This document shows positions 1 through 64,000 of a stretch of DNA of 64,000 nucleotides, piece by piece; within the stretch, counting starts at the first letter, position 1; every line of letters begins with the position of its first letter. The notes beneath the pieces were generated by a model that made no database searches, was not told where the DNA came from, and was given only the letters and a program-made list of their open reading frames with translations. Origin of the DNA: Cupriavidus sp. AU9028 (GTDB lineage: Bacteria; Pseudomonadota; Gammaproteobacteria; Burkholderiales; Burkholderiaceae); NCBI RefSeq assembly GCF_019795295.1, contig NZ_JAIMCG010000003.1:289761-353760 (forward strand). Reading direction: 5' to 3'. The translations under genes were made by a program, and so were the position numbers.

Positions 1-1
1 C

Positions 2-1174
2 GCCTCGCTCAAATTCTCCGACCTGTCCGTCTCCTCCGTCGTTGCCGGACTGGTCGCCATGCTGACCGGCTACACCAGCTCGCTGGTGCTGATGATCCAG
101 GCCGGGCAGGCGGCGCATCTGACCGATGCGCAGATTTCGTCGTGGATATGGGCGTTGTCGATCGGCATGGGCGTGACCACCATCGGCCTGTCGCTGCTCA
201 CCCGCGCGCCCATCGTGGTGGCATGGTCCACGCCCGGCGCGGCGCTGCTGATCGCCAGCCTGCCAGGAGTGCCCTATGCGGAAGCCATCGGCGCCTTCCT
301 GATGGCGGCGCTGCTGATGACGGCCGCCGGACTGACCGGCTGGTTCGATCGCCTGATGCGCGCGCTGCCGGCGAGCATCGCCGCGGCACTGCTGGCCGGC
401 ATCCTGTTTCGCATCAGCGTCGATGTGTTCGTGCAGGCGCAGACGCAGGCCGCGCTGCTGCTGCCGATGTTCGCCGCCTACCTGATCGGCAAGCGCTACT
501 GGCCGCGCTACGCCGTGCCCGGGGTGCTGGTGCTCGGCGTCGTGCTGGCAGGCTGGATGGGACAGCTGCATTTCGAGCAATTCGAGCTTGCCCTCGCCGA
601 ACCGGTCTGGACCACGCCGGCATTCTCGCTGCAGGCCTTCGTCAGCATCGCCATCCCCCTCTTCATCGTCGCGCTGGCATCCCAGAATGTCCCCGGGCTG
701 GCGGTACTGCGCGCCGACGGGTATCAGGTGGCGGCCTCGCCGCTGATCACGGTGACCGGCCTCGCCTCGGCCATCCTCGCGCCCTTCGGCTCGCACGGCA
801 TCAACCTCGCCGCCATCACGGCCGCCATCTGCACTGGCGCCGAAGCCCATCCCGAGCGCGACCGCCGCTACACCGCCGCGGTCGTGTGCGGCCTCGGCTA
901 TCTGGTCGCCGGCACGCTGGCCGCCAGCATCGCCGCCCTCTTTGCCGCCTTCCCGCAGGCGCTGGTCATCGCCGTCGCCGCCTTCGCCCTGCTCGGCTCG
1001 ATCGCCAGCGGGCTCACCACGGCCATGCACAACCCCGGCGAGCGGGAGTCGGCGTTGCTGACGTTCATGATTACCGCGTCGGGCATGACGCTGCTCGGGA
1101 TCGGATCGGCGTTCTGGGGAGTGGTCGGGGGGATGGTGGCGCTGGTGGTGCTGCGGCCGAGGAAGGGAAGCTGA
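2..1174 (+). CDS. benE: BenE-family benzoate/H+ symporter (5' end outside window)
   Basis: Inner-membrane transporter of the BenE family, whose characterised members import benzoate with protons. The reading frame is open from the first bases of the window, so the N terminus lies upstream; the first internal ATG is at 59. The protein is almost entirely hydrophobic, with about a dozen predicted membrane segments. It carries the family-like stretch VAWSTPGAALLIASLPGV and the later GSHGINLAAITAAICTG, matching BenE rather than other purine/xanthine-type permeases. It ends with the basic tail VLRPRKGS. No benzoate-degradation genes are visible downstream, so the substrate is inferred from family only. 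A hypothetical aromatic-acid or other transporter of the same superfamily is the alternative. Confidence 0.85.
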   Translation, partial: ASLKFSDLSVSSVVAGLVAMLTGYTSSLVLMIQAGQAAHLTDAQISSWIWALSIGMGVTTIGLSLLTRAPIVVAWSTPGAALLIASLPGVPYAEAIGAFLMAALLMTAAGLTGWFDRLMRALPASIAAALLAGILFRISVDVFVQAQTQAALLLPMFAAYLIGKRYWPRYAVPGVLVLGVVLAGWMGQLHFEQFELALAEPVWTTPAFSLQAFVSIAIPLFIVALASQNVPGLAVLRADGYQVAASPLITVTGLASAILAPFGSHGINLAAITAAICTGAEAHPERDRRYTAAVVCGLGYLVAGTLAASIAALFAAFPQALVIAVAAFALLGSIASGLTTAMHNPGERESALLTFMITASGMTLLGIGSAFWGVVGGMVALVVLRPRKGS

Positions 1175-1305
1175 CGCGCACCCAAGGCGGACCCGCCTGC
1201 TTCACGCGCTACCGCCTGTTTCCAACGCGCGTAACAAAGCGAATAAGTCTGGCCACCGCTGCCGCTCGACAATAGGGGACCACTTGCGGTCTTGACTCTT
1301 GTCAC

Positions 1306-1322
1306 AGTCCCATTTTGGGACT
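1306..1322. promoter_or_regulatory. Perfect palindrome upstream of higBA, probable HigA operator
   Basis: AGTCCCA-TTT-TGGGACT is an exact 7-bp inverted repeat with a 3-bp centre, ending 10 bp before the higB ATG. A TTGACT hexamer at 1292-1297 could be the -35 box, which would put the palindrome over the -10/start region. Antitoxins of this HTH class usually repress their own operon by binding such a site. The sequence shows the repeat; binding by HigA is inference. Confidence 0.65.
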
Positions 1323-1332
1323 AAGCTCACCC

Positions 1333-1638
1333 ATGCGCATCGTCGCCAAGAAAACGCTTCTCACCTTCTGCACGAGACATCCTGACGCCGCCCAACCCTT
1401 GATGGCATGGCATCAGGAGGCCGCCAAGGCGAGGTGGACTGCGCCGCAAGACATCAAGGACCGATATGCCTCCGCGAGTTTCGTTGGCAAGAACCGTGTC
1501 GTCTTCAATATTGGCGGAAACAACTACAGGCTGATCGCGGCGGTCGCTTATCGGGTTGGCGTGGTGTACGTCAAGTTCATCGGCACGCACGGCGAGTACG
1601 AGCGTGTCGATGCCACAACTGTGGAAATGGAGTCATGA
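1333..1638 (+). CDS. higB: HigB-type toxin, mRNA interferase
   Basis: Toxin of a type II toxin-antitoxin pair; HigB proteins are RelE-fold ribonucleases that cut translated mRNA. The 101-residue product begins MRIVAKKTLLTF and carries the family blocks AKARWTAPQDIKDRYASAS, NRVVFNIGGNNYRLIAAV and VYVKFIGTHGEYERVDA, the last holding the His near the C terminus typical of HigB. The ATG at 1333 matches the usual HigB N terminus; an in-frame TTG at 1315 would lie inside the operator palindrome and is unlikely. The stop overlaps the antitoxin start (ATGA), so the two are co-translated, in toxin-first order as in classical higBA. Base composition looks less GC-rich than neighbouring genes, suggesting acquisition. 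Confidence 0.9.
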   Translation: MRIVAKKTLLTFCTRHPDAAQPLMAWHQEAAKARWTAPQDIKDRYASASFVGKNRVVFNIGGNNYRLIAAVAYRVGVVYVKFIGTHGEYERVDATTVEMES

Positions 1639-2009
1639 TGGATTTCCATCCCCTGCGATCGGAGTCGGATTACAAGCGGGCATTGGCCACGGTGTCGGCC
1701 CTGGTCGACGCCGACCCTGCCCCCGGAACCCCTGATGGGGACCGCCTGGAGATCCTGACGATGCTCGTCGAACGGTACGAAGCGGAGCACTTCCCTCTCG
1801 ATCTTCCGTCGCCGGTGGCAGCGATTCGTTTCCGGATGGAACAGGCTGGTTTGTCGCCGAAGGACATGCAGCCCTACCTTGGCAATCTGAATCGTGTCTA
1901 TGAAGTTCTGAATGGGAAGCGCACGCTGAGCCTGGCGATGATCCGGCGCTTGAACCGTGACCTGGAGATTCCGGCGGAAGTTCTGATCGGCGAGGAAGAA
2001 AGCGCGTGA
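1635..2009 (+). CDS. higA: HigA-type antitoxin, XRE-family helix-turn-helix
   Basis: Antitoxin partner of the preceding toxin and probable autorepressor. The 124-residue protein has an N-terminal toxin-binding part (LRSESDYKRALATVSALV, then an acidic stretch GDRLEILTMLVERYEAEHFP) and a C-terminal HTH around residues 65-115 (AIRFRMEQAGLSPKDMQPYL, LNRVYEVLNGKRTLSLAMIR). This is the layout of the larger HigA antitoxins such as E. coli YgjM. Two adjacent ATG codons (1635 and 1638) are possible starts; the first overlaps the toxin stop by four bases. The gene ends about 50 bp from the 3' end of a tRNA gene on the other strand. Confidence 0.9.
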   Translation: MMDFHPLRSESDYKRALATVSALVDADPAPGTPDGDRLEILTMLVERYEAEHFPLDLPSPVAAIRFRMEQAGLSPKDMQPYLGNLNRVYEVLNGKRTLSLAMIRRLNRDLEIPAEVLIGEEESA

Positions 2010-2057
2010 AGCCGGTCCTCGGCATTGGCTCGAGCGGCCAGAGGCGCCGAAGCCAAC

Positions 2058-2132
2058 TGGTCCCGCCGACAGGAATCGAACCTGTATCTAGCGCTTAGGA
2101 GGCGCTCGTTCTATCCATTGAACTACGGCGAG
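2058..2132 (-). tRNA. tRNA-Arg (anticodon CCT)
   Basis: The minus strand folds into a complete 75-nt cloverleaf with encoded CCA. The acceptor CTCGCCG pairs with CGGCGGG (one G-U). The D arm is GTTC/GAAC, the anticodon stem AGCGC/GCGCT with loop CTCCTAA, and the T arm ACAGG/CCTGT with loop TTCGATT. Anticodon CCT reads the rare arginine codon AGG. Confidence 0.97.
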
Positions 2133-2189
2133 GATAGGAAGGATGCTGCAGAGGGGCCGCGCGGCGGTGGTGCCGCGGGACAGGGGCGG

Positions 2190-2195
2190 AGTATA
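2190..2195 (-). promoter_or_regulatory. -10 box of the tRNA-Arg promoter
   Basis: TATACT on the minus strand lies about 58 bp upstream of the mature tRNA 5' end, in a GC-rich stretch. No good -35 hexamer is visible at 16-18 bp. Confidence 0.5.
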
Positions 2196-2264
2196 GCAAA
2201 GTCGGTCCGCCGCCACGAGTACGGCATCGACCTGAAAGCGCGTCTTGCAGAGAAAATCCGCATG

Positions 2265-2288
2265 AAAAAGCCCGCCACATGGGCGGGC
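2265..2288 (-). terminator. Rho-independent terminator of the candidate sRNA
   Basis: GCCCGCC-ACATG-GGCGGGC forms a 7-bp all-strong stem; read on the minus strand it is followed by five Ts (AAAAA at 2265-2269 on the plus strand). Confidence 0.75.
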
Positions 2289-2521
2289 CGGTAGCGGACG
2301 GTCCCCGGGCATCCGGGTCGCGCCGTCGGGCCTTCGAATCGGCTGCCTCGTCGCTGCGCTTCCTCGCTCCGCGTCTCTCGCGGGTCGGACCGGACGTCTC
2401 CGGTGATGTGAAGCCGCAATGTGGCAATTCGATCCGTGCTCAGGCGGCGAGCGGCAACACCGTTGCCGTGGATGACCGATGGGCCGGATTAGTCCGCGTC
2501 CCTGCGGGCGGTTGCCAGCTA
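2265..2521 (-). ncRNA. Candidate structured small RNA, about 255 nt; possibly 6S-like
   Basis: A minus-strand transcript is predicted from a promoter (2527-2554) and an intrinsic terminator (2265-2288), with no convincing ORF between. The transcript contains several local hairpins: CGGCAAC-GGT-GTTGCCG (2452-2468), ACCGGA-GACG-TCCGGT (2389-2404) and CCGCG-AGAGA-CGCGG (2369-2383). A long-range pair GCGGAC/GTCCGC (2492-2497 with 2294-2299) would close a long rod of about 200 nt. That architecture, a CCTGAGC block and a CGGTCCG block recall 6S RNA (ssrS), but the match is by eye and weak. If not 6S, it is an unassigned sRNA. The existence of a transcript is more certain than its family. Confidence 0.5.
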
Positions 2522-2526
2522 AGGTC

Positions 2527-2554
2527 AGTATAGGCTGCCAGGCACGGCTTTCAA
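2527..2554 (-). promoter_or_regulatory. Sigma-70 promoter of the candidate sRNA
   Basis: On the minus strand TTGAAA (2549-2554) and TATACT (2527-2532) are separated by 16 bp. This is one of the best sigma-70 matches in the window, and it fires away from the helicase gene into the non-coding stretch. Confidence 0.65.
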
Positions 2555-3108
2555 TGCCTCGCGCGGGGGAGGCCGCCGATGGCAGCCGCGATGGCTCCGG
2601 TGCCCTTTTCGTCGCAATTGTTTCGGGTTGTTTCGCACCGCAGCAAAGCCACGCGGGTTCTGTTATGATCCGTTCCGTGAGTTCGCACCTGAGCTGTGCC
2701 AATGCCCGACGGACCATCGACGATACGTCGTCCCGATGACCCGCCGGACCCGCTGAACGCCTCGCTCGTCTTGCTGCCTCGTGATTCGCCGGCCCCGCTG
2801 GCGTTTGCCCGGCAGACCGCATTTCTCACCACGCTGCCTCGTCTCCGATCCTGTTGAACGGCTCGAACGCCTGCCACGCTCCGGCTTGAATTTACCAAGC
2901 CCGCACCGCCGGCACCCGCGCTGTTTGCCTGCCAGGGATGCGGCAACCGGTATTGCACCGGTTGCGGCCCTGCCTGCCGCCGTACTGTCAGCTGAGTCTG
3001 TCGTCCGGCCTCACCGATTGGCGCCGAAGCCTTTTTAAGACTTTGCACTGCGCCCGCCCCGATAGCGCACCGACGCGCCCGGGGTGCCATGCACCATACC
3101 GAAACGAC
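2555..3108 (+). other. Long non-coding leader upstream of the DEAD-box helicase gene
   Basis: About 550 bp with no supportable gene before the helicase ATG. It contains a TATGAT (2664-2669) that could be a -10 box without a clear -35. A perfect hairpin GCAACCGGT-ATTGC-ACCGGTTGC lies at 2943-2965. The last 20 bp before the ATG show no strong Shine-Dalgarno. Long structured leaders are usual for cold-induced helicase genes; that regulation is inferred here, not shown. Confidence 0.5.
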
Positions 3109-4911
3109 ATGACCCAGCACGACATCCGTGCGGAGCAAGCTATTGCCTCCGCAAACGACGTTATCAACCAGTCGGCCATCAGCCCGCTGGACCGCCTGCA
3201 GGCGGTCCTGGAGCCGGTGGAGTCCGACGCCGCCAGCAGCGCGGACGGCTTTGCCGCGCTCGGCCTGGACGCGGCCATCCTGCGCGCCCTGGCCGAGGCC
3301 AACTACACCACGCCGACCCCGGTGCAGGCCCAGGCCATTCCCGCCTTCCTGGCTGGCCGCGACCTGCTGGTCTCGAGCCAGACCGGTTCGGGCAAGACGG
3401 CAGCCTTCATGCTGCCGGCAATCCAGCGCATCTCCGAGAAGCCGGCCCCGAATCGCCCGCGCGCCGAAGAGCCGATCAAGCGCATCAAGGGCCGCCGTCC
3501 GCGCCCGGCCGCGGCACAGCCGTCGCTGCTGGTGCTGACGCCGACCCGCGAACTGGCCCTGCAGGTTACCGAGGCCGCCGCCAAGTATGGCCGTCATCTG
3601 CGCCGCATTGTTTGCGCGAGCATTCTGGGCGGCATGCCCTACCCGAAGCAGCTGGCGATGCTGTCCAAGATGCCGGACATCCTGGTCGCCACGCCGGGCC
3701 GCCTGCTCGACCATATCGACGCCGGCCGCATCGACCTGTCGCTGCTGGACATGCTGGTGTTCGATGAAGCGGACCGCATGCTTGACATGGGCTTTGCCGA
3801 CGACATCGACGCGATCGTCGCCGCTACCCCGGCCAGCCGCCAGACGCTGATGTTCTCGGCGACGCTGGACGGGCGCATTGCCCAGCTGGCATCGCGCCAG
3901 CTGCGCGACCCGCAGCGCATCGAGATCGCGGCCGCCCGTGCGGACCAGAGCCATATCGAGCAGCGCCTGCACTTTACCGACGACATGTCGCACAAGGAGC
4001 GTCTGCTGGACCACCTGCTGCGCGATGCGTCGCTGAAGCAGGCCATCGTCTTCACGGCCACCAAGCGCGATGCAGACTCGCTGGCCGAGCGTCTGTCGGA
4101 CACCGGTTTTTCTGCCGGCGCGCTGCACGGCGACATGACGCAGGGCGCGCGTAACCGCACCCTGACCGCGCTGCGCCGGGGCAACCTGCGCGTGCTGGTG
4201 GCGACCGACGTGGCCGCCCGCGGCATCGACGTGCCCGATATCACGCACGTGGTCAATTTCGACCTGCCCAAGCAGGCCGAGGACTATGTGCACCGCATCG
4301 GCCGGACCGGCCGCGCGGGCCGCTCGGGCGTGGCGATCAACCTGGTCAACCACAATGACGCCTTCCAGTGGAAGCGCATCGAGCGGTTCACCAACAACCG
4401 CATCAACGCGTCGGTCATCGAGGGCCTGGAACCGCGTCGCACGCCCAAGCCGCGCAGCGGTTTCGGCGGCAAGCCCGGCGGCCGCGGCGACTTCCGCGGC
4501 GGCAACGGTGGCAATGGCGGCAATGGCGGCTACCGCGGTGGCGAGCGTCGCTTCTCGGGCGGTGGCGAATCGCGTGGCTTCGGCAATCGCGAGGGGAATC
4601 CTGCCGGCGCCAACCGCGACGGTTTCCGCAACGGCAACGCCGGGCGCGGTTACGAAGGTCAACCGCGCGAGCGGACCTTCGGCGAACGCAGCCACAGCGA
4701 ACGCAGCCACAGCGAACGCAGCTTCGGTGAGCGCAGCTTCGGTGACCGCAGCTTCGGCGACCGCAACGCCAGCGGCGAGCGCCGCTTCGGTGAGCGCAGC
4801 TTCAACCGCGATGGCGGCCGCCCCTTCGGCGACGGCAACCGCGGCGGCAATGCCGGGCGCAATGGCGGCTTCGGCGGTCAACGCCCGGCCCGTTCGCGCT
4901 TCGATCGCTGA
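3109..4911 (+). CDS. DEAD-box ATP-dependent RNA helicase with Gly/Arg-rich repetitive tail
   Basis: RNA helicase that remodels RNA structure in ribosome assembly or mRNA decay. The core has the full motif set: Q motif near residue 70 ([11 protein letters not shown]), Walker A SQTGSGKT (about 90-97), [12 protein letters not shown] at about 219, [13 protein letters not shown] and [11 protein letters not shown] at about 395. An unusual basic insert ([14 protein letters not shown]) follows motif I. Residues 440-600 are a low-complexity tail: RGG/GGNGGN blocks, then tandem [15 protein letters not shown] pentapeptides, then GGNAGRNGG. The ATG at 3109 is chosen because upstream codons are not conserved-looking. 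It resembles RhlE/DeaD paralogues; a second, more RhlE-like gene is at 22500, so no symbol is given. Confidence 0.93.
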
Positions 4912-4963
4912 TCGGTAGTCAGGCAGAAGTCGACAGGGCCGCCAGCGCGGTCCTGCGCCAAGG

Positions 4964-4994
4964 AAAATGGGCGCCCTTCGGGGCGCCCATTTTT
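4964..4994. terminator. Bidirectional terminator with UUCG tetraloop
   Basis: A perfect 10-bp stem ATGGGCGCCC/GGGCGCCCAT closed by TTCG, preceded by AAAA and followed by TTTT. It lies between the convergent helicase and egtB-like genes and can stop both. Confidence 0.93.
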
Positions 4995-5023
4995 CGTTGG
5001 CGGACGGTATGGAAGTTAACGCG

Positions 5024-6280
5024 TTACAGCGCGCAGGTGCGAAAGCCCACGAACGGCGCGTCCTCTTCTGGCAGCAGCGCCAGCCGGGCGCGCGCATGGC
5101 GCACGCGGGCGGGGCTGGCGAAGCTTGCCCCGCGCACCGCCTGGCAGATGCCGAATTGGGTCTGCATGACGATATCGGCCGGACCCGCCTCGAACCCCGG
5201 ATACGGTTCGTACGGCGTGGCGGTCCACTCGCGCACCATGCCCCAGCGGAAGGCCCGATTCTGCACCGCTGCCCGCTCCCACTCGACCTCGGTCGGCAGC
5301 CGCCGTCCGGCCCACGCGCACCACGCCTGTGCTTCGTACAGCGTGACGTGCCGCACCGCCTCGTCCGGATTGATGGTACGCGGAATGCCGAAGCGCAGCG
5401 CCATCCAGGTCCGCTTGTCGCCATGCCGCATCCAGTAGCGCGGCGCCGACCTCTCCTGCATCATCAGCCATTGGCGGCCGGCATCCGTCCACCATGCCGC
5501 GCGCTCGTAGCCACCGTCCTCGACGAATTCGAGAAACTGGGCGTTGGTGACCGGCGCGGCGTCGATCTCGAAGGCAGGCACGTAGATCTGTTGCGGGGGC
5601 ACCTCGTCAGGCATCGCCAACCCGTCGGCATCGGTCCAGCCCTGCCTGAAGCGCCCCCCGGGAAACTGCAGCGTCCCGCCAGCCGGCACGCTGACCGACG
5701 GCAACGCGAGCGCGGGATCCTCGGGCGCCATGCCCAGCGACTGCACCAGCGCCGCGATGCGGTCGACATACCCGTCCTCGTGCTGCAGCGCGCGGCGGAA
5801 CGGATACAGCGTGGCGTCACCATCATCGGGCAGCACGGCGATACGCCGCAGCACACGGTCCAGCACGTCGGCGGCATAGCGCTTGATGGCGGCGACATCG
5901 GGTAGCGCAGCTTCCCAGCGGGCGTCTTCGTCGATGCGCGCATCGTCGAACCACTCGTCCGCGCCATCGAGGATCGACGGTTCGGCCGGCAACGCCATCA
6001 GCACGCCGTCGCGCTCGACTTCATGCACGCCACGCAGGCACCACCATTCGGCATGCCATGCGAGATGGCCCAGCGTCCACAGCGGGGGGTCGGCATCGTA
6101 CTGACGCGGCAGCAGCCAGTCGCGCCGGGTCGCGCCAAAGCCGGCGAGCCACGCAAGGGTGCGGTTGCGAGAGTCCACCAGAGCCTGTGCCAGCCCTTCG
6201 CGCGGCAGCCGGCGTGCGTCTGTCCAGTCGCGCCGGCCGCCATTGAAGTGCAGGTCGGGCAGCATCGTGAAGCCGCTCAT
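5024..6280 (-). CDS. EgtB/SenA-like sulfoxide (or selenoxide) synthase, DinB + FGE-sulfatase fold
   Basis: Non-haem iron enzyme of the EgtB superfamily, which attaches sulfur (EgtB) or selenium (SenA) to hercynine. The 418-residue protein has an N-terminal DinB-like iron-binding domain (H72-x3-H76-x-E78 in LGHLAWHAEWW) and a C-terminal FGE-sulfatase domain (QIYVPAFEIDAAPVTNAQFL, LPTEVEWERAA, RGASFASPARVR, ending VGFRTCAL). The N-terminal DSRNRTLAWL and PPLWTLGH, the short segment before REWTATPYEPYPGF, and GFRTC recall the SenA-type branch more than classical EgtB. The second motif normally HX3H reads HEDGY: His167 is kept but position 171 is Tyr. The ATG at 6280 follows AGAAGGA. The gene lies 119 bp downstream of egtD; no senB or selD is nearby. 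Sulfur versus selenium specificity is open. Confidence 0.82.
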   Translation of the reverse strand: MSGFTMLPDLHFNGGRRDWTDARRLPREGLAQALVDSRNRTLAWLAGFGATRRDWLLPRQYDADPPLWTLGHLAWHAEWWCLRGVHEVERDGVLMALPAEPSILDGADEWFDDARIDEDARWEAALPDVAAIKRYAADVLDRVLRRIAVLPDDGDATLYPFRRALQHEDGYVDRIAALVQSLGMAPEDPALALPSVSVPAGGTLQFPGGRFRQGWTDADGLAMPDEVPPQQIYVPAFEIDAAPVTNAQFLEFVEDGGYERAAWWTDAGRQWLMMQERSAPRYWMRHGDKRTWMALRFGIPRTINPDEAVRHVTLYEAQAWCAWAGRRLPTEVEWERAAVQNRAFRWGMVREWTATPYEPYPGFEAGPADIVMQTQFGICQAVRGASFASPARVRHARARLALLPEEDAPFVGFRTCAL

Positions 6281-6399
6281 CGGTGTCCTTCTTCCGGTTC
6301 GTGGGTGCGCGAGGCGCACGAAAGAACCCCGATTATGACACCCCGACGGCTGCGTCCCTGGCCAGACGCGGTGGGAGCGGCGGTTCGCGGCGGTTCGCG

Positions 6400-7566
6400 T
6401 CAGACCCGCGCATGGAAGATCGCGAACCAGCCCTGCGGATCGGTCCAGCACACCGGCTCGCGGAACCCCGCTTCCTCCAGCAAGGCGGAGAACGCTTCCC
6501 GCCGGTACTTGTACGAATCCTCGGTATGGATGCGCTCGCCGGCATGGAACGCGCGCCCGCCTCCGGCCCAGTGCACTTCGACATCGCGCCGGCATTCCAG
6601 ATACATGCGGATGCAGCCGGCACGCTCGTCGAACTCCGCGACATGGCACCAGTCACCAAGCACGAAATTCGCACCCAGCACGCGGTTCAGGTGGACCAGC
6701 ACGTTGCGATTGAAGGCGGCGGTGACGCCCAGCGCGTCGTCGTAGGCATTGACCAGCTGCGTCCGGTCCTTCAGCAGATCGACGCCGATCAGCACGCCGT
6801 CACCCGGCTGGGCGGCATCGCGCAGACGGTCCAGCAGCGCCCTTGCACCGCTTGGGTCGAAGTTGCCGATGCTGGAACCCGGATAGAAGAACAGGCGCCG
6901 GCCGGCGCGAACCTCCGGCGGCAGATCCAGCGGCGCGCAAAGATCGGCACCCAGACCCACCATCGGCAGGCCGGGATGCTGCTGCTGCAATCCCACCAGC
7001 GTGGCGCGGAGGAAGTCCGCCGAGATATCGAGCGCGACGTATTGCGCCGGTCGCAAGGCGGGGAACAGCCGCGCCGCCTTGGCGCAATTGCCGGCGCCCA
7101 GATCGATCAGCACCGCACCGGTACCGGCGCGCTCTGCCATCTCCAGTGCGTGCTGCTCGAAGATCGTTGCTTCGGTGCGCGTCGGGTAATACTCGGGCAG
7201 CTCGGTGATCGCCTCGAACAGGTGCGAGCCGAGCATGTCGTAGAAGTACTTGGGGCTGACCTGCGCATGCGGGGTCAGCAGGCCGCGCACCAGCTCCTCC
7301 CGTTCGGCGGCCCCGTCGGGGAATGCCTGCTGGACGAACGCCAGCGTGCCGGTGGCGGCGTCGGCCCGGTCCGTGTCGGCGGCGGCGGGCCTGGCCCAGC
7401 CGTTGGCCTGCTGGAACGGCGCTGGCAGCTCGGCGGCCTGGACGGTACGGCGGGACGCGGGCGGACGCGTGTTCGAGGTCCGGGGCGACCCGGCGGCGGG
7501 CGCTGCGGTCGCATGGGACGGGTTGGACGAAGGCGGCGACGTGGGGGTGGAGCGATGTCCCGGCAT
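6400..7566 (-). CDS. egtD: L-histidine N-alpha-methyltransferase EgtD
   Basis: SAM-dependent enzyme that trimethylates histidine to hercynine, the precursor of ergothioneine and selenoneine. The 388-residue product has a low-complexity Pro/Ser/Thr/Ala N terminus (about 60 residues) not typical of the family. The EgtD core follows: SPKYFYDMLGSHLFEAIT, YYPTRTEATI, the SAM loop IDLGAGNCAKAARL, FFPGSSIGNF-type sequence (FYPGSSIGNFDPSGA), NRNVLVHLNRVLGANF and IHTEDSYKY. The ATG at 7566 has AAAGGAA upstream; starts further upstream would add arginine-rich, unconserved sequence. It is the first gene of an egtD-egtB-like pair. The extended N terminus may in part be over-called; an internal start closer to the core is possible. 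Confidence 0.92.
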   Translation of the reverse strand: MPGHRSTPTSPPSSNPSHATAAPAAGSPRTSNTRPPASRRTVQAAELPAPFQQANGWARPAAADTDRADAATGTLAFVQQAFPDGAAEREELVRGLLTPHAQVSPKYFYDMLGSHLFEAITELPEYYPTRTEATIFEQHALEMAERAGTGAVLIDLGAGNCAKAARLFPALRPAQYVALDISADFLRATLVGLQQQHPGLPMVGLGADLCAPLDLPPEVRAGRRLFFYPGSSIGNFDPSGARALLDRLRDAAQPGDGVLIGVDLLKDRTQLVNAYDDALGVTAAFNRNVLVHLNRVLGANFVLGDWCHVAEFDERAGCIRMYLECRRDVEVHWAGGGRAFHAGERIHTEDSYKYRREAFSALLEEAGFREPVCWTDPQGWFAIFHARV

Positions 7567-7852
7567 TCGGTGTTCCTTTTGCTTGTTGGGAATGCAAACC
7601 CCAGGTACCCGTATCCGGCGCCTGTGCCGCCGGCCGCCAGGGGGGCTGCCACCATGACCGTCCGGTGGCGCCCGGCCTCTGCCGTGTCCTTTAGCATACG
7701 CGCTTTGTGTGACAAGGCAGTATCGGCGGCTTTCCGACAGCGTGCCATTCGGCAGAATGCTGCGCACCGGCAGCGAAAGCGGATTCTTTAGCCCCGAACA
7801 CACAGGGTAAACGACATTTATTGCGCGGCGACAAAACCAGGGTCGCCTCGTT
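7567..7852. other. Intergenic stretch between divergent egtD and the terC riboswitch
   Basis: No gene is visible. A minus-strand TATGCT (7693-7698) could be an egtD -10 box, but TTGTCA upstream of it is only 11 bp away, so the promoter is not convincing. Confidence 0.4.
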
Positions 7853-7858
7853 TATAAT
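7853..7858 (+). promoter_or_regulatory. -10 box for the riboswitch-terC transcript
   Basis: A consensus TATAAT lies about 40 bp before the aptamer. The candidate -35 (GACAAA, 7830-7835) is poor, which would fit a weak or activated promoter. Confidence 0.55.
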
Positions 7859-7896
7859 CCGCCCCAAGCAAGGCCGACCACACGGCCAAGCCCCTT

Positions 7897-8031
7897 CAAA
7901 GGGGAGTAGCTCCAGGGCGCCAGCCCTTAGCACAATCGTCATTACGAGTGCCGCACCTTGTTGACGGCCTCCGGTTGTGCTGACCGTACCGATGGTTTCG
8001 ACGCCGCCGGCACGGTTGAGCAAGACCTTTG
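7897..8031 (+). promoter_or_regulatory. yybP-ykoY manganese riboswitch aptamer
   Basis: The 5' side CAAAGGGGAGTAGC and the 3' side TTGAGCAAGACCTTTG are the two conserved halves of the yybP-ykoY motif. CAAAGG (7897-7902) pairs with CCTTTG (8026-8031) to form P1. The family senses Mn2+ and commonly controls TerC, MntP and related exporters, which is the arrangement here. Confidence 0.93.
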
Positions 8032-8085
8032 CAACCTGGAATCATGGTTCGCAAAGGCTCCCGTCCGCGGCTGCATGACTCCAGG
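8026..8085 (+). promoter_or_regulatory. Expression platform of the manganese riboswitch
   Basis: CCTTTGCAACC (8026-8036) can leave P1 and pair with GGTTCGCAAAGG (8046-8057). An alternative is CCTGGA (8035-8040) with TCCAGG (8080-8085). No T-run follows, so control is more likely at translation or through Rho than by an intrinsic terminator. The ribosome-binding site AGGAG is at 8108-8112. Confidence 0.65.
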
Positions 8086-8117
8086 CGAACTCAACTTTCG
8101 TATCTACAGGAGTATTC

Positions 8118-8816
8118 ATGGAGTGGCTCACCGATATTTTCACGATGCAGTTCCTCACCGCACTGTTGTCGATCATCGTGATCGACCTGGTGCTGGCGGG
8201 CGATAACGCCATCGTGATCGCCCTGGCGGCGCGCAATCTGCCGCCGCATCTGCAGAAGAAAGCCATTATCTGGGGCACGGTGGGCGCGGTCGTGGTGCGC
8301 TCGGCGATGACCATCGGCGTGGTCTGGCTGCTGAAGATCCCGGGCCTGATGCTGGTTGGCGGCCTGGCGCTGGTGTGGATCGCCTACAAGCTGCTGAGCG
8401 ACGACGGCGAGGGTGACGAGCATGGCGCCGGCGCGACGACGCTGGCCGGTGCGATGAAGACCATCATCATCGCCGACGCCGTGATGGGCATCGACAACGT
8501 GCTGGCAGTGGCTGGCGCCGCGCACGGCAGCTTCCTGCTGGTGGTGCTGGGCCTGTTGATCAGCATCCCCATCGTGGTGTGGGGCTCGCGCCTGGTGCTC
8601 AAGCTGATGGCACGTTATCCGGCGATCATCTACATCGGTGCCGGCGTGCTGGCCTTCACGGCCGTCAAGATGATCGAAGGCGAACCGCTGATCAAGCCGT
8701 TCTTCCTGGCCAACCCGATCGTCGGCTGGCTGCTGTACGTGCTGATCATCGGCGGCGTGCTGGGCCTGGGCTATCTGGCGCAGAAGCGCCGTGGCGTGGC
8801 GGCCGAAAGCCAGTAA
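8118..8816 (+). CDS. TerC-family integral membrane protein, probable Mn2+ exporter
   Basis: Seven-helix inner-membrane protein of 232 residues (YjbE/YkoY subgroup of TerC). Two pseudo-symmetric acidic motifs sit in membrane segments: IDLVLAGDNAIVIA near residue 20 and ADAVMGIDNVLAVAGA near residue 120. A charged loop DDGEGDEHG separates the halves. TerC homologues under this riboswitch export Mn2+ or load it onto secreted enzymes. The ATG is preceded at 6 bp by AGGAG. The riboswitch directly upstream is the main evidence for the metal; tellurite resistance, the family's historic name, is not implied. Confidence 0.92.
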   Translation: MEWLTDIFTMQFLTALLSIIVIDLVLAGDNAIVIALAARNLPPHLQKKAIIWGTVGAVVVRSAMTIGVVWLLKIPGLMLVGGLALVWIAYKLLSDDGEGDEHGAGATTLAGAMKTIIIADAVMGIDNVLAVAGAAHGSFLLVVLGLLISIPIVVWGSRLVLKLMARYPAIIYIGAGVLAFTAVKMIEGEPLIKPFFLANPIVGWLLYVLIIGGVLGLGYLAQKRRGVAAESQ

Positions 8817-8872
8817 GCGCAAGCCGCAAGTCGGGCCGGGGCGCGCCCCGCCGGCTTGCCGCGATACCGCAG

Positions 8873-8911
8873 AAAAGCGACCGTGGGACCTTGTCCCCGG
8901 TCGCTTTTTTT
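8873..8911 (+). terminator. Rho-independent terminator after terC
   Basis: AAGCGACC pairs with GGTCGCTT around an inner GGGAC/GTCCC, followed by a run of seven Ts. Confidence 0.93.
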
Positions 8912-9039
8912 GTGGCCGCCGCCATCGCCGGGCCTGGCGGGCGCCCTTGCCCGTCCACCCGGCGCCCGGCTGGCCCATGGGCTAGAATGACGCCCTTGGG
9001 CGGCCTGCGCCGCCACCGTCTACCCGTACTCCAGCGCCG

Positions 9040-9834
9040 ATGAAACAGTATCTCGACTTCATGCGCCATGTGCAGCAGCATGGCACCGACAAGGCCGATC
9101 GCACCGGCACCGGCACGCGTTCGGTGTTCGGCTACCAGATGCGCTTCGATCTGCGCGACGGCTTCCCGGTGGTCACCACCAAGAAGCTGCACCTGAAGTC
9201 GATCATTTATGAACTACTGTGGTTCCTGCAGGGCTCGACCAATGTGCGCTGGTTGCAGGAAAACGGCGTGACGATCTGGGACGAGTGGGCCGACGAGAAC
9301 GGCGAACTCGGACCGATCTATGGCTTCCAGTGGCGCTCGTGGCCGGCGCCGAACGGCCAGAACGTGGACCAGATCTCGGAGCTGATCGCGCAGATCCGCG
9401 CCAACCCGGATTCGCGCCGGCTGATCGTGTCGGCGTGGAACGTCGGCGACATCCCGCAGATGAAGCTGCCCCCCTGCCACGCGTTCTTCCAGTTCTATGT
9501 GGCCGATGGGCGGCTGTCGTGCCAGCTGTACCAGCGCAGCGCCGACATTTTCCTGGGCGTGCCCTTCAATATCGCCAGCTATGCGCTGCTGACGCACATG
9601 GTCGCGCAGCAGACCGGACTCGAAGTCGGCGACTTCGTCTGGACCGGGGGCGACTGCCATATCTACAGCAACCACCAGGAACAGGTGCGCATGCAGCTCG
9701 AACGCGAGCCGCGCCCGCTGCCCCGGCTGGTGATCCGCCGCAAGCCGGAGTCGATCTTCGATTACCGCTACGAGGACTTCGAGCTGGAGGGCTACGACCC
9801 GCATCCGGCCATCAAGGCACCGGTGGCCGTATGA
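9040..9834 (+). CDS. thyA: Thymidylate synthase ThyA
   Basis: Makes dTMP from dUMP using methylene-tetrahydrofolate, releasing dihydrofolate. At 264 residues it is exactly the length of E. coli ThyA. The catalytic Cys146 is in [11 protein letters not shown], and [28 protein letters not shown] and [19 protein letters not shown] are all present. Its stop overlaps the start of folA (ATGA), coupling production of the enzyme that consumes folate with the one that regenerates it. Confidence 0.98.
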
Positions 9835-10325
9835 CGCTGCTGACCCTGATTGTCGCCCGCGCCCGCAACGGCGTGATCGGGCGGGACAACACCCTGCCGT
9901 GGCGCCTGCCCGAGGATCTGGCGCATTTCAAGCGGACCACGATGGGCGCGCCCGTCATCATGGGGCGCAAGACCTGGGAGTCGATTGGCCGCCCCCTGCC
10001 CGGCCGCCGCAATATCGTGGTGAGCCGCAACCCGGACCTGCGCATCGAGGGATGCGAGACGGCGGCCTCGCTGGAGGACGCGCTGCGTCTATGCGTCGGT
10101 GTCGACAACGTGTTCCTGATCGGCGGCGCCCAGTTGTACGAGCAAGCGCTGCCCAGCGCCGACCGGCTGGTCATCACCGAGATCGACGCGGACATCGAGG
10201 GCGATGCCTTCTTCCCGGCCATCGATCCGAAGGAATGGGTGGTCACCGAGCGGGAGACGCATCGGTCCGAGACAAACGGCTTCGATTATGCGTTCGTGAC
10301 TTACGAGCGGCCGCCGGAGTATTGA
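9831..10325 (+). CDS. folA: Dihydrofolate reductase
   Basis: NADPH-dependent reduction of the dihydrofolate released by ThyA. The 164-residue protein carries the substrate-site block [20 protein letters not shown], the NADPH motif [18 protein letters not shown], and [13 protein letters not shown]. The start is fixed by the four-base overlap with thyA. Trimethoprim-sensitive type by general appearance; no plasmid-type features. Confidence 0.97.
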
Positions 10326-10398
10326 GCGGCGGGCCCGGCCGGAGCAGAAGAGGCCGCGGTAGATCGCACGGCACTGCCGCATCGGACGCGCCCCGCCC

Positions 10399-11769
10399 TC
10401 AAGCCCCCGCGATCGTCATCTGCTCGATCAGGATCGAGCCCGTTTCCTTGGTGCCGCGCACCAGCGTATCCGCGCCAATTCCGACGATCTGGCGGAACAT
10501 CTCGGCCATATTGCCGGCGATGGTGATTTCCTCGACCGGATACTGGATCACGCCGTTCTCCACCCAATAGCCGGCCGCGCCGCGCGAATAGTCGCCCGTC
10601 ACGTAGTTGACGCCCTGCCCCATCAGTTCGGTCACCAGCAGCCCGGTCCCCATCTTGCGCAGCATGCCCTCGAAGTCGTCCTCGGGGCGGGTCAGCTTGC
10701 TGGTCAGCGACAGGTTGTGCGAGCCGCCGGCATTGCCGGTGGTCTTCATGCCGAGCTTGCGTGCCGAATAGGTGGACAGGAAATAGCCCTCCACCACGCC
10801 GTCGCGCACCACGTCGCGCGCCTGGGTGCGCACGCCTTCCTCGTCGAAGGGGGCGCTGCCCATTGCGCCGGGCAGATGCGGCTGCTCGTGGATATCGATA
10901 TGGGGTGCGAACACCGCCTTGCCCAGGGTGTCGTACAGGAAGGTGGACTTGCGATACAGCGCGCCGCCCGACACCGCCTGCACGAAGGCGCCCAGCAGGC
11001 CGGCGGCGAGCGGGGCCTCGAACAGCACCGGGCAGCGCCGCGTCGACAGCTTGCGCGCATTCAGCCGCGCCAGCGCGCGTTCGGCGGCATAGCGGCCGAT
11101 GTCCTCTGGCCGGGCGAGCGCGGTGGGAGCACGCCTGGACGAATACCAGTCGTCGCGCTGCATGCCGCTGCCCGAACCCGCGATGGGCGCGCAGGAGACG
11201 AAATGGCGCGAATACGGATAGCCGCCGACGAAGCCGCGCGTGGTCGCGAGCACGAACTGCGAGTGCTGTGCCGACACGCTGGCGCCGTCGCTGTTGCGAA
11301 TGCGTGGAGAAACCGCGAAGGCGGCCGACTCGGCGCGGCGGGCGATGTCGATCGCCTGCTCGGCATCGATGTCCCACGGATGGAACAGGTCCAGGTCGCG
11401 CGGCTCGCGCTCCAGCAGCTCCTCTTCGGCCAGCCCGGCGCACTCGTCCTCGGCGGTGAAGCGCGCGATGTTGTAGGCCGCCTCGGCGGTCGCCCGCAGC
11501 GCCGCCGAGGAGAAATCGGAGGTGCTGGCGTTGCCGCGCCGCTTGCCGATCAGCACGGTCACGCCCACCACCTTGTCCCGGTTCTGCTCGATGGTCTCGA
11601 CCTCGCCCTTGCGCACCGTCACCGACAGGCCGCTGCCCTCCGAGATCTCGGTGGCGGCGTCGGTCGCGCCCAGCTCGCGGGCCACGCGGAGCACTTCCGC
11701 GGCCATCTCGCTCAGCTGAGCCTGGGTGTAGGTGAAATGGGCGTTCGTGTCGAGAATGCGTTCGGTCAT
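10399..11769 (-). CDS. pmbA: PmbA/TldE, TldD-partner metalloprotease subunit
   Basis: Subunit of the TldD/TldE protease that degrades unfolded peptides and matures peptides such as microcin B17; TldD, which holds the zinc site, is not in the window. The 456 residues match the PmbA length. The N-terminal part has LGATDAATEISEGSGLSVTVRKGEVETI, and the C-terminal part has TGDYSRGAAGYWVENG, YPVEEITIAGNM and TGSILIEQMTIAGA, all family hallmarks. It is divergent from darP (134 bp between starts), an arrangement kept in many beta- and gammaproteobacteria. Confidence 0.96.
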   Translation of the reverse strand: MTERILDTNAHFTYTQAQLSEMAAEVLRVARELGATDAATEISEGSGLSVTVRKGEVETIEQNRDKVVGVTVLIGKRRGNASTSDFSSAALRATAEAAYNIARFTAEDECAGLAEEELLEREPRDLDLFHPWDIDAEQAIDIARRAESAAFAVSPRIRNSDGASVSAQHSQFVLATTRGFVGGYPYSRHFVSCAPIAGSGSGMQRDDWYSSRRAPTALARPEDIGRYAAERALARLNARKLSTRRCPVLFEAPLAAGLLGAFVQAVSGGALYRKSTFLYDTLGKAVFAPHIDIHEQPHLPGAMGSAPFDEEGVRTQARDVVRDGVVEGYFLSTYSARKLGMKTTGNAGGSHNLSLTSKLTRPEDDFEGMLRKMGTGLLVTELMGQGVNYVTGDYSRGAAGYWVENGVIQYPVEEITIAGNMAEMFRQIVGIGADTLVRGTKETGSILIEQMTIAGA

Positions 11770-11902
11770 CAGTCAGTCAGGCGGTGGGAGGTTGGCAAGC
11801 CGATCCGTGGTCGGAGGCAACGGCTGTGTGCGGTGCGGTGCCGGGTGCCGGTTCGAAGACAGGCCGGACACAAAATCCAAGCGGCAATCATAGCAAGATA
11901 AA

Positions 11903-12538
11903 ATGCCGCCCATGACGCGATCATCCCGCAACCCATCCCGTACCGGGGGATTCCCCGGCGCTTTCTCGCCCGAACCGGAAGACGAGGAACCGAAAAGCAA
12001 ATCGCAGCGCAAGCGAGACATGCACGCGCTGCAGGACCTCGGCACCGAACTGGAGGCGCTGCCCAAGGACCGGCTGGCGCGCGTGCCGATGCCCGAGGCG
12101 CTGCACGATGCCATTCACGAGGCACGCCGCATCAACAGCCACGAAGGCAAGCGCCGCCAGATGCAGTATGTCGGCAAGATCATGCGCGGCCTGGACGACG
12201 ACGAAGTCGAGGCGATCCGCCGCGCGCTGGAAGGCTTCAAGGGCACCAGCAAGGCCGAAACCGCCCGGCTGCACCTGATCGAGCGCTGGCGCGAGATGCT
12301 GCTGCGCGACGACGATGCGCTGACCCGCTTTCTGGCGGAGCATCCCGGCGTCGACGTGCAATCGATGCGCAACCTGATCCGCGGTGCCCGCCGCGAGCAG
12401 CAGCAGAACAAGCCGCCGCGCAATTTCCGCGAGCTGTTCCAGGCGATCAAGCAGGCCCTCGAAGCCCGTGGCGCGAACGAGGCCACGGACGAAGCGAGCG
12501 CCGCCGACGCAGACCAGGACGACCAGGATCGACCATGA
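11903..12538 (+). CDS. darP: DarP (YjgA), 50S ribosome assembly factor
   Basis: Dual-action ribosome assembly protein that promotes late 50S maturation. The 211-residue product has the family's [16 protein letters not shown] start, then [19 protein letters not shown] and a helical bundle up to [12 protein letters not shown]. The C-terminal extension is acidic and repetitive ([19 protein letters not shown]). An internal ATG at 11912 is an alternative start. Its stop overlaps the mog start by four bases. Confidence 0.93.
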
Positions 12539-13185
12539 CCGACACCAGCAAGCCAGCGACCCATCCCGTGCAGCGCCGCCATCCCGACGAACTGGTGGTG
12601 GGCTTCGTTTCGATCTCCGACCGCGCCTCCTCTGGCACCTATCGGGACGAGGGCATCCCCGCCCTGCGCGACTGGTTCACCGGCACCATCACGTCGCCAT
12701 GGCAGGCGGTGGAGCGTCTGATTCCCGACGAGCAGGAGCAGATCTCCCGCACGCTGATCGAGCTGGTCGATGTGGCAGGTTGCGATCTGGTGCTGACCAC
12801 GGGGGGCACTGGCCCGGCCCGGCGCGACGTGACGCCGGAAGCGACGCTGGCCGTCGCGACCAAGGAAATGCCCGGCTTCGGCGAGCAGATGCGCCAGGTC
12901 AGCCTGCATTTCGTGCCCACCGCGATCCTGTCCCGGCAGGTCGCCGTGATTCGCGAGACCGCCAGCCGGGCGGCGCTGATCATCAACCTGCCCGGCCAGC
13001 CGCGCGCCATCCGCGAGACGCTGGAAGGGCTGCGCGGCGACGACGGCAAGGCGATCGTGCAAGGGGTGTTCGCCGCGGTGCCCTATTGCATCGACCTGAT
13101 CGGCGGACCCTACGTCGAGACCAACGAAGCGGTGGTCAAGGCCTGGCGCCCCAAGCACGCGATCCGGCCCAAGTCACAGGGCTGA
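12535..13185 (+). CDS. mog: Molybdopterin adenylyltransferase Mog
   Basis: Adenylates molybdopterin before molybdate insertion. The 216-residue protein has the MogA fold with [19 protein letters not shown] near residue 22, the substrate loop [16 protein letters not shown] near 85, and the product-like [15 protein letters not shown]. About 20 extra N-terminal residues precede the core. Translationally coupled to darP, with no functional link known. Confidence 0.95.
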
Positions 13186-13234
13186 CCGCGGGCGATGACG
13201 CGGGCGCCGCCGGGGTGCCCGCTACCCTGGGCAA

Positions 13235-14116
13235 TTAGCGCAAGCCGAGATAGAGCCCTACCGGCACGAACACCACTGCGGCGATATTGCCCAGCAACAC
13301 GATCGACGCCACCTGATCCGGCTCCTGCCGGTAGTGGTCCGCCACCAGGAAGTTGAGCACCGCCGGCGGCAGCGCGGCGAAGACGAACAGCAAGCCGCGC
13401 TGCAGTTCGGTCAACGGCACCACCGCGGCCAGCAGCAGCGCACAGGCGATGCCGGTCAGCGGACAGACGATCGCCCCGGCCAGCCCCATCCCCCAGTTGC
13501 GCAGGCTGACATCCTTCATCCGCACCCCCAGCGCGAACAGCATCAGCGGCACGGTTGCATCCCCCAGCAGGCGGATCGACTGGTAGACCGGTTCGGGCAA
13601 CGCGAACCAGGGCCTGGCCAGCGACAGCGCCACGCCGGCGGCAGTGGCCAGCACCATCGGATTGCGGGCGATGCGCGCCATCGACGCATGCCGGTCGACG
13701 ATGCGCATGCCCAGCGTGAAATGCATCAGGTTGGACGCGGCGAACAGCGCCACGGCCGGCGCCAGCCCGGCGGGACCGAAGGCGAACACCGACAGCGGCA
13801 ACCCCATGTTCCCCGAGTTGTTGAACATCATCGGCGGCACGAAGGTGCGCGGATCGACCCGCAGCCAGCGGGCCACCGCCCAGGCGAGCAGCCCCGAACC
13901 GAGCACGACCGCCACCGCGCAGGCCAGCAAAGGCAGCTGGTCGGCCAGCACGAAGTCCTTGCTGATGAAGGCGGACACCACCAGCAGCGGCGCGATCACG
14001 TCCAGCGTGGCGCGGTTGATGCCCGTCATGTCGGGCTGGGCGCGTCTGCCATACCACCAGCCGATCAGGATGATCAGGATGACGGGTGTGATGATGGAAA
14101 CGATACGGGCGAACAT
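13235..14116 (-). CDS. AEC (auxin efflux carrier) family permease
   Basis: Inner-membrane protein of 293 residues with about ten predicted helices. The family patterns are MFNNSGNMGLPLSVFAFG near residue 100 and ATVPLMLFALGVRM near 190; bacterial members move dicarboxylates such as malate or other organic acids. The start MFARIVSIITPVILIILIGWW at 14116 is chosen over an upstream in-frame start because the upstream codons run into the REP-like repeat. It is convergent with mog. The substrate cannot be told from sequence. Confidence 0.88.
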   Translation of the reverse strand: MFARIVSIITPVILIILIGWWYGRRAQPDMTGINRATLDVIAPLLVVSAFISKDFVLADQLPLLACAVAVVLGSGLLAWAVARWLRVDPRTFVPPMMFNNSGNMGLPLSVFAFGPAGLAPAVALFAASNLMHFTLGMRIVDRHASMARIARNPMVLATAAGVALSLARPWFALPEPVYQSIRLLGDATVPLMLFALGVRMKDVSLRNWGMGLAGAIVCPLTGIACALLLAAVVPLTELQRGLLFVFAALPPAVLNFLVADHYRQEPDQVASIVLLGNIAAVVFVPVGLYLGLR

Positions 14117-14182
14117 AGGGGGCAGATGGGCGCGACCGGCGGACCGGTTCGTCAGTCCCTTGCGGTACCGGCCAGTCGCTGG

Positions 14183-14276
14183 GTCCCCGCCTGCGCGGGG
14201 ACGACAGGAGAAGCGCCACGGTGGCGCAAAGCAAGAGAGATCGATCAACCGTCGTCCCCGCGCACACGGGGACGAC
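14183..14276. repeat. Pair of REP-like palindromes in inverted orientation
   Basis: GTCCCCGC-CTGC-GCGGGGAC (14183-14202) and GTCGTCCCCG-CGCACA-CGGGGACGAC (14251-14276) are related palindromes about 50 bp apart, in the gap between orn and the AEC permease. Repeats of this CGTCCCCGC type are common between genes in Burkholderiales and Xanthomonadales. Confidence 0.8.
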
Positions 14277-14284
14277 GGAGGCGG

Positions 14285-14938
14285 TTAACCGGCGGTGGCG
14301 GCCTCGCCCGGCGCGGTGTCCTGGCTGGAGCGGATGAAGTGGGTGCGGTAGTAGCGCAGCTCCTCGATCGACTCGAGGATGTCGGCCAGCGCGGTATGCA
14401 GCTGGCGCTTGACGAAGCCCTTGTGGATGGCCGGCTCCCAGCGCTTGCACAGCTCCTTCAGGGTCGAGACATCGAGGTTGCGGTAATGGAAGAACGCCTC
14501 CAGCTTCGGCATGTAGCGCGCCATGAAGCGGCGATCCTGGCAGATCGAATTGCCGCACATCGGCGACTTGCCGGCCGGCACCCAGCGCTTGAGGAAGGCC
14601 AGCAGCTCGGCTTCGGCCTGCGCTTCGGTCAGCGTCGAGGCGCGCACCTTGTCGATCAGGCCGGAGCGGCCATGGGTGCCCTTGTTCCAGTTGTCCATGC
14701 CGTCGAGTACCGCGTCGCTCTGATGGATCACCAGCACCGGACCCTCGGCCAGGATGTGCAGCTCGGAGTCGGTGACGACCACCGCCACCTCGATGATGCG
14801 GTCGTTCTCGGGCGACAGACCGGTCATCTCCATGTCGAGCCAGATCAGGTTGTTCTCGCTCTTGACCGACCTGGCCGCGGGGGCCTGCGGCTGGCTGGAG
14901 GAATCGGAGGCGGGGCTGGTGGTGGATTCGGTTTGCAT
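14285..14938 (-). CDS. orn: Oligoribonuclease
   Basis: DEDDh 3'-5' exonuclease that finishes RNA decay by cutting dinucleotides, including pGpG from c-di-GMP turnover. Catalytic motifs are [11 protein letters not shown] near residue 35, then [15 protein letters not shown] and [18 protein letters not shown]. The 217 residues are about 30 longer than E. coli Orn because of a Ser/Ala/Pro/Gln-rich N terminus; an internal start after it cannot be excluded. Confidence 0.96.
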
Positions 14939-15087
14939 CGGTGCAGATTGGTTCGACGAACGGGTTCGGCCGGGGCGGCACGGCGCGCAGCGCAGCTGGC
15001 GCGCGCGAGGACCATCCGGCGCGAGGACTTATAATTCTCGCATACCGGGGCGCCGCGCCCCACGCCAGCCAACCAGGCAAGGATCCG

Positions 15088-16335
15088 ATGTTCACTCTGC
15101 TTTTTCTCGTCGCCCTCGTGGTGATGGTGCTCACCAAGCTGTGGCTTGCCGCGCGGCAGGTGCGGCATGTCGGTCAGCACCGGGACACGGTGCCCGCCCG
15201 CTTCGCGGAAACGATTACCGTGGAGGCCCATCGCAAGGCCGCCGACTACACCATTGCCCGCACGCGGCTGTCGATGCTGGAAGTGCTGGCCGGGGCGGCG
15301 GTGCTGATCGGCTTCACGCTGCTGGGCGGCCTGCAGTGGCTCAACCAGTTCTGGATGTCGGTCTTCGGCCCCGGTTACGCCTATGGCGTGGCGCTGATCG
15401 CCAGCGTCGCCGCGATCGGCGGGCTGGCCGAACTGCCCTTCACGCTGTACGCCCAGTTCGGCATCGAGCAGCGCTTCGGCTTCAACCGGATGACCTGGAA
15501 GCTGTGGCTGGCCGATTCGATCAAGATGCTGGCGGTGGCGGCCGTGCTCGGCCTGCCCCTGCTGCTGGCGGTGCTGTGGCTGATGGACCGGGCCGGCCAG
15601 TGGTGGTGGCTGTGGACCTGGGTGGTCTGGATGGCCTTCAATCTGGTGCTGCTGGTGATCTTCCCGACCTTCATCGCGCCGCTGTTCAACAAGTTCGAGC
15701 CGCTGTCGGACGAAGGACTGAAGCAGCGCATCGAGGCGCTGATGCGCCGCTGCGGCTTCGCCAGCAAGGGGCTGTTCGTGATGGACGGCTCGCGCCGCAG
15801 CGCCCATGGCAACGCCTATTTCACCGGCTTCGGTGCCGCCAAGCGGATCGTCTTCTTCGACACGCTGCTCTCGCGCCTGGACGGCGACGAGATCGAGGCG
15901 GTGCTGGCGCACGAACTGGGGCACTTCAAGCGCCGCCATATCCTCAAGCGCATCGTGGTCACCTTCGCGCTGAGCCTGCTGTTTCTCGCCCTGCTGGGCT
16001 GGCTCTCCACGCAAGCCTGGTTCTATACCGGACTGGGCGTGCTGCCCAATCTGCTCTCGGACAGCCACGCGCTGGCGCTGGTGCTGTTCTTCCTGACCCT
16101 GCCGGTCTTCACCTTCCTGCTCGGGCCGCTGTCGAGCCTGTCGTCGCGCCGCCACGAGTTCGAGGCCGATGCGTTCGCCGCCGAGCATGCCAGCGCGTCG
16201 CACCTGGTGTCGGCGCTGGTCAAGCTGTACAAGGACAACGCCTCGACGCTGACGCCGGACCCGCTGTACAGCGCGTTCTACTATTCGCATCCCCCGGCCG
16301 CGCAGCGCATCGACCGCCTGCTGTCGCACGCATGA
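15088..16335 (+). CDS. M48 family zinc metallopeptidase, Ste24/CAAX-protease-like
   Basis: Integral membrane protease of 415 residues. The zinc site H275-E-L-G-H279 lies in [12 protein letters not shown], with the third ligand glutamate in [15 protein letters not shown] near 365. Several hydrophobic segments precede it, as in Ste24/HtpX relatives. Bacterial members probably act in membrane-protein quality control; there is no CAAX substrate in bacteria. Start at 15088 ([14 protein letters not shown]) gives a membrane-spanning N terminus. Its stop overlaps the rsgA start. Confidence 0.93.
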
Positions 16336-17303
16336 GCGCCGCTTCCCGCAAGCGAGGCGGCGCCTCCGGCAATGGCGGCGACCAGAAGCCGGCGCGGCTT
16401 GCCGCCCTGATCGTCGCGGCGCATGGCCGCCACTATGTGATCGAGCTGCAGGACGAGGCACGCACGCGCCTGCACGGCTTTCCGCGCGGCAAGAAAAGCG
16501 ACTGCGCGGTGGGCGACCACGTCATGGTGGAAATGACGGCGGCCGATCAGTGCGTGATCGTCGAGGTCCGGGAACGCCGCAACCTGCTGCACCGCTCGGA
16601 CCAGTTCAAGTCCAAGCTGCTCGCCGCCAATATCGACCAGGTCGCCATCGTGCTGGCGACCGAGCCCGGCTTCTCCGAGGATCTGCTGGGACGGGCGCTG
16701 GTCGCCGCCGAGGCGCTGGGCATCCGCCCGCTGGTGCTGCTCAACAAGGTCGATCTGACCGCGCGCCTGGCCGAAGCGCAGGGCCGGCTGGACCTCTATC
16801 GCGAGCTTGGCTACGACACGCTCGCGCTATCGGTGCACGGCGATCCCGACGGCGCGCGCGCCCTGCTGCAGCCGCAGCTGGCCGGCAAGGCGACCATCCT
16901 GATCGGGCAGTCCGGCATGGGCAAGTCGTCGCTGCTGAACCTGCTGATTCCGGGCGTCGAGGCCCAGACCCGCGAAATCTCCGCCAAGCTCGATTCGGGC
17001 AAGCACACCACCACCTTCACCCGCCTCTATCACCTGCCGGCGGAATGGGGCCAGGGCGGCGCGCTGATCGACTCGCCGGGCTTCCAGGAGTTTGGCCTGC
17101 ACCATCTGTCCGAAGGGATGCTGGAGCGCGCCTTCCCGGAATTCCGGCCGCGGCTGACCGCGTGCCGCTTCTACAACTGCCATCATCTGAACGAGCCGGG
17201 CTGCGGCGTGCTGGAGGCCGTGCAGACCGGCCAGATCTCGCCGCGCCGGCATCAGCTGTACGCGCAGCTGGTGCACGAGGCGAGCCAGCAGAAGCCCTGG
17301 TAG
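16332..17303 (+). CDS. rsgA: Ribosome small-subunit-dependent GTPase RsgA
   Basis: GTPase that checks and releases factors from the maturing 30S subunit. The 323 residues show an OB fold ([19 protein letters not shown]), a circularly permuted G domain with NKVDL before [12 protein letters not shown] and [10 protein letters not shown], and a C-terminal zinc knuckle [16 protein letters not shown]. The ATG overlaps the preceding protease stop by four bases, so the two are co-translated. Confidence 0.97.
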
Positions 17304-17312
17304 CCGCGCGGC

Positions 17313-18047
17313 CTACCCCATCCGCAACCCCGACACCAGCATCGCCACGCCGGACAACGTCAGCAGCGTCAGCACGATCCGCCGGAAGGCCGCTTCATCC
17401 AGATGCCGGTACAGCCGGCTGCCCAGCAGCACCGGCACCAGCACCGCGGCGGCGACGATCGCGAACATCGGCACGGTGTCGGCGGAGACGGCACCGGTGC
17501 CGAGGTACACCAGCATCGTCGCCGCCAGGATGGTGAGGTTGAAGTTCTGGATCACCGAGCGCTGGCGGTCCTTGGGCAGGCCGCGCAGGGTGCACCACAG
17601 CGTCGGCACCGCGCCGCTGAATCCGCCGATCCCGCTCATCGCCCCGCCGATGACACCGGCCGCGCCATCGGCCGCCCTGCCGCCCCAGCGCACGGCCGGC
17701 AGCCGCGGGGCGAACAGCATCGCCGGGCACCACAGCAGCAGAAAGGCGCCGAAGACCAGCTTGAACAGCCGCATGTCCAGATACGGCAGGATCGCCACAC
17801 CCAGCGGAATGCCGAGCAGCCCGCCGGCGAGGAAGGGGAGCAGCGCGCGTGCATCGAAGCCGCGCCGTACCCGGACGGCGGCGATGATCTGGCCGACCAG
17901 GCTGCCAAACAAGGTCAGGCTGGCCGCCAGCCGGGGCTCGAGCGTCCACGCCCACAGCGACATCGCGGTCAGCCCGAAGGCGAACCCGGACAAGCCCTGC
18001 ACGAAGCCGCCCGCGGCTGCGCCGAGCGCGACGATCAAGTACTCCAT
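17313..18047 (-). CDS. TauE/SafE-family sulfite/organosulfonate exporter-like membrane protein
   Basis: Eight-helix permease of 244 residues with two repeated halves: GFVQGLSGFAFGLTAM at the N terminus and IGGAMSGIGGFSGAVPTLW near residue 140, the paired glycine-rich motifs of the TauE/SafE family. Members export sulfite, sulfoacetate or related anions, but assignments by family alone are unreliable. It is convergent with rsgA, only 9 bp away. Confidence 0.88.
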   Translation of the reverse strand: MEYLIVALGAAAGGFVQGLSGFAFGLTAMSLWAWTLEPRLAASLTLFGSLVGQIIAAVRVRRGFDARALLPFLAGGLLGIPLGVAILPYLDMRLFKLVFGAFLLLWCPAMLFAPRLPAVRWGGRAADGAAGVIGGAMSGIGGFSGAVPTLWCTLRGLPKDRQRSVIQNFNLTILAATMLVYLGTGAVSADTVPMFAIVAAAVLVPVLLGSRLYRHLDEAAFRRIVLTLLTLSGVAMLVSGLRMG

Positions 18048-18110
18048 GGTTCCCCCATTGCGACGGCACGCCGCGTGCTATGGTGACGCCATGGGACACC
18101 GCACGCGCCG

Positions 18111-18419
18111 ATGAAACTGCTGCTATCCACCCAATCGCTGGTCCACGCGGCGCATTGTCACAACCTGCTGCTGGCGGCAGGCATCCGTGCCCAGTTGCGC
18201 AACACGTGGCTGTCCGGCGCGATCGGAGACATTCCGTTCCAGGAGAGCGCGCCGCAGGTATGGCTGGTCGATGACGATTGCGAGGAGAAGGCCTGGGCGG
18301 TGCTCGCCGCCGCCGCCAATCCGCCGGCGGGCCCGTCCTGGTGTTGCGAGGGCTGCGGCGAATGGCATGAGGCGCAGTTCGCCGCATGCTGGCGCTGCGG
18401 CCAGGGGCGCCACCGCTAG
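18111..18419 (+). CDS. DUF2007-like small protein with C-terminal zinc ribbon
   Basis: 102 residues. The first 65 look like a DUF2007 (putative signal-transducing) fold: MKLLLSTQSLVHAAHCHNLL, then GDIPFQESAPQVWLVDDD. The C terminus adds a four-cysteine finger, C-x2-C-x10-C-x2-C (CCEGCGEWHEAQFAACWRCG), of RanBP2/zinc-ribbon type. Function is unknown. It is divergent from the TauE-like gene. Confidence 0.75.
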   Translation: MKLLLSTQSLVHAAHCHNLLLAAGIRAQLRNTWLSGAIGDIPFQESAPQVWLVDDDCEEKAWAVLAAAANPPAGPSWCCEGCGEWHEAQFAACWRCGQGRHR

Positions 18420-18441
18420 CGCCGGCAGCCGACCGGTCGCG

Positions 18442-19434
18442 TTAGCCGACCCAGTGCGCCAGCGACAGCATCGCCAGCAGCAGCATCCACAGCACCACCG
18501 CCCGCCAGACCAGCCCCACCGCCGATTGCAGCGCACGCACGCCGGGGTCGGCGCCGAACTCGGGCGCAAGCGGTTCGGGGCCGCCCTCGGACTCCAGGCC
18601 CGGCGCATAGTCGAACGTTGCGCCCGACAGCGGGCTGGCGAGCACCACCGCCGTGTCGTCTTCCGGCAGCGGCACGCCCAGGCGCACGCCCAGCGCGCCT
18701 CCGCCGCTGGCCAGCAACACGCCGTTGGTCTCGTCGCGCCACTTGCGCGCGTGATTGCGCCAGGCGTACACAGCGTCCTCGAAGTTGCCAACGATGGCAA
18801 AGCCGATCGAGGTCAGCCGCGCCGGAATCCAGTCCATCAGATGGAAGGCACGCGCGGCGAAACGGCCGAACGACGGGCTGCGCTCGGCCGACGGCTGGCT
18901 CCACTGCCGTGCCAGATACTCGGTGACCCGGTACAGCACCACGCCCGCCGGGCCGATCGGCACCAGGAACCAGAAAAAGACGCCGAACACGTGGCGATGC
19001 ACGGCGACGATGGCCGCCTCCAGCGTATGCCGCACGATCTCGCTGACCGGCATCTCGACCGTGTCCAGGCCGGTCCATTCGTGCAGCACCGCGCGCGCCG
19101 CCGCCGGATCGTCGCGGTTGAGCGCTTCGTGGATGTCGGTGAAGTAGTGGCTGAACTGGCGAAACCCGAGCGTCAGGTAGAGCAGCAGGACGTTCCAGGC
19201 CAGCGTCAGCGCGACGCTGATGGAAGCAAGCAGATAGTGGATGCACAGCGCCGCGATGGTCAGCGGCAGCGCGACGGTGGCCCATGCCAGCGCGGCGTCG
19301 CGTGGCTTGCCGGTGTCGAACGCGCGCTCGGCGCGGTCCGCCAGCGCGCGGACGATTTCGTGAATGGGATTGTTGCGGCCCAGCGCACGGAACTGTTCGG
19401 CAATCAGCGCCAGTAGGACGGAAACGAAGGTCAT
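18442..19434 (-). CDS. CobD/CbiB-type (AmpE-like) membrane protein
   Basis: 330-residue inner-membrane protein. The opening FVSVLLALIAEQFRALGRNNPI and the central block HVFGVFFWFLVPIGPAGVVLYRVTEYLARQW are typical of the CobD/CbiB superfamily, including a C-terminal helix. True CobD makes adenosylcobinamide phosphate, but no cobalamin genes are nearby, and short betaproteobacterial members of this type have no proven role. The ATG at 19434 is chosen because the frame upstream runs into a G/C-rich repeat element. Confidence 0.8.
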   Translation of the reverse strand: MTFVSVLLALIAEQFRALGRNNPIHEIVRALADRAERAFDTGKPRDAALAWATVALPLTIAALCIHYLLASISVALTLAWNVLLLYLTLGFRQFSHYFTDIHEALNRDDPAAARAVLHEWTGLDTVEMPVSEIVRHTLEAAIVAVHRHVFGVFFWFLVPIGPAGVVLYRVTEYLARQWSQPSAERSPSFGRFAARAFHLMDWIPARLTSIGFAIVGNFEDAVYAWRNHARKWRDETNGVLLASGGGALGVRLGVPLPEDDTAVVLASPLSGATFDYAPGLESEGGPEPLAPEFGADPGVRALQSAVGLVWRAVVLWMLLLAMLSLAHWVG

Positions 19435-19630
19435 CTCGGGTTGGAATGGGCGATGGCCATGGCGCCGCAACGCTGCTGCCGCGGCCCGTGGCCGGGGCGC
19501 TGTCGATTCGCGGCAAGCGTGCGTGTTTCGCTCTTCTGTCCGCGGTTTTGTCGATATGCGGAAGATAGCACAGCGCCATGGTGGGGGACGGGCCGCAGGA
19601 CGCGGGGGCCGCCGGTCGGGCGCCCGCTGG

Positions 19631-19709
19631 CCCTCTCCCACCTGCAGCAACGACACCCCGCCGGTTTTCTCCCCTCTCCCACTTGTGGGAGAGGGGCCGG
19701 GGGAGAGGG
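19631..19709. repeat. CCCTCTCCC-type hairpin repeat element (copy 1)
   Basis: Outer CCCTCTCCC and GGGAGAGGG blocks face each other. The right arm itself folds into CCCCTCTCCCAC-TT-GTGGGAGAGGGG (19671-19696). The same arms recur at 30900, 37250 and 55401. Confidence 0.8.
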
Positions 19710-19750
19710 CATCTGGGCGCTCGCCCTTGCCCTTGCCCTCGCCCACACCA

Positions 19751-20449
19751 TCAGGGCAGATCGAACACCAGCACTTCCGCCCCCTGCCCGCCGCTGACCG
19801 ACACCGTGCCTGCATCGACGATCTTTGCCGCATCGCCCGCCTGCAGCGTGTGGCCGTTGACCGTTACCGAGCCACGTGCCACATGCACATAGCTGCGGCG
19901 TCCCGGCGCCAGTTGCAGTTGCGCCGACTCGTCGCCGTCGAACAGGCCGGCATACAGCCGCACGTCCTGATGGATCACCACCGAGCCTTCAGCGCCGTCA
20001 GGGCTGCCCACCAGGCGCAGGCGGCCGCGCTTGTCGGCTGCCTCGAAGCGCTTTTCCTCGTAGCCGGGCTCGATGCCGGTGCGATCCGGCAGAATCCAGA
20101 TCTGCAGGAAATGCGTGGTCTGATCCTGCGAATGGTTGTACTCGGAATGCCGCACGCCGGTACCGGCGCTCATCCGCTGCACATCTCCCGGACGGATCAC
20201 GCTGCCATTGCCCAGGCTGTCCTTGTGCGCGAGCTCCCCGTCGAGCACGTAGCTGATGATCTCCATGTCGCGGTGGCCGTGCGTGCCGAACCCCTTGCCG
20301 GCGGCGACGCGGTCCTCGTTGATTACCCGCAGCGGGCCGAACTGGATATGGTCGGCATCGAAGTAGTCGGCGAAGGCGAAGCTGTGATACGACTGCAGCC
20401 AACCGTGGTCTGCAAAGCCGCGCTGGTTGCCATGACGAATTTCAATCAT
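19751..20449 (-). CDS. Pirin family protein (YhhW-type quercetin-dioxygenase-like bicupin)
   Basis: Cytoplasmic bicupin of 232 residues. The metal-binding cupin motif is GTHGHRDMEIISYVLDGELA near residue 57 and GTGVRHSEYNHS near 100; YhhW homologues oxidise quercetin and pirins can act as redox-linked regulators. The ATG at 20449 has AGAGGGAC upstream. It is divergent from a LysR gene 186 bp away, which is a common pairing for pirins and suggests control by that regulator. Confidence 0.92.
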   Translation of the reverse strand: MIEIRHGNQRGFADHGWLQSYHSFAFADYFDADHIQFGPLRVINEDRVAAGKGFGTHGHRDMEIISYVLDGELAHKDSLGNGSVIRPGDVQRMSAGTGVRHSEYNHSQDQTTHFLQIWILPDRTGIEPGYEEKRFEAADKRGRLRLVGSPDGAEGSVVIHQDVRLYAGLFDGDESAQLQLAPGRRSYVHVARGSVTVNGHTLQAGDAAKIVDAGTVSVSGGQGAEVLVFDLP

Positions 20450-20618
20450 TTTGACGTCCCTCTCGAAGTGGTTGGGCCGACGAAAAGGCGGTGCCTGGTG
20501 GCCGCTGCGTGAGGAGGACTGTCTTTCCCTGCCTGTCCGCTGCGCCGTTCCGTCATGCGATGCTAGGCAGTTTAGGCCGCCTCCGTTATATTGCGCGAAG
20601 CGATCCTGCAAGAAGTCA

Positions 20619-20633
20619 TTCAGAAAAACTGAA
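20619..20633. promoter_or_regulatory. Palindrome in the pirin/LysR intergenic region
   Basis: TTCAG-AAAAA-CTGAA is a perfect 5-bp inverted repeat with an AT-rich centre, ending one base before the LysR ATG. Its size fits a LysR half-site box; it would repress the regulator's own translation start region. Confidence 0.5.
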
Positions 20634-20634
20634 C

Positions 20635-21558
20635 ATGCCTCTTTCTCTTGAATCCCTGGAAGTGCTCGACGCAATCGAGCGCAAGGGCAGCTTTGCCGCG
20701 GCGGCGCACGAGATGGGAAAGGTGCCCTCCGCCCTTACCTATGTGGTGCGGCGGCTGGAGGAAGACCTGGACGTGCTGCTGTTCGACCGGCGGCGCCATC
20801 GGGCGGAACTGACCCCTGCGGGGCGCGCTCTGCTGGACGAGGGACGCCATCTGCTGCACGCCGCCAACGACCTGGAGCGGCGCGTCAAGCGGCTGGCCAC
20901 TGGCTGGGAGGCGAGCCTGTCCATCGTGGTGGATGACGCCATCAACTTTCGCGCGCTGCTGCCGCTGGTGCAGGACTTCTATGAGGAAAACAGTGCGACC
21001 CGGCTGCGGTTCTGCAAGGAAGTGCTGGGCGGCTCCTGGGATGCACTGGTGGGCAACCGGGCCGATCTAGTCATCGGGGCGGCCTTCGATCTGCCCAGCA
21101 CCCAGGGTTACCAGTTGCGCGCGCTGGGCACCATTCCATTCGTCTTCGCCATCGCGGTCCACCACCCGCTGGCCAGCGAGCCCGGTCCGCTGACCGCGGC
21201 CCAGATTGCCGGCCACCGGATCGTCGCGGTCGGCGACACCTCGCGCAACCTGCCCGCGCGAAATCATGGGATCCTCGCCGGCCAGGACATGCTGGTGGTG
21301 CCCACGATGCGAGACAAGCTCGACGCGCAGCTGCGCGGGCTGGGCTGCGGCTGGCTGCCGGTCGCGATGGCGCAGCCGTATATCGACCGCGGCGTGCTGC
21401 TGGTGCGCGAAACGGTGGAGATCCGCCCGCCCAGCACCTTCAATATCGCCTGGCGCACCAGCCATCGGGGCAAGGCGCTGCAGTGGTGGACCGCCAAGCT
21501 GGCCGACGAGCGCCTGGCGCAGGCCCTGCTGACCTTCCACCCCGGGGCGGCAGCCTGA
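20635..21558 (+). CDS. LysR-type transcriptional regulator divergent from pirin
   Basis: 307-residue regulator. The winged HTH is at residues 1-62 ([42 protein letters not shown]); the periplasmic-binding-like effector domain follows ([20 protein letters not shown]). It resembles regulators found beside pirin genes in proteobacteria. The ATG at 20635 begins [18 protein letters not shown], the normal LysR N terminus. gluQ follows four bases after its stop. Confidence 0.92.
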
Positions 21559-21562
21559 GCCG

Positions 21563-22474
21563 ATGGCCGATTCCGCTGTAACGGGCGCGACTGCGAACGC
21601 CCGCCGCTATCGCGGCCGCTTCGCGCCGTCGCCGACCGGTCCCCTTCACCTCGGCTCGCTGGTGACAGCGCTGGCGAGCTGGCTGGATGCGCGCGCCCAC
21701 CGTGGCGACTGGCTGGTGCGCATCGAGGACATCGACATGCCGCGCTGCGTGCCGGGCGCGGACCGGCACATCCTCGATACGCTGGCGCGGCTGGGGATGC
21801 ATCCGGACGAGCCGCCCGTCTGGCAGAGCCAGCGCCAGTCGCGCTATGCGCAGGCGCTGCAGCGGCTGGAAGGCGCGGGCATGGTCTATCCCTGCGGCTG
21901 CACGCGCAAGGAGATTGCCGATTCACTGCGCCACGCGCGGGAACGGCATCAGACCCTGGCCTACCCCGGTACCTGCCGCAACGGCCTGCACGGCAAATTG
22001 CCGCGCGCCTGGCGCGTGCGCGTGCCGGACGGCCCCGCGGCGCTGCTGTGTTTCGACGACCGCTGGCAGGGACGCCAGTGTCAGGACCTGGAAACCGAAC
22101 TGGGAGATTTCGTGCTGCGCCGCGCGGATGGCCTGTGGGCCTATCAGCTGGCGGTGGTGGTGGATGACGGCCTGCAGGGCATCACGGATATCGTGCGTGG
22201 CGCCGACCTGCTCGACTCGACGCCCCGGCAGATCCATCTGCAACGCCTGCTCGGACTGCCGGCACCCGCCTATCTGCACGTGCCGGTGGTGGTCAACGCG
22301 CAGGGAGAGAAACTGAGCAAGCAAAGCGGCGCCGCGGCGATCGATGCGCTCGATCCGCTCGCCGCCTTGCGGCTGGCCGGCTCGCACCTGGGCCTGCACA
22401 GCAGCAGCCCCAGCGTGCCGGGCTGGCTGACCGAGGCGACCGGCCAGTGGGCGCGGCGCTGGCTGCGCGGCTAG
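21563..22474 (+). CDS. gluQ: Glutamyl-Q tRNA(Asp) synthetase
   Basis: Attaches glutamate to queuosine in the anticodon of tRNA-Asp. It is a truncated class I synthetase of 303 residues: the HIGH-like [15 protein letters not shown], the KMSKS-like EKLSKQSGA, and no anticodon-binding domain. Zinc-ligand cysteines are in [10 protein letters not shown] and YPGTCRNGL. It follows the LysR gene with almost no spacer, probably by shared transcription rather than shared function. Confidence 0.95.
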
Positions 22475-22499
22475 GCGTTCGCCGCGCTACCGGCCGATT

Positions 22500-24041
22500 T
22501 CAGGACTTGCGCGGAACGCCGCCGAGCAGCGCGGCCAGCTGGCGCTTGGGCCGGTTGCGGTTGAACCCGGCCTGGCGCGGATCGAGCGCGGCCGCTTCGG
22601 GCTGGCCCTGCGCGTCGGGGCCCGGCTCGTAGGGGCGCGAGAAGAACGGATCGTCCGATGCCCGGAACGTCGGCTTGTGCGCGCGGGCGGCCGGGTCGAA
22701 CTTGCGCGGCCGATCGTCCTCGCTACGCGGGCGGCGAGCCTCGCCCCGCGCCGGGCGTCGGCGGTCGCCCTCCTCGGCACGGGCCTTGGCCCCGGTCGGA
22801 TCGAAGCCTTCGAGCTTGCCGCGCGGCACCGCGCGCTTGAGCAGCTTCTCGATGTCCGCCAGCAGGCGCTCGTCGCCGGGCACGAAGATCGACAGCGCAT
22901 CGCCGCTGGCACCGGCACGGCCGGTGCGGCCGATACGGTGCACGTAATCCTCGGCGCTGAACGGCAGGTCGAAGTTGATCACGCAAGGCATGTCGGCGAT
23001 ATCGAGTCCGCGCGCGGCCACGTCGGTCGCGACCAGCGCGTCGATGGTGCCCTGCTTGAAGCCCTCCAGCGTCTGCATCCGTTCGGTCTGGGTCTTGTCG
23101 CCGTGGATGGCGGCGGCGTTGATGCCCTCGCGCTCCAGATGCCGCGCCAGGCGCGAGCAGCCGATCTTGCTGTTGACGAAGACGATGCACTGGCGCGACA
23201 GGCCCTGCTCGGCGCGCTGCTTCAGCAGATGCACCACGGCTGCCTGCTTGTAGCCGTCCTCGACCTGATAGACCACCTGACGCACGTTCTCGTTGGCCGA
23301 GTTGCTGCGTGCGACCTCGATGGTGACGGGCTGCTGCAGGTAGCTCGAGGCCAGCCGCTTGATCTCGGGCGAGAACGTCGCGGAGAACAGCAGCGTCTGG
23401 CGCTTGGCCGGCAGCAGGTTGATGATGCGCTGCAGGTCGGGCAGGAAGCCCATGTCCAGCATGCGGTCGGCCTCGTCGAGCACCAGCATCTGCACCTGCG
23501 ACAGGTTCACCGATTTCTGCTGCACGTGATCGAGCAGCCGGCCCGGCGTGGCGACCAGGATCTCGACACCCCGGCGCAGCGCGTCGGTCTGCGGGTTCAT
23601 GTCGACGCCGCCGAACACCACGGTGCTGCGCAGGTCGGTGAAACCGGCATAACGGGCGACGTTCTCATAGACCTGATCGGCCAGTTCGCGCGTCGGCGTC
23701 AGCATCAGCGCCCGTACCGGATGGCGCGCGGGCGAGGCACTGGAATTGGCCATCGGCAGCAGGCGCTGGATGATGGGCAGTGCGAAGCCGGCCGTCTTGC
23801 CGGTGCCGGTCTGGGCCGCACCCATGACGTCCTTGCCGAGCAGCACCACCGGGATCGCCTGCGCCTGGATCGGCGTTGGCTTGGTGTAGCCCTGCTCGGT
23901 CAGCGCGCGCAGGATGCGCGGGTCCAGGCCAAAGCTCTCGAAGGTGATGTCCGCCGCTGGGGCAGCTGCGGCAGTGGGGGTTGCAGTCGTTGCGGAAGTC
24001 GGTTCCGCGGCAGCGGAAGAAGCGTTAAGGGTCGTGTTCAT
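22500..24041 (-). CDS. rhlE: ATP-dependent RNA helicase RhlE
   Basis: DEAD-box helicase involved in ribosome assembly and RNA degradation. The 513 residues have a short Ala/Thr-rich N terminus, then ITFESFGLDPRILRAL, the Q motif, [46 protein letters not shown] and [15 protein letters not shown]. The C terminus is basic and polar (RRRPARGEARRPRSEDDRP), a typical RhlE tail. MNTTLNASSAAAE at 24041 is the preferred start. It is convergent with gluQ. Confidence 0.94.
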   Translation of the reverse strand: MNTTLNASSAAAEPTSATTATPTAAAAPAADITFESFGLDPRILRALTEQGYTKPTPIQAQAIPVVLLGKDVMGAAQTGTGKTAGFALPIIQRLLPMANSSASPARHPVRALMLTPTRELADQVYENVARYAGFTDLRSTVVFGGVDMNPQTDALRRGVEILVATPGRLLDHVQQKSVNLSQVQMLVLDEADRMLDMGFLPDLQRIINLLPAKRQTLLFSATFSPEIKRLASSYLQQPVTIEVARSNSANENVRQVVYQVEDGYKQAAVVHLLKQRAEQGLSRQCIVFVNSKIGCSRLARHLEREGINAAAIHGDKTQTERMQTLEGFKQGTIDALVATDVAARGLDIADMPCVINFDLPFSAEDYVHRIGRTGRAGASGDALSIFVPGDERLLADIEKLLKRAVPRGKLEGFDPTGAKARAEEGDRRRPARGEARRPRSEDDRPRKFDPAARAHKPTFRASDDPFFSRPYEPGPDAQGQPEAAALDPRQAGFNRNRPKRQLAALLGGVPRKS

Positions 24042-24358
24042 CGTATGGATATCTGGCGGAGGCGAACCCGGCACCAGCGGACACGCATCTCTCGAACGCA
24101 GCAAGCGAATTCGGCGGCAGTGAGGGTTGGACGAACGGCCATGCCTCGCATTGACGCGGGGCGGCTGGTTGCGGCGAAGCGGGCAAGCGCAGGCGGCGTG
24201 GCCACGATCCTGGCGAATCCCGTGAACCGACTCCCTGCGAACCCGCTGCGCACCGATTCCCTGTCAACCAATCGGCCGAAAAATCAAAGACTTATATTCT
24301 ACAGCACCCGGGCATTAACCGGATAGCCCTGCGCCGGCCAGTATGGTAGCGCAGAGTG
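24042..24358 (-). other. 5' leader of rhlE
   Basis: No gene is visible in these 317 bp. On the minus strand TTAATG and TATAAG, about 16 bp apart (24293-24320), could be a sigma-70 promoter giving a leader of about 240 nt. Nothing else stands out. Confidence 0.35.
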
Positions 24359-25366
24359 TCAAACCCGTGTCCGCCGGGTGGCCGCAGCTCGACGCCGCGC
24401 GCCGGCGCGCACTGCCCGCCCCTTCGCCAGCCAAGGCGCGCGGGCCGCCTGGAAGCGCGCTCCCTCCGCCACCAGCCACGCCTCGATCCGTGCCACCTGC
24501 GGCGTCTGGCCGTGGGCGGAGACGAAGTAGTAGGCCGCCTCGCTGGCCACGTGCAGCCCGAACAGGTCCACCAGCCGCCCCGCCTGCAGATCCTCGAGGA
24601 TCAGCGCCGTGCGGCCCATTGCCACGCCTTGCCCGGCGAGCGCCGCACTGACGGCGAGCTGCGACAGGTTGAAGCGCTGCCCCTGCTCCAGGTCCGGCAC
24701 GGCCACGCCCGCGTGCTCCAGCCAATAGCGCCACTCGTCGAACTCGCCGGCGCCATCCCAGGGACTGACGTCGTGCAGCAACAGGCTGCCACGCAGATCG
24801 GCCGGCGTGCGCAATTCCGGGTGGGCCGCGACGAAGGCGGGACTGGCCACCGGCATCAGCCATTCGTCCAGGAAACGACGCGCACGGACGTCTTCATAGG
24901 CGCCCGGATCGAAACGGACGGCCGCCTCGATGCCTTCCCGCACCATCCTGGTGCGATCGAGCGCATGGAACTCGCCATACACCCGCAGGCCGATGTCCGG
25001 ATAGTCACGAAAGAACTCACCCATCCGCGGTGTCAGCCAGCGCATCGCGAACGAGGGCGAGCACGACAGTGCAACCGGGCCGGCCTCGCCGCGCCGGCGC
25101 AGCTGTCCCAGCGTTCCCTCGATCGCTTCGAACGATTCGCGCAGCACGAAGCGCAACCGCTCCCCTTCCGGCGTCAGCACCAGCGCGCGCGGCGTGCGCA
25201 GGAACAGCGGGCGGTCCAGCCACTGCTCCAGATGCTTGACCTGCTGGCTGACCGCCCCCTGGGTGACGCACAGTTCGGCGGCCGCCTGGGTGAAGCTGCA
25301 GTGCCGCGCCGCTGCCTCAAAACAGCGCAGCCATCCCAACAATGAGGCGGAGAGAATCGTTGCCAT
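24359..25366 (-). CDS. LysR-type regulator, GcvA/DsdC-like, divergent from dsdA
   Basis: 335-residue regulator: HTH at residues 10-70 ([40 protein letters not shown]), effector domain to about 300, and an Arg/Ala-rich tail ([12 protein letters not shown]). The family pattern is that of GcvA/AmpR-type LysR proteins. Divergent placement 123 bp from D-serine dehydratase suggests a DsdC-like activator. Its start codon lies inside a perfect palindrome, so it probably represses itself. Confidence 0.9.
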
Positions 25367-25380
25367 TAGTCAGACTAATG
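25364..25380. promoter_or_regulatory. Perfect LysR-type palindrome overlapping the regulator's start codon
   Basis: CATTAGT-CAG-ACTAATG is a 17-bp exact inverted repeat containing a T-N11-A core. The first three bases are the regulator's start codon read on the minus strand. A weaker relative, ACATTAGTCTAGCTGATGT, lies at 25637-25655 inside dsdA. Confidence 0.7.
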
Positions 25381-25488
25381 CTAAACCTAGCACGAATGGT
25401 TTGTCAGATCGGCACCTGCGAGCGAAGAATGCAGTCATCGCGGCGTTGTCCGCCAATCGCAGAAACGTCTTGCCAAGGTCCGACCCGA

Positions 25489-26877
25489 ATGCGTGAAAAC
25501 CCTTATACCGACGGTTCCCACTCCCCCGTCATCGACGCCGCGACGCTGGCCGCGCTGCGCGCCGCCGCGCCCTGCCTGTGGACCAACCCGGCCCGTGCCG
25601 GCGCGGCCCGGGCGAGCGTCCCGGCGGGCGACAAGGACATTAGTCTAGCTGATGTGAAGGCGGCACGCGCCCGCTTCGATCGCTTCGCGCCCCTGCTGAT
25701 CGAGCTGTTTCCCGAGCTGGCCAGCAGCGGCGGCTCGATCGAATCCGCGCTGCGGGCGGCCCCCGCCATGCAGCGGGAACTCGCCCTGCCGCAGGCGCTT
25801 GGCGCGCTGTGGATCAAGACCGACCACAGCCTGCCGATCGCCGGCTCGATCAAGGCGCGCGGCGGCATTCATGAAGTGCTCGAATTCGCCGAAAGCGTGG
25901 CCCTGCGCCACGGCCTGCTGGGCGCGCAGCCGGGCGACGCCGGCAACGATTACCGCCGCCTCGCCACGCCGCAAGCCCGCGAGGTCTTCTCCCGCTACCA
26001 GGTCGCGGTCGGCTCGACCGGCAACCTGGGCCTGAGCATCGGCGTGATGGCCTCCGCCCTCGGCTTTCGTGCCGCCGTCCATATGTCGGCGGACGCCAAG
26101 CCGTGGAAGAAGGACCGGTTGCGCAAGCGTGGCGTGGAAGTGGTCGAGCATGCCGGCGACTACCAGCAGGCCGTCGCCGCCGGCCGCGAGCAGGCGCGGC
26201 AGGATCCGTACTGCCACTTCGTCGACGACGAGCGTTCGTTGTCGCTGCTGCTGGGCTACAGCGCGGCCGCGCTGCACCTGGACGAGCAGCTGACCCGTTG
26301 CGGCATCCGTCCGCGGGCAGACAAGCCGCTGTTTGTCTATCTGCCCTGCGGCGTGGGCGGCGCGCCGGCCGGCATCGCCTTCGGCCTGAAGCAGCTGTAC
26401 GGCGAGCATGTGCACTGCTTCTTCGCCGAGCCGACGCAATCGCCCTGCTTCCTGGTGCAGATGGTCGGCGCGGAGCTGACCGGCGCAGGCGGCAACCCGT
26501 CCGTCTACGACTACGGCCTGACCAATCGCACCGAGGCCGACGGCCTTGCCGTGCCGCGCGCCTCCGAGCTTGCGGCCGCCGCCATGCGCGAGATCCTGTC
26601 CGGCGTGCTGACGGTGCGGGACGACCGCCTGTTCGTCGACCTGCATCGGCTGGCCGAGAGCGAAGGACTGCGCATCGAGCCGTCCGCCGCAGCGGGCTTC
26701 AGCGGCCCCGAACTGCTGCTGCAGGGCGAGGCCGGCAAGGCCTACCTGGCTCGCCATGGCCTTGAGGGCGCGATGCAAGGCGCGACCCACCTGGTGTGGA
26801 CCACCGGCGGCCTGTTCGTGCCCGACGAGGAGTATCAGCGTTTCCATGCACGTGGCGCGGCGCTGCGCACCCAATGA
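25489..26877 (+). CDS. dsdA: D-serine ammonia-lyase (D-serine dehydratase)
   Basis: PLP enzyme that converts D-serine to pyruvate and ammonia. The 462 residues match DsdA length. The PLP lysine is in [18 protein letters not shown] near residue 125. [20 protein letters not shown] and the phosphate-binding [18 protein letters not shown] are diagnostic. The ATG at 25489 starts [13 protein letters not shown]. First gene of a likely four-gene run (dsdA, Bug protein, amidase, oxidoreductase) opposite the LysR gene. Typical DsdX permease is absent. Confidence 0.95.
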
Positions 26878-26962
26878 CGGCCCGCCCCCGGCCCTGACGA
26901 TCAACCTGTACCCGACGGGCGCGCTGGCGCCGCCGGATTGCCTTACCTAGCTGGAGAGTTCC

Positions 26963-27940
26963 ATGAAATCGATCCCCACCAAATCGTTCCTTCTGGCCGC
27001 CTGCTGCCTGGCCTTCGCGAGCACCGGCGCCCTGGCGCAAAGCTATCCCGCCAAGCCGATCCAGCTGGTCATTCCCTTCCCGCCCGGCGGCGCCACCGAC
27101 GTGATCGGCCGCCTGATCGGCAAGAAGCTGGGCGACAAGCTCGGCCAGCCGGTGGTGATCGAGAACCGCGCCGGTGCGGGCACCATCGTCGGCGCCAGCT
27201 ACGTCGCCAAGGCGCCGGCCGATGGCTACACGCTGCTGATCAGCTCGGGCACCACCTTCACCGTCAACCCGGCCATCCACGCCAGGCTGCCGTATGACCC
27301 GGTCAACAGCTTCGACCCGATCGGCATCACGGGCCGCACCGGGCTGATCGTGCTGGCCAACCGCGACGTGCCGGCCAACAACCTGAAGGAGATGGTCGCC
27401 GCCGCCAAGGCCGAACCGGGCAAGTACTCCTACGGCTCGTTCGGCACCGGCACCACTGCCCACTTCGCCGGCGAGATGCTGCTGCACGCCACCGGCGCCA
27501 GGCTGCTGCACGTGCCCTACAAGGGCAGCGCCCCGGCGATGACCGACCTGATCGGCGGCCAGATCGCCTACAGCGTCGATACGGTTGCCGCGGCGATTCC
27601 GCAGGTCAAGGGCGGCAAGGTCAAGGCAATCGCAGTGACGACCGCCAAGCGCTCGGCCCTGCTGCCGAACGTGCCGACCGTGGCCGAAGCCGGTTATCCG
27701 GGGATCAACGCCGACACCTGGCTGGCGCTGGTCGCGCCCAAGGGTGTGCCGGCGGACGTCAAGGCGAAGCTGGAGAAGGCGCTGGCCGAAACCATGGCCG
27801 ACCAGGACACCCGCAGCAAGCTGCTGGCAGCCGGGTTCGAGCCGTCCTATGCCTCCTCGGCCGAGCTCGCCGCCCTGATCGACAAGGAGCTGCCGCTGAT
27901 GCGCGCGGTGGCGCAACGTGCCAATATCAAGGCCGATTGA
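26963..27940 (+). CDS. Bug-family periplasmic solute-binding protein (TTT superfamily)
   Basis: 325-residue periplasmic receptor with a Sec signal peptide (KSFLLAACCLAFASTGALA, cleaved before QSYPAKPI). The Bug hallmark YPAKPIQLVIPFPPGGATDV, HVPYKGSAPAMTDLIGGQI and NVPTVAEAGYPG are present. Bug proteins bind carboxylates, amides or nicotinate-like ligands. No TctA/TctB membrane genes are nearby, so it is an orphan, as most Bug genes in these bacteria are. It lies 85 bp after dsdA, pointing to a ligand related to the D-amino-acid pathway. Confidence 0.93.
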   Translation: MKSIPTKSFLLAACCLAFASTGALAQSYPAKPIQLVIPFPPGGATDVIGRLIGKKLGDKLGQPVVIENRAGAGTIVGASYVAKAPADGYTLLISSGTTFTVNPAIHARLPYDPVNSFDPIGITGRTGLIVLANRDVPANNLKEMVAAAKAEPGKYSYGSFGTGTTAHFAGEMLLHATGARLLHVPYKGSAPAMTDLIGGQIAYSVDTVAAAIPQVKGGKVKAIAVTTAKRSALLPNVPTVAEAGYPGINADTWLALVAPKGVPADVKAKLEKALAETMADQDTRSKLLAAGFEPSYASSAELAALIDKELPLMRAVAQRANIKAD

Positions 27941-27957
27941 TTCGCGGCCAATGCAGA

Positions 27958-27988
27958 GACCGGCCGCTGCCCGAGGCGGCGGCCGGTC
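27958..27988 (+). other. Strong hairpin after the Bug gene
   Basis: GACCGGCCGC and GCGGCCGGTC form a perfect 10-bp stem with an 11-nt loop, 18 bp after the stop. No T-run follows, so it may only stabilise the upstream message or mark a partial stop within the operon. Confidence 0.45.
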
Positions 27989-28121
27989 CGGCAGCCATCA
28001 TGCTGGCGGCGGACGCGCGATGCGACCGGCCGCCATTGCCGTTTGACACGCAGTTCGACACGCACGGCGGTGCAAGGCTCGCCAGCTTGTCCGCGCTGCC
28101 GGAACCACAAGGAAGACAACC

Positions 28122-29651
28122 ATGCCTGACCAACAGCAACCTCTCGTCACCCGCTCGGCAGTGGAGCTGCGCCGCATGATCGGCAGCAAGGAGATTTCGC
28201 CGGTCGAACTGCTCGAGGCCTGCATCGCGCGCATCGAGGCGGTCAATCCCTATATCAACGCCGTCACCGCGACCTGCTACGAGCGCGCCCGCATGGAAGC
28301 GAAGCGGGCGGAAGAGGCCGTGCTGCGCGGCGAGCCGCTGGGGCTGCTGCATGGACTGCCGCTGGGCGTCAAGGATCTGGAAGCGACCGAGGGCCTGCTG
28401 ACCACCTACGGCTCGCCGCTGTACCGGGGCAACGTGCCGAAGGAAGACAACGTGCTGGTCGCGCGGCTGCGCGCGGCCGGAGCGGTGGTGGTCGGCAAGA
28501 CCAATATCCCGGAAATGGGCGCCGGCGCGAACTCGCGCAATGTGGTGTGGGGCGCGACCGGCAACCCGTTCAACCCCAATCTCAACGCGGGCGGCTCCTC
28601 CGGCGGCTCGGCGGCGGCGCTGGCTACCGACATGCTGCCCGTTTGCACGGGCTCCGATACCGGCGGCTCGCTGCGCATTCCGGCCGCCAAATGCGGCGTG
28701 GTGGGATTCCGTCCGTCCCCGGGGGTCGTGCCGAGCGCGCGCAAGCTGCTGGGCTGGACGCCGATCTCCGTGGTCGGTCCGATGGGGCGCGATGTCGCGG
28801 ATACCTGCCTGCAACTGGCCGCCACCGCCGGCATGGCGGCCGGCGATCCGCTCAGCTACCCGCTGGACCCGATGGCCTTCCTGGTGCCGCCCGCCGTGGA
28901 CCTGGGCTCGCTGCGCGTGGGCTGGACGGAGGACTTCGGCGCCTGCGCGGTGGACGACGACATCCGCCGCACCTTCCGCGCCAAGATCGACGCGATGCGC
29001 CACCTGTTCCGCTCCTGCGAGGAGGTCCGCCTCGACCTGGGCGACGTGCACCGCTGCTTCGACGTGCTGCGCGCGGAGAGCTTTGTCGCGGGCATGCAGG
29101 AAGCCTACCAGCGGGATCCGTCCAGCCTCGGACCGAACACGCGCGCCAACTACGAGATGGGCGCGCGCATGTCGCTGCTCGACAGCGCCTGGGCCCAGGC
29201 CGAACAGACCCGCATCCTCAACCGCTTCCAGCAGACGTACCGCGACTACGACATCATCCTGTCGCCGACCACGCCGGTGTCGCCGTTCCCGTGGACCAGT
29301 CTCTACGCCGACACCATCAACGGCGAGAAGCAGGAGAACTACTACCGCTGGCTGGCGCCGACCTACGTGGTCACGTTGACGACACACCCTGCCATCTCGC
29401 TGCCGTGCGGGCTGGACCATGCCGGCATGCCGTTCGGCCTGCAGGTAGTGGGCAGCTTCCGCGAAGACCTGCGCACGCTCGGCATCGCGCAGGCGATGGA
29501 GCAGGCCTTTGCCGCGATCGACACGCTGCGCCGGCCGCTGCCCGACCTGCAGCGCCTGGCCAGGGCCGAGCCGTCGCTGACCTCGATCGTCACCGATCCG
29601 CCGATCCTCGATGGCAGCGCGGCTGCAATGGGCAACGCCTCGGCGGTCTGA
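28122..29651 (+). CDS. Amidase-signature hydrolase
   Basis: 509-residue cytoplasmic amidase. The Ser-cisSer-Lys triad is visible: Lys in LPLGVKDLEAT near residue 83, and the serine pair in AGGSSGGSAAALAT with SDTGGSLRIPAAKCG. It hydrolyses some carboxamide; the substrate is unknown. It sits between a solute-binding protein and a DadA-like flavoenzyme, so an N-acyl or amide form of a D-amino acid is a reasonable guess. The C-terminal 40 residues are poorly conserved-looking. Confidence 0.9.
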   Translation: MPDQQQPLVTRSAVELRRMIGSKEISPVELLEACIARIEAVNPYINAVTATCYERARMEAKRAEEAVLRGEPLGLLHGLPLGVKDLEATEGLLTTYGSPLYRGNVPKEDNVLVARLRAAGAVVVGKTNIPEMGAGANSRNVVWGATGNPFNPNLNAGGSSGGSAAALATDMLPVCTGSDTGGSLRIPAAKCGVVGFRPSPGVVPSARKLLGWTPISVVGPMGRDVADTCLQLAATAGMAAGDPLSYPLDPMAFLVPPAVDLGSLRVGWTEDFGACAVDDDIRRTFRAKIDAMRHLFRSCEEVRLDLGDVHRCFDVLRAESFVAGMQEAYQRDPSSLGPNTRANYEMGARMSLLDSAWAQAEQTRILNRFQQTYRDYDIILSPTTPVSPFPWTSLYADTINGEKQENYYRWLAPTYVVTLTTHPAISLPCGLDHAGMPFGLQVVGSFREDLRTLGIAQAMEQAFAAIDTLRRPLPDLQRLARAEPSLTSIVTDPPILDGSAAAMGNASAV

Positions 29652-29681
29652 CGACTGCCGGCGTTCCCGCGGAGCAACCAG

Positions 29682-30875
29682 ATGGAGCACGACGTGCAGG
29701 ACAATCAGCACAGCCAGGACGGTCAGGACGATCAGCACGGCATCGCCGACTTCGCCATCATCGGCGCCGGCATCGCCGGCGCGTCGCTGGGCTACCGCCT
29801 GGCGGGCCGCGCGAAGACCGTGATGCTCGAGCGCGAAGCGCAACCGGGCTACCACAGTACCGGCCGCTCGGCGGCCATGTTCATGGAGACCTACGGCACC
29901 GCCGCGATCCGCGCGTTGACCCGCGCGGGCCGCGCGTTCTACGCGAACCCGCCCGCCGGCTTTCTTCCCGACGGAGAACAGGCGCCGCTGCTGACACCGC
30001 GCGGCGTGCTGTATGTCGCGCGGCCGGACCAGCTCGAACTGCTGGACGCGGCCTACGACGAAGCGCGGGCGCGCTCGCCCGAGGTCGAGCGCGTCGGGCT
30101 GGACGCGATGCTCGCGCTGGCGCCGTGTCTGCGCGCGGATGTGGTGGCAGCCGGCATGACCGAGCCCGACGCCTGCGACATCGACGTGCATGCGCTGCAC
30201 CAGGGCTTCCTGCGCGGCTTCCGCCGGCAGGGCGGCACGCTGGTCACCGACGCGCAGGTGCAATCGCTGCGCTACCACGGGGATCGATGGGAGATCGGGC
30301 TGGCCGATGGCCGGTCCCTGCTCGCGCGCGCGATCGTCAACGCGGCCGGCGCCTGGGCCGATGTGCTCGCCGCCCTTGCCGACGTGCCGCCAGTCGGCCT
30401 GCAACCGTGCCGGCGCTCGGCCTTCACCTTCCCGGCGCCCGCCGGGGTCGACATCTCGGCGTGGCCGGCGGTGGTGGGCATCGACGAGAGCTTCTACTTC
30501 AAGCCGGATGCGGGCCAGCTGCTGGGCTCGCCGGCCAATGCCGATCCGATGCCGCCGCACGATGTGGTCGCCGAGGAGATCGATATCGCCACCGGCATCT
30601 GGCATATCGAGCAGACCACCACGCTGCGCATCCCGCGTCCCAGCCATACCTGGGCCGGACTGCGTTCGTTCGTGCCTGACGGCGACCCGGTGATCGGCTG
30701 GGACAACCATCGGCCCGCTTTCTTCTGGCTGGCGGGCCAGGGCGGCTACGGCATCCAGAGTGCGGCCGGCGCGTCGTCGCTGGCTGCCAGCCTGCTGCTG
30801 GACGACCCGCTGGAGAGCCGGCTCGTTGCCGAGGGCGTGGACCCGCTGGCGCTCGGGCCGCAGCGGTTGCGCTGA
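29682..30875 (+). CDS. FAD-dependent DadA/glycine-oxidase-like oxidoreductase
   Basis: 397-residue flavoprotein. After an Asp/Gln/His-rich N terminus (DVQDNQHSQDGQDDQHG), the FAD motif IIGAGIAGASLGYRLA appears near residue 26, then ERE, and the C-terminal FAD block WAGLRSFVPDGDPVIGWD and GQGGYGIQSAAG. This is the DAO fold, covering D-amino-acid dehydrogenases, glycine oxidases and related amine oxidases. It starts 30 bp after the amidase. An in-frame ATG further in is possible, as the polar N terminus is atypical. Confidence 0.88.
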   Translation: MEHDVQDNQHSQDGQDDQHGIADFAIIGAGIAGASLGYRLAGRAKTVMLEREAQPGYHSTGRSAAMFMETYGTAAIRALTRAGRAFYANPPAGFLPDGEQAPLLTPRGVLYVARPDQLELLDAAYDEARARSPEVERVGLDAMLALAPCLRADVVAAGMTEPDACDIDVHALHQGFLRGFRRQGGTLVTDAQVQSLRYHGDRWEIGLADGRSLLARAIVNAAGAWADVLAALADVPPVGLQPCRRSAFTFPAPAGVDISAWPAVVGIDESFYFKPDAGQLLGSPANADPMPPHDVVAEEIDIATGIWHIEQTTTLRIPRPSHTWAGLRSFVPDGDPVIGWDNHRPAFFWLAGQGGYGIQSAAGASSLAASLLLDDPLESRLVAEGVDPLALGPQRLR

Positions 30876-30899
30876 GGCGCTGGTCCGACGGCCGGGCTG

Positions 30900-31015
30900 C
30901 CCTCTCCCCCGGCCCCTCTCCCGCAAGCGGGCGAGGGGAGCACGCCCACGACGTTTGCAATGCCACTGGTTTGCTCCCCTCTCCCGCTCGGCGGGAGAGG
31001 GGCCGGGGGAGAGGG
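30900..31015. repeat. CCCTCTCCC-type hairpin repeat element (copy 2)
   Basis: The left arm (30900-30924) and right arm (30991-31015) are exact 25-bp inverted copies. Each contains its own smaller hairpin, and they flank a core of about 40 bp. This is the most complete copy in the window. Confidence 0.85.
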
Positions 31016-31056
31016 CAACCAGCACTCCCGGTCCGCTCCCGCCCGCTGCCTACTGT

Positions 31057-31086
31057 TTGACTTCTACCCCGCCGCCGACCTAGGCT
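31057..31086 (+). promoter_or_regulatory. Putative promoter of the SBP56-like gene
   Basis: TTGACT (31057-31062) and TAGGCT (31081-31086) are 18 bp apart, starting about 40 bp after the repeat element. The gene has a strong ribosome-binding site, CAGGAGG, 8 bp before its ATG. Confidence 0.5.
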
Positions 31087-31159
31087 AACTTATTCGACCC
31101 GCCGTCCTGGCACGACGACGAGGCCGGTTTCCCGGAACGAGCCAACAGGAGGGCGCATC

Positions 31160-32563
31160 ATGAACATGCGGCCAGACCCCACGTTCCATGCGTCGCCGGC
31201 ACTGGCGATGCAGGCGCCCGCCGAAGCCTTCGCCTATACCGCGCTGCTCTGCCCGGACGGCTCCCAGCCGGACGCCCTCGCGATCATCGATGTCGATCCG
31301 CACTCCTCCACCTACAGCAAGGTGGTGCATACGCTGCCGATGACGCACAAGGGGGACGAACTGCACCATTTCGGCTGGAATGCCTGCTCGTCTTCGCTCT
31401 CCCCGCTGTCGGGCCACGCGTTCCTGGAGCGGCGCTTCCTGATCATCCCGGGCATGCGCTCGTCGCGCATCTATATCGTCGACACCAAACCGCACCCCAC
31501 CCAGGCTTATGTGCACAAGGTGATCGAACCGGAGGAGATTTTCCGCAAGACCGGCTACTCGCGGCCGCATACCGTCCATTGCGGGCCGGAAGGCATCTAC
31601 ATCAGCACATTGGGCGGTGCCGGCGTAGACGGCACCGAAGGCGAGCCCGGCATCTTCATCCTCGACTGCGAGAGCTTCGAGGTGCTGGGCCGCTGGGAGA
31701 TCGACCGCGGCCTGCAGGACAAGCACTACGACTTCTGGTGGAACCTGCCGCGCGACTACATGGTGTCCAGCGAATGGGCACTGCCGCCGCAATTCGAGAA
31801 CGGCCTGGTGCCGGAGGAGCTGCTGGCCAATCGCTATGGGCACCGGCTGCATTTCTGGGACCTGCGCGCCCGCCGCAACGTGCAGACCATCGATCTGGGC
31901 GCCAACCACCAGATGGCGCTGGAAGTTCGGCCCGCTCACGATCCCGTCAAGGAGTACGGCTTCGTCGGCGTGGTGGTCGACACCACCAACCTGGAGGGCT
32001 CGATCTGGACCTGGTGGCGCGAGGACGGCATCTTCCGCGCGGAGAAGACCGCGACGATTCCGCCCGAGCCCGCGAGCAAGGACGAGCTGCCGGCCCTGCT
32101 GCAGGGCTTCGGCGCCGTACCGCCGCTGATCACGGACATCGACCTGTCGATGGATGACCGCTTCCTCTACGTGTCCTGCTGGGGCACCGGCGAAATGCGG
32201 CAGTACGACGTCACCGAGCCACGCAAGCCGCGCCTGTGCGGCTCGGTCCATCTGGGCGGCATCGCGCGGCGCACGCCGCATCCGAGCGGCAAGACCTTCT
32301 GCGGCGGGCCGCAAATGGTGGAGGTCAGCCGCGATGGCAAACGCGTCTACTGGACCAACTCGCTGTATTCCAGTTGGGATGACCAGTTCTATTCGGCGAT
32401 GCCCGGCGTGCAGGTGATGGCCCGCGCCGCCAGCGACGGCGGCCTGGTGCTGGACGACAACTTCTGGGTCGATTTCCCCACCGGCTATCGGGCCCATCAG
32501 ACCCGCCTGGAAGGCGGCGACTGCTCGACGGACTCGTTCTGCTATCCGTCGGTACGCAATTGA
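31160..32563 (+). CDS. Selenium-binding protein SBP56 / methanethiol oxidase homologue
   Basis: 467-residue beta-propeller of the SELENBP1/MtoX family; characterised members oxidise methanethiol to formaldehyde, sulfide and peroxide and need copper. Family blocks are KGDELHHFGWNACSS near residue 70, RSSRIYIVDTKPHPTQAYVH, KHYDFWWNLPRDYMVSSEWA, CGGPQMVEVSRDGKRVYWTN and EGGDCSTDSF at the C terminus. The usual CSSC or CSSxLCP segment reads CSSSLSP: only the first Cys is kept. No signal peptide is seen although some MtoX are periplasmic. The next gene starts on a TTG overlapping its stop. Confidence 0.9.
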   Translation: MNMRPDPTFHASPALAMQAPAEAFAYTALLCPDGSQPDALAIIDVDPHSSTYSKVVHTLPMTHKGDELHHFGWNACSSSLSPLSGHAFLERRFLIIPGMRSSRIYIVDTKPHPTQAYVHKVIEPEEIFRKTGYSRPHTVHCGPEGIYISTLGGAGVDGTEGEPGIFILDCESFEVLGRWEIDRGLQDKHYDFWWNLPRDYMVSSEWALPPQFENGLVPEELLANRYGHRLHFWDLRARRNVQTIDLGANHQMALEVRPAHDPVKEYGFVGVVVDTTNLEGSIWTWWREDGIFRAEKTATIPPEPASKDELPALLQGFGAVPPLITDIDLSMDDRFLYVSCWGTGEMRQYDVTEPRKPRLCGSVHLGGIARRTPHPSGKTFCGGPQMVEVSRDGKRVYWTNSLYSSWDDQFYSAMPGVQVMARAASDGGLVLDDNFWVDFPTGYRAHQTRLEGGDCSTDSFCYPSVRN

Positions 32564-33225
32564 CCCTGGCGAGCCCGGAGTACGCGGCGCTGTGGGTCGC
32601 GGTGCTCGCGAGCGGCCTGTACCACGGCGTCAATCCCGCGATGGGCTGGCCCATCGCCGTCTCCAATGCCATGCTGGCGCGCGCCCCCGCAGCGCTGCTG
32701 GCCGCGCTCGGCTACCTGCTGCTCGGCCACGTCCTGGCCGTTCTTGCGGTGCTGCTGCCGTTCGGCATGCTGGCCTCGCTGCAAGCCTGGCAGACACAGA
32801 TTCGCCTCGTCGCCAGTGTGCTGGTGATCGGCTATGGACTGGCACTGCTGCGGTTCCGGCGCCATCCCCGCGCCCTGGTGCGCATCGCGCCATCGCGGCT
32901 TGCGCTATGGTCGTTCGCCATCGCGCTGGCGCACGGCGCCGGCCTGATGCTGGTACCGATCTACCTGGGCCTGTGTGGCAGCGACGCCGATGCCGGCCAC
33001 CGCGCCATGGACGCCATTGCCTTGCGCAATCTCCGTCTTGCGCTGCTGGTGGCGCTCGCGCATGCCGCGGCGATGTTTGCCATGGCGGCGAGCATGGCGT
33101 GGCTGACGTATCGCTACCTGGGCCTGCGGCTGGTGGCGCGCAGCTGGTTTCGCATCGATGTGATCTGGGCCGGCAGCCTGCTGGCGGTGGGAACCGCCTC
33201 GCTGGTCACGCTGGACCGCGGCTGA
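32560..33225 (+). CDS. Polytopic membrane protein coupled to the SBP56-like gene
   Basis: Not recognised. 221 residues with about six hydrophobic segments. His-containing motifs sit in or at membrane segments: LYHGVNPAMGWPIAVSNAML near residue 22, ALAHGAGLMLVPIYLGLCG near 125 and LAHAAAMFAMAASMAW near 165. The HGxNPxxG pattern recalls the HGxDPDH of NicO/UreH-type metal permeases, but that is resemblance only. The start is a TTG whose last two bases begin the SBP56 stop (TTGA), so it is read only by translational coupling. Copper or sulfur-compound transport for the neighbour is a guess. Confidence 0.75.
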   Translation: MTLASPEYAALWVAVLASGLYHGVNPAMGWPIAVSNAMLARAPAALLAALGYLLLGHVLAVLAVLLPFGMLASLQAWQTQIRLVASVLVIGYGLALLRFRRHPRALVRIAPSRLALWSFAIALAHGAGLMLVPIYLGLCGSDADAGHRAMDAIALRNLRLALLVALAHAAAMFAMAASMAWLTYRYLGLRLVARSWFRIDVIWAGSLLAVGTASLVTLDRG

Positions 33226-33343
33226 GGAGGCACAGGAAGTATCCACCCGACAAAAGAGTCGGGGCCGGAAACCCGACGGCCTCCAGCCCCTCCCCTACCC
33301 CGCTACATCCAGCACGGCATGCCGCACGAAGCGGCGCTGGCGA

Positions 33344-34342
33344 TCAATCGCTCTTGATGCCGTTGTCCTGAATTACCTTGCCCCACTTCTTGTCGTCGGC
33401 ACGCATGCGCGCGGCCATTTGTTCGGGCGTCTGATACGCGGCGACCGTGCCGGCGCCCAGCATCTTTTCCTGCACCACCGGATCGGCCAGCGCCGCCTTC
33501 AGTTCAGCCGACAGCTTGGCGACAACCTCCTTCGGCGTGCCCGCCGGGGCCATCAGGCCGCCCCATGCCACGGCGTCAAAGCCAGGGAAACCTTGCTCGG
33601 CGACCGTCTTGACCTCGGGTGTGAACGACACCCGCTTGGGCGAACCCACGGCGATCGGCACCAGCTTGCCGGCCTTGATGTGCGGCAGCGCCGCGATCAT
33701 GTCCGAGAACATCATCGGCACCTGGCCGGCCAGCAGATCCTGCATCGCGGGTGCGCTGCCCTTGTATGGCACGTGCTGGACATCGAACTTGCCCAGGCTC
33801 TTCAGCAGCTCGGTCGACAGATGACCGAAGCTGCCATTGCCGGCACTGGTGTAGTTCATTGCGCCCGGCTTCGCCTTGGCCTTGTCGATGTACTGCTGCA
33901 GCGTCGTCACGTCTGGCAGCGACTTCGGGTTGACGACCATCACGATGGGCAGGTCGTAGGCCACGCCCACTGGCGTGAAGTCCTTCTGCAGGTCATAGCT
34001 GCGGCGGCCCAGCAGATGCGGGGCGATCATCGTCGGGGTTGCCAGCACCATCAGCGTGTAGCCATCCGGCTCGCTCCTGGCCACCGCCTCCGCGCCGATC
34101 GTGCCCGAGGCGCCGGGCCGGTTGTCGATCACCACCGGCTGCTTCAGCGACTCGCTGAGCTTCTGTCCCAGGATGCGGGCGGCGGTATCGGTCGGACCGC
34201 CCGGCGGGAACGGTACCACCAGGCGGATCGGCTTGGAGGGATAGGTTTGGGCCACCACGGTGCCCGCCACCATCGGCAGCGAGACAGCGAGCATGACGGC
34301 GCCGAAGCGGCGCGCGAAGGTACGGCGATTGATGTTCTGCAT
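33344..34342 (-). CDS. Bug-family periplasmic solute-binding protein, Tat-like signal
   Basis: 332 residues. The signal region MQNINRRTFARRFGAVMLA has a twin-arginine look (RRTFARRF) and is cleaved after VVA before QTYPSKPIR. The mature protein shows VVPFPPGGPTDTAARILGQK, HVPYKGSAPAMQDLLAGQ and VAEQGFPGFDAVAWGG. It shares the family, but not close similarity, with the Bug protein at 26963. It lies downstream of the CoA-transferase on the same strand (171 bp), so it may import the acid that the transferase activates. Confidence 0.92.
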   Translation of the reverse strand: MQNINRRTFARRFGAVMLAVSLPMVAGTVVAQTYPSKPIRLVVPFPPGGPTDTAARILGQKLSESLKQPVVIDNRPGASGTIGAEAVARSEPDGYTLMVLATPTMIAPHLLGRRSYDLQKDFTPVGVAYDLPIVMVVNPKSLPDVTTLQQYIDKAKAKPGAMNYTSAGNGSFGHLSTELLKSLGKFDVQHVPYKGSAPAMQDLLAGQVPMMFSDMIAALPHIKAGKLVPIAVGSPKRVSFTPEVKTVAEQGFPGFDAVAWGGLMAPAGTPKEVVAKLSAELKAALADPVVQEKMLGAGTVAAYQTPEQMAARMRADDKKWGKVIQDNGIKSD

Positions 34343-34513
34343 GGCAACAACAAGGTAAAAGGTCCGGCGGTGGACAGGTGGACGTGGCGCCAGTGAGGCC
34401 GCGCACGCCCCCGCGATGCGGTTCGTCGGCAGATCAGGACATGGCTTCGTCGGTCTCCTTCATGGCCGGTGGTCCGGTCTTATGATGTCTTGGCTTGGCT
34501 CTGCAGCGCGGCC

Positions 34514-36184
34514 TTACCGGCCCGGCACCGCCTCGCAATGCGCCTCCCACTGGCCCGGCGAAAGCCGCATCGGACCAGGCTGGAACAGGCAGGCATCCAT
34601 CAGGCGCAGGTCCTGCGCAACGGCAACCGGCGTCGCGCACCGGTCCAGCACATCGCGTTGCAGATCCATGCCCGGGGCAATCTCGATCAGCGTGAGGCGC
34701 GGCTCTCCGTCGGCGTCCGGCCGCATCTCGAACACCGCGCGCTCGGTGACATAAAGCACCGGTACGCCCAGCGACGCCACATAGGGGCCGTTGAAACTGA
34801 GGTGCGACACCTCCGGCACGATCTTCTTCACGCGTCCTTCCGTGACGATCTTCAGCACACCGTCCTCGGCGCGCGCCTCCAGCCCGCCGGCCGTCAGCGT
34901 TCCCATGAACACCACCGCCTTGGCACTTTGCGTGATGTTGATGAAGCCGCCCACGCCCGCCACCAGCGCCTGGTCCCCTTCGCCGAACTTGCTGACGTTG
35001 ACGTTGCCGTGTCCGTCCAGCTCCGCCAGGCCCAGGATCGCCAGATCGATGCCGCCACCTTCATAGAAATCGAACTGTGCCGGCTGGTCGATCACCGCTT
35101 CCGGATACGCCGAGGCTCCAAAGCTCAAGCCGTCCGCCGGCGTGCCGCCGATCGGGCCGGCCTCCACCGTCAGCGTGAAACCGGCCAGCCCCGCCTCGTG
35201 TGCCAGCATGCCGACCGCGGCCGGCATGCCGACGCCCAGGTTGACCACGCGCGGACGGCGGCGCGCCAGCTCCAGCACCGCCCGGCGCTGCACGATGGTG
35301 CGCGCATCGGGGCAGGCCTGGGGAGGCGGCGGCGTCTCGTCGCTGCCGGCAGCGATGCCGCGCCACGGCGTGACATAGGCGGGATTGAAGGTCTCGGCGA
35401 AGGTCATCTGATGATGCGCCTCCTGCTGGCTGACCACCACGTAGTCCACCAGGATGCCCGGCACATGGATCGCCTGCAGGTTCTCGTGCCGGTCCACCAG
35501 CTGTTCGACCTGCGCGATCACGATGCCGCCCGAGTTGTGCGCAGCCTGCGCCATCGCCAGCAGTTCGTGGTGGAACGCTTCGCGGTGCGTGCTGAGGTTG
35601 CCGCGCGGGTCTGCCGCGGTGCAGCGGATCAGCGCGCAGTGAATCGGAAAGGACGGGTAGAACAGGTATTCGTCGCCGCGGAAGTCGACCGCTTCCACCC
35701 AGTTGGCGTGGCCACCGGCAATCGCCTCGCGTGCCCGCCGGTTGATCGCGCCACCGTGATAGCGCGCGTCCATGGCGGTGCGCGGATCGACGAAGGTATG
35801 CAGGCCGATCTTCGTCATCACACCTGGCTTGCCGCCGGCGATCGCCCGGTACAGATGGGTCAGCACGCCCTGGGGCAGGTTGTAGCCTTCGCACTGCTCG
35901 GCCATCGCCAGCGTTGCCAGCCGCGTCGCGGAGCGCCAGTGACCGCCCACGATGGTCGCCGTCATGCCCGCGTTGCCAAAGTGGTTGACGCCGCGCGAGC
36001 CGCGATCGCCCTGCCCTGCCGAATAGACCAGCGTCAGGTCGCGGGGCAGTCCGGTGGACAGAAAGCGCGCTTCCAGCGCCTCGGTCACGGCTTCGGCATG
36101 ACCCGCGCCAACAAAGCCGGCGCTGGCGACGGTCCAGTTGTCCTGGACCAGGGCGGCCGCCTGTTCGGCGGTGATGACCTGCAT
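34514..36184 (-). CDS. Fused acyl-CoA:acetate/3-ketoacid CoA-transferase
   Basis: 556-residue enzyme with alpha and beta CoA-transferase halves in one chain, as in YdiF/propionate CoA-transferase. The alpha half has VASAGFVGAGHAEAVTEALE and SAGQGDRGSRGVNHF; the beta half has VVNLGVGMPAAVGML and the catalytic glutamate E341 in TVEAGPIGGTPADGLSFG. It transfers CoA from an acyl-CoA to a carboxylic acid. The ATG at 36184 has GAGGAG upstream. It is divergent from an IclR regulator with a palindrome between them, so a carboxylate-inducible unit with the downstream Bug gene is likely. Confidence 0.93.
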   Translation of the reverse strand: MQVITAEQAAALVQDNWTVASAGFVGAGHAEAVTEALEARFLSTGLPRDLTLVYSAGQGDRGSRGVNHFGNAGMTATIVGGHWRSATRLATLAMAEQCEGYNLPQGVLTHLYRAIAGGKPGVMTKIGLHTFVDPRTAMDARYHGGAINRRAREAIAGGHANWVEAVDFRGDEYLFYPSFPIHCALIRCTAADPRGNLSTHREAFHHELLAMAQAAHNSGGIVIAQVEQLVDRHENLQAIHVPGILVDYVVVSQQEAHHQMTFAETFNPAYVTPWRGIAAGSDETPPPPQACPDARTIVQRRAVLELARRRPRVVNLGVGMPAAVGMLAHEAGLAGFTLTVEAGPIGGTPADGLSFGASAYPEAVIDQPAQFDFYEGGGIDLAILGLAELDGHGNVNVSKFGEGDQALVAGVGGFINITQSAKAVVFMGTLTAGGLEARAEDGVLKIVTEGRVKKIVPEVSHLSFNGPYVASLGVPVLYVTERAVFEMRPDADGEPRLTLIEIAPGMDLQRDVLDRCATPVAVAQDLRLMDACLFQPGPMRLSPGQWEAHCEAVPGR

Positions 36185-36305
36185 TCGTTGTCTCCTCGCA
36201 TGCATGCGGCGGGTTCGGAAAGGCTCACCCGAGCAGCGGTACTGCCGGTGGGCCGACCCACTTCAGGGGCCTGACTCCGGATGCCGTGATGCCGGCATTC
36301 AAGTT

Positions 36306-36321
36306 GCGAACATTTGTTCGC
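36306..36321. promoter_or_regulatory. Palindromic IclR-type operator candidate
   Basis: GCGAAC-ATTT-GTTCGC is a perfect 16-bp inverted repeat midway between the divergent CoA-transferase and IclR genes (about 120 bp from the first and 105 bp from the second). Confidence 0.65.
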
Positions 36322-36425
36322 GATTCGCCTATCATACGGACTGGTCAGCGGAATGCAAGCCGGGTTGACCCTCGAAACCGGTCCATTTCGCGCAAAACAT
36401 ACAACTCACCACCACGGGGACGACC

Positions 36426-37211
36426 ATGCCGGACGCCGGCGCACAGGGACAGAAGAAGGACGAACTGCTCGATTCGCTCACCAAGGGACTGGCCCTGCTG
36501 CGGCTGTTTGCCAGTGGCGTCGAATCGCTGTCGATGCAGGATGTCGCCGACCGGCTGGAGGTGACCCGCGCGGCTGCCCGGCGCCTGCTGCTGACGCTCG
36601 AACACAACGGCTATCTTGCGCAGCAGGGCCGCCAATTCGTGCTGACGCCACGGGTGATGGACCTGGGCTACGCCTGGTTCGCCTCGATGAGCCTGCCGCG
36701 CCTGGCGCAGCCCCATTTGCGCGAGCTTGCGGCGCGCTGTGGAGAAACGTGCTCGGTGGGGATGCTCGACAGCGAAGACGTCGTGCTGGTCGCACGCGAG
36801 GAACCGCGGCAGATCCTGCGGGTGGACATGGCCATCGGCCGGCGCATGCCCGCCTACGCGCATTCGCTCGGGCGCGTCCTGCTGGCCGGACTCGACGAAG
36901 ACGCGCTGCAGCACTATCTTGCGCACGCCACGTTACGCAAGCTCACGCCGTTTACCGTCGACTCGCCCAAGGCGCTTGCCACCACCTTGCGACGCGTGCG
37001 CAAGGACGGCTACGCCATGCTGGTCAGCGAACTGATGGACGGCTTCGCCGGCATCTCGGTGCCCTTGCGTGACCAGACCGGCAAGGTCGTCGCCGGCATC
37101 GGCTTCAGCATGGTGCTGGGCAGCCGCAAGCCGCAAACCTTGGTCGAGCGATATCTGGCACCGCTGCAGGAAACCGCGGCGCAGATCGAAGCGGTGTTGC
37201 GGGCGCGCTAG
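36426..37211 (+). CDS. IclR-family transcriptional regulator
   Basis: 261 residues: a winged HTH (SLTKGLALLRLFASGVESLS, VTRAAARRLLLTLEHNGYL) and a C-terminal effector domain (MPAYAHSLGRVLLAGLDED, DGFAGISVPLRDQTGKVVAG). PcaR/PobR-like sub-pattern, typical of regulators of aromatic or carboxylic-acid catabolism. It is divergent from the CoA-transferase, its probable target. Confidence 0.93.
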   Translation: MPDAGAQGQKKDELLDSLTKGLALLRLFASGVESLSMQDVADRLEVTRAAARRLLLTLEHNGYLAQQGRQFVLTPRVMDLGYAWFASMSLPRLAQPHLRELAARCGETCSVGMLDSEDVVLVAREEPRQILRVDMAIGRRMPAYAHSLGRVLLAGLDEDALQHYLAHATLRKLTPFTVDSPKALATTLRRVRKDGYAMLVSELMDGFAGISVPLRDQTGKVVAGIGFSMVLGSRKPQTLVERYLAPLQETAAQIEAVLRAR

Positions 37212-37249
37212 GCGCCAGGTCGGTGCCGTGGAGCGGGCAGCGCCCGATG

Positions 37250-37362
37250 CCCTCTCCCCCGCCCCTCTCCCGCAAGCGGGAGAGGGGAGAAAACCGCCGG
37301 CATCCGCACCCTGCCGGTTGGCTCCCCTCTCCCACTTGTGGGAGAGGGGCCGGGGGAGAGGG
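37250..37362. repeat. CCCTCTCCC-type hairpin repeat element (copy 3)
   Basis: Left arm CCCTCTCCC...CTCTCCCGC with its own hairpin CTCTCCCGC-AA-GCGGGAGAG, a core of about 40 bp, and a right arm with GTGGGAGAGGGG ending in GGGAGAGGG. It fills the gap between the iclR and phosphoesterase stops. Confidence 0.85.
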
Positions 37363-37370
37363 AAAGCGGC

Positions 37371-39536
37371 TCAACTCGCCCGCGCGGTCAACCACTCCGA
37401 CGGCGACAGCGGCCGTGCCACCACCCGGATCTCGCCGATGTTGCCCAGGAAGCCACCGCTCGGGGGACCGCCATCCCAGTAGCCGGCGCCCACCGTCCAC
37501 GGCAGACCGAGCGAGGCCAGGCCCACCGAGTCGATCGGATTGCGCAGCACCGGTGCGCCCTCGACGTACATCGTCGTCTCCTTCGCCACGGCGTCGTTGA
37601 CCACCGCCACATGCAGCCAGGTGTCGACCAGGATCTCGCCCGACCAGTTGGTGCGCGACGACAGCGGCAGCGCACGCTCCGGCACGACTTCCCACTGCAC
37701 CTCGCGCAGGTTTGAAATCGCGCACTGCAGCGGCGGCGACTCCGGCAGGCCGCCAGAGAAGCCCGGCAGATCGCCGCGGCGGCCGGCGCGCGTCAGGATA
37801 TTCATCCACGCGTTGTTGGCGGCCGTCCACTCCCTGGCGATCTTGATGAAGAACTCCACCGTGTACCCCGTGGTGAAGGTCGCGGCATTGATGGCCGCGG
37901 CGGCATCGGTCAGGAAATAGGACAGGCGCGCGCCGCCGGCATTGCGCATGCGCACGCTGCCGGGCGCCGCCGAGAGGCGGTGGCGGTCGTCGGTCCAGAC
38001 CATGTCGGCCAGCTCCGCCGTGTTGGTCGGCGGCTGATCAAGGCCCGCGCGGAACAGATCGTTGCCATTGCCGGACGTGTCGGCGATGACATGACCGACC
38101 GGCACCGGCGCCTCCACTGCACCGCCGAAGAAACGCCAGTGCGCAACCGTCTCCGCTACGTGCGGGTAGTCGTCGGCATCCCGCGCCGGACGCTGCTCCC
38201 GCGGCGGCGAGCCTTCAAATCCGGCCGTGATCTTCGCCAGCACGGTTTCCGTCAACGGCAGGTTGCTCGCCTGCCCGGCGCGGAAATTCGGATTGAAGCC
38301 CGAGAACCGCGCGGCGAAATCCATCTCGATGGTGAACTGGTTGTTCGCATCGGCCAGCACCGCCTGATCGAACTCGTTCAGCGTGTCCTTCGGCTTCTGC
38401 ACCACCCAGGGCGAGAACGACGACGCGCGAATCTGCTTGTTGCTCAGATCGAATTCATAGAAGCGCAGCAAGCCGTTGCCGCCCTGGTAGGCCATCTGAT
38501 AGTCGACCACCATCATCTCGACCGCATGGCCAAAGTCGTTGGTCCTGGTCAGATGCGCGGCGCCATGATGATGGCCGTTGACCGTCATGAAGATCTGGTC
38601 GTTGTCGCGGATCAGCTTGTCCCACAGCATCAGGCCGTAATCGACCTCCAGCGGGGACACGCCATCGGTGTCGATCGCGATCAGCTGGTGATTGACCAGG
38701 ATCGCCGGCAGCGTCGGATGCGCGCGCAGCACGTCCCGGGCCCAACGGATGCCCGCATCCGACACGCGCCACGACAGCGACAGCACCAGGAACTGCTGCC
38801 CCTCCGCCTCGAAGATGTGGTACTCGTGAAAGCCGCTGATATCCCGCGCCCGGAAGGTAGGCTGCTTCGCCGCGCGCTCGCGGCTGAACCACTTCAGATA
38901 CGGCTCCGCAGTCAGATCGCGCGTCGCGTCGGTACCGCCGACCGGATCGCTTTCGTAACCGACATCGCGCAACACGTCATGGTTGCCGGCCAGCACCGAA
39001 TACGGCACGCCCGCGGTTTCCAGTGCCCGCATCGCCGTGTCGGCCACCTCCCACTGCTGCTGACGGCCCACCTGGTCCACCACGTCGCCGACGTGAATCA
39101 CGAACGGGATCTTCAGCTCGCCCGCGTTCGCGGCAATCCATTGCGTCTGCGCCAGGTACGGCTCGCTGCCATAGCGCCTGCCGAACTGGTTGCCCGTCTC
39201 CGGGGTGGTATAGCGCGAATAGAACTGGGTATCCGGCAACACCACCAGGCCGAAGCTCGATACGCGCTTCGGCTCCTCGGGGGCCGGCGTGCCGCCGCCG
39301 TTGCCACCATCCCCACCGCCATTGCCGCCGTCGTTTCCGCCATTGCCATCGTCGTCGCCACCGCACGCGGACAGCACCGCCGCTGCCGGCACCGCCAACA
39401 CCGAGCCGAAGCCGGCCTTGATCAGCGAACGACGACGGGGGTCCGGCGCCCCGCTCGCAGCAGCGGGGTCGGCATCATGGGTTTGGGTGACAGCGTTGAC
39501 AGACGCTGCGGACGGATTCAGTTCATCCCGGGACAC
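37371..39536 (-). CDS. Tat-exported lipoprotein: metallophosphoesterase fused to a LamG-like domain
   Basis: 721 residues. The N terminus has a twin-arginine motif (RRRSLIKAGFGS), a hydrophobic stretch and a lipobox-like VLSACGG, followed by an Asp/Gly/Asn-rich linker of about 30 residues; together these predict a folded lipoprotein exported by Tat. A calcineurin-like phosphoesterase domain follows (LVVLPDTQFYS, FVIHVGDVVDQ, LAGNHDVL, VNGHHHG). A C-terminal concanavalin/LamG-like domain ends it (TGYTVEFFIKIAREW, LHVAVVNDAV, FLGNIGEIRVVARPL). Substrate unknown; extracytoplasmic nucleotide, phosphodiester or glycan-linked targets are possible. Confidence 0.88.
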   Translation of the reverse strand: MSRDELNPSAASVNAVTQTHDADPAAASGAPDPRRRSLIKAGFGSVLAVPAAAVLSACGGDDDGNGGNDGGNGGGDGGNGGGTPAPEEPKRVSSFGLVVLPDTQFYSRYTTPETGNQFGRRYGSEPYLAQTQWIAANAGELKIPFVIHVGDVVDQVGRQQQWEVADTAMRALETAGVPYSVLAGNHDVLRDVGYESDPVGGTDATRDLTAEPYLKWFSRERAAKQPTFRARDISGFHEYHIFEAEGQQFLVLSLSWRVSDAGIRWARDVLRAHPTLPAILVNHQLIAIDTDGVSPLEVDYGLMLWDKLIRDNDQIFMTVNGHHHGAAHLTRTNDFGHAVEMMVVDYQMAYQGGNGLLRFYEFDLSNKQIRASSFSPWVVQKPKDTLNEFDQAVLADANNQFTIEMDFAARFSGFNPNFRAGQASNLPLTETVLAKITAGFEGSPPREQRPARDADDYPHVAETVAHWRFFGGAVEAPVPVGHVIADTSGNGNDLFRAGLDQPPTNTAELADMVWTDDRHRLSAAPGSVRMRNAGGARLSYFLTDAAAAINAATFTTGYTVEFFIKIAREWTAANNAWMNILTRAGRRGDLPGFSGGLPESPPLQCAISNLREVQWEVVPERALPLSSRTNWSGEILVDTWLHVAVVNDAVAKETTMYVEGAPVLRNPIDSVGLASLGLPWTVGAGYWDGGPPSGGFLGNIGEIRVVARPLSPSEWLTARAS

Positions 39537-39830
39537 GGCTTGGCTCCGAAAAGGTGAGGGACCGGCCAGCGTGCAGGACTGCCTGAGGGCGTCAGAATGG
39601 CATCAAAGTGCTTCTTTCGCTACGCGGCCGGGGCTGGCCGCACTATGCGTGCACGCGGTGACGTCGCAATGACGCCGCCATGTCGGAACCGTGTCAGCAC
39701 GATGTCGGTGCCGGCTTGCGGGCAGCAATGCGCCGCCATCGGGCAGCGGTCGGGCGTCATATGCCTGTCGCCCGGATATCGGCCACTGGGGGCTTAAGCA
39801 ACGCGGAGGCTGGCGCCTGCCACGGTGAAC
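39537..39830. other. Intergenic region upstream of the phosphoesterase
   Basis: No gene, no convincing promoter hexamers and no Pho box are visible. It only carries the 5' region of the phosphoesterase on one side and the tRNA terminator on the other. Confidence 0.4.
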
Positions 39831-39870
39831 AAAAAAAAGGGGCTACGGCAAAGACCGTAGCCCCTTCTTT
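39831..39870 (-). terminator. Terminator of the tRNA-Ile2 transcript
   Basis: GGGGCTACGG-CAAAGA-CCGTAGCCCC is a perfect 10-bp stem; on the minus strand it is followed by eight Ts. Confidence 0.95.
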
Positions 39871-39880
39871 CAACGCGAAT

Positions 39881-39959
<79 letters not shown>

Positions 39960-39976
39960 GTGAAGTCAGCACCCGG

Positions 39977-40010
39977 CTTCAACCGGTCCTGCGAACAGGA
40001 CCGGTTGAAG
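39977..40010 (-). other. 15-bp perfect hairpin after rpoD
   Basis: CTTCAACCGGTCCTG and CAGGACCGGTTGAAG pair exactly around a CGAA loop, 12 bp after the rpoD stop. There is no T-run, so it is probably a processing or 3'-protecting structure, or a Rho-assisted stop, between rpoD and the tRNA. Confidence 0.75.
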
Positions 40011-40022
40011 AAGCCTGCCGGA

Positions 40023-42620
<2,598 letters not shown>

Positions 42621-42676
42621 TGGCACGCTCACTTTCACCAGAACTGGAGAGAAAGATTTCGCAATCCAAACCGGCT

Positions 42677-42682
42677 ATTGTA
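42677..42682 (-). promoter_or_regulatory. -10-like box for an internal rpoD promoter
   Basis: TACAAT on the minus strand in the 297-bp dnaG-rpoD gap, 57 bp upstream of rpoD. No good -35 is seen. E. coli has internal rpoD promoters in the comparable region. Confidence 0.4.
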
Positions 42683-42917
42683 GCACGTCGCTAACAACCG
42701 GCTTTCCCGCAGGTGAGGATTTCGTCTGGAAAATCAAGGCTTAAGCCGAAATTCGCAGATTTTCCTTCCCACCTGCTTGCTGCTGACCTGCTTGTCGAAC
42801 ACAGCGGATCGTCCCGTCGCCGGCGCAGCCGGGCGACACTACCGCCCTTCCTGTATACGGCGCGCCACCTCGAGGGCTTGAGCGGCGCGCACCCCAGGAA
42901 CGTTCGGACCGCATCGC

Positions 42918-44729
42918 CTACCCCGACCGCTTGCGGCGGTGAATCTCGCCAATCAGCCAGCGCAGGCGTTCCTTGTCCTCGTCCGACGCCCCGCCCGCCT
43001 CGATCGCGGCGCGCAAGGCGTCCAGCTCCCGCTGCAGCGGCTCTGCCAACAGCTTGGTCACCGCCGCGTCGAACTCCAGCGTCGCGGGCTCCTCGTCAAT
43101 GTCTTCGCGCAGTACTGCGGCGCGCACATTCGCGTACGTCTCGGCAAACGGCGACTGCGCCAGTTGCTCGCTGAAGGCGGCAAAATTGGCCGCCTCCGGC
43201 AGCGCATCGCAGCAGTCGACCAGATGGGCGAGCACTTCCGAGCTGCCTTCGCCCGCGTCGAGCAGCATTGCCCGCGCCTGCTCGTCCAGGCGCGCGGACA
43301 ACCGCGGGTAGCGCATCAGCAGTTGCAGCACGCGTTGCTCCAGGCCTGCAGGCGCCTGACGGCGCGTCCGCGCCCGTGGGCGGTCGAACCGTCCGACGCG
43401 GGACGCATCGCTGCCAAGGCCGCAAATCGCTTCGATTTCGGCCGGCGTCGTCCCGGTCTCCTCGGCCAGCTCGCGCACGATCTGCAATCGCAGACCGCCC
43501 GCCGGCATCGCCTGCAGCAACGGCTTGGCCTCGTACTGGGCCCGCGCGCGCCCTTCGGGCTGACGCAGGTCCTGCTCCTCGGTCACCAGTTGCAGCAGGA
43601 ACCGCGACAGCGGCATGGCGTCGCGCACCTGCGCAGCGAAGGCGTCGGTGCCCTCCTCGCGAACATAACTATCGGGGTCATGCTCTGCGGGAAGGAACAA
43701 AAAGCGGATAGTTTTATTGTCGGCGGCAAAAGGAAGACAGGCTTCCAGCGCGCGCCGCGCCGCGCGCCGGCCCGCCGCATCGCCATCGAACGAAAACACC
43801 ACCGCATCGGTCTGCCGCAGCAGCTTCTGCACATGCGTCGGCGTGCACGCGGTGCCAAGCGTGGCTACCGCATTTGCAAAGCCGAGCTGGGCAAGCGCCA
43901 CGACATCCATATAGCCTTCGACCACCAGGACGTAACCGGTTTCCCGGATTGCGTGGCGGGCCTCGTAAAGTCCGTACAGCTCGGTGCCCTTGCTGAACAG
44001 CGGCGTCTCGGGCGAGTTCAGGTACTTGGGCTCGCCCTGCCCCATCACCCGACCCCCGAAGCCGATCACCTGCCCCTTGGTGTTGCGGATCGGGAACATG
44101 ATGCGGTCGCGGAAACGGTCGTAGCGCCGCGCCTTGCCGTCGGCATCGCGCCGGTCGCTCTCGATCAGCAGGCCGGCCTCCATCAACGGCGCCGCCACGG
44201 CGTCATCGCGATAGCTGCCGAACACCGCTTCCAGCCCCTGCCAGTCGTCCGGCGCGTAGCCCAGCCCGAACTGCGCGGCGATCTCGCCGGTCAGCCCACG
44301 CCCCTTCAGGTACTGGATGGCCTGCTGGGCACCGCGCAGCTGGCGCTTGTAGAAATCCGCCGCCCGGCTCATGGCTTCGGACAGGGCCAGGGAGCGCGCC
44401 TGCTGCTCGGCGCGCTGCCCCGGCGGCAGCCGGTCGCGGTCCTCGGGTACGCTCATGCCGACCGACTGGGCCAGCTCGCGCACCGCCTCGGGGTAGCTCT
44501 GCCCCGAGTACTCCATCAGGAAACCGATGGCAGACCCGTGCGCGCCGCAGCCGAAGCAGTGATAGAACTGCTTGGCCGGCGACACCGTGAACGACGGCGA
44601 TTTCTCGTTATGGAAGGGGCACAGCCCCATGAAGTTGGCGCCGCCCTTCTTGAGCTGGACATACTTGCCCACCACGTCGACGATGTCGACGCGGTTCAGA
44701 AGGTCCTGAATGAAGGATTGCGGAATCAC
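42918..44729 (-). CDS. dnaG: DNA primase
   Basis: Makes RNA primers for replication. 603 residues: zinc-binding CPFHNEKSPSF and QFYHCFGCGAHG near residues 40-65, the primase core with FPIRNTKGQVIGFGGRV, the TOPRIM motifs VVEGYMDVVAL and FSFDGDAAGRRAARR, and a C-terminal helicase-interaction region. The start is a GTG giving V/M-IPQSFIQDLLNRVDIVDV, the universal DnaG N terminus; starts further upstream are arginine-rich and unlikely. Confidence 0.97.
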   Translation of the reverse strand: MIPQSFIQDLLNRVDIVDVVGKYVQLKKGGANFMGLCPFHNEKSPSFTVSPAKQFYHCFGCGAHGSAIGFLMEYSGQSYPEAVRELAQSVGMSVPEDRDRLPPGQRAEQQARSLALSEAMSRAADFYKRQLRGAQQAIQYLKGRGLTGEIAAQFGLGYAPDDWQGLEAVFGSYRDDAVAAPLMEAGLLIESDRRDADGKARRYDRFRDRIMFPIRNTKGQVIGFGGRVMGQGEPKYLNSPETPLFSKGTELYGLYEARHAIRETGYVLVVEGYMDVVALAQLGFANAVATLGTACTPTHVQKLLRQTDAVVFSFDGDAAGRRAARRALEACLPFAADNKTIRFLFLPAEHDPDSYVREEGTDAFAAQVRDAMPLSRFLLQLVTEEQDLRQPEGRARAQYEAKPLLQAMPAGGLRLQIVRELAEETGTTPAEIEAICGLGSDASRVGRFDRPRARTRRQAPAGLEQRVLQLLMRYPRLSARLDEQARAMLLDAGEGSSEVLAHLVDCCDALPEAANFAAFSEQLAQSPFAETYANVRAAVLREDIDEEPATLEFDAAVTKLLAEPLQRELDALRAAIEAGGASDEDKERLRWLIGEIHRRKRSG

Positions 44730-44922
44730 CCCGGTGCTACCCCGGCGACAGACCGGCCCTGAAGCGCCGACCGTCTTGTATGGATGCGCTGCCAGGCGCA
44801 CATGCCCGGCCTGCCATCAATCGTATTGTAGTGCGGCTTTCGTGACATGCCAGGGAATCGTGATCCCGGTATCACTACGATGGCCGCACGCTGAAAGTGC
44901 GATCCCGGCGCGCGCGGCGCCT

Positions 44923-45372
44923 TCAGCGCGGGGCCAGCCGCGCCTTGACCAGCGCCGATACCGCCGTCATGTCGGCCCGTCCCGCCAGCCGGCCCTTGAG
45001 CAAGCCCATCACCTTGCCCATGTCCTGCGGACCGGCCGCGCCGCTTTCGGTCACCGCCTGATCCACTGCCGCGGCCACTTCCTCGTCCGACAGCGCGGCC
45101 GGCATATACGCCTGCAGCACCGCCAGTTCGGCGGTTTCCTTGTCGGCCAGGTCGTTGCGACCGGCCTGCTGGAACTGCGAGATCGAATCCTTGCGCTGCT
45201 TGATCAGCTTCTCGACCACCGCCTGCACGCCGGCATCGTCCAGTTCGACCCGCTCGTCCACCTCGCGCTGCTTGACGGCGGCGAGCAGCAGCCGGATGGT
45301 GCCAAGGCGCTCGCTTTCACGGGCGCGCATGGCGGCCTTCATGTCGTCGTTGATCTGTTGCTTCAGGGACAT
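44923..45372 (-). CDS. yqeY: GatB/YqeY domain protein
   Basis: 149-residue helical protein related to the C-terminal tRNA-binding domain of GatB. Family blocks are MSLKQQINDDMKAAMRARES, IRLLLAAVKQREVDER and AYMPAALSDEEV. It lies between rpsU and dnaG, as in most betaproteobacteria. The role is unsettled; an effect on tRNA amidation is suggested by the fold only. ATG at 45372; longer forms would be Arg/Pro-rich. Confidence 0.95.
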   Translation of the reverse strand: MSLKQQINDDMKAAMRARESERLGTIRLLLAAVKQREVDERVELDDAGVQAVVEKLIKQRKDSISQFQQAGRNDLADKETAELAVLQAYMPAALSDEEVAAAVDQAVTESGAAGPQDMGKVMGLLKGRLAGRADMTAVSALVKARLAPR

Positions 45373-45420
45373 GGCAAGATTCCGGAAAGTAGAGGGGGAG
45401 CCGCTTGACGGCGCGTCGAG

Positions 45421-45450
45421 GGACAGAAACGACCAAGGACAGAAACGACC
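45421..45450. repeat. Tandem 14-bp repeat in the rpsU-yqeY gap
   Basis: GGACAGAAACGACC occurs twice, separated by AA (16-bp period), about 50 bp upstream of yqeY. Function unknown. Confidence 0.7.
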
Positions 45451-45508
45451 CGGGTGAGCAACCACCCTTCGCGCCGGAAAGACAGGACCAGGAACGCCCG
45501 ATCCAGCA

Positions 45509-45542
45509 CAAAAACCCGCCGGAGCCTTGCTCACAGCGGGTT
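45509..45542 (-). terminator. Attenuator/terminator after rpsU
   Basis: On the minus strand AACCCGC and GCGGGTT enclose an inner GAGC/GCTC hairpin and are followed by a T-run. It lies 96 bp after the rpsU stop and before yqeY-dnaG-rpoD, the position of the partial terminator that lowers dnaG expression relative to rpsU in E. coli. Confidence 0.85.
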
Positions 45543-45638
45543 CGGAGACCGCCTACGGTCAGACGCACGCCGCAGCACTGCAACCCAGCCGGGTGGCGAC
45601 ACCACCGCAGCCGATTGCCGGACCCGGCCGCGCAACAA

Positions 45639-45851
45639 TCAGTACAGCTTCTTCGGCAGCATCTGGCTGCGGATGCGCTTGTAGTGGCGCTTGACCGCAG
45701 CTGCCTTCTTGCGCTTCCGCTCCGCCGTCGGCTTTTCGTAGAACTCGCGCGCCCGAAGTTCAGTAATCAAACCGTTCTTCTCGATGGTGCGCTTGAAGCG
45801 ACGCATCGCAACTTCAAACGGCTCGTTTTCTTTCAGGCGGATGGTGGTCAT
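45639..45851 (-). CDS. rpsU: 30S ribosomal protein S21
   Basis: 70-residue basic ribosomal protein, [20 protein letters not shown] to the end [10 protein letters not shown]. Needed for translation initiation on the 30S subunit. First gene of the rpsU-yqeY-dnaG-rpoD operon, which ties translation, replication and transcription together. Confidence 0.98.
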
Positions 45852-45891
45852 GTGCCAAACAGTACAGGTTAGCGGTTTTACGAAGACTTCG

Positions 45892-45897
45892 AGTATA
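45892..45897 (-). promoter_or_regulatory. -10 box of the rpsU operon promoter
   Basis: TATACT preceded by GC on the minus strand, 41 bp upstream of the rpsU start. The -35 region is poor at 16-18 bp; TTGCCA is too close at 10 bp. Confidence 0.55.
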
Positions 45898-45932
45898 GCA
45901 GCGATTCTGGCAAGTGTGCAGCCAAATCTCGG

Positions 45933-47228
45933 TCAACGTCCGTCAACTCCTCGGTCCGCGACCGCCCGTCGGTTCTCCGCAACGGCCTGGCCCGCGGCAA
46001 CCGCGGAGGCCCATGCCCACTGGAAGTTGTACCCGCCCAGCCAGCCGGTCACATCCACCACTTCGCCAATGAAATACAGGCCGGGAACGGCGCGCGCCAT
46101 CATCGTCGCCGACGACAGATCGCGAGTATCGACCCCGCCCAGCGTCACCTCCGCCTTGCGGTAGCCCTCGGTGCCGGACGGCACCAGGCGCCAGCGGTTC
46201 AAGGCCTCGCCCAGCCGCCGCAGCGCCTTGTCGGGCAGATCGTGCACCGGCCGCGTGGCGTCCAGCCCCGACGCCTCGCACCAGGCGTCGGCCAGCCGCG
46301 CCGGCATTCGGGCCGCCAGCAGGTTGGCCAGTTGCTTGCGGCTGTCGACCTTGCGGGCGAGCAGCCACTCGGCCGCGTCCTCGCCGCCGAACAGGTCGAC
46401 GGTCAAGGCGGCGCCCGGCTTCCAATAGCTGGAGATCTGCAGCACGGCCGGCCCCGACAGACCGCGGTGCGTCCACAGCAGGTCTTCCCGGAAGGCGCCG
46501 GCCTCTCGCCCCGCGCCGGTGGCGATGTCCACCTCCATCGACACGCCGGCCAACGGGGCGAAGGGCTTCCAGTCGTCGCCGTGGAAGGTCAGCGGCACCA
46601 GCGCCGGCCGCGTCTCGACGATCCGCAGGCCGAACTGGCGTGCGATCCGGTAGCCCAAATCGGTGGCGCCGATCTTGGGAATCGACAGCCCGCCGCTCGC
46701 CACCACCAGCGCCCCGGCCCGGACAGGACCGGCGCTGGTGTCGAGCACGAAGTCGTCGCCGGCCCGGCCGACCGACTCGACGGTGCAGCCGGTGCGCCAC
46801 TGCACGCCGCCCGCACCGCACTCGGCTTTCAGCATCTCGATGACGTCCTCGGCACTGTCGTTGCAGAACAGCTGGCCCCGGTGCTTCTCGTGCCAGCCGA
46901 TACCGTGCCTGCGCATCAACGCGAGGAAGTCCTGCGGCGTGTAACGCGCCAGCGCCGAGCGGCTGAAGTGAGGATTCGCTGACAGGTAGTTGCCGGGGCC
47001 GGCATGGAGGTTGGTGAAGTTGCAGCGGCCGCCGCCGGAGATGCGGATTTTCTCGGCGATCCGGGTGGCGTGATCCACCAGCACCACGCTGGCGCCCTGC
47101 TGCCCCGCCACCGCGGCACACATCATTCCCGCCGCGCCGGCTCCCAGCACGGCGACATCGAAGCGCCGCTGCCCGGAGGGCTGACTGCCAATGCCGGACT
47201 GTGCCGGCTGCCGCGCGTTTCCGCTCAT
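45933..47228 (-). CDS. BaiN/HI0933-family flavoprotein (NAD(P)/FAD-dependent oxidoreductase)
   Basis: 431-residue flavoprotein. FAD motif VAVLGAGAAGMMCAAVAGQQ near residue 25, the family signature KIRISGGGRCNFTN near 65, and the C-terminal VDVTGWLGGYNFQWAWASA. Homologues include BaiN and YhiN; the physiological substrate is generally unknown. Start at 47228 (MSGNARQ); 150 bp from divergent tsaD. Confidence 0.93.
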   Translation of the reverse strand: MSGNARQPAQSGIGSQPSGQRRFDVAVLGAGAAGMMCAAVAGQQGASVVLVDHATRIAEKIRISGGGRCNFTNLHAGPGNYLSANPHFSRSALARYTPQDFLALMRRHGIGWHEKHRGQLFCNDSAEDVIEMLKAECGAGGVQWRTGCTVESVGRAGDDFVLDTSAGPVRAGALVVASGGLSIPKIGATDLGYRIARQFGLRIVETRPALVPLTFHGDDWKPFAPLAGVSMEVDIATGAGREAGAFREDLLWTHRGLSGPAVLQISSYWKPGAALTVDLFGGEDAAEWLLARKVDSRKQLANLLAARMPARLADAWCEASGLDATRPVHDLPDKALRRLGEALNRWRLVPSGTEGYRKAEVTLGGVDTRDLSSATMMARAVPGLYFIGEVVDVTGWLGGYNFQWAWASAVAAGQAVAENRRAVADRGVDGR

Positions 47229-47378
47229 ACGATCCCTGCCTGAAGAAGCGGCGATTGTAGCCAAAACCGCGGCGCGACCGCCCGGACCAGCCGTCTGCGC
47301 CAGGACTTCCACTGTGCTACGCTGCAGCCCTTGGCGCCGCCCCGCTGGCGCGATCTGCCCCTGCCTTCTTCTGTTCCC

Positions 47379-48428
47379 ATGCTCGTACTCGGCATCGAAT
47401 CCTCCTGTGACGAAACCGGTCTCGCTCTCTATGACACCGAGGCGGGACTGCTGGCGCATGCGCTGCATTCGCAGGTTGCGATGCACCGCGACTACGGCGG
47501 GGTGGTGCCGGAACTGGCGTCGCGCGACCACATTCGCCGCGTGCTGCCGCTGCTGCAACAGGTGCTCGAGCAGGCCGGACGGCAGCGCGGCGATATCGAT
47601 GCGATCGCCTTCACGCAGGGACCGGGGCTGGCCGGCGCGCTACTGGTCGGCGCATCGGTGGCCAATGCACTGGGCTTTGCGCTGGGCGTGCCGATGCTTG
47701 GCGTCCACCACCTGGAAGGCCATCTGCTGTCGCCGCTGCTCGCTCCTGCCGCGCCGGGCAGCGCGCCGCCGGCCTTCCCGTTTGTCGCGCTGCTGGTGTC
47801 CGGCGGACATACCCAGCTGATGGAGGTGCGCGGCGTGGGCGACTACGCGCTGCTCGGCGAAACGCTGGACGATGCCGCGGGCGAGGCCTTCGACAAGACC
47901 GCCAAGCTGCTCGGCCTGGGCTACCCGGGCGGACCGGAAGTGTCGAGACTGGCCGAGTTCGGCGTGCCCGGCGCATTCGACCTGCCCCGTCCGATGCTGC
48001 ATTCGGGCAACCTCGATTTCTCGTTCGCGGGATTGAAGACGGCGGTGCTGACGCAGTCGCGCAAGCTCGGCAGCAATCTGTGCGAGCAGGACCGCGCCAA
48101 CCTGGCCCGCTCTTTCGTCGATGCAATCGTCGACGTGCTGGGCGCGAAATCGCTGGCGGCGCTCAAGCGCACCGGTCACAAGCGGCTGGTGGTCGCGGGC
48201 GGCGTGGGCGCCAACCGGCAGCTGCGGGAGCGACTGGACGACCTGGCGCGGCGCCACCGCTTCGAGGTCCACTACCCGCCGCTGGATCTTTGCACCGACA
48301 ACGGCGCGATGATCGCCTTCGCCGGCGCGATGCGGCTGCAGGCCGCCCCCGAGCTTGCCAGCCGCGACTATGGCTACGGGGTGACGCCGCGCTGGGACCT
48401 TTCGGAGTTGCGCCTGCCGGCGCACTGA
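47379..48428 (+). CDS. tsaD: tRNA N6-adenosine threonylcarbamoyltransferase TsaD
   Basis: Catalytic subunit for t6A37 formation in ANN-reading tRNAs, including the tRNA-Ile2 in this window. 349 residues. [16 protein letters not shown] starts the ASKHA fold; metal ligands are H111/H115-type in [21 protein letters not shown] and [13 protein letters not shown] follow. ATG at 47379; an upstream TTG is in frame but gives an unconserved stretch. Confidence 0.97.
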
Positions 48429-48483
48429 GGCCGGCCGGGCCGCCGCCTTCGGCGGAAGGCGGCTCGGCGACCCGCAGCGCCCC

Positions 48484-49299
48484 TCAGAGCGCCAGCTGGC
48501 TCAGGCGCTTGTCGCGCTCGATCACCGCATAGGCGCTGTGGTTGTGGATCGATTCGAAGTTCTCGGCTTCGAGCACGTAGGCGACAATCCGCGCATCGGC
48601 GTTCAGCCGCATCGCGATGTCGCGCACCAGGTCCTCGACGAACTTCGGATTCTCGTAGGCGCGCTCGGTGACGTACTTCTCGTCGGGACGCTTGAGCAGC
48701 CCCCACAGTTCGCACGACGCCTCTTCCTCCGCCATCCGCACCAGCGCTTCCACGCTCATCTCCGCCGCCAGCTCGACCGACATCGTGATGTGCGAGCGCT
48801 GGTTGTGCGCGCCGTACTGCGAGATCTTCTTCGAGCAGGGGCACAGGCTGGTGACCGGCACCAGCGTCTTCAGGAACAGCCGGGTCTGGCCGTTGCGCAC
48901 TTCGCCGATCAGCGTGACTTCATAGTCGAGCAGCGACGCCACGCCGGACACCGGCGCCACCTTGTTGATGAAGTACGGGAACGTGACCTCGATGCGGCCG
49001 GCCTCGGCCTCGAGCTTCTGCAGCATGCCATCCAGCAGCGCGCGGAACGATGCCAGGTCGAGCGGTTCGCGGTTTTCCTCGAGCAGCGCGACGAAGCGGG
49101 ACATGTGCGTGCCCTTCTGGTCGGCCGGCAGGTGCACGTCGAGGTTGAAGGTGCCGACGGTGGGCTGGACGCCGGCAGGCGTGCGCAGCGTCATCGGGTA
49201 GCGCACGCCCTTCACGCCAACGCGCTGGATCGGAATCTGGCGGGTGTCGAGGCTCGACTGCACGTCGGGCATGACGAAGGCCGGATTGATGTCATTCAT
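48484..49299 (-). CDS. folE2: GTP cyclohydrolase FolE2
   Basis: Alternative GTP cyclohydrolase I for folate (and queuosine) synthesis, active with metals other than zinc. 271 residues with the family's [19 protein letters not shown], the active-site Cys block [20 protein letters not shown] and [17 protein letters not shown]. Start ATG at 49299 with GAGGAA upstream. It is convergent with tsaD and downstream of dxs behind a hairpin. FolE2 usually replaces FolE1 under zinc limitation. Confidence 0.96.
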
Positions 49300-49509
49300 A
49301 CGGATTCCTCGGTTTCCTTTACGGTCGCGGCATCGTCGCAGTCCGCACTGCCGCGCAACGAGTGTGAAACCACGGGCGCACCGGTGCACGGCGGCGCCAG
49401 CCCGCAGCTGCGAACACAAACGGGCCGATTCTAAGGGAAAAGAGGTGATGCCGCCCGCACCAGCCCTGTGCAGCGTGCGGGTAATCGCACAGTTTCCTGC
49501 GCCCAAACG

Positions 49510-49558
49510 CAACGCGGGCCGCGGCGCCATCCTCCGGCGCCACGGCCCGCGAGCGTTG
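49510..49558 (-). terminator. GC-rich terminator after dxs
   Basis: CGGGCCG-c-GGCGCC pairs with GGCGCC-a-CGGCCCG to give a stem of about 18 bp. A short TTT follows on the minus strand. Confidence 0.6.
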
Positions 49559-49570
49559 CCGGCCAAGTCC

Positions 49571-51502
49571 TCAGGCAGCGCGTGACTTGACCTGCGGCGC
49601 ACCCTGATCGGGCGTCCCGGCCTCGACCGCCGGGGCCGCGATGCCGAAGCGCTCCCGCACCGAGCGTTCGATGCCGGCCGCATCGAGCCCGCACAGCGAC
49701 AGCAGGAACGCCGGATCGCCGTGATCGACGAAGCGGTCGGGCAGACCGAGCTGCAGCACCGGGATGTCGATCCCTTCCGCGGCCAGGGCCTCGAGCACGG
49801 CGCTGCCCGCGCCACCCATCACGCAGCCCTCCTCCACGGTGACCAGGCAGTCGTGCTCGCGCGCCAGCTGGCGCACCAGTTCCACATCGAGCGGCTTGAC
49901 GAAGCGCATGTTCGCCACGGTCGCATCGAGTGCCTCGCCGGCTGCCAGCGAAGGCTGCAGCATCGAGCCGAACGCCAGCAGCGCGACCCGTTGCCCTTCC
50001 CGGCGAATCTCGCCCTTGCCGACCGGCAGCGTGCCCAGGCCCGGCTCGATCGCCACGCCGGGGCCGCTGCCGCGCGGATAGCGCACGGCGGTCGGGCAAT
50101 CCTGCGCGAAGGCGGTGCTCAGCAGCTGGCGGCATTCGTTTTCGTCGGCCGGCGTCATCACCATCATGTTGGGGATGCAGCGCAGATAGGCAATGTCGTA
50201 GGCGCCGGCGTGCGTGGCGCCGTCCGCGCCAACGAGACCCGCGCGATCGAGCGCGAACACCACCGGCAGGTTCTGCAGCGCGACGTCATGGATCAACTGG
50301 TCGTAGCCCCGCTGCAGGAAGGTCGAGTAGATCGCCACCACCGGCTTCAGGCCCTCGCAGGCGATACCGCCGGCGAAGGTCACCGCATGCTGCTCGGCGA
50401 TCCCCACGTCGTAGTAGCGGTCGGGAAAACGCTTCTCGAACTCGACCATGCCCGAGCCCTCGCGCATGGCCGGCGTGATGCCCACCAGCCGGGGGTCGGC
50501 CGCCGCCATGTCGCACAGCCAGTCGCCGAAGACCTGCGTATAGGTCTTGCGGGCGGGCTTGCTGGCCGGACGAATGCCTTCGGCCGGGTTGAACTTGCCC
50601 GGCCCGTGATACAGGATCGGATCGGCCTCGGCCAGCTTGTAGCCCTGCCCCTTTCGTGTCACGACGTGAAGGAATTGCGGCCCGCCGCCCTCGAGCGCGC
50701 GCTCGCGGATGTTCTGCAGCGTCGGTACCAGCGACTCCAGGTCGTGGCCGTCGATCGGGCCGATATAGTTGAAGCCGAATTGCTCGAACAGCGCGGCGGG
50801 CACCACCATGCCCTTGGCATGTTCCTCGAAGCGCTTGGCGAATTCCAGCACCGGCGGCGCGACCGACAGCACGCGCTCGATGCCCTTGCGGGTCGCGGCA
50901 TAGAACTGGCCGCTCATCAGCCGTGCGAGATGGCGATTCAGCGCGCCGACCGGCGGCGAGATCGACATGTCGTTGTCGTTGAGCACGACCACCAGCGGCA
51001 GGTCCTTGTACACGCCGGCGTTGTTCATCGCCTCGAACGCCATGCCCGCGGTCATCGCGCCGTCGCCGATCACCGCGATCGACACGCGCTGTTCGCCCAG
51101 CGTGCGGGCGCCCAGCGCCATGCCGAGCGCGGCCGAGATCGAGGTCGACGAGTGCGCGGTGCCGAAGGTGTCGTACTCGCTTTCGCTGCGGCGCGGGAAG
51201 CCCGAGATGCCCTCCCACTGGCGCAGCGTGGCCATGCGCTCGCGCCGCCCCGTCAGGATCTTGTGCGGGTAGCTCTGGTGGCCGACGTCCCACACCAGCC
51301 GGTCCTCCGGGGTGTTGAAGACATAGTGCAGCGCGATGGTCAGCTCGACCGTGCCCAGGTTCGACGACAGGTGGCCGCCCGTCTGCGACACCGATTCGAG
51401 TACGAAGGCGCGCAGTTCCTCGGCCAGGTCGCCGAGCTCGCGCCGCTCCAGCTTGCGCAGGTCGGCGGGGGCGTCGATGGTATTCAGCAATGCGTAAGTC
51501 AT
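49571..51502 (-). CDS. dxs: 1-deoxy-D-xylulose-5-phosphate synthase
   Basis: TPP enzyme at the start of the MEP pathway to isoprenoids. 643 residues. [20 protein letters not shown], the TPP motif [18 protein letters not shown] with a later [14 protein letters not shown], and [17 protein letters not shown] are all present. Last gene of xseB-ispA-dxs. Confidence 0.98.
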
Positions 51503-51577
51503 GGTATCCGTCCTGCCGCCGGGTTCTCGCGCCCGGCTCGTCGTTGTACGGCAATCCGCGTGCGCGGCTGCTTCCCG

Positions 51578-52462
51578 TCAGTGGGTTCGAAGCACGATCA
51601 GGTCGGCCATTCCGGCCAGCCATGCGGCGCGGCCGCCAAATCCGGCCAGCGCCTCGTGGGCCTGTTGCCGCAGGCTTGCGGCCAGTTCGCGGGCGGCGTC
51701 CAGTCCCAGCAGCGAGACATAGGTGGGCTTGTCGTTCTCGGCGTCCTTGCCCGCGGTCTTGCCCAGCGTCGCGGTGTCGGCGGTGACGTCCAGAATATCG
51801 TCGACCACCTGGAACGCCAATCCTACCGCGGCGGCGTAGCGGTCCAGCAGCGCCAGCGCGTCCTGGTCGATGCGGCCGCACAGCGCGCCCATCCGGATGC
51901 TGGCGCGCAGCAGCGCACCGGTCTTCATCCGGTGCATGGTCTCCAGTTCGTCCAGCGACATCGACCGGCCCACATGGTACAGGTCGATCGCCTGACCGCC
52001 CGCCATGCCGGCCGAGCCCGATGCCCTGGCCAGTTCGGCGACCAGGCGGGCGCGAATCTCCGGCGCCAGCGCCTCGTTGCCCGCCAGCACCACGAATGCC
52101 TGCGTCTGCAGCGCGTCGCCGACCAGCAGCGCGGTCGCCTCATCATAGGCTTTGTGCACGGTGGGACGGCCGCGGCGCAGATCGTCATCGTCCATGCACG
52201 GCATGTCGTCGTGCACCAGGGAATAGGCGTGGATCAGCTCGACCGCGCAGGCCGCGGTGTCGCAGGCCTGGGCTGTCGCGCCGGACAACTCGCCCGCCGC
52301 GTGAACCAGCAGCGGGCGCACCCGCTTGCCGCCACCCAGCACGGCGTAGCGCATGGCGTCATGCAACCGGCCCGGCAACTGCCCGGCGGGCGGCAATGCC
52401 GCGGCCAGCGCGGCCTCGGTCCGCCCGGCGATGGCCTGCACCCACTGCTCGAAAGCACTCAT
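51578..52462 (-). CDS. ispA: (2E,6E)-Farnesyl diphosphate synthase
   Basis: Condenses IPP with DMAPP/GPP. 294 residues. First Asp-rich motif HDDMPCMDDDDLRRGRPT near residue 85, second QVVDDILDVTADTATLGK near 220, as in bacterial IspA. Overlaps the xseB stop by four bases; dxs begins 75 bp downstream. Confidence 0.96.
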   Translation of the reverse strand: MSAFEQWVQAIAGRTEAALAAALPPAGQLPGRLHDAMRYAVLGGGKRVRPLLVHAAGELSGATAQACDTAACAVELIHAYSLVHDDMPCMDDDDLRRGRPTVHKAYDEATALLVGDALQTQAFVVLAGNEALAPEIRARLVAELARASGSAGMAGGQAIDLYHVGRSMSLDELETMHRMKTGALLRASIRMGALCGRIDQDALALLDRYAAAVGLAFQVVDDILDVTADTATLGKTAGKDAENDKPTYVSLLGLDAARELAASLRQQAHEALAGFGGRAAWLAGMADLIVLRTH

Positions 52463-52755
52463 TCAGTATCCGCCTGCGCGCCCGCGTCGCCCATCGGCTT
52501 CAGGATGTCGCCGTCAAGCACCCGGACCTGTTGCTCCACGCGTTCGAGCGTCTGCTGGCAGTAGCGCACCAGTTCCGCGCCGCGGCGGTAGGCGGCCAGC
52601 GACTCTTCCAGCGGCAGCGCGCCGCTTTCCATGCTCGCGACCAGCGCCTCGAGCTCCGCCATCGCGGCCTCGTAGGAGGCGGGTTGGGCAGCAGCGGTCG
52701 TCACGGCCGAAACGGCGTCGTCGGCTACGGGCGGCACGGTGGGAGTGGTTGGCAT
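52459..52755 (-). CDS. xseB: Exodeoxyribonuclease VII small subunit
   Basis: 98-residue helical subunit that binds XseA. Core: SYEAAMAELEALVASMESGA, LPLEESLAAYRRGAELVRYC. About 25 Ala/Val/Thr-rich residues precede it, so a later start is possible. First gene of the xseB-ispA-dxs operon; xseA is elsewhere. Confidence 0.94.
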   Translation of the reverse strand: MPTTPTVPPVADDAVSAVTTAAAQPASYEAAMAELEALVASMESGALPLEESLAAYRRGAELVRYCQQTLERVEQQVRVLDGDILKPMGDAGAQADTE

Positions 52756-53121
52756 GGCGCAATTGCAAACGGGAAACCCGGATTTTATGCCAAATCGCTC
52801 GCGTGCCGGCGCTGGACTGACAGTCCACGCGACGGATCGCGCACATTGCCCGATCTATCTCTGGCGAGCGGCATGTCGACCGCATTTCACAAGCAGACCC
52901 GGTGCAAAATCCGCCGATACACCACTTCTGGCAGCATGTCTGGACGAAAAAGTAGAAAAATCAGACCCTTATCTGCAAGGGGTGGGGTACAATCCCCGGT
53001 TCGTCAGCAAAAACCGGCACGCGACGGCGGCGCCACAAAGTCTGACTGTCTTTCCCATATCGATTCAATTTCGATGGTTGGGTTGTTCACTGCTTTCGCC
53101 TGTTATTAGGGAGTGGGGATA
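52756..53121. other. Divergent intergenic region xseB / Rieske oxygenase
   Basis: 366 bp with no gene. It holds the oxygenase promoter (TACAAT at 52988-52993, embedded in GGGG..CCCC). The minus-strand promoter of xseB-ispA-dxs should lie in its left half but is not obvious. Confidence 0.5.
52988..52993 (+). promoter_or_regulatory. -10 box upstream of the Rieske oxygenase
   Basis: TACAAT flanked by GGGG and CCCC, giving a leader of about 120 nt. No clear -35 at 17 bp. Confidence 0.5.
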
Positions 53122-54225
53122 ATGTCCAATCTCAGCACCGCGCTGAAGCTCGCGCCGGCTGATACGCAACTGCCCGTCACCGCGTACTTCGACGAGGACC
53201 TGCATCGGCAGGAACTGGATCTGCTGTTCAAGAAGGGCCCAGGCTACGTCGGCCATGAACTGATGGTGCCCGAAGTCGGCGACTACCACACGCTCGCCGC
53301 GGAAAACGAAGGCCGGATCCTGGTCCGCAATGCCCAGGGCATCGAACTGATGTCCAACGTCTGCCGCCACCGGCAGGCCATCATGCTCAACGGCCGCGGC
53401 AACGCGCCCAATATCGTCTGCCCGCTGCACCGCTGGACCTACGATCTGAAGGGCCAGTTGCTGGGCGCGCCGCATTTCGAGCAACAGCCCTGCCTGCATC
53501 TGAAACGCTCGCCGCTGCAGAACTGGAACGGCCTGCTGTTCGAAGGCGAACGCGACGTGCGCGCCGACCTGGCTCGCCTGGGTGTGGCCCGGGATCTGAA
53601 TTTCGACGGCTACATGCTGGACCACGTCGAAGTCCACGACTGCGACTACAACTGGAAGACCTTCATCGAGGTCTATCTGGAGGACTACCATGTCGTGCCG
53701 TTCCATCCGGGGCTGGGCAGCTTCGTCTCCTGCGACGACCTCAAATGGGAGTTCGGCGAGTGGCACAGCGTCCAGACGGTGGGCCTGCACGCCGGCCTGA
53801 AGCGCCCCGGCAGCCCGACCTACCAGAAGTGGCATGACGCCGTGCTGCGCTTCAACAATGGCGAGTTGCCCCGGCACGGCGCGATCTGGCTGACCTACTA
53901 CCCGAACGTGATGGTCGAGTGGTACCCGCACGTGCTGGTCATTTCGACGCTGCACCCGCTCGGTCCGCGCAAGACGCGCAACGTGGTCGAGTTCTACTAC
54001 CCCGAGGAAATCGTGCTGTTCGAGCGCGAGTTCGTCGAGGCCGAGCGCGCCGCATACATGGAAACCTGCATCGAGGACGACGAGATCGCAGAACGCATGG
54101 ATGCGGGCCGGCTCGCGCTGATGCAACGGGGCGTCAACGAGGTCGGACCGTATCAGTCGCCCATGGAAGACGGCATGCAGCATTTCCACGAGTGGTACCG
54201 GCGCGTGATGCAGTACGGCAGCTGA
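53122..54225 (+). CDS. Rieske non-haem iron oxygenase, alpha-subunit type
   Basis: 367-residue ring-hydroxylating-type oxygenase. Rieske ligands are CRHRQAIML and CPLHRWTYDLKG (C-x-H...C-x2-H) near residues 75-95. The mononuclear iron motif is EVYLEDYHVVPFHPGLG near 180-195, with the bridging Asp. No beta subunit, ferredoxin or reductase is nearby, so it is of the stand-alone class. The ATG at 53122 follows AGGGAG; GTG at 53113 is less likely. Its position beside the isoprenoid operon is conserved in related bacteria as I recall, but the substrate is unknown. Confidence 0.9.
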   Translation: MSNLSTALKLAPADTQLPVTAYFDEDLHRQELDLLFKKGPGYVGHELMVPEVGDYHTLAAENEGRILVRNAQGIELMSNVCRHRQAIMLNGRGNAPNIVCPLHRWTYDLKGQLLGAPHFEQQPCLHLKRSPLQNWNGLLFEGERDVRADLARLGVARDLNFDGYMLDHVEVHDCDYNWKTFIEVYLEDYHVVPFHPGLGSFVSCDDLKWEFGEWHSVQTVGLHAGLKRPGSPTYQKWHDAVLRFNNGELPRHGAIWLTYYPNVMVEWYPHVLVISTLHPLGPRKTRNVVEFYYPEEIVLFEREFVEAERAAYMETCIEDDEIAERMDAGRLALMQRGVNEVGPYQSPMEDGMQHFHEWYRRVMQYGS

Positions 54226-54273
54226 AGGCTGTCACGCCCCCAGCTGCCCGGCAGGAAACGGGCCGCCTGCAGG

Positions 54274-54298
54274 AAGGACCGCTTCGGCGGTCCTTTTT
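54274..54298 (+). terminator. Terminator after the Rieske oxygenase
   Basis: AAGGACCGC-TTCG-GCGGTCCTT is a perfect 9-bp stem with a UUCG loop, followed by TTT. Confidence 0.93.
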
Positions 54299-54442
54299 CC
54301 GTTGGGCCGGCGCCATTGGTGCGCCGCACCAGCGCTGATACAATTGTTCTTATGCGGCTTTCGGTACACCCGCATCGCTGCCGCCGCTGCTTCCCGGTAT
54401 TTCCCTCCATCGCCCCCGCGCGCATTGCGCGCCCCGCTCGCC

Positions 54443-55366
54443 ATGCAATCGCTCTGGATGCTGTTCGCCGCCTTCTCGTTTTCGCTGATGGGGGTGGGCG
54501 TCAAGCTTGCGTCCGAGCTGTACAACACCGGGGAAATCGTCTTCTACCGCAGCATCATCAGCGTGGCCATCGTCTGGGCGGTGCTGGCCTCGAAGGGGAC
54601 CTCGGTCCGCACCCCGCACATGGCCACGCACGTCAAGCGCAGCCTGTTCGGCGTCACCGCGCTGATGCTGTGGTTCACCTCGATCAGCCTGCTGCCGCTG
54701 GCCACCGCGATGACGCTGAACTACATGTCGCCGGTCTGGATCGCGGTAATCATCGGCGCTGGCGCGGCGCTCGCCGGCACGCGCGGGGCCGCCGACAAGA
54801 AGCTGATCGGTGCGATCGTGCTGTCCTTCGCCGGCGTGATCTGCCTGCTGCAGCCCTCGGTCGGCAAGGACCAGCTGACCGGCGGCCTGGTCGGGCTGAT
54901 CTCCGGCATCTTCACCGCCCTGGCCTATGTCGAAGTGCGGCAGCTCGGGCAACTGGGCGAGCCGGAGGGCCGCATCGTCTTCTACTTCTCGTCGGTCGGC
55001 GCGGTGGCGGGGCTGGTGTGGATGCTCTTCTCCGGCACCAGCAGCCACAGCTGGTATGGCGTCGCCCTGCTGCTGGCCATCGGCATCCTTGCCACGCTGG
55101 GCCAGACCTCGATGACCCGGGCCTACAAGCGCGGCAATACCTTGCTGACCGCCAACCTGCAATATGCCGGCATCGTGTTCTCCAGCTTGTGGGGCATGAT
55201 GATCTGGAACGACGCGCTGAACTGGCTGTCCTGGGTCGGCATGGGACTGATCGTCGCCAGCGGCATCGCGACGACGCTGACACGGGCGCGCGAAACGACG
55301 GGCCGCCAGCCGACCGCCGCGACGCCGGTGAAGTCGGCGGAGGCGGAGGTGCATCCGGAGGTTTGA
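54443..55366 (+). CDS. EamA/DMT-superfamily permease
   Basis: 307 residues with ten predicted membrane helices in two EamA repeats (FAAFSFSLMGVGVKLASELY, TALMLWFTSISLLPLATAMT; SSLWGMMIWNDALNWLSWVG). A drug/metabolite exporter of unknown substrate. MQSLWMLFAAF at 54443 is taken over an upstream start that would add an unconserved Arg/Pro/Ala stretch. Confidence 0.88.
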   Translation: MQSLWMLFAAFSFSLMGVGVKLASELYNTGEIVFYRSIISVAIVWAVLASKGTSVRTPHMATHVKRSLFGVTALMLWFTSISLLPLATAMTLNYMSPVWIAVIIGAGAALAGTRGAADKKLIGAIVLSFAGVICLLQPSVGKDQLTGGLVGLISGIFTALAYVEVRQLGQLGEPEGRIVFYFSSVGAVAGLVWMLFSGTSSHSWYGVALLLAIGILATLGQTSMTRAYKRGNTLLTANLQYAGIVFSSLWGMMIWNDALNWLSWVGMGLIVASGIATTLTRARETTGRQPTAATPVKSAEAEVHPEV

Positions 55367-55400
55367 ATCCGCGGGCGGCGGTATGTTCGAGCGCTCGCCG

Positions 55401-55590
55401 CCCTCTCCCCCGGCCCCTCTCCCGCAGGGCGGGAGAGGGGAGCAGACCCCCAGGACTTGCGATGCCGGTGGTCTTCCCTCTCCCCCGGCCCCTCTTTCGC
55501 AGGACGGGAGAGGGGAGCAGACCGGCAGGGCATGCCTTGCTGGTGGTGTTCCCCCTCTCCCCTTCAAGGGGAGCGGGCCGGGGAGAGGGG
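55401..55590. repeat. CCCTCTCCC-type repeat, three arms in tandem (copy 4)
   Basis: Three related hairpin arms lie at 55401-55441, 55475-55517 and 55552-55590, each built on CCCTCTCCCC...GGGAGAGGGG. The first two are direct, about 75 bp apart. Expanded form of the element at 19631, 30900 and 37250. Confidence 0.85.
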
Positions 55591-55680
55591 TTGGTCTTGA
55601 GCCGCCGTCCTATGGCACCCGCCCGTACTTTCGGCGATCATCAAGGTTCATCGACTTTCGTCCCCTGGACCGGTTTCACG

Positions 55681-56550
55681 ATGCCCCAAGCTGTCTGGAC
55701 CACGCTGATTTCCTGCGACGAACTGCTGGCGCTGCGCCAGGACCCGGCGCAGCGCACCGTTCTGCTCGATTGCACCTTCGACCTCGCCGACCCCGCCGCC
55801 GGGCGCGAGGCGTATCACCGGAGCCATCTGCCCGGCGCCTTCTACCTGCATCTGGATAACGAACTGTCCGGCGAGAAGACCGGCCGCAACGGCCGCCATC
55901 CGTTGCCCGACCCCGACATGCTGACCGGCCGTCTGCGCGCGCTCGGCGTCAACGACGATACGCAGGTGGTGGCGTACGACGCGCAGGGCGGCATGTTCGC
56001 CGCCCGCGCCTGGTGGCTGCTGCGCTGGATCGGCCACGAGGCGGTGGCGGTGCTCGATGGCGGCAAACCCGCCTGGATTGCGGCCGGCCTGCCGCTCGAG
56101 GCCGGTACGACGCCGGACCCCGAGGTGGCTGGCAACCTGACGCGCCGGCCGTCGCTGGTGACGACCGTGGACGTGCAGGCGCTGATGGAGAATCTGGCGC
56201 AGCCGGCGCGGCTGGTGGTCGACGCGCGCGCTCCCGACCGGTTCCGTGGCGAGAACGAGACGCTGGACCCGGTGGGCGGCCACATCCCCGGCGCGGTCAA
56301 CCGGTGCTTCAAGGACAATCTGCAGGAAAACGGCCGCTTCAAGCCGGCAGCGCAGCTGCGGGAAGAATTCGGCGCGGTGCTGGGCAATACGCCGCCGGCT
56401 GCCGCCGTGATGCAGTGCGGCTCGGGCGTAACTGCCTGCCACAACCTGCTGGCACTGGAGGCGGCGGGCCTGAACGGCGCCGCGCTGTATCCGGGGTCGT
56501 GGAGCGAGTGGTGCGCCGACCCCTCGCGCCCGGTCGCCACCGGCCAGTGA
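55681..56550 (+). CDS. sseA: Sulfurtransferase, 3-mercaptopyruvate type (tandem rhodanese)
   Basis: 289 residues with two rhodanese domains. The active-site loop CGSGVTACHN near residue 240 is the 3-mercaptopyruvate form (CGSGVTA) rather than the thiosulfate form (CRKGVTA). The N-terminal half holds LLDCTFDLADPAAGREAY and the C-terminal half VVDARAPDRFRGENET. Moves sulfur from mercaptopyruvate to thiols or cyanide. An upstream in-frame start would add about 20 residues beginning MAPARTF. Confidence 0.93.
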   Translation: MPQAVWTTLISCDELLALRQDPAQRTVLLDCTFDLADPAAGREAYHRSHLPGAFYLHLDNELSGEKTGRNGRHPLPDPDMLTGRLRALGVNDDTQVVAYDAQGGMFAARAWWLLRWIGHEAVAVLDGGKPAWIAAGLPLEAGTTPDPEVAGNLTRRPSLVTTVDVQALMENLAQPARLVVDARAPDRFRGENETLDPVGGHIPGAVNRCFKDNLQENGRFKPAAQLREEFGAVLGNTPPAAAVMQCGSGVTACHNLLALEAAGLNGAALYPGSWSEWCADPSRPVATGQ

Positions 56551-56584
56551 GGCTCAGGCGCGGGCCGCCAGCGGCCCGCCACCC

Positions 56585-57448
56585 TCAGTCGTGCGCATGG
56601 CCCTCGGCATGCGCATGGTCATGCCCGCCATGGGCATGGTCGTGGTGCTCGTGGGCGCCGTTGGTCATCCATGCGATGGTCAGGATGCCAGCGCCGATCA
56701 GCACCACCTGCACCAGCGACTCGCGCCAGCGCGGCTTGCGCTGCATCTGGGGCATCAGGTCGCTGACGGCGATATAGAGAAAGCTGCTGGCCGCGATCAC
56801 CAGCACATAGGGCACCCAGCCGCTCATGTCGTCGAGCAGGAAGTAGCCGACCACACCGCCAGCCACGGCGGCGAAACTCGACAGCAGATTGAAGGCGAAG
56901 GCGCGCGCCTTGCTGAAGCCGGCGTTCAGCAGCACGATGAAGTCGCCCACTTCCTGCGGAATCTCGTGGGCGGCGATCGCCAGCGCGGTGACGATGCCGA
57001 TCTTCGGGTCCGCCAGGAATGCCGCCGCAATGACGATGCCGTCGGCGAAATTGTGAAAGGTGTCGCCGACCAGGATGGTCAGCCCGCTGCGGCCCGCCTC
57101 CTCGCGGTCATGACCATGGTGGTGATGGTGGCCATCCCCCTCGTGGTGGTGCGAATGGCGCAGCAGCGAGATCTTCTCCAGCAGGAAGAAGCCCAGCAGG
57201 CCGCCCAGCAACGTGGCGAACAGCGCGCGCGGATCGGCGCCGGAGGCAAAGGCCTCGGGCAGCGAATGCAGCAGCGCCGTGGCCAGCAGCACGCCGACCG
57301 AGAAGCTGACCATGCGTTCGACCGCGCGCGCGGCGGCGGTCAGCGACAACAGCGCGGCGCACAGAATGCTGCCCACTCCGGATAGCGCGGTGGCGAGCAG
57401 GATCAGAACAATGGTGGATTGGATAATGGGCTCCCGGGAGCGCGCCAC
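56585..57448 (-). CDS. ZIP-family divalent-metal transporter
   Basis: 287 residues with eight helices. The metal site of helices 4-5 is GDTFHNFADGIVIA and AIAAHEIPQEVGDFIVLL (HNxxD and HExPxE). A His-rich loop (HSHHHEGDGHHHHHGHD) lies between helices 3 and 4, and a His-rich tail ends the protein (HDHAHGGHDHAHAEGHAHD). Probably imports zinc or iron. The start is a GTG at 57448; no clear ribosome-binding site fixes it. Confidence 0.92.
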   Translation of the reverse strand: MARSREPIIQSTIVLILLATALSGVGSILCAALLSLTAAARAVERMVSFSVGVLLATALLHSLPEAFASGADPRALFATLLGGLLGFFLLEKISLLRHSHHHEGDGHHHHHGHDREEAGRSGLTILVGDTFHNFADGIVIAAAFLADPKIGIVTALAIAAHEIPQEVGDFIVLLNAGFSKARAFAFNLLSSFAAVAGGVVGYFLLDDMSGWVPYVLVIAASSFLYIAVSDLMPQMQRKPRWRESLVQVVLIGAGILTIAWMTNGAHEHHDHAHGGHDHAHAEGHAHD

Positions 57449-57517
57449 GCGGCCCGCTTGCGGCGCCGGCTATCGGGCACCCAAACGCAACACGGTTGCA
57501 AGAGGCGCAAAGCCCGC

Positions 57518-57523
57518 ATTGTA
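57518..57523 (-). promoter_or_regulatory. -10-like box upstream of the ZIP transporter
   Basis: TACAAT on the minus strand, about 70 bp upstream of the GTG start. No obvious Zur-type palindrome or -35 nearby. Confidence 0.4.
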
Positions 57524-57619
57524 CGGAGGGTCGGGGGGCTTTTGCAAATGCCTTGTGCCCCGGCGGGGAATCGGCCGGCGCCGATCCCCCCGGGGAACGG
57601 CGCCAACGCCGCTCGGCGA

Positions 57620-58495
57620 TCAGGCGACGCCGTTCTGCCGGAACCAGGCCAGGCACTGCTGCCAGCCATCGCGGGCGTCCGCTTCCCGGTAGCTGGGGCG
57701 GTAGTCCGCGTGGAAGGCATGCGGCGCTTCCGGATAGACGATGAACTTCGAGGCCTTCGCCGCCGGGCTGCTCGCCTGCGCGAGCGCGGACTTCATCTGC
57801 TCGACCGTTTCAAGCGAAATGCCGGTGTCCTTGCCACCGTACAGACCCAGCACGGGCGCCTTCAGCTCGTCCGCCACGTCGACCGCGTGCCGCGGTTGCA
57901 GCGGGTTGGACTGGCCGACCAGGCGGCCGTACCAGGCCACGCCGGCCTTCAGCGTCGGGCTGTGGGCGGCATAGAGCCAGGTAATGCGGCCGCCCCAGCA
58001 GAAGCCGGTGATCGCCAGCTTCGACGTGTCGCCGCCATTCTGTCCAGCCCAGGCGACCGCGGCATCGAGATCCGCCATCACCTGGCGGTCCGGCACCTTG
58101 GCGATCAGCTCCTGCATCAATTCCTGGATGGTGCCGTAGCTGTTCGGGTCACCCTGCCGGGCGAACAGTTCGGGGGCGATCGCCAGATAGCCCAGCTTGG
58201 CGAAACGCCGGCAGATATCGGCGATATGCTCGTGCACACCGAAGATCTCGCTGATCACCAGCACCACCGGCAGCCCGGTCTTGCCCTCCGGCTGCGCCCG
58301 GTAGACCGGCATGGTGAAGTCGCCCGACTTGACATTGACCTCGCCGGCGGTCAGGCCGCTGAAATCCGTCTTGATCGCCTGCGCCGATACCGGCAGGGTG
58401 GCCGCGGCGAAGGCCGAGCCCAGGGCGGTCTTGACGAAATTGCGGCGGTCGAACGTCTGGCCGGGAACGAGGCTTTCCACTTCGGGCTTGAGCAT
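57620..58495 (-). CDS. Dienelactone-hydrolase-family protein with Tat signal
   Basis: 291-residue alpha/beta hydrolase exported by Tat: [16 protein letters not shown], then cleavage near VSAQA. The nucleophile is a cysteine ([10 protein letters not shown]), the Asp is in YGGKDTGIS and the His in [11 protein letters not shown], as in dienelactone hydrolase. Typical cytosolic ClcD/TcbE proteins have no signal, so this is the periplasmic YsgA-like group; the substrate is unknown. Confidence 0.92.
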
Positions 58496-58616
58496 GCGGT
58501 TTCTCCAGGATAAGGCTGGCCACGGCGGGCGCGGGCAGCCGGGATCGGATGCCGATTCTAGACAAACATGGACAGATGCGCACGCGGCAGCGCGCATCCC
58601 CGCAGGCCAACCCGAT

Positions 58617-59945
58617 TCAGTGCAGCTTGACGCGGGGGCTGGTCTTGCTGCGCAGCCAGTGCGCCACGGTATCGACCATCATCCGCAGCGGCCCGTGCAG
58701 CGCCGACACATGCATCCGGTACAGCGATGCGTACATCAGCCGCGCCAGCATCCCTTCGATGAACATGGAGCCGCCGATCAGGCCGCCCATCAGGCTGCCG
58801 ACCGCATCGAAATGCCCGAGCGACACCAGCGAGCCCAGATCCTTGAAGTGAAACGCCGGCAACGGACGGCCGGCGAGCCGGTCCTGCAGCGCGCGCAGCA
58901 GGAAGCTCGCCTGCTGGTGCGCCGCCTGGGCGCGCGGCGGCACCGTGGTCTGCTTCTCCGGCCACGGCGCGCTGGCGCAATCGCCGAAGGCGAAGATGTC
59001 GGGATCGCCCTCGCTGCGCAGGCTCGCGTCCACCAGGATGGCGCCCTGCTTGCTCACCGGCAGGCCCAGGGTGCGCAGCACCGGCGGCGCGGTGATGCCT
59101 GCCGCCCACACGGTCAGGTCGGCTTCGACACGCTTGCCGCTCGCCGTCAGCACGGCTTCGCCGGTCACCTCGGTGACACGCTCGCCAACCAGCACGTTGA
59201 CGTCGAGCTTGCGCAGCAGCTTGGCGGTTTCGCTGGACACCCGCTCGGACAGCGCGGGCAGCAGCCGGGGGCCGGCTTCGATCACGCTGATATGCACGTC
59301 GCGGCGCGGATCGAGGCGGTGCAGGCCGTAGGCATTGAGTACCTGCGCGGTATTGCGCAACTCCGCCGACAACTCCACTCCCGTCGCCCCACCGCCGATG
59401 ATGGCGATATCCACCCGGGGCCGGCCGTCTTCGTGCGAGCGGCCCAGGCCGTTCTGCGCGCGCACGCAGGCGCTGACCAGCCGGCGCCGGAAGCGCTCCG
59501 CCTGGGCGGTGGTATCGAGCGCAATGGCATGCTCGGCGGCACCCGGCACGCCAAAGAAATGGGTCACCGAGCCGATCGCCAGCACCAGCGTGTCGTACGG
59601 CAGTTCGCGCGCGGGCAGCAGCTCGACGCCATCGGCATCGAAGCAGGCGCCCACCGCGACGGTCTTGCGTTCGCGGTCCACGCCGGTCATCTCGCCCTGC
59701 TGGAACTCGAAGTGGTGCCAGCTGGCCTGCGCCGCGTATTCGAGCTGATGCGTGTTGGGGTCCATGCTGCCGGCAGCGACTTCGTGCAGCAACGGCTTCC
59801 AGATATGGGTGGGCGAGCGGTCCACCAGCGTGACATGGGCCCGGCCCCGCTTGCCGAGCTTGTCGCCCAGGCGGGTCACCAGTTCCAGTCCGCCGGCCCC
59901 GCCCCCGACGACAACGATTCGATGGGCCTGTACCCGTTCGTTCAT
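58617..59945 (-). CDS. ndh: Type II NADH dehydrogenase-like FAD oxidoreductase
   Basis: 442 residues. FAD motif [20 protein letters not shown] near residue 10; NAD motif [19 protein letters not shown] near 170; [20 protein letters not shown] near 310 with the quinone-binding region [12 protein letters not shown]. No transmembrane segments beyond an amphipathic C terminus ([19 protein letters not shown]), as in NDH-2. Oxidises NADH to quinone without proton pumping. ATG at 59945; longer forms are Arg/Ser-rich. Confidence 0.92.
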
Positions 59946-60009
59946 GTTCTTTCCACTTGGACATTGAGATCGTGGAGGGGCGCCCGGGTGGGCGCTCATG
60001 CCGGGCGCG

Positions 60010-62841
60010 TCAGTGCGCCTCCTCCCAGTTCGCGCCATCGCCCACTTCCGCGACCAACGGCACGCGCAGCTGCGCCACGCCACACATCAGCTCAGGCAAC
60101 CGCACCCGCACCTGCTCCAGCTCGTCGCGCGGCACTTCCAGCACCAGTTCGTCATGCACCTGCATGATCTGGCGAGTACCCAGTTGCTCGCGCTCGATCC
60201 AGTCCTGCACGGCGATCATCGACAGCTTGATCAGGTCGGCCGCGGTACCCTGCATCGGCGCATTGATCGCCGCGCGCTCCGCCGCCTGCCGGCGTGGGCC
60301 GTTCCCGCCACGAATATCGGGCAGCCACAGCCGCCGCCCGAACACGGTTTCGACGAAACCCTGCTCGCGCGCCATCTGCCGCGTCTCTTCCATATAGCGC
60401 GCGACTCCGGGGTAGCGCATGAAGTAGCGGTCGATATAGTGGCGCGCGGCATCGCGCTCGATGCCGAGGTTGCTGGCCAGGCCGAACGCGCTCATGCCGT
60501 AGATCAGCCCGAAGTTGATCACCTTGGCATAGCGGCGCTGCTCGCTGCTGACCGCGTCGGTGGCAACGCCGAAGATCTCGGCGGCGGTAGCCCGGTGGAT
60601 ATCCTCGCCGCGGGCGAAGGCGCCCAGCAGGTTATCGTCCTCGGAGATATGCGCCATGATGCGCAGCTCGATCTGCGAATAGTCAGCCGAGACGATGACA
60701 TTGCCAGGCCCCGCGATGAACGCTTCGCGGATGCGGCGCCCTTCTTCCGTGCGCACCGGGATGTTCTGCAGGTTCGGCTCGGTCGAGGCAAGCCGCCCCG
60801 TCACCGCGGTGGCCTGCCCATAGCTGGTATGCACGCGGCCGGTCTGCGCATTGACCATGCGCGGCAGCTTGTCGGTGTAGGTGGACTTCAGCTTCGACAG
60901 CGCGCGATAGTCGAGCAACAGCTTGGGCAGCGGATAGTCCTCGGCCAGTTTCTGCAGCACCTCCTCGTCGGTGGACGGCGCGCCGCTGGCGGTCTTCTTG
61001 ACCACCGGCAGCTGCATCCGTCCGAACAGGATCTCGCCGATCTGCTTGGGGGAGCCAAGGTTGAACGGCTGGCCCGCGGCCTCGTAGGCCTGCTGCTCCA
61101 GCGCCAGCATGCGCTGGCCGAGCTCGTGGCTTTGCGCCGCCAGCCGCGCCGCGTCGATCAGCACGCCGTTGCGCTCGATCTTCTGCAGCACCACCGACAC
61201 CGGCATCTCGATCTGCTCGTAGACATAGCGCAGGCCGTCCTCGGCCTCGATCTGCGGGCACATGACCCGGTGCAGGCGCAGGGTCACGTCGGCGTCCTCG
61301 GCCGCGTATTCGGTGGCGCGCGCGAGCGGGATCTGGTCGAAGCACAGCTGCCCCGCTCCCTTGCCACAGACTTCCTCGTACGTGATGGTCTTCAGCCCCA
61401 GCAGCCGCTCGGCCAGGCTGTCCATGCCGTGGTTGCGGTGGGACGCCAGCACATAGCTCTGCAGCATGGTGTCGTGCCGCACGCCGCGCAGCGTGATGCC
61501 GTGATTGGCAAAGACATGCAGGTCGTACTTCAGGTGCTGGCCCACCTTGGCCCGGGACGGATCTTCCAGCCACTCGCGCAGCCGGCTCAGCACGGTGTCG
61601 ATGGCCAATTGGCCACGCCCTTCCAGGCCGGCCACGTCCGGCCCCTGATGCGCGACCGGGATATAGCACGCAACGCCCGGCTCGACCGACAGCGACAGGC
61701 CCACCAGCCGCGCCTGCATCGGATCGATCGCAGTGGTTTCGGTATCGATGCAGGTCAGCTCCGCGGCTTCGACACGTTGGGCCCACTCTTCCAGCGCTTC
61801 GGCGGTATGGACCATCTCATAGCGGATCTCGACCGGCGCCGCCGCCGTACCGGTACCCGGCGCGTCGGGGGCGACAGGACCGTCGAACAGGTTGCCCTGC
61901 GGGCCGGCGCCGCTGCCGTTGCCGTTGCCGTTGCCTTGCGAGCGGGCGGCCTGTGCGCGCGCGTTGGGCAGGCTTTCGCCGGTCAGCTCGCGCAACCAGG
62001 TCTTGAAGCCGTAGCGCGAGAAGAAGGCGACCAGCTTGTCGCGGTCCTCGCCCAGATCCTTCAGCGCATGGAAGTCGGCGATGGCCGACGACAGGTCGCA
62101 GTCGCACCGCACGGTGACCAGCTCCCTGGCACGCGGCAGCCATTCGACCGTGTCGCGCAGGTTCTGTCCCACCACGCCCTTGATGTTGACCGCGTTCTCG
62201 ATCACGCCGTCCAGCGTGCCGTATTCGGTCAGCCACTTCACCGCGGTCTTGGGTCCGACCTTCGGCACGCCCGGCACGTTGTCGACCGCGTCGCCGATCA
62301 GCGACAGGTAATCGACGATGCGATCGGGCGGCACGCCGAACTTGGCCACCACCCCGGGCGGGTCCAGCACTTCGCCGCTCATCGTGTTGACCAGCGTAAC
62401 ATGGTCGTTGACGAGCTGCGCCAGATCCTTGTCGCCGGTGGAAACCACGGTGCGGATGCCCTCGGCGGTCGCCTGCCGCGCGAGGGTGCCGATCACATCG
62501 TCCGCCTCGACGCCTTCCACCATCAGGATCGGCCAGCCCAGCGCGCGCACGGCTTCGTGGATGGGCTCGACCTGGCGCGCCAGATCCTCGGGCATCGGCG
62601 GCCGGTGTTCCTTGTAGGCGGGGTACAACGCGTCGCGGAACGTCTTGCCCTTGGCGTCGAAGACGCAGGCGCTATACTCTGCCGGGTAGTCGTTGCGGAG
62701 CTTGCGCAACATATTGATCATGCCGTAGATCGCCCCCGTGGGCAGACCCTCCCCGTTCCGCAAGTCAGGCAATGCGTGATATGCGCGATACAGATAGCTC
62801 GACCCATCGACGAGCAGCAGTGTTTTAGGACTATCCGACAT
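60010..62841 (-). CDS. polA: DNA polymerase I
   Basis: 943 residues. 5'-3' exonuclease domain with LLVDGSSYLYRAYHALP, EGVEADDVIGTLA and PGVPKVGPKTAVKWL; a Gly/Asn-rich linker (SQGNGNGNGSG); 3'-5' exonuclease with the catalytic CIDTETTAID; polymerase motifs SADYSQIELRIMAH, RRYAKVINFGLIYGM and QVHDELVLEVP. Start at 62841 (MSDSPK) or six bases upstream (MGMSDS), whose ATG would overlap the start codon of the divergent gene. Confidence 0.97.
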   Translation of the reverse strand: MSDSPKTLLLVDGSSYLYRAYHALPDLRNGEGLPTGAIYGMINMLRKLRNDYPAEYSACVFDAKGKTFRDALYPAYKEHRPPMPEDLARQVEPIHEAVRALGWPILMVEGVEADDVIGTLARQATAEGIRTVVSTGDKDLAQLVNDHVTLVNTMSGEVLDPPGVVAKFGVPPDRIVDYLSLIGDAVDNVPGVPKVGPKTAVKWLTEYGTLDGVIENAVNIKGVVGQNLRDTVEWLPRARELVTVRCDCDLSSAIADFHALKDLGEDRDKLVAFFSRYGFKTWLRELTGESLPNARAQAARSQGNGNGNGSGAGPQGNLFDGPVAPDAPGTGTAAAPVEIRYEMVHTAEALEEWAQRVEAAELTCIDTETTAIDPMQARLVGLSLSVEPGVACYIPVAHQGPDVAGLEGRGQLAIDTVLSRLREWLEDPSRAKVGQHLKYDLHVFANHGITLRGVRHDTMLQSYVLASHRNHGMDSLAERLLGLKTITYEEVCGKGAGQLCFDQIPLARATEYAAEDADVTLRLHRVMCPQIEAEDGLRYVYEQIEMPVSVVLQKIERNGVLIDAARLAAQSHELGQRMLALEQQAYEAAGQPFNLGSPKQIGEILFGRMQLPVVKKTASGAPSTDEEVLQKLAEDYPLPKLLLDYRALSKLKSTYTDKLPRMVNAQTGRVHTSYGQATAVTGRLASTEPNLQNIPVRTEEGRRIREAFIAGPGNVIVSADYSQIELRIMAHISEDDNLLGAFARGEDIHRATAAEIFGVATDAVSSEQRRYAKVINFGLIYGMSAFGLASNLGIERDAARHYIDRYFMRYPGVARYMEETRQMAREQGFVETVFGRRLWLPDIRGGNGPRRQAAERAAINAPMQGTAADLIKLSMIAVQDWIEREQLGTRQIMQVHDELVLEVPRDELEQVRVRLPELMCGVAQLRVPLVAEVGDGANWEEAH

Positions 62842-62845
62842 TCCC

Positions 62846-63805
62846 ATGGACTCGAAATTGACTGAAGCCGCGGCTGGCGGTGCTTCCTCGGACCACCACC
62901 GCGACGGCGCCAACGGCAATAACAGAACTGCAGGCATTCCCGCCGGCGAGGGCAAGATCAGCACCGCCGCAGACATGGACGTGAACGTGACCGTGGGCCC
63001 TTCGGCCGACGGTCCGGGCGACACCGCCGCACCAGCGAAACATGCGCCGGCCGGGGGCAAGGGGTCGCGGGGCAATCCCCGCAAGATGATTCCGAGCCTG
63101 CGTGCGCTGGCTGACGAAGATCGCGCCACCGCCAAGAAGGCGCGCGCTTCCTGGCAAATGTTCACGATTATGGCAGAGTTCATCGAGGCGACGGAGTACC
63201 TGTCGGAGATCCGGCCCGCCGTCTCGATCTACGGCAGCGCGCGCCTGCGCGAGGATTCGCCGTACTACCAGCAGACCATCGACATCGCCCGGTTGTTCTC
63301 CGACGCAGGCTTTGCCGTGATCTCGGGCGGCGGCCCCGGCATCATGGAAGCGGCCAACAAGGGCGCGCACGCCGGCAAGTCGGCCAGCGTCGGCCTGAAC
63401 ATCGAACTGCCGCACGAGCAGCATGGCAATCCTTACCAGGATATCGCCATGCGCTTCCGCCATTTCTTCACCCGCAAGGTGACCTTCGTCAAGAACTCGG
63501 ACGCCTTCATCGTGATGCCGGGCGGCTTCGGCACGCTGGACGAACTGGCCGAGGTGCTGACGCTGGTGCAGACCGGCAAGTCGCGCGCGGTGCCGGTGGT
63601 GATGGTGGGCAGCCGCTTCTGGAAGGGGCTGCTGGACTGGTTCCGCTTCACGCTGCTGCCGATGGGCCTGATCGCCGAGCACGACCTGGACCTGATGACC
63701 ATCGTCGACGAGCCGCAGGAGGTGCTGGACGCCGTCTACGACTACTACGAGCGGCGCGGCGGCGACACGCCGATTCCTCCCAAGGAGGAGATGTTCTACC
63801 TGTAA
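62846..63805 (+). CDS. LOG-family nucleoside 5'-monophosphate phosphoribohydrolase (TIGR00730)
   Basis: 319 residues as read. The LOG signature is VISGGGPGIMEAANKGA near residue 165 and MPGGFGTLDELAEVL near 230. LOG proteins release adenine-type bases from nucleotides (cytokinin activation in plants; purine turnover or PpnN-like roles in bacteria). The first 80 residues are low-complexity Gly/Ala/Ser/Asp. Starts at 62975 or 63086 are as plausible, as the shown ATG shares CCATGG with a possible polA start and has no Shine-Dalgarno at the right distance. Confidence 0.88.
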   Translation: MDSKLTEAAAGGASSDHHRDGANGNNRTAGIPAGEGKISTAADMDVNVTVGPSADGPGDTAAPAKHAPAGGKGSRGNPRKMIPSLRALADEDRATAKKARASWQMFTIMAEFIEATEYLSEIRPAVSIYGSARLREDSPYYQQTIDIARLFSDAGFAVISGGGPGIMEAANKGAHAGKSASVGLNIELPHEQHGNPYQDIAMRFRHFFTRKVTFVKNSDAFIVMPGGFGTLDELAEVLTLVQTGKSRAVPVVMVGSRFWKGLLDWFRFTLLPMGLIAEHDLDLMTIVDEPQEVLDAVYDYYERRGGDTPIPPKEEMFYL

Positions 63806-64000
63806 GCGCCGGGCGCGGCATCTGGAGTGGCGCAGCCGCCTCGCAAGGGGCCCGCGGGCGGCAGGACTTGCTAGAATGCAAGCCTGACGCCTCGCCGCGC
63901 CGGGCCTGCCTTTTCGGCGGCCAGCAGCGGCGCCATCCGGGTGGGGCCCCGGGGGGCCCGCGCCGCCCACGGGCCCGACCAGGTGGGCCCCGGCCCCCCC
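63806..64000. other. Right-end non-coding sequence, last 70 bases of doubtful quality
   Basis: A TAGAAT (63872-63877) may be the -10 box of a following gene. The final 70 bases are runs of G and C with no coding signal. Confidence 0.5.

What the first reader, a model, noticed from the sequence alone, without database searches (positions are those of the whole stretch)
2265..2554. Unannotated minus-strand small RNA with its own promoter and terminator
A TTGAAA-16-TATACT promoter and an intrinsic terminator bracket about 255 nt without a gene. The transcript has three perfect hairpins and a long-range GCGGAC/GTCCGC closure, giving a rod-like fold. A CCTGAGC block and a CGGTCCG block faintly recall 6S RNA, but I cannot confirm this.
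Basis: partly seen in the sequence, partly recalled or inferred. Interest (0 to 1): 0.7.

Follow-up and report, generated by a model that had tools for sequence, protein, structure and literature searches.

The report
Noncoding RNA descended from small-protein mRNA
The spot holds a conserved, folded RNA gene, matched in every Cupriavidus genome searched, that appears to descend from the messenger of a small membrane protein which some related bacteria still encode at the matching place, so it may show a coding gene turning into a noncoding one.

Summary
In detail: promoter TTGAAA-16-TATACT (2554-2527), terminator (2289-2269), about 257 nt of minus-strand RNA closed by GCGGAC/GTCCGC. It is not 6S RNA: no match here, and a 6S candidate lies on another contig. 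A covariance model from 14 homologues matches 60 of 60 genus genomes held (Cupriavidus), with a divergent DEAD-box helicase gene in 42 of 42 loci checked. On 46 sequences not used for the model (plus one guide row), 22 of 74 pairs change on both sides and stay paired (shuffles 12.7). In 16 genomes of two related genera the homologous transcript (same -10, terminator, closure) encodes a 61-aa hydrophobic protein; in the larger genus it evolves as a protein (pN/pS 0.06). In Cupriavidus that ORF is gone (0 of 60 loci, against 16 of 16): start lost, frame shifted, third codon positions least variable, yet frame remnants match the protein (E to 1e-10). Best reading: a small-protein mRNA whose fold outlived its protein and now works as a structured noncoding RNA, unknown to Rfam. 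Transcription was not measured and no partner is known; the coding relatives may already have used the RNA itself (rival, 0.25).

The parts
2549..2554 (-). -35 box TTGAAA
   Evidence: a TTG core is seen by eye in most relatives printed
2527..2532 (-). -10 box TATACT
   Evidence: TATACT found upstream in 76 of 76 loci
2265..2521 (-). Structured noncoding RNA gene (predicted transcript, about 257 nt; start and end not measured)
   Evidence: covariance-model hit G000:C33:292025-292283 (-), 115.8 bits, E 5e-32 (the window copy was one of the 14 rows of the model); compensatory changes
2492..2497 (-). 5' arm of long-range closing stem, GCGGAC
   Evidence: its six pairs are standard in all rows of A2 (14) and A5 (47); in g24 the equivalent is GCGGAUG/CAUCCGC in the fold of L128
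2294..2299 (-). 3' arm of long-range closing stem, GTCCGC
   Evidence: as above
2452..2468 (-). Hairpin CGGCAAC-GGU-GUUGCCG (place of helix 5)
   Evidence: minimum-energy fold; helix 5 has two-sided changes in 3 of 5 pairs
2389..2404 (-). First apical hairpin ACCGGA-GACG-UCCGGU
   Evidence: fold; helix 8 of A2
2369..2383 (-). Second apical hairpin CCGCG-AGAGA-CGCGG
   Evidence: fold; other hairpins stand at this place in G005 and G027, and G026 has lost it
2269..2289 (-). Intrinsic terminator
   Evidence: helix 10 paired in 97.8% of cells of A2
3109..4911 (+). Divergent neighbour: DEAD-box RNA helicase (RhlE/CsdA/SrmB-like), not part of the RNA
   Evidence: Pfam DEAD 1.5e-47; NCBIfam helicase models match below their cut-offs; beside the RNA in 42 of 42 genus loci checked
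2061..2132 (-). Downstream neighbour: tRNA-Arg(CCT), not part of the RNA
   Evidence: Rfam tRNA 66.3 bits; comparing, it lies within about 1.5 kb of the RNA in 16 of 60 genus genomes and 19-24 kb away in 32 of 60

Best explanation
A sigma-70-type promoter transcribes a monocistronic, about 260-nt, rod-shaped RNA that ends at its own terminator. It descends from the mRNA of a 61-residue hydrophobic (probably two-helix membrane) protein without a Pfam or NCBIfam family. In the coding relatives the mRNA's ends are predicted to pair beside or over the start codon (GCGGAUG/CAUCCGC in g24), which would hold translation down. In all Cupriavidus copies seen, the start codon is lost and the frame broken, while promoter, terminator, closing stem and rod stayed under selection through compensatory changes. 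The RNA therefore most likely acts as RNA; the most probable mode is binding of a protein at the tip of the rod, where two hairpins sit side by side in a highly conserved stretch. Shown by comparison: conservation, fold, loss of the ORF, common descent. Inferred: that it is transcribed, that it acts in trans, that the ORF was lost once before the species split, and that a partner binds the apical hairpins.
For: Model R1 matches 60 of 60 held genus genomes (14 of the 60 built it). Two-sided change in 29 of 74 pairs on the building set and 22 of 74 on 46 other rows plus one guide row (shuffles 12.7, 0 of 500 as high; 87.5% of cells paired against 31-45% slid, but 85.5% in shuffles because most pairs hardly vary). 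G-U outnumber A-C cells 93:16 and 176:94, favouring the minus strand. 100-nt pieces of the RNA: identity 0.755 and 0.803 (shuffled 0.59); 100 nt upstream of the promoter 0.638 (0.568), downstream of the terminator 0.627 (0.599); 400 pairs. Outside the genus 16 of 16 loci encode the 61-aa protein; in 15 g24 loci pN/pS 0.057 and 10/3/36 variable sites by codon position. In the genus 0 of 60 carry such an ORF, and in indel-free rows of the conserved stretch variable sites are 8/4/4 (33 of 47 rows) and 6/6/3 (11 of 14 rows) by codon position. Frame remnants match the protein (L117 E 3e-10, L100 1e-9). Relatives of the protein are encoded at other loci in several genera and once in the window's own genome, so coding looks like the older state.
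Against: No transcript data. The window copy has the second lowest score of 60 (115.8 bits; 56 of 60 score 160-270), and its own fold is weak (z -1.6). G026 has lost the second apical hairpin. Some species keep an open piece of the old frame with a TTG, GTG or ATG start (e.g. G058, 49 aa, profile 12-50, E 1e-10), so residual translation in some clades is not excluded. The fold of one coding relative is no better than shuffles (L128 z 0.00; L127 z -2.9). No partner or target was found.
Confidence: 0.62

Rival explanations
1. Dual-function ancestor: the RNA already had an RNA-level function in the coding relatives (like SgrS with SgrT), and Cupriavidus merely dropped the protein half.
For: The Cupriavidus fold is partly kept in the coding loci: 70.4% of cells paired against 35-49% slid (68.5% in shuffles), 20 of 74 pairs with a two-sided change against 9.3 in shuffles. 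Precedent: SgrS homologues without SgrT (PMC4021124 section 13).
Against: Those double changes come mostly from one Cupriavidus row and one g4 row against 15 similar g24 rows, so they are few events. In that alignment the second apical hairpin is paired in 8.8% of cells and the first in 67.6%.
Confidence: 0.25
2. Still a protein gene: Cupriavidus translates a shortened or shifted product from a TTG, GTG or ATG start or by frameshifting.
For: Open frame pieces match the family profile in many species (35 of 60 have some match at E near 1 or better, the best 1e-10). A GGGGCGG stretch that could serve as Shine-Dalgarno remains near the old start in many copies.
Against: No piece covers 85% of the profile (0 of 60); starts and stops differ between species and the second hydrophobic helix is not seen in the translations (by eye); single-base indels between species; no third-position excess. 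The window copy gives no family match.
Confidence: 0.07
3. Transcribed relic: a dead gene decaying slowly, kept similar by short divergence times.
For: The ORF is broken; the own genome has a relative of the protein elsewhere. The upstream flank is also above chance in 47% of pairs.
Against: The RNA is above chance in 94-100% of pairs, the downstream flank in 17%. Two-sided changes keep pairs. Different hairpins stand at the second apical place in G005 and G027. TATACT and model match in 60 of 60.
Confidence: 0.05
4. 6S-like RNA: a second, divergent RNA-polymerase decoy.
For: Rod closed by a terminal stem with internal loops; single promoter and terminator; length of the same order.
Against: No 6S match at E <= 10, a 6S match elsewhere in 21 of 21 genomes, descent from an mRNA.
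Confidence: 0.03

Closest known systems
SgrS/SgrT dual-function RNA of enteric bacteria (PMC4021124, passages and section 13 read)
   Same: One transcript with a small-protein ORF in some species and no usable ORF in others (5' truncation, or an altered start codon); in E. coli a structure limits translation of the ORF.
   Different: SgrS acts by a conserved base-pairing stretch with Hfq; here the conserved thing is a rod fold. Relatives of the small protein exist at other loci, so coding looks older. No homology was seen or sought by alignment.
6S RNA (RF00013)
   Same: Rod-like, end-closed, stand-alone gene.
   Different: No covariance-model match; a 6S candidate elsewhere; different origin.
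Type I toxin mRNAs such as hok or aapA1 (recalled, not tested)
   Same: Small hydrophobic protein and predicted 5'-3' pairing at the start region in the coding relatives.
   Different: No antisense RNA was sought; toxicity is untested; Cupriavidus copies have no such ORF.
Xist, a noncoding RNA with a protein-gene ancestor (recalled)
   Same: Noncoding RNA gene descended from a coding gene.
   Different: Mammalian, long, chromosomal silencing; only the evolutionary path is alike.

Membership tests
6S RNA (RF00013) | Match to the family covariance model | tested here: not met
   cmscan of 1800-3000, E <= 10: 8 matches, none 6S
6S RNA (RF00013) | Being the genome's 6S copy (none elsewhere; recalled that many genomes have one, some two) | tested here: not met
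   6S match at G000:C11:31690-31906, 40.1 bits, below the 46.4 cut-off; 21 of 21 genus genomes have one match, 18 over the cut-off
6S RNA (RF00013) | Binds RNA polymerase and templates product RNA | not testable with these tools
   needs wet work
Any family of Rfam 15 | Match at the gathering score | tested here: not met
   only two tRNAs in the whole window; in 8 related loci nothing at the RNA up to E 1
Structured noncoding RNA gene | Own promoter and terminator | tested here: met
   by sequence:
Structured noncoding RNA gene | Compensatory base changes on rows not used to derive the fold | tested here: met
   22 of 74 pairs, 0 of 500 shuffles as high; 46 new rows plus one guide row
Structured noncoding RNA gene | No conserved ORF | tested here: met
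   0 of 60 for the known family; no third-position excess in 33 of 47 and 11 of 14 rows
Structured noncoding RNA gene | Transcript detected | not testable with these tools
   no RNA-seq at hand; the C. metallidurans CH34 paper has 35 orphan start sites taken as noncoding RNAs, not located in the section I read; supplements not opened
Dual-function sRNA (SgrS type) | ORF and RNA function in the same molecule | tested here: inconclusive
   coding relatives keep part of the fold; an RNA function there is unshown
Type I toxin mRNA | Small hydrophobic toxin plus antisense antitoxin RNA | not tested
   a small hydrophobic ORF exists in relatives only; antisense and toxicity not examined

The most novel reading that the evidence does not exclude
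A bacterial counterpart of the Xist path: before Cupriavidus radiated, a small-membrane-protein gene lost its protein, and its already rod-shaped, end-closed mRNA was kept as a noncoding RNA across the whole genus, while related genera still run the coding version at the matching place. Mutating the ORF in one and the fold in the other would let the coding-to-noncoding step be replayed.
Probability: 0.5. Interest if true: 0.78.

Novelty: new variant of a known kind. Interest (0 to 1): 0.62.

Why it matters
Origins of bacterial noncoding RNAs are hard to trace because the sequences change fast. Here a coding and a noncoding state of one transcript sit in related genera, with frame remnants still readable, so the conversion can be dated and tested. 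If right, it adds a genus-wide RNA and an undescribed small protein family to annotation, and warns that a small ORF and a small RNA can be two states of one gene.

Tried and rejected
6S membership: rejected. Other Rfam families: asX2 (on the other strand), P9, anti-hemB and c-di-GMP-I-GGC overlap the RNA at 12.8-21 bits against cut-offs of 43-70. A DNA search with the 561-bp region found, besides the window genome itself, only short fragments in 12 of the other 59 genus genomes, some at other places; synteny by the tRNA and then the covariance model solved this. Weak model hits (54-273 nt, E 4e-6 to 1e-3) were set aside without inspection; several are the reverse strand of a true copy's terminator, 16 of the 54 matching genomes had only such hits. 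The 83-nt hit of the order search was set aside likewise. Pairing with the helicase leader: no consistent excess in 7 genomes (z -2.3 in the window genome and -2.1 in G001, but -0.1 to +1.7 in the other 5). The helicase as necessary partner: the g4 locus has none within 1.5 kb (L127). Pfam and NCBIfam have no family for the small protein (0 families for the g24 protein; for the g4 protein only weak hits under the cut-offs). Paper searches (lists capped at 8-20 rows) showed no paper on this RNA or protein among the rows listed. I saw passages and section 20 of PMC7563307, passages and section 13 of PMC4021124, passages of PMC5521070, and otherwise listings only.

Corrected after checking: an earlier codon-position count (16/15/17 on 57 of 60 segments) mixed rows with indels; a second (50 rows) picked rows by a pattern that fixes bases; the first indel-free run kept only 3 of 47 rows of A5. 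One search is the count I rely on; it leaves out 14 of 47 and 3 of 14 rows for indels or gaps, the window copy among them. Limits: A5 includes one guide row of the building set, and MAFFT misplaced part of the terminator in 14 of 47 rows. One search compared 50 loci of the 76. Helicase flanks were checked in 42 of 60 genus loci and 7 of 15 g24 loci. Identity used 400 of 1770 pairs. The name Cupriavidus rests on 12 of 13 record titles; genera g24 and g4 are unnamed by the tool, and Ralstonia for g24 is my guess.

Full report
WHAT IS THERE. The minus strand of 2265-2554 holds a sigma-70-like promoter (TTGAAA-16-TATACT, 2554-2527; the only such site in 1500-3500, 0.3 expected) and a terminator (2289-2269; 2 such sites found, 1.3 expected). 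The RNA between them folds into an end-closed rod at -117.9 kcal/mol, z -1.6, which alone proves little. The window lies in a 4.68-Mb, 42-contig assembly. A tree of the neighbouring helicase puts the window genome beside G042 (87/95 support) among the genus rows (49 rows).

IT IS CONSERVED. A plain DNA search found little. By synteny with tRNA-Arg(CCT) and the DEAD-box gene, 14 loci including the window's were aligned. The consensus fold has 74 pairs, 29 with two-sided compensatory change. Model R1 matches 60 of 60 genus genomes at E <= 1e-8, all that are held. The helicase gene lies divergently beside it in 30 of 30 loci and 12 of 12 more. In a sample of 200 family genomes, strong matches outside the genus were 15 of genus g24 (70-87 bits) and one of g4 (88 bits); all other matches span 54-187 nt and score at most 30.3 bits. 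In 150 genomes across the order only the window genome and one 83-nt match passed E 1e-6.

THE FOLD IS UNDER SELECTION. On 46 genus sequences not used for the model (plus one guide), aligned without structure, 87.5% of cells pair against 31-45% when partners are slid (85.5% in shuffles, since many pairs hardly vary). 22 pairs change on both sides against 12.7 in shuffles, and 108 cells against 49.8 (0 of 500 shuffles reach either). The six pairs of the closing stem hold in every row of both alignments; G057 has GUGGAC/GUCCAC. Different hairpins stand at the second apical place in G005 and G027, one with another loop in the window copy, and none in G026. G-U cells exceed A-C cells 93:16 and 176:94, which points to the minus strand as the folded one. 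100-nt pieces of the RNA are more alike between species (0.755 and 0.803, shuffled 0.59) than the 100 nt before the promoter (0.638, 0.568) or after the terminator (0.627, 0.599).

IT COMES FROM AN mRNA. In g24 and g4 the homologous transcript encodes a 61-aa protein (g24 and g4 versions 46% identical) starting beside the 5' arm of the closing stem. TATACT and closure are present in 16 of 16 outside loci; the helicase flanks 7 of 7 g24 loci checked but not the g4 locus. In 15 g24 loci it evolves as a protein: pN/pS 0.057, variable sites 10/3/36 by codon position. Pfam and NCBIfam have no family for it. Its profile also finds relatives at other loci: 146 of 200 family genomes at E <= 0.05, in 16 of 25 genera, the weakest probably chance. 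One lies in the window's genome at G000:C38:240897-241067, open frame, 65% identical to the Cupriavidus relative. Coding therefore looks like the older state.

IN CUPRIAVIDUS THE PROTEIN IS GONE. An ORF inside the transcript covering at least 85% of the profile exists in 0 of 60 genus loci and 16 of 16 outside. Where g4 has GCGGAC-ATG-GAT-TTT-CCG, genus copies have forms such as GCGGAC-ATA-GAG-TTC-CCG or GCGGAC-CTG-GAA-TAC-CCG, and single-base indels follow. Remnants are still significant: 47.6% identity over 42 residues in L117 (E 3e-10), and a stop-broken match in L086 (E 6e-5); ORF pieces match the profile in many genus loci, the best at E 1e-10 (G058, residues 12-50). In indel-free rows of the most conserved 57 nt, variable sites by codon position are 8/4/4 (33 of 47 rows) and 6/6/3 (11 of 14 rows), the reverse of a coding pattern. 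The window copy has no ORF matching the family.

HOW IT PROBABLY WORKS. In L128 the predicted fold pairs GCGGAUG with CAUCCGC at the 3' end, taking in the first AUG of AUGAUGG; in L127 the paired GCGGAC stands just before the AUG. Such a layout should restrain translation. In Cupriavidus the same closure would only hold the rod shut. With no ORF, no consistent pairing with the neighbouring leader and selection centred on stems and on the two tip hairpins, I judge a protein-binding or scaffold role most likely. That last step is inference.

NOT 6S. No match here; one 6S match elsewhere in each of 21 genomes, 18 over Rfam's cut-off, the window genome's own not.

LITERATURE. Searches (capped lists) listed no paper on this RNA. 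The CH34 transcriptome paper reports 35 orphan starts taken as noncoding RNAs without locating them all in the section I read, so this RNA may already have been detected unnamed. SgrS homologues that lack SgrT are the nearest known kind I found, hence 'new variant of a known kind'.

Noticed in passing
window 2676-3108 (+): The helicase gene has an unusually long leader (over 400 nt from a TATGAT box near 2664) with blocks conserved in 14 genus genomes, among them GCTGTTTGCCTGCCAGGGA, CCCTGCCTGCCGCCGTACTG and GGCGCCGAAGCC-TTTTT; no Rfam match at the gathering score. It may be a regulatory mRNA leader.
   Followed up: partly
G000:C38:240897-241067 (-); L153, L162: A family of small hydrophobic proteins (about 59-61 aa, many ending in EALPxL) without a Pfam or NCBIfam model occurs at several loci across the family. 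In L162 and L153 the gene has its own CTATACT box and a short leader, and a GGAGG-ATG start of a possible second ORF follows by eye.
   Followed up: partly
window 1333-2009 (+): A HigB-type toxin gene (Pfam HigB_toxin 9e-31) followed by an ORF with a weak helix-turn-helix match (E 0.014, under the cut-off), perhaps its antitoxin.
   Followed up: no
L001 2963-3217 (+): A cobalamin riboswitch (44.7 bits, cut off by the locus end) lies about 1.2 kb from the genome's 6S candidate.
   Followed up: no
tRNA-Arg(CCT), window 2061-2132, against the RNA in 60 genus genomes: Comparing places: within about 1.5 kb in 16, 8 kb in 1, 19-24 kb in 32, over 100 kb in 3, on different contigs in 8 of 60. In G050 two partial tRNA matches lie 81 kb apart, as after an insertion into this tRNA.
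   Followed up: no
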